A DNA stretch of 9,795 bases from Actinomycetes bacterium (GTDB lineage: Bacteria > Actinomycetota > Acidimicrobiia > Acidimicrobiales > RAAP-2). The DNA lies in the NCBI GenBank assembly GCA_021850345.1, contig JAJZMN010000170.1, forward strand, positions 1 through 9,795. Direction: 5' to 3'. Below the pieces are notes generated by a model. That model did not search any database, was not told where the DNA came from, and saw only the letters and a list, made by a program, of their open reading frames with translations. Position numbers and translations under genes: made by a program. Below are positions 1 through 9,795 of the stretch, in pieces. The first letter of the stretch is position 1. Each line of letters opens with the position of its first letter.

Positions 1-984
1 CTCGACGCGCTCGCCGATGTGCAAGAAGCGGTGTTCTTCTCCGTCGCGTCGCTCCTCAACCTCGAGCTCGATCTGCTCTTCTTCGACACGAGCTCCACCT
101 ACTTCGAGACCGAGCGCACAGACCCAGAGCCCGTCGACGGAGACGACGGCGACGGAGACGACGACGACTCGGAAGCACCGCTCGAAGAGGCGGGGCTGCG
201 CCGCTACGGACGGTCGAAGGACCACCGCCCGACACTTCCCCAGGTCGTGGTCGGCATGGCCGTCACCAAAGAGGGGATCCCCGTCAGGCTCTGGACGTTC
301 CCTGGCACAACGTCGGACCAGGTGATCATCCGCAAGGTGAAAGACGACCTGGGAGGCTGGGGCCTGCACCGGGTCATCTGGTGCCTCGACCGTGGCTTCA
401 ACTCGGCGGACAACCGGCGCTACCTCGAGCGTGGAGGTGGGCACTACATCGTGGGCGAGAAGCTCCGCTCCGGCCAGGCCGAGGCGAAGGCCGCCCTCTC
501 CCGCCAGGGCCGCTACCGCCTCGTGGCGGACAACCTGCGCGTGAAGGAGGTGCGTGTCGACGACGGGGTGATGCGCGACCGCTTCGTCATCTGCCACAAC
601 CCCGAGCGCGCCGCGCACGACGCCGCGGTCCGGGCGAACATCGTCGCCGAGCTCTCCTCGCGCATCGCCGGATCGGACCAGCTGAGCGCGACCCGGCGCG
701 CAGAGCTCTACGGGAAGCTCTCGACCAAGGCGGTCTTCAAGCGTTTCTTGCGCCGGACCGCCACCAACAAGCTGCGCATCGACAAGGCCGCGATCACCGC
801 CGAGGCGCACCTCGACGGCAAGTTCCTCTTGCGCACCGACGACGAGAGCCTGTCGGCCGAGGACATCGCGCTCGGCTACAAGTCGCTCTACGAGGCCGAG
901 AATTGGTTCACCCACAAGTTCCTGCCGGCCCTCGACACTTTCCCCAAGCTGGACATCCAGGTCAACCCGTCACCAGCGGCTTGA
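1..984 (+). pseudogene. IS1634-family transposase, N-terminal and central part, interrupted
   Basis: DDE transposase of the IS1634 group. The frame is open from base 1, so the gene starts upstream of the window; the in-frame GTG at 19 is unlikely to be its start. Visible motifs are the first catalytic Asp in LFFDTSSTYFE (codon 85-87), the second in WCLDRGFNSADNRRY (codon 388-390), and the Y-(2)-x-(3)-E block GYKSLYEAE, with the catalytic Glu at 898-900. A very acidic linker (about 118-190, rich in GAC/GAG codons) lies between the two Asp residues. Directly after Glu the family pattern stops. The last 27 codons (901-981) are foreign and end in TGA at 982-984. The expected continuation is found at 4436. 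The protein lacks the conserved Lys after Glu and the C-terminus, so it should be inactive. Confidence 0.88.
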
Positions 985-1014
985 GAGAGCCTCCAGAGGA
1001 TCCTTGAAGTATGC

Positions 1015-1030
1015 TCAGGATTTCCTGAAG
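1015..1030 (+). repeat. Left inverted repeat / palindromic recombinase-site candidate
   Basis: TCAGGATTTCCTGAAG matches the reverse complement of 4408-4422 (TCAGGATTACTGAAG) with one mismatch and one indel. The first 14 bases are also a perfect dyad, TCAGGA-TT-TCCTGA, the shape of a paired recombinase binding site. A looser direct copy, AGGATCC-TTGAAG, lies just upstream at 997-1009. The repeat is about 114 bp from the inferred left junction, against 13 bp on the right, so the ends are asymmetric. Its role as a binding site is inference. Confidence 0.5.
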
Positions 1031-1045
1031 ACTGATCACCAATCA

Positions 1046-1068
1046 TCAGCTTCTGCTCGAGAAGCTGA
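1046..1068 (+). promoter_or_regulatory. Perfect 9-bp hairpin in the recombinase leader
   Basis: Arms TCAGCTTCT (1046-1054) and AGAAGCTGA (1060-1068) pair perfectly around a 5-base loop. The structure ends 6 bases before the GGGAGG ribosome site of the recombinase gene. It could act in the mRNA to limit recombinase translation, or as DNA to bind a recombinase or the HTH protein. There is no U-tract to suggest a plain terminator. Confidence 0.45.
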
Positions 1069-1074
1069 ACTGGC

Positions 1075-1080
1075 GGGAGG
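1075..1080 (+). promoter_or_regulatory. Ribosome binding site that selects the recombinase start
   Basis: GGGAGG lies 5 bases before GTG at 1086. It overlaps the in-frame GTG at 1080, which therefore cannot be the start served by this site. Confidence 0.6.
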
Positions 1081-1085
1081 TGGAC

Positions 1086-2144
1086 GTGGCGGCTCTGGCG
1101 GTCGTTCGAGACATCCGGTCCCCGCGGTCGCTCGAGACGGACGAAGACGCCGCCGCCTATCAAGAGAATCTGCTCGCTGAGTTCGTCCTCGCGCGCTCGG
1201 CTCACGGGGTCGTCGACGCGACGGTGCGCGGCGACCTCGCCGCGATCGAAGAGTTCCTCTCGTTCGCAGGTGTCTGGGCATGGGAAGTGGAACCGATCCA
1301 CGCCGATCGGTTCCTCTCGGTCGCCCAGCGCGACAAGGCGGCGCGGACCCGCCAGATCAAAGCCCAGCGGATCGCGACCTTCTACCGGTTCTTGGAGTCG
1401 CGCTATCAAGGCGAGCTCGCGGAGCTCACCGGCAAGATCGTCACCTCGCCGATCGACACCGTCAACCGCCCGGTGCACGGCGGGGACTTCTCCGTCAGGG
1501 TCCCGCCCTCCGCGCCCGACCTCGCCGCGTTCTTCTCGTCCTGGCGGAGCGAGCTCCCGAACGCCCGCAAGTGGCGCACGGCGGCGCGCACCTACACGAT
1601 GGCTCGCGTCACGGCCGAGGTGGGACTGCGGGCAGCCGAGCTGTGTGGTCTGCGTCTCGACGACTGCCATTTCGACCATGGCCCGCTCGGCAAGATCCAC
1701 GTCCGCCTCGGCAAGGGGGCGCGAGGTTCGGGCCCACGCGAGCGGCTGGTCCCCATGCTCGGCACGGCGCGTTCAATGCTCGAGTGGTGGGTGCGCGAGG
1801 TGCGTGGCTGCTTCGACGACGACTTCGACCGGCCACGCGCCGTGCTCTTCCCCTCAGAGCGCGGCGGCACCATCACTCCTGAGGCATTCCGTCTCCCGCT
1901 CGCCATCGCCGCTGCGAACTACCTCCGTGGCCCCGTGCGCGAGCTCACGCCGCATGGACTTCGACACGCCTGTGCCTCCAACCTCTACGCCCAAGGCGTC
2001 GGTCTCGTGGCGGTTCAAGCGGTCCTTGGGCATCGCTGGCTGACCACGACGCTCCGCTACGTTCACGTCTCCGATGAGACCGTCGAGGCTGAGTACGCGG
2101 CGGCGGCGGAGCGCGCATCGAGGCGCTTCCTGTCACCAGAGTGA
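1086..2144 (+). CDS. Tyrosine recombinase, TnpA-like (complete catalytic set)
   Basis: Integrase/transposase of the phage-integrase (XerC/D) family, 352 residues from GTG at 1086, close to the size of TnpA of Tn554. Residues about 20-110 form an Arg- and helix-rich core-binding domain. The catalytic domain shows R182 (in VGLRAAELCGL), K210 (LGKGARGSG), H290 and R293 (in HGLRH), H316 (LGH) and the nucleophile Y325 (in TTLRYVHV). All expected residues are present, so it should cut and rejoin DNA through a 3'-phosphotyrosine. A slightly longer reading from GTG at 1080 is possible but lacks a usable ribosome site. It is the first gene of the nested element and is followed 31 bases later by the HTH gene. 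Likely role: excision and integration of the element. Confidence 0.9.
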   Translation: MAALAVVRDIRSPRSLETDEDAAAYQENLLAEFVLARSAHGVVDATVRGDLAAIEEFLSFAGVWAWEVEPIHADRFLSVAQRDKAARTRQIKAQRIATFYRFLESRYQGELAELTGKIVTSPIDTVNRPVHGGDFSVRVPPSAPDLAAFFSSWRSELPNARKWRTAARTYTMARVTAEVGLRAAELCGLRLDDCHFDHGPLGKIHVRLGKGARGSGPRERLVPMLGTARSMLEWWVREVRGCFDDDFDRPRAVLFPSERGGTITPEAFRLPLAIAAANYLRGPVRELTPHGLRHACASNLYAQGVGLVAVQAVLGHRWLTTTLRYVHVSDETVEAEYAAAAERASRRFLSPE

Positions 2145-2175
2145 GGATCTCTGCACGAGAGCGAAGGGAAGAACG

Positions 2176-2490
2176 ATGCGCTGGAACCTGCGGATGGTGG
2201 CGGCCGAGCGAGGGGTGTGGCGATCCACTGACCTCCGGCGGGCCCTCGCGGACGCCGGTCTCGAGATGTCCGCCGGCAAGATGAGCAACCTGTGGTCGGG
2301 CACGCCCATCACGATCCGGCTCGACGACCTCGACGTCATCTGCGCGGTGCTCGACTGCTCCCCTGGCGATCTCTTCGTTGCCGAGCCTGCGGCTGCGCCC
2401 GTCGACGTCTCGGTGCCGAAGTCCCCCCGCAGCAGTGACGTCCGCCCCGCTCGGCGCCAGCGCAACGAGCGGTCGGTCCCCCCGGCGTGA
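2176..2490 (+). CDS. Small Cro/C1 (XRE)-type helix-turn-helix protein
   Basis: 104 residues from ATG at 2176, with GAAGGGAAG just upstream. Residues about 5-72 fit a Cro/C1 helix-turn-helix domain: a leading helix (RMVAAERG), a helix-turn-helix around LRRALADAGLEMSAGKMSNLWSG with Ser replacing the more usual Glu/Asn context, and the typical end IRLDDLDVICAVLDCSPGDLF. The remaining tail is Pro/Arg/Ser-rich and probably disordered. The stop overlaps the next gene's start (GTGA at 2487-2490), implying translational coupling. It lies where Tn554-type elements would carry their third small gene, but between the two large recombinase genes. It may be an operon repressor or a DNA-bending factor for transposition. 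The HTH assignment is firm; the role is inferred. Confidence 0.8.
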   Translation: MRWNLRMVAAERGVWRSTDLRRALADAGLEMSAGKMSNLWSGTPITIRLDDLDVICAVLDCSPGDLFVAEPAAAPVDVSVPKSPRSSDVRPARRQRNERSVPPA

Positions 2491-4328
2491 GCCCGGCGAA
2501 GCTCGTCGCCTGCAAAGCGTGCGGCCGCCTCGCCCCGCACCAGGCCAAGGGGCTGTGCGCACGCTGTTACGCCAAAGGGCCCCAGCGAAAGATCGTCTGC
2601 GTCGACTGCGGTCGCTTCTGGCTCGAGCACCGAGGCGGCCGCTGCGCCCGTTACTACCGCCTGGCGCGCATGACGGTGAAGACGTGCAGCGCCTGCGGCG
2701 AAGAGCGGCTCGCCTGGGGTCCTACCTGCCGACGGAGCCTTCTTCGGGCCCGTTCTTCGCCTGGTGCCTGCAAGCGGTGCGCCAGGGAGGTCGCACGGTT
2801 GTGGGGAGGCCGCTGCACGCGCTGCGCGAAGACCCACTTCACGGCGACGACGTGTGCGAGCTGTCTTGGATGGTCGGCCAGGATCGAGGCCGGCCGGTGC
2901 CGAGGATGCAGAGAATTCGAGCGCCACAACGTCCTCGACGCGCCGTGTCGGTCTTGTGGCCGCATGCTCCGCGTCAACCGCTTCGGGCGCTGCCGGCTCT
3001 GCACGGTCACCCGGCGCAACCTGCACGCGGCGGGAGACCCGGCTTGGGCCGAAGAGCCCGGTCGACACGCCGGGATCCAACTGTTCTTCACCGACGTCGA
3101 GGGGCGCGGACGACACCGAGGATCGTTGCCCGCCTCGCCGTCCATGCGAGCAAGGCACGGCACCGGCGTCGTCCAGCAGCGGATGTTCGTGCCGCTCGAC
3201 GCTCGGCAGATTCCAAATGCTGCACCACCGGGAACGCTGCCCTCCGATCTCGTGAGCGCCGTCAGGGCGTTCGCCGATGCGCGTGGGTGGAAGGCATCTA
3301 CGACGGCGGGCGTGACCCGAGCGGTCCTGCTGCTCGCCGGCGAGGGGTCGTGGTCGCTCAGCGAACCGGTCGTGTCCGAGCTCCGCAGGCTCCGCCTGCC
3401 GGTGAGCCGGGTACGCGAGTTCCTCATCGACCACGGCGCGCAGTTTGCCGACGACCGCACCGTCGCCTGGATCGACCAACACCTCATGACGTTGGCACCG
3501 ACCGTGCGCGTCGAGATGACGGCATGGGTGGAGGCCCTCGATGGGAAGGCGCCTGGGGGAAAGGTGCGCGGGGGCGGCACCCTCCGTCACTACGTGGCGG
3601 CTGTGGCGCCCGTGATCACCGAGTGGTCGCAGATCCATGGGTCACTTCGCGAGATCAGCTCCGAGGACGTGGCCAGCGCGGTGGCCGAGCTGGAGGGTTC
3701 CAGGCGAGTGATGACGGCGGTCGCGCTGCGCTCGTTGTTCAAGACGCTGAAGAGCCGGCGGCTGATCTTCTCGGACCCGACGAGGGCGCTTTCGCCGGGT
3801 CGGTTTCCTTCGACCCCGGTGCTCGGCCTCGACCCACCCAGTCGCTCGATGCTGCTGTCGTCTCTCGAACGAGCCGACCAACGTCTCGTCGTGCTCCTCG
3901 CCGGAGTGCACGCGCTCAGCAGAGCCGACATCATGGGGCTCCACCTCGACGACATCGATCTCGACGCCGAGACGATCGAGGTCCGGGGGCACCGCAGACC
4001 GCTCGAGCGCCTCGTGGCCGACCACGCCGTCGCCTGGCTCGAGATCCGTCGGCAACGATGGCCACGCAGCGCGAACCCACACCTCCTCGTCACCGAGAAG
4101 TCCGCCTACGGGATTGGCCCGGTCTCGACGGGCTACTTCAAGGGAGTCTTCGCCCGGCTTCCCACGACCGCCGCCGATCTGCGCGCCGACCGACTGCTCG
4201 CCGAGGCCGTCGACAGCGGCGCTGACCCCTTGCGGCTCGTGCGACTGTTCGGTTTGAGCCCCGCCGCCGCAATGCGCTACTGCGCGGCGGCCGTCGGCGA
4301 ACAGGCACAGGCGGCCGAGCATCCCTGA
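2487..4328 (+). CDS. TnpB-like protein: six zinc-knuckle-like motifs plus degenerate tyrosine-recombinase domain
   Basis: 613 residues from GTG at 2487, translationally coupled to the HTH gene. Residues 9-172 hold six Cys motifs beginning at C9, C38, C67, C95, C123 and C154 (spacing 28-31). Five follow C-x2-C-x11-C-x2-C; the third has x10. Motifs 2 and 3 lack the final Cys (Y56, S84). A mostly helical region follows, then a tyrosine-recombinase core from about 440: MGLHLDDIDLDAETIEV, DLRADRLLAEA and FGLSPAAAMRY. R566 and the putative nucleophile Y598 are kept. The HxxR His is A563, the GH motif is GL (L590), and the first catalytic Arg position appears to be S478, with R479 one residue later. 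TnpB of Tn554 has a similar size (about 630). A likely role is accessory strand transfer or target recognition beside the complete recombinase. It could instead be active with a shifted catalytic set. Confidence 0.82.
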   Translation: MSPAKLVACKACGRLAPHQAKGLCARCYAKGPQRKIVCVDCGRFWLEHRGGRCARYYRLARMTVKTCSACGEERLAWGPTCRRSLLRARSSPGACKRCAREVARLWGGRCTRCAKTHFTATTCASCLGWSARIEAGRCRGCREFERHNVLDAPCRSCGRMLRVNRFGRCRLCTVTRRNLHAAGDPAWAEEPGRHAGIQLFFTDVEGRGRHRGSLPASPSMRARHGTGVVQQRMFVPLDARQIPNAAPPGTLPSDLVSAVRAFADARGWKASTTAGVTRAVLLLAGEGSWSLSEPVVSELRRLRLPVSRVREFLIDHGAQFADDRTVAWIDQHLMTLAPTVRVEMTAWVEALDGKAPGGKVRGGGTLRHYVAAVAPVITEWSQIHGSLREISSEDVASAVAELEGSRRVMTAVALRSLFKTLKSRRLIFSDPTRALSPGRFPSTPVLGLDPPSRSMLLSSLERADQRLVVLLAGVHALSRADIMGLHLDDIDLDAETIEVRGHRRPLERLVADHAVAWLEIRRQRWPRSANPHLLVTEKSAYGIGPVSTGYFKGVFARLPTTAADLRADRLLAEAVDSGADPLRLVRLFGLSPAAAMRYCAAAVGEQAQAAEHP

Positions 4329-4407
4329 ACCCGCCTACGGTTCGCGCCAACTGTGGACGATCTGCGCCACCGCGGCCCAGATTGCCCCAAGTTCCCGGTC
4401 AGTAGCC

Positions 4408-4422
4408 CTTCAGTAATCCTGA
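4408..4422 (-). repeat. Right inverted repeat of the nested element
   Basis: CTTCAGTAATCCTGA is the imperfect reverse complement of the left repeat at 1015-1030. It lies 79 bases after the stop of the large gene and 13 bases from the transposase junction. It overlaps GAACTT at 4421-4426, which is the inverse of AAGTTC at 4389-4394 and of AAGTTC at 916-921 near the left junction. Confidence 0.5.
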
Positions 4423-4435
4423 ACTTTCGGCCTTC

Positions 4436-4771
4436 CGACGCTGGCGCGACCTCAAGCGCACGAACCTCAACCTCCGTCCGCTCTACCACCGGCGCGAGGA
4501 CCGCATCCGCGCGCACGTCCAGCTGTGCGGGCTCGCGCTCTTGGTGCTGCGCGTGGCCGAGGTCGCGGTGGGCGACACCTGGCGCAACATCCGAAACGAG
4601 CTCGACCGCATGCACCTCGTCACGATGGCGACCTCGGAGGGAAGGGTCTCCCAGCGAAGCGAGCTCACTCCCGGCCAGCGGCGCGTCTTCGCCGCGCTCG
4701 AGCTCGCCGATCCCCCGCTCTTCTTCGACTTCACCCCTGCAGCCGAGCCCGAAGAGGCCTCAAGCCCCTGA
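4436..4771 (+). pseudogene. IS1634-family transposase, C-terminal part
   Basis: This frame reads RRWRDLKRTNLNLRPLYHRR, then EDRIRAHVQLCGLALLVLRV, and on to the stop at 4769-4771. It is the family's conserved continuation after the catalytic Glu, including the Lys of the Y-R-E-K signature (WRDLK), the LRPLYHR and EDRIRAH blocks, and the end region (HLVT...SELTPGQRRVFAALEL). It joins the part ending at base 900 to give YEAE-RRWRDLK without gap. No start codon or ribosome site serves it as a separate gene; a TTG at 4541 opens the last 76 codons but is unlikely to be used. Confidence 0.88.
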
Positions 4772-4784
4772 CCAGGGCCGTTCC

Positions 4785-4801
4785 GAGTCTGTAGTAACAC
4801 G
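4785..4801 (+). repeat. Candidate right terminal sequence of the IS1634-like element
   Basis: GAGTCTGTAGTAACACG lies 13 bases after the transposase stop. It is AT-richer than its surroundings and placed where an IS terminal repeat is expected. The matching left end is outside the window, so this is a guess from position and composition. It might alternatively be the 3' edge of the group II intron remnant, read on the other strand as CGTGTTACTACAGACTC. Confidence 0.3.
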
Positions 4802-4906
4802 ACCCCCTCGCACCGCCGGCGAGACTTCCCTGCTCAGCGCCCCAATTTCGGCGACGACCTGCCTACGAGCTGCGGAAGTCCGGACAGTCCGGCGTGCCGA
4901 TGAGGT

Positions 4907-5169
4907 GAGGAGGTGCCAGTGGGCAAAGAGCGTGGGCTGTCGCAGCTGTGCTGCGTCCAGCCAGCGCCATGCTCGGTCGGGACGTCCTCGGAGTCTTTGA
5001 ACTTCTGCATTGCCCATCGGACGAGGTGTTCATCGATGCGCGCCGCGATGGCGTACAACTCGGAGCGGTAAAAGGGCCCGTAATAGTTGATCCAGCCTCG
5101 GACCTGGGGATTGATCTCCCGGGCGAGGCCGTACAGGTCCGTTCCACTGCGGCGGTTGAGGTGCCATGT
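4907..5169 (-). pseudogene. Group II intron reverse transcriptase/maturase, C-terminal remnant with frameshift
   Basis: Read on the minus strand, the sequence gives the maturase C-terminal (GIIM) block: KTWHLNRRSGTDLYGLAREI, INPQVRGWINYYGPFYRSEL, then IDEHLVRWAMQKFK. At about 4996 the frame shifts, and the next frame continues with RLRGRPDRAWRWL and QPTLFAHWHLL, the usual end of these proteins. All reverse transcriptase domains are missing upstream, so only about 87 of the usual 400 or more residues remain. An intact protein of this family acts in intron splicing and retrohoming; this copy cannot. Downstream (4802-4840, minus strand) is a GAGC...GCGAGGGGG stretch that may be a decayed intron domain V, but it does not fold convincingly by eye. 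Confidence 0.82.
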
Positions 5170-5370
5170 CTTACCCTGATATCGCAGCCGGGCGCGTCGA
5201 GCACCGTTTCTGGACCGATCAGCCAACGTTGACGCTCCAAGAGTGCTCCGATAGCAATGACGAGGTGATCGATCTCGCCGATCGCTCGCGTGAAGCGCGC
5301 AAAAGTGCGGTCAATGATGACCTCGGGCCTGGCTTCGCCCCCCCTGTGGCCATGCCCTGGAGGGCACTGT
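5170..5370 (-). other. Unrecognised open stretch between two gene remnants
   Basis: The minus strand stays open here in the frame of the DUF6431-like remnant, giving a helical-looking peptide (RTFARFTRAIGEIDHLVIAI, then GALLERQRWLIGPETVLDAP). I recognise no family. GCACTCTTGG occurs on the minus strand both here (around 5240) and at the end of the readable DUF6431-like part (around 5375), so the segment could be an insertion or rearrangement product bounded by a short direct repeat. It may be noncoding. Confidence 0.25.
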
Positions 5371-5603
5371 GCCAAGAGTGCCTCGGAGCGCCCACAGGGC
5401 TCGCAGCGGGCACTGTGGACGAAGATCCGGTGCACGGTGTCCGCTTCTCGTACGGCACGCGGGTAGGAGTCGTCGAAGGCCATCGGTCGAGCGCACCTTG
5501 GACAGTGCTCGCGCGGCGCGGGCGCCGTACAGCTCAGCGCGGCGTACTCGGCAACCGAGAACCGGTACGACCACTCGAGCGACACAGCCCTCGCGTCGCA
5601 CAT
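5371..5603 (-). pseudogene. DUF6431-like Cys-rich protein, N-terminal part, truncated
   Basis: From ATG at 5603 on the minus strand, the peptide has two paired-Cys sites, CPRCARPMAFDDSYPRAVRE and ARCEPCGRSEALL, separated by VHRIFVHS. This resembles the zinc-ribbon-like DUF6431 family, found in actinobacteria and often near transposases. After SEALL the family normally continues with a Pro-Ser/Ala-Phe, Arg-rich segment. Here it departs into unrelated sequence and eventually runs out of frame across the maturase remnant. The function of the family is not established; a DNA-binding part of a mobile element is plausible. Confidence 0.55.
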
Positions 5604-5695
5604 GGCCGACGACCAAGCACCGCCTTCAGCCCCGGCCAGATGGCAACGCGTCCACAGAGTGCGTTGCCGAAACGCCTCCCCTGGTGGTCGAACAA

Positions 5696-5851
5696 TCACG
5701 CCGCCAACACTTCGTCGATCGTCGCGCTAACTGCCAAGAGCGCGTTCAGCCTGGCGACGAGGTGGAGGCTCGCTCGCGGGGTGATCCGGGCGTCAGGGGC
5801 GCCCAGGATAATGGGCCGCGCGCGAGGGTTCTCATTGGGTATCCTTGCCAC
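5696..5851 (-). pseudogene. Short transposase-like N-terminal fragment
   Basis: A 51-residue minus-strand frame from GTG at 5851 to TGA at 5696-5698. It reads NENPRARPIILGAPDARITP, then RASLHLVARLNALLAVSATI and DEVLAA. The pattern of a TP-x-A-x-L segment, a Leu/Val helix and an IDE start resembles N-termini of some actinobacterial DDE transposases (IS1380-like). The match is from memory and weak. If right, nearly all of the gene is lost. It may otherwise be a chance open frame. Confidence 0.3.
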
Positions 5852-5877
5852 CCGACAGGTGCCTTCGCTCAGGGTTC

Positions 5878-6060
5878 GGCGCCTTGTTCGACTTCACCGG
5901 CGCACGCTGGTCGCTCGAAGGAGTAGAATCGGTGCTCCAGCAGCGCGCCGCACGAGCCAACAGTGATCGGTCCACCTTCTGGCGCTACCACTGAGGCGAA
6001 GAGCACAAGCGAATACACGAGAGCCGCTATGCTGAAGGAATGATCTCTCTGGCGGCGTGA
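5878..6060 (+). pseudogene. ISKra4-like transposase, C-terminal remnant with in-frame stop
   Basis: In this frame the sequence reads FDFTGARWSLEGVESVLQQR, then AARANSDRSTFWRYH, TGA at 5992-5994, and GEEHKRIHESRYAEGMISLA up to TGA at 6058-6060. ISKra4-family transposases end in a very similar way: TGARW-(S/G)-L-x-G-x-E-(A/S)-(V/I)-L-x-L-RA, then a W-x-(F/Y)-H block and a final H-x-S-R-Y. Similarity continues past the internal TGA, so that stop is a mutation within the gene rather than its end. Everything upstream of about 5878 is lost or unrecognisable. Confidence 0.7.
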
Positions 6061-6087
6061 TCACTCCCTACCCGGTAGCCACGACCA

Positions 6088-6126
6088 TATACATTGTATA
6101 GAGTTGATCGACATAGGGTCGTCAAC
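6088..6126 (+). promoter_or_regulatory. AT-rich palindrome and second dyad upstream of the ferritin-like gene
   Basis: TATAC-ATT-GTATA (6088-6100) has perfect 5-base arms and is the most AT-rich spot in the window. Next to it, GTTGATCGAC (6103-6112) faces GTCGTCAAC (6118-6126), an inverted repeat with one missing base. They lie 100-140 bases before the ATG at 6227. They fit a promoter with an overlapping operator; TATACA or TTGTATA could serve as the -10 element, but no clear -35 is seen. The rest of the 166-base gap from 6061 holds no coding signal. Confidence 0.4.
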
Positions 6127-6210
6127 TTCGGTTGATGCGAAGACTGTCGCAGCCGGCGGTTCGTACACCAGCTCTCGGGACTTGACCGGCAGCAGTACCA
6201 TCTGGACTGA

Positions 6211-6220
6211 GAGGAGGAGG
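6211..6220 (+). promoter_or_regulatory. Strong ribosome binding site setting the start at 6227
   Basis: GAGGAGGAGG lies 6 bases before ATG at 6227. The frame is open further upstream, to a TTG at 6104, but that start has no such site and would lie inside the palindromic leader. Confidence 0.75.
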
Positions 6221-6226
6221 GCCGAG

Positions 6227-6787
6227 ATGTCTACGGCGGACGCGCTTGAGGGTCGCTCGGAGGAATCGGCCGACAATGGCAGGACGGATGGCTCTATGCC
6301 CGGCTTCGAGCGAGCCATCGAGGGCCTACGAGAGAGCGGCGCGAGCGTCACGATCCGCGAGCTCGTCGAGCTCCTTTCGCGCCACGGCGCCGACGAGGCG
6401 CGCATCCTCGCAGACTATGAGCGGCTCTCGACGACGACGAGTGACCCAGCCGCGAGGTACCTCGTCGACTTCATACTCGCTGACGAGCGACGCCATCATC
6501 AGACTCTTGTCGACATGGCGACATCGATGGCCTGGGGAGACCTCGGCTCGGCGGGGATACCGGTCCCGACGTCCAGCTGGCACATCGACCAAGGACTGCT
6601 GGCCGCCACCCGACGCCTTCATGACTACGAAGATCATGACCGCAAGGAACTACAGCGCCTTCGCCACCAGCTCCGCCCGTTCGAAAAGACCACCCTGTGG
6701 GGCCTCCTCATCGATCTCATGATCCTCGACACCGAGAAGCATGCCAGGATCTTGAAGTTTCTCGAGGACCGCGCGCGCGACCGCTGA
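6227..6787 (+). CDS. Ferritin-like (four-helix) domain protein
   Basis: 186 residues from ATG at 6227. After a polar, probably disordered start of about 35 residues, the protein is nearly all helix. Two helices carry metal-ligand-like motifs: LADERRHHQTLVDMA (ExxH, about residues 85-99) and LILDTEKHARILKFLED near the end. Between them are an Arg/Glu-rich helix (LHDYEDHDRKELQRLRHQL) and TTLWGLLIDLM. Paired E/H motifs on neighbouring helices are typical of ferritin-like or rubrerythrin-like diiron proteins. The second motif is not a clean ExxH (T at -3, E at -2), so metal binding is uncertain. No signal peptide is seen, so it is probably cytoplasmic. It stands alone, convergent with the oxygenase operon. 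A role in iron or oxidative-stress handling is inference. Confidence 0.6.
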   Translation: MSTADALEGRSEESADNGRTDGSMPGFERAIEGLRESGASVTIRELVELLSRHGADEARILADYERLSTTTSDPAARYLVDFILADERRHHQTLVDMATSMAWGDLGSAGIPVPTSSWHIDQGLLAATRRLHDYEDHDRKELQRLRHQLRPFEKTTLWGLLIDLMILDTEKHARILKFLEDRARDR

Positions 6788-6839
6788 CGGAAACCGTGGA
6801 GCAGCGCTCGAAGGCGACGCTCCGCACCTCGCGCAAGTG

Positions 6840-6858
6840 GGCGAGTTGGCTACTCGCC
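6840..6858. terminator. Perfect hairpin between convergent genes
   Basis: GGCGAGT (6840-6846) and ACTCGCC (6852-6858) pair perfectly around a 5-base loop. The hairpin includes the stop codon of the RidA-like gene (6850-6852) and lies 53 bases after the ferritin-like gene. No T-tract follows on either strand, which is common for actinobacterial terminators. A weaker stem with GGAGC and GCTCC arms lies beside it at about 6798-6822. Confidence 0.45.
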
Positions 6859-7239
6859 GTCCGGCACGAACGCGACCCCGTCGATCTCGATGACTGCACC
6901 GTCGAGGATCAGATCGGCAATGCCGATCGCAGTGCTCGCGGGCAAGGTGGAGCCGAAGACCTCCCCCCGCACATCGTTGTACGTCTCGTACTGGTCGAGC
7001 GAGGTTAGGTAGGCGGTGAGCTTGACCACGTGCTCGGACCCACCACCGGCCTCGGCGACCGATGCCAGGACATTGTCCAAGGCTGCTCTCGCCTGCGCAC
7101 GCATGCCGCCGGGCACGAGCGAGCCGGAGCCGTCAGTGCCCATCTTGCCCGCGATGTACACCCACGTCCCAGCCCCTTTCACTCGCAGCGATCCACTGAA
7201 GCTCCGACCCGCAGGTCCGGCAGAGCGTTCGACCGTCAT
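6850..7239 (-). CDS. RidA/YjgF-family protein without the usual catalytic Arg
   Basis: 129 residues from ATG at 7239, with a GGAGAAAGGGAAG purine tract upstream; the length is normal for the family. Family signs are the opening strands (GTWVYIAGKMG), the helix QARAALDNVLASVAEAGGG, VVKLTAYLTSLDQYETYNDVRGEVF, and the end STAIGIADLILDGAVIEIDGVAF. RidA enzymes hydrolyse reactive enamine/imine intermediates and use an Arg in a VARLP-like motif. Here that place is IADLI, with Asp at the Arg position, so classical imine deaminase activity is doubtful. The frame is open far upstream inside the neighbouring dehydrogenase, but the ribosome site and family length fix the start at 7239. It is the last gene of the oxygenase operon, 35 bases after the dehydrogenase. 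It may help hydrolyse or tautomerise a pathway intermediate. Confidence 0.85.
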   Translation of the reverse strand: MTVERSAGPAGRSFSGSLRVKGAGTWVYIAGKMGTDGSGSLVPGGMRAQARAALDNVLASVAEAGGGSEHVVKLTAYLTSLDQYETYNDVRGEVFGSTLPASTAIGIADLILDGAVIEIDGVAFVPDGE

Positions 7240-7274
7240 GAATGCGCTTCCCTTTCTCCTCGTGGCAACGGACC

Positions 7275-8351
7275 CTACGATCCGTTGGATCCGCTGCCGC
7301 GGTCTGCCAGCAATTCGAGTTTGTCTATCGCCGCGGCGAACGCGACACGTTCCGCGTCGAACGGCGCGCGCCCGAGACCTGCCCGCCAGTACTTCGGCAG
7401 TGCCGCCTCCAGACGCTGGTAGCCCTCCTCGACCTCCGGTGGGATGTCGTAGTCGTACCAGACGCGATAGTCCCCGTAACCGTTGTCGTAGTTCCAGTCC
7501 GGAGTGTGGTACAGACGCCCGGTGACCGGCGGCTGCGCAGCCGACTGGGCGCCGAGGAACAATGCGAGCGGCAGCATGTGCTCGCAGACGAGCGGGCGCA
7601 TGAAGTAGACACCACCTCCGCCCCTGGTGAACGCTTGCGCCGTCGCGTCGAACCATGAAGCGCGGGTATGACCGGGCATGATCGCGTTCACCGCGACGCC
7701 CTCGTTGAACAGCTCTTGTGCGAGGTAGAACGTGGCGGTCGTCAATGCCGACTTCGTGGCCTGGTATGGCGTCTCCGTGGTCCATGGCCGCGCGCCAAAG
7801 AAGGCACCGCCGCTCGAGGTCATAAGCACACCGCTGCTCACGATGTTCATGATGCTGCCACTGCCCGCCTCACGCATGGGCGCGACGAAACGTCGGATCA
7901 CCTTGATGGTGCCGAAGACGTTCACCTTGAACATCGCTTCCCAGTCGCTGTCCTTGGTGTCGAGGAGCTTGACGTGACCAAGAGGCGCGAACAGCGTCTC
8001 GGAGACGAGGCCGGCATTGTTCACCAGGATGTCGACGCGCCCGTAGCGTTCGATGGTCTCGGCGTAGAGCCGGTCGACTGCCGCATCGTCGGTGATGTCC
8101 GCCTCGAAGGACATCGACCGCTCCCCTGCGTCGAGGGTCTTGCGGTAGTCCTCCGAGCCGTTCCAGCTCTTGTCCGAGCTCACCACGGATGCCCCCGCTC
8201 GCAGCAGCCCGTCGACGACGGACCGGCCGATGCCTCGGGCGCTCCCGGTGACCACCGCCACGCGTCCCGCAAGCAACGGGCTGAACCGGTCGATCGCAGC
8301 GTCGACATGGGCGCGCTGCGTTCGGCGCAATTCATCAGCAACTTCGCTCAC
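7275..8351 (-). CDS. Short-chain dehydrogenase/reductase with long C-terminal extension
   Basis: 358 residues from GTG at 8351, preceded by AAGGAGAG at a normal distance. Classical SDR motifs are present: the NAD(P)-binding TGSARGIG (35-42), NNAG (111-114), the catalytic Ser in IVSSG (172/173) and YQATK with Y196 and K200. Classical SDRs have about 250 residues; this one adds about 28 at the N-terminus and about 85 at the C-terminus. The extension is rich in Tyr and Trp (YHTPDWNYDNGYGDYRVWYD, 281-300). In the same operon as a ring-hydroxylating oxygenase, a cis-dihydrodiol dehydrogenase or another alcohol-oxidising step is likely. The substrate is unknown. It follows the beta subunit gene after 73 bases. 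Confidence 0.9.
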   Translation of the reverse strand: MSEVADELRRTQRAHVDAAIDRFSPLLAGRVAVVTGSARGIGRSVVDGLLRAGASVVSSDKSWNGSEDYRKTLDAGERSMSFEADITDDAAVDRLYAETIERYGRVDILVNNAGLVSETLFAPLGHVKLLDTKDSDWEAMFKVNVFGTIKVIRRFVAPMREAGSGSIMNIVSSGVLMTSSGGAFFGARPWTTETPYQATKSALTTATFYLAQELFNEGVAVNAIMPGHTRASWFDATAQAFTRGGGGVYFMRPLVCEHMLPLALFLGAQSAAQPPVTGRLYHTPDWNYDNGYGDYRVWYDYDIPPEVEEGYQRLEAALPKYWRAGLGRAPFDAERVAFAAAIDKLELLADRGSGSNGS

Positions 8352-8424
8352 TGTGTCTCTCCTTGTTCAGTTCACTGGGGCGTCTGGGCGCGATCGGTGG
8401 CTCGGCGCGGGCAGGAGGGCGCGG

Positions 8425-8910
8425 TCAGAAGAAGATCGAGATGCCGCGGGGGAGAACCGTCGCATCCAGGTGGATCGTGCGGCGGCAGATCCTCCAACCG
8501 ACGTCGACCCGGCGAACCCTGTCGTCTCGGCGGCCGACCCACCACGCCTCGTCCCGCAACTTGCGAGCCTGACGGACCATGAAACTGCTCTTCACCTGCA
8601 CCTCGCCTTCGACCTCGTCCTCGATGAGGACGTTGGCGATCATGTGGCAGGTCATCGACACCGGGATCTCGACATGGGAGAAGCCCGTGTCGTCCTTCGC
8701 CACTCGAGTCATGAGAGTCGCCTTGTCGTCCTTGATGATCGGGTGCCCCGCAGGGGGGACCTTGCCCTGGACGTGTTCCGTGAGGGGCATGATGTACTCG
8801 ATGTCGTCCGTGAGGAGGTCGAGCCACTCCTTGTAGCGGTGCTCGTCGAGGAGGTGGGCCTCCCGGTAGAGCAACTGCTCGATCGCCATCCGGTCTTCGA
8901 TGCTCAACAC
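8425..8910 (-). CDS. Ring-hydroxylating dioxygenase, beta subunit
   Basis: 161 residues from GTG at 8910, a usual length for the family. It has the SnoaL/NTF2-like pattern of beta subunits: IEDRMAIEQLLYREAHLLDE at the start, RYKEWLDLLTDDIEYIMPLT, a central HVEIPVSMTCHMIANVLIED segment, FMVRQARKLRDEAWWVGRRD, and the final RRTIHLDATVLPRGISIFF. The subunit has no redox centre and builds the alpha3beta3 hexamer with the alpha subunit. Its start overlaps the alpha stop by 7 bases (8904-8910), a sign of coupled translation. A GGAGGAG run lies about 6-8 bases upstream. A longer reading from 8964 would run deep into the alpha gene and is unlikely. Confidence 0.92.
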   Translation of the reverse strand: MLSIEDRMAIEQLLYREAHLLDEHRYKEWLDLLTDDIEYIMPLTEHVQGKVPPAGHPIIKDDKATLMTRVAKDDTGFSHVEIPVSMTCHMIANVLIEDEVEGEVQVKSSFMVRQARKLRDEAWWVGRRDDRVRRVDVGWRICRRTIHLDATVLPRGISIFF

Positions 8911-9794
8911 CAGCGCTCCTCCTCCACGCGTCCACGGACCGAAGGGTCCATGAGCTCGAGCCATGCCCGATAGAACTCTCGCTGGTTCACCTCGGAAGGC
9001 TCCGCCCCGCAGTTGCCCGGCAGGTGCGGCAGCTGGTCCTCGTCGTAACCGAGGTGGATCTCATAGTTCATCGGATAGCGCCACGTCCGGGGCGCGCGTG
9101 ACGCCTCGACGATGCGCTCGAAGTTCTCGACGTCGTCGGGTGCGATGACGCCCGCCATGTGCTGGCCCTGGTAGACGCGCTGGACGGCGAGCTCCTTGAT
9201 GGAGTCGGGAGCCTCGCGCTCGACCATCGTCCACTGCCAGACCTCGTGGACGACCGGTCCACGCGGATGGAACAGGAGGAAGTGCTTCCCGATCATCGGG
9301 GACATGTAGCCCATGAGCCCAAGGTTGGGGAAGAGCAGGCCGTTCACGAAGCTGTCGGGGCGGGGCTCGTACTCCGACAGCGCCTTTGCCATGAGGTCGT
9401 GGCGCTCGCGGATCCACTCGAGCGCGGATTTCCCCAGCTGCCTTCCATGCTCAAGATCGCGCTCGTACAGCGACTCGGTGTGCATGCGAAGCGCGCCGAG
9501 CCCGAGAGGCGCACCCGAGCGGTACCCAGCGGTCACCTCGTACGTGCGTTCGTGCCAGGTGAGGGGGGACGTCGTCATAGGGGTGTGGATGCCTCGCGCA
9601 GTGAAGTCCTTCATCACGCGGATCCACGAACTGTGGGTGTGGACGAAGTGGTAGTTGTCGCCGATGAAGTTCTCCGCCATCAGCTTCCAGTTGGCGGGCG
9701 AGCGGTAGCGGTGCCAGCCGGGGAGGGCCTCCAGGCCGCCGATGGGCTCGGCGAGGACCAAGTGCTGGAGCCACCAGCGTACGTCTGCGCCGAG
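8904..9794 (-). CDS. Ring-hydroxylating dioxygenase, alpha subunit (partial, catalytic domain)
   Basis: Open from the right edge of the window to TGA at 8904. The N-terminal Rieske [2Fe-2S] domain must lie outside. Shown here is the catalytic domain beginning near LPGWHRYRSPANWKLMAENF. The mononuclear iron site is visible: D-x2-H-x4-H in GDNYHFVHTH (Asp at 9657-9659, His at 9648-9650 and 9633-9635) and the later carboxylate in IAPDDVENFERI, matching the SDDNEN region of naphthalene dioxygenase. The bridging Asp that links neighbouring alpha subunits is the one in GDNYH. The enzyme would add O2 to an aromatic ring, using electrons from a reductase and ferredoxin not seen here. Substrate class cannot be told. 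The in-frame ATG at 9761 is internal, not the start. Confidence 0.93.
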   Translation of the reverse strand, partial: LGADVRWWLQHLVLAEPIGGLEALPGWHRYRSPANWKLMAENFIGDNYHFVHTHSSWIRVMKDFTARGIHTPMTTSPLTWHERTYEVTAGYRSGAPLGLGALRMHTESLYERDLEHGRQLGKSALEWIRERHDLMAKALSEYEPRPDSFVNGLLFPNLGLMGYMSPMIGKHFLLFHPRGPVVHEVWQWTMVEREAPDSIKELAVQRVYQGQHMAGVIAPDDVENFERIVEASRAPRTWRYPMNYEIHLGYDEDQLPHLPGNCGAEPSEVNQREFYRAWLELMDPSVRGRVEEERWC

Positions 9795-9795
9795 C

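Follow-up and report, generated by a model that had tools for sequence, protein, structure and literature searches.

The 3535-bp insert at 901..4435 of the window, the window being the whole stretch of 9,795 nucleotides analysed here, is in all likelihood a site-specific transposon that has a motif of IS1634 transposases as its target, and it belongs to a clade of site-specific transposons aimed at these transposases. It carries three genes between precise ends, is joined exactly to the transposase gene it interrupts, and recurs four times at the same codon. All features described below for the window lie on its + strand.

The sequences 1-900 and 4436-4768 are two pieces of one IS1634-family transposase. 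The left part (1..900) matches the profile NF033559 with an E-value of 3e-67 over positions 113-389, the last three residues of that match belonging to the tail contributed by the element, and the right part (4436..4771, RRWRDLK through the stop) matches positions 387-481 with an E-value of 4.3e-20. The window opens in mid-gene, and both the gene start and the left end of the IS lie outside it; the N-terminal part is seen in P0098, a second copy of the transposase bearing the window's insertion. The window transposase scores 227.7 bits against a family cut-off of 100, and P0098 scores 285.8 bits. The split falls between the Glu codon 898-900 and the Arg codon 4436-4438. An uninterrupted relative, P0101 (470 aa, 83% identical to the left part), has a shorter N-terminus than P0098. 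In this protein, residues 58-359 correspond to the left part and residues 360-468 to the right part, and the two segments abut. The split transposase noticed in the sequence-only reading is thus confirmed, cut right behind the presumed catalytic Glu codon and with no residue missing. The transposase signature is Y-(2)-R-(3)-E-(6)-K. The earlier placement of the junction in this Y-R-E-K signature holds in that the join follows the Glu of the motif, but the signature Arg is replaced by Leu in the window transposase and in uninterrupted relatives alike (Y-x2-L-x3-E-x6-K).

A search for the junction among transposases, relying on shared 5-residue words such that diverged tails would escape it, found 126 sequences. 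Among the 120 listed, 111 read through in the expected form, six were without the motif as defined and three were unlike the expected form. The three are P0098, the uninterrupted P0110, which reads RGRRDLK, and P0210, a short end; P0098 was the only other interrupted transposase among the matches listed. At the DNA level, the same site is intact in 12 uninterrupted copies from 11 loci, these being relatives and not the window's own empty allele. Together with the adjacent halves of P0101, they define precise ends with no target duplication.

The boundaries of the element follow from rules derived from the ends of other copies, the left end running for 21 nt to a hexamer resembling GAGTTC and the right end for 15 nt starting at GAACT; these rules place the boundaries exactly at 901 and 4435. 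The left terminal sequence AATTGGTTCACCCACAAGTTC (901..921) was aligned with the left ends of two further insertions, L001 and L002, and compared with other family ends; the right terminal region TTCAGTAATCCTGAACTTTCGGCCTTC (4409..4435) is kept in both. The left end of L002 (448) was placed by eye, and the ends of L054 and of the cargo-bearing copies are uncertain. Upon insertion, the truncated transposase gains an in-frame tail of 27 codons and a stop (901..984), and in-frame tails are also present in L001 and L002. The right-end hexamer reads GCCTTC in the window, L001 and a third further insertion, L111, and GGGTTC in L002, and it could derive from the element or from a former target. No long terminal inverted repeat joining both ends was detected in the window among the longest 25 of 202 pairs. 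A guide-like role of the flanks, considered since the right flank seemed to match the left flank in some Streptomyces-type copies, was discarded: across 26 copies (L002, L024, L079 and L080 left out) the matches were no better than in shuffled pairs (p 0.69 for direct and 0.20 for inverted matches).

The insert had been read as a single three-gene recombinase element, and 901-4435 indeed holds just genes A, H and B. Gene A (1080..2144, 354 aa) encodes a tyrosine recombinase (YR; Phage_integrase, E 1.3e-24; XerD and XerA among solved relatives) with the complete R-K-H-R-H-Y set of catalytic residues, namely R184, K212, H292, R295, H318 and Y327. Gene H (2176..2490, 104 aa) encodes a Cro/C1-type helix-turn-helix protein (HTH_26, E 1.6e-14). 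Gene B (2487..4328, 613 aa) starts at a GTG codon within H, with 4 bp shared by the two genes, and combines N-terminal cysteine-rich, zinc-ribbon-like repeats with a degenerate YR domain, as judged from an alignment of 29 sequences and a match to phrog_1 (E 1.4e-5). In that alignment the Arg-I box of B reads GVHAL and Arg-I is absent; no Pfam family was found for B at E 0.1, and its predicted fold resembles XerA, XerD and Cre. From B to the right end there are about 107 bp in the window element and about 115 bp in that of L001. The L002 element has a fourth open reading frame (ORF), which encodes an IS1634 transposase N-terminal domain; the identity over 69 aa is 58%.

Recurrence at one codon bears on target choice. 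The insertions in the window, L001, L002 and L111 share codon and orientation across two IS1634 subgroups, and uninterrupted copies with an intact site are present in genomes of the same class, L001's own genome holding two (L090 and L096); this supports the earlier proposal that a conserved transposase motif is targeted. The NF033559 match breaks at 386/387, the left part of L002 stopping at 386 and the right part of L001 beginning at 387 as does that of the window, and the position of L111 was assigned by alignment with L001. These four are the only insertions seen at this codon at the DNA level, and the left flank amounts to 6 nt in L001 and to none in L111 because the contigs end there. 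All four right flanks start with CG[AG]. L111 is a second copy within L001's genome, where the right-end 16-mer occurs in two places, both beside an IS1634-type C-terminal part, and a reversed control pattern in none. The two transposase fragments are just 59% identical, which implies separate insertions.

The shared position might alternatively reflect common descent, the IS and the element having been joined once and then inherited or moved as a unit. The elements in IS1634 transposases do form a single clade, but we consider this explanation very improbable given that the same right end is found in those two divergent IS copies of one genome. Furthermore, among the listed relatives that score best against the window's left part behind P0098 there are uninterrupted transposases such as P0101, and similarity ranks differently for element and IS. 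Over the short comparable stretch, the window transposase is closer to that of L002 (67%, 24 columns) than to that of L001 (53%, 34 columns), whereas the window element is closer to that of L001 (protein B identity of 53-54%, compared to 40-42% for L002).

In the wider actinobacterial family, the order of YR, small HTH protein and zinc-ribbon protein with degenerate YR domain was detected in 70 of 78 loci. On a tree of protein B (90 sequences extracted, 80 used; 12 loci were listed for removal, being duplicates or partial ends), the three elements in IS1634 transposases form one clade with a support of 99. The wider family is not bound to transposases, for other clades use methylase genes (a methylase motif at six loci) or adjoin pilus genes (TadE genes at five). 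In the six loci the methylase motif lies 170-171 bp past B residue 602, hence at a fixed position in another clade, and it is found at other distances in L022, L033, L062 and L064. The target labels require two changes on the tree, the lowest number possible, a value as low being reached in none of 200 shuffles; L004 (CbiA-like), L043 and L067 were outside this count, and L086 and L088 are from one genome with identical B rows. The flanking genes were surveyed with Pfam on 40 ORFs, picked for length and interest (39 of 153 listed boundary-touching ORFs and L002:1-447), and 16 of the 40, including the methylase-side ORF of L028, were without a family at E 0.01. The matches of L054 (TadE), L008 right (methylase), L004 and L087 are below the curated cut-off. 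Within the clade holding TadE, the left-flank ORF is GP88-like in L043 and beta-lactamase-like in L067. The reverse nesting also exists, an IS1634 lying inside gene A of the L024 element.

Were insertion broad and the element simply tolerated in dead transposases of a common IS, nesting could arise by chance; IS copies are abundant and expendable as targets, and nesting of the opposite kind (L024) would fit. The same codon hit four times in the same orientation contradicts this account, as does the fixed position at the methylase motif, and we regard it as extremely improbable. If insertion into a 1.7-kb gene were uniform and independent, in either direction, three more insertions would fall on the same nucleotide with a probability of about 2.5e-11. 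Alternatively, the element might recognize the IS or its transposase and not the sequence of the site, such as by forming a complex with transposase-bound DNA. The transposase domain in the L002 element is suggestive of this possibility, yet the window and L001 elements have no room for such an ORF behind B, sister clades reside away from transposases and CG[AG] opens all four right flanks, so that it, too, appears highly unlikely.

We therefore favour a site-specific transposon with the transposase motif as target. Gene A would be the catalytic recombinase, with H and the degenerate B probably being accessory in DNA binding or direction control. A presumed circular form would recombine with a short attB, G[CT]CGAG/CGR. 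This sequence encodes Val/Ala-Glu-Arg within the Y-x2-L-x3-E-x6-K motif and would be recognized as DNA, integration occurring in one orientation and without target duplication. Cut behind its presumed catalytic Glu, the transposase is expected to be inactive. A rather improbable, speculative extension is that the clade parasitizes the IS, disabling IS1634 transposases by splitting their catalytic motif and being carried along by the disabled IS whenever transposase is supplied in trans from an intact copy; the cargo domain of L002 would then occupy the IS ends or tune the IS.

The occupied sites are few, which limits the targeting interpretation. The right-end pattern was present in one of 390 genomes of one class (that of L001), viral contigs yielded no further copies, and 94 plasmid records had relatives of B, the 20 listed being at most 32.3% identical. 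The proposed strategy is nonetheless of interest in that many site-specific elements have one or few sites per genome, while a conserved transposase motif multiplies and travels with the IS and would offer many expendable sites and possibly a vehicle. Moreover, the family constitutes a natural series of related recombinases with switched targets (transposase, methylase, pilus locus), in which one could ask how the target of a YR transposon changes in evolution and if the degenerate zinc-ribbon protein B determines it.

Lastly, the kind of element is already known, as comparison with Tn554, GInts, RITs and SEs makes clear, and among the open-access papers listed by our literature search none describes the A-H-B family or an element that targets the IS1634 motif. 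According to PMC3414803, Tn554 and related elements of actinobacterial hosts likewise have several recombinase genes together, a short one (about 350 aa) and a long one (611-828 aa) that has a possible catalytic motif; in some, TnpC accompanies the pair. A Tn554-like element comprises two catalytic YRs, TnpA and TnpB, and TnpC, whereas B lacks Arg-I and any Pfam family at E 0.1; H was assigned through HTH_26 rather than by direct comparison with TnpC. Plasmid pNOCA01, in a table of the same paper, contains two integrase frames side by side (419 and 805 aa; 110500-113081), presumably a Tn554-type short/long pair, and apart from these a recombinase-HTH-hypothetical trio like that of the window element (24370-27630). 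GInt islands (ginABCD; PMC5385486) likewise have several YR genes, one without catalytic parts, and high insertion specificity, and unrelated members share ssb as their insertion gene. They differ in that four genes, three of them YR-type, are essential and in that the cargo is large, and the description consulted mentions no HTH_26 gene; 901-4435 has two YR-type genes. RITs resemble the window element in size (about 3.5 kb) and in their three overlapping genes, and were reported inside the transposase gene of a Tn6049-related transposon (PMC3414803). That case, however, is one location common to two strains with near-identical sequence and not recurrent targeting, and RITs have three YR genes with possible catalytic motifs (PMC3414803), compared to one catalytic YR, one HTH and one degenerate YR here. 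SEs (intA-tfp-intB-srap) share a non-catalytic YR-like protein, Tfp, a 6-bp stretch by the end motifs, a spacer in SEs, and few selected sites, but they have two catalytic YRs, intA and intB, occur in Gammaproteobacteria and have a median size of 15.7 kb, whereas the window element has a degenerate B and three genes only. The SE spacer rule as published does not apply in a simple way, the right-end GCCTTC/GGGTTC differing from the G[CT]CGAG of the target. A mobile element aiming at another is also known from the IS110 group, in which IS5075/IS4321 use the terminal repeats of Tn21-type transposons as insertion sites; their recombinase is unrelated, and their target is the ends of the transposon as opposed to the transposase gene.

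The start of the window falls within an IS1634-family transposase gene (NCBIfam NF033559, 227.7 bits), and the sequence-only reading, which had placed the break between GYKSLYEAE and RRWRDLK and had found the halves to fit with no missing residue, is borne out on both counts. Family similarity is last seen at GYKSLYEAE, ending with the Glu codon 898-900, and is regained from RRWRDLK at 4436, the right part covering NF033559 positions 387-481. The uninterrupted transposase P0101 aligns with the left part over residues 58-359 (83% identical) and with the right part over residues 360-468 (77% identical), so that no transposase residue is lost or duplicated. In the junction search, 111 of the 120 matches listed showed the expected read-through, 3 did not, and 6 lacked the motif as written; among the 3 is P0098, a second copy of the window's interrupted gene with the N-terminus present. 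Uninterrupted copies, which that reading had proposed to seek, were found at the DNA level as well (12 copies, 11 loci), and CG directly follows the Glu codon in all except the copy at L093, which has CAC. The insertion is expected to abolish the transposase, as the predicted truncated product lacks the part beyond the Glu and gains a 27-residue tail.

Everything between the halves (901-4435) is, as anticipated, a single recombinase element of three co-directional genes on the forward strand. Gene A (1080-2144) encodes a tyrosine recombinase (YR) of 354 aa with all six catalytic residues, and gene H (2176-2490) a Cro/C1-type HTH protein of 104 aa. The product of gene B (2487-4328; 613 aa) carries conserved, zinc-ribbon-like Cys pairs in its N-terminal third and a YR-like domain in its C-terminal half, where the Arg-I box reads GVHAL; all 29 sequences compared retain R566 and Y598. 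B had no Pfam match at E 0.1 and matched phage integrases weakly. Its predicted structure (mean pLDDT 72.6, pTM 0.44) finds its best solved relatives in Xer recombinases, a mycobacteriophage integrase, the Tn1549 integrase and Cre, with TM-scores so low and rmsd so large that it supports the fold class only. From the missing residues, we infer that B is inactive.

Insertion at this codon recurs in diverged transposases. In L002 (Leekyejoonella antrihumi; B 40-42% identical to that of the window), the left flank is of the same transposase family and ends in LLAVE (NF033559 251-386), the right flank starting with RGWRDMK. In L001, from an Acidimicrobiaceae MAG (B 53-54% identical), the left flank is cut by the contig start to the six bases GTCGAG, and the right flank encodes RRFRVMKDF (NF033559 387-482). 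L111, a second contig of that genome, begins inside an identical right end and continues into RRFRVLKDF, the two transposases being 59% identical over the right part; the right-end 16-mer occurs in that genome at these two places. A search for the matching left-side contigs was negative: GTYGAGTATTGG has a single occurrence, at L001, and no left transposase part of this type came to light. All four right flanks start with CG[AG], and the three known left flanks end in G[TC]CGAG. Of the 12 rows of uninterrupted relatives, 8 have GAA as their Glu codon, and a site preference for GAG over GAA is suggested by three cases. The L002 element has a fourth ORF (3839-4150; 103 aa), which stops within the right end region; over its first 69 residues it shares 58% identity with the N-terminus of the intact IS1634-family transposase P0155. 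Nesting is reversed in Pseudonocardia parietis (L024:3521-6585), where two parts of a related element's gene A flank an IS1634 copy (match 5084-6349), with a second IS1634 copy matching at 12643-13908.

A B profile search of species genomes gave 162 related stretches, the best 80 of which (78 loci) are nearly all from Actinomycetota by their titles; the order A-H-B was detected in 70 loci, some part being undetected in the other 8. Ten family contigs of ≤3420 bp approach the bare element in extent, as happens where a repeated element breaks assembly. Window positions 901-921 and 4421-4435 obey the family end sequences, derived by comparing near-identical copies. At L012, L018, L020, L021, L027, L032, L046 and L058, the 15-nt right end is followed by a half-conserved flank of about 45 nt with variable bases within, often NNGG then CCC or GGT, some with a later AAGTAG; the left flanks look unrelated. 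L018 and L020 are 99.9% identical copies, yet differ within this flank.

Other clades have other targets. At L008, L022, L028, L052, L062 and L064, a C-terminal motif of methylases (H-x-[DE]-V-L-V-F) is found 170-171 bp past B residue 602. A Pfam scan covering the flanks of L008, L052, L033, L037 and L028 identified N6/N4 methylase sequence at the first two, and also at L033 and L037, neither counted among the six; the ORF tested at L028 gave no methylase. C5-methylase genes occupy the left flanks of L049, L050 and L064. A TadE-like ORF is found in the tested flank of L054 (slightly below cut-off), L059, L078, L086 and L088, and because its distance from the element varies, the claim is a shared neighbourhood, not one codon. 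A recombinase-HTH-hypothetical trio also lies within a Tad gene cluster on the conjugative plasmid pNOCA01 of Nocardioides sp. JS614 (L127; NC_008697.1:24370-27630). At L004 (5382 and 8631), the element adjoins a ParA/CpaE-like gene (CbiA E 0.001, under the curated cut-off), by eye splitting VDAD/PLGGGID in frame. On the B tree (80 rows; 14 labelled in three target groups, 66 unlabelled), the labels require 2 changes, the minimum, equalled by 0 of 200 shuffles, a result that near-copies such as the identical L086 and L088 favour; support for the IS1634 group is 99. Target follows the phylogeny of B.

The element is best read as a YR transposon whose attB is short and specific to its clade. The join is precise, without duplication, in a single orientation and recurrent at the site. 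The element would pass through a circular form, with crossover within or beside the G[CT]CGAG hexamer and H and B in accessory roles. The sample behind this reading of a putatively mobile element is small, four insertions at the codon with the left flank incomplete or absent in two. The element is rare although host-type transposases occur in the class of the L001 genome: the right-end pattern (≤2 mismatches) is present in 1 of 390 genomes, transposases like the window's (E up to 1e-40) in 7 of 395 and L001-type transposases (E up to 1e-10) in 9 of 395. On the reverse strand of the window, a group II intron maturase relic (4834-5226; GIIM E 1.1e-14) lies directly downstream of the transposase gene, and an L-PSP/RidA-like protein, a short-chain dehydrogenase and both ring-hydroxylating dioxygenase subunits (6850-9761) likely form a catabolic cluster near the IS.

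For a YR element to be nested in a transposase is not without precedent: RITs have been reported inside such a gene, at a single position shared by two nearly identical strains (PMC3414803). The literature searched gave no description of an element that homes repeatedly to one and the same codon in transposases that have diverged from one another. From the portions available, RITs, GInts, SEs and Tn554-like elements appear similar in their working, several with high insertion specificity (PMC3414803, PMC5385486, PMC10214605, PMC8138268), but the window element differs from all of them, as described there, in its A-H-B gene set.
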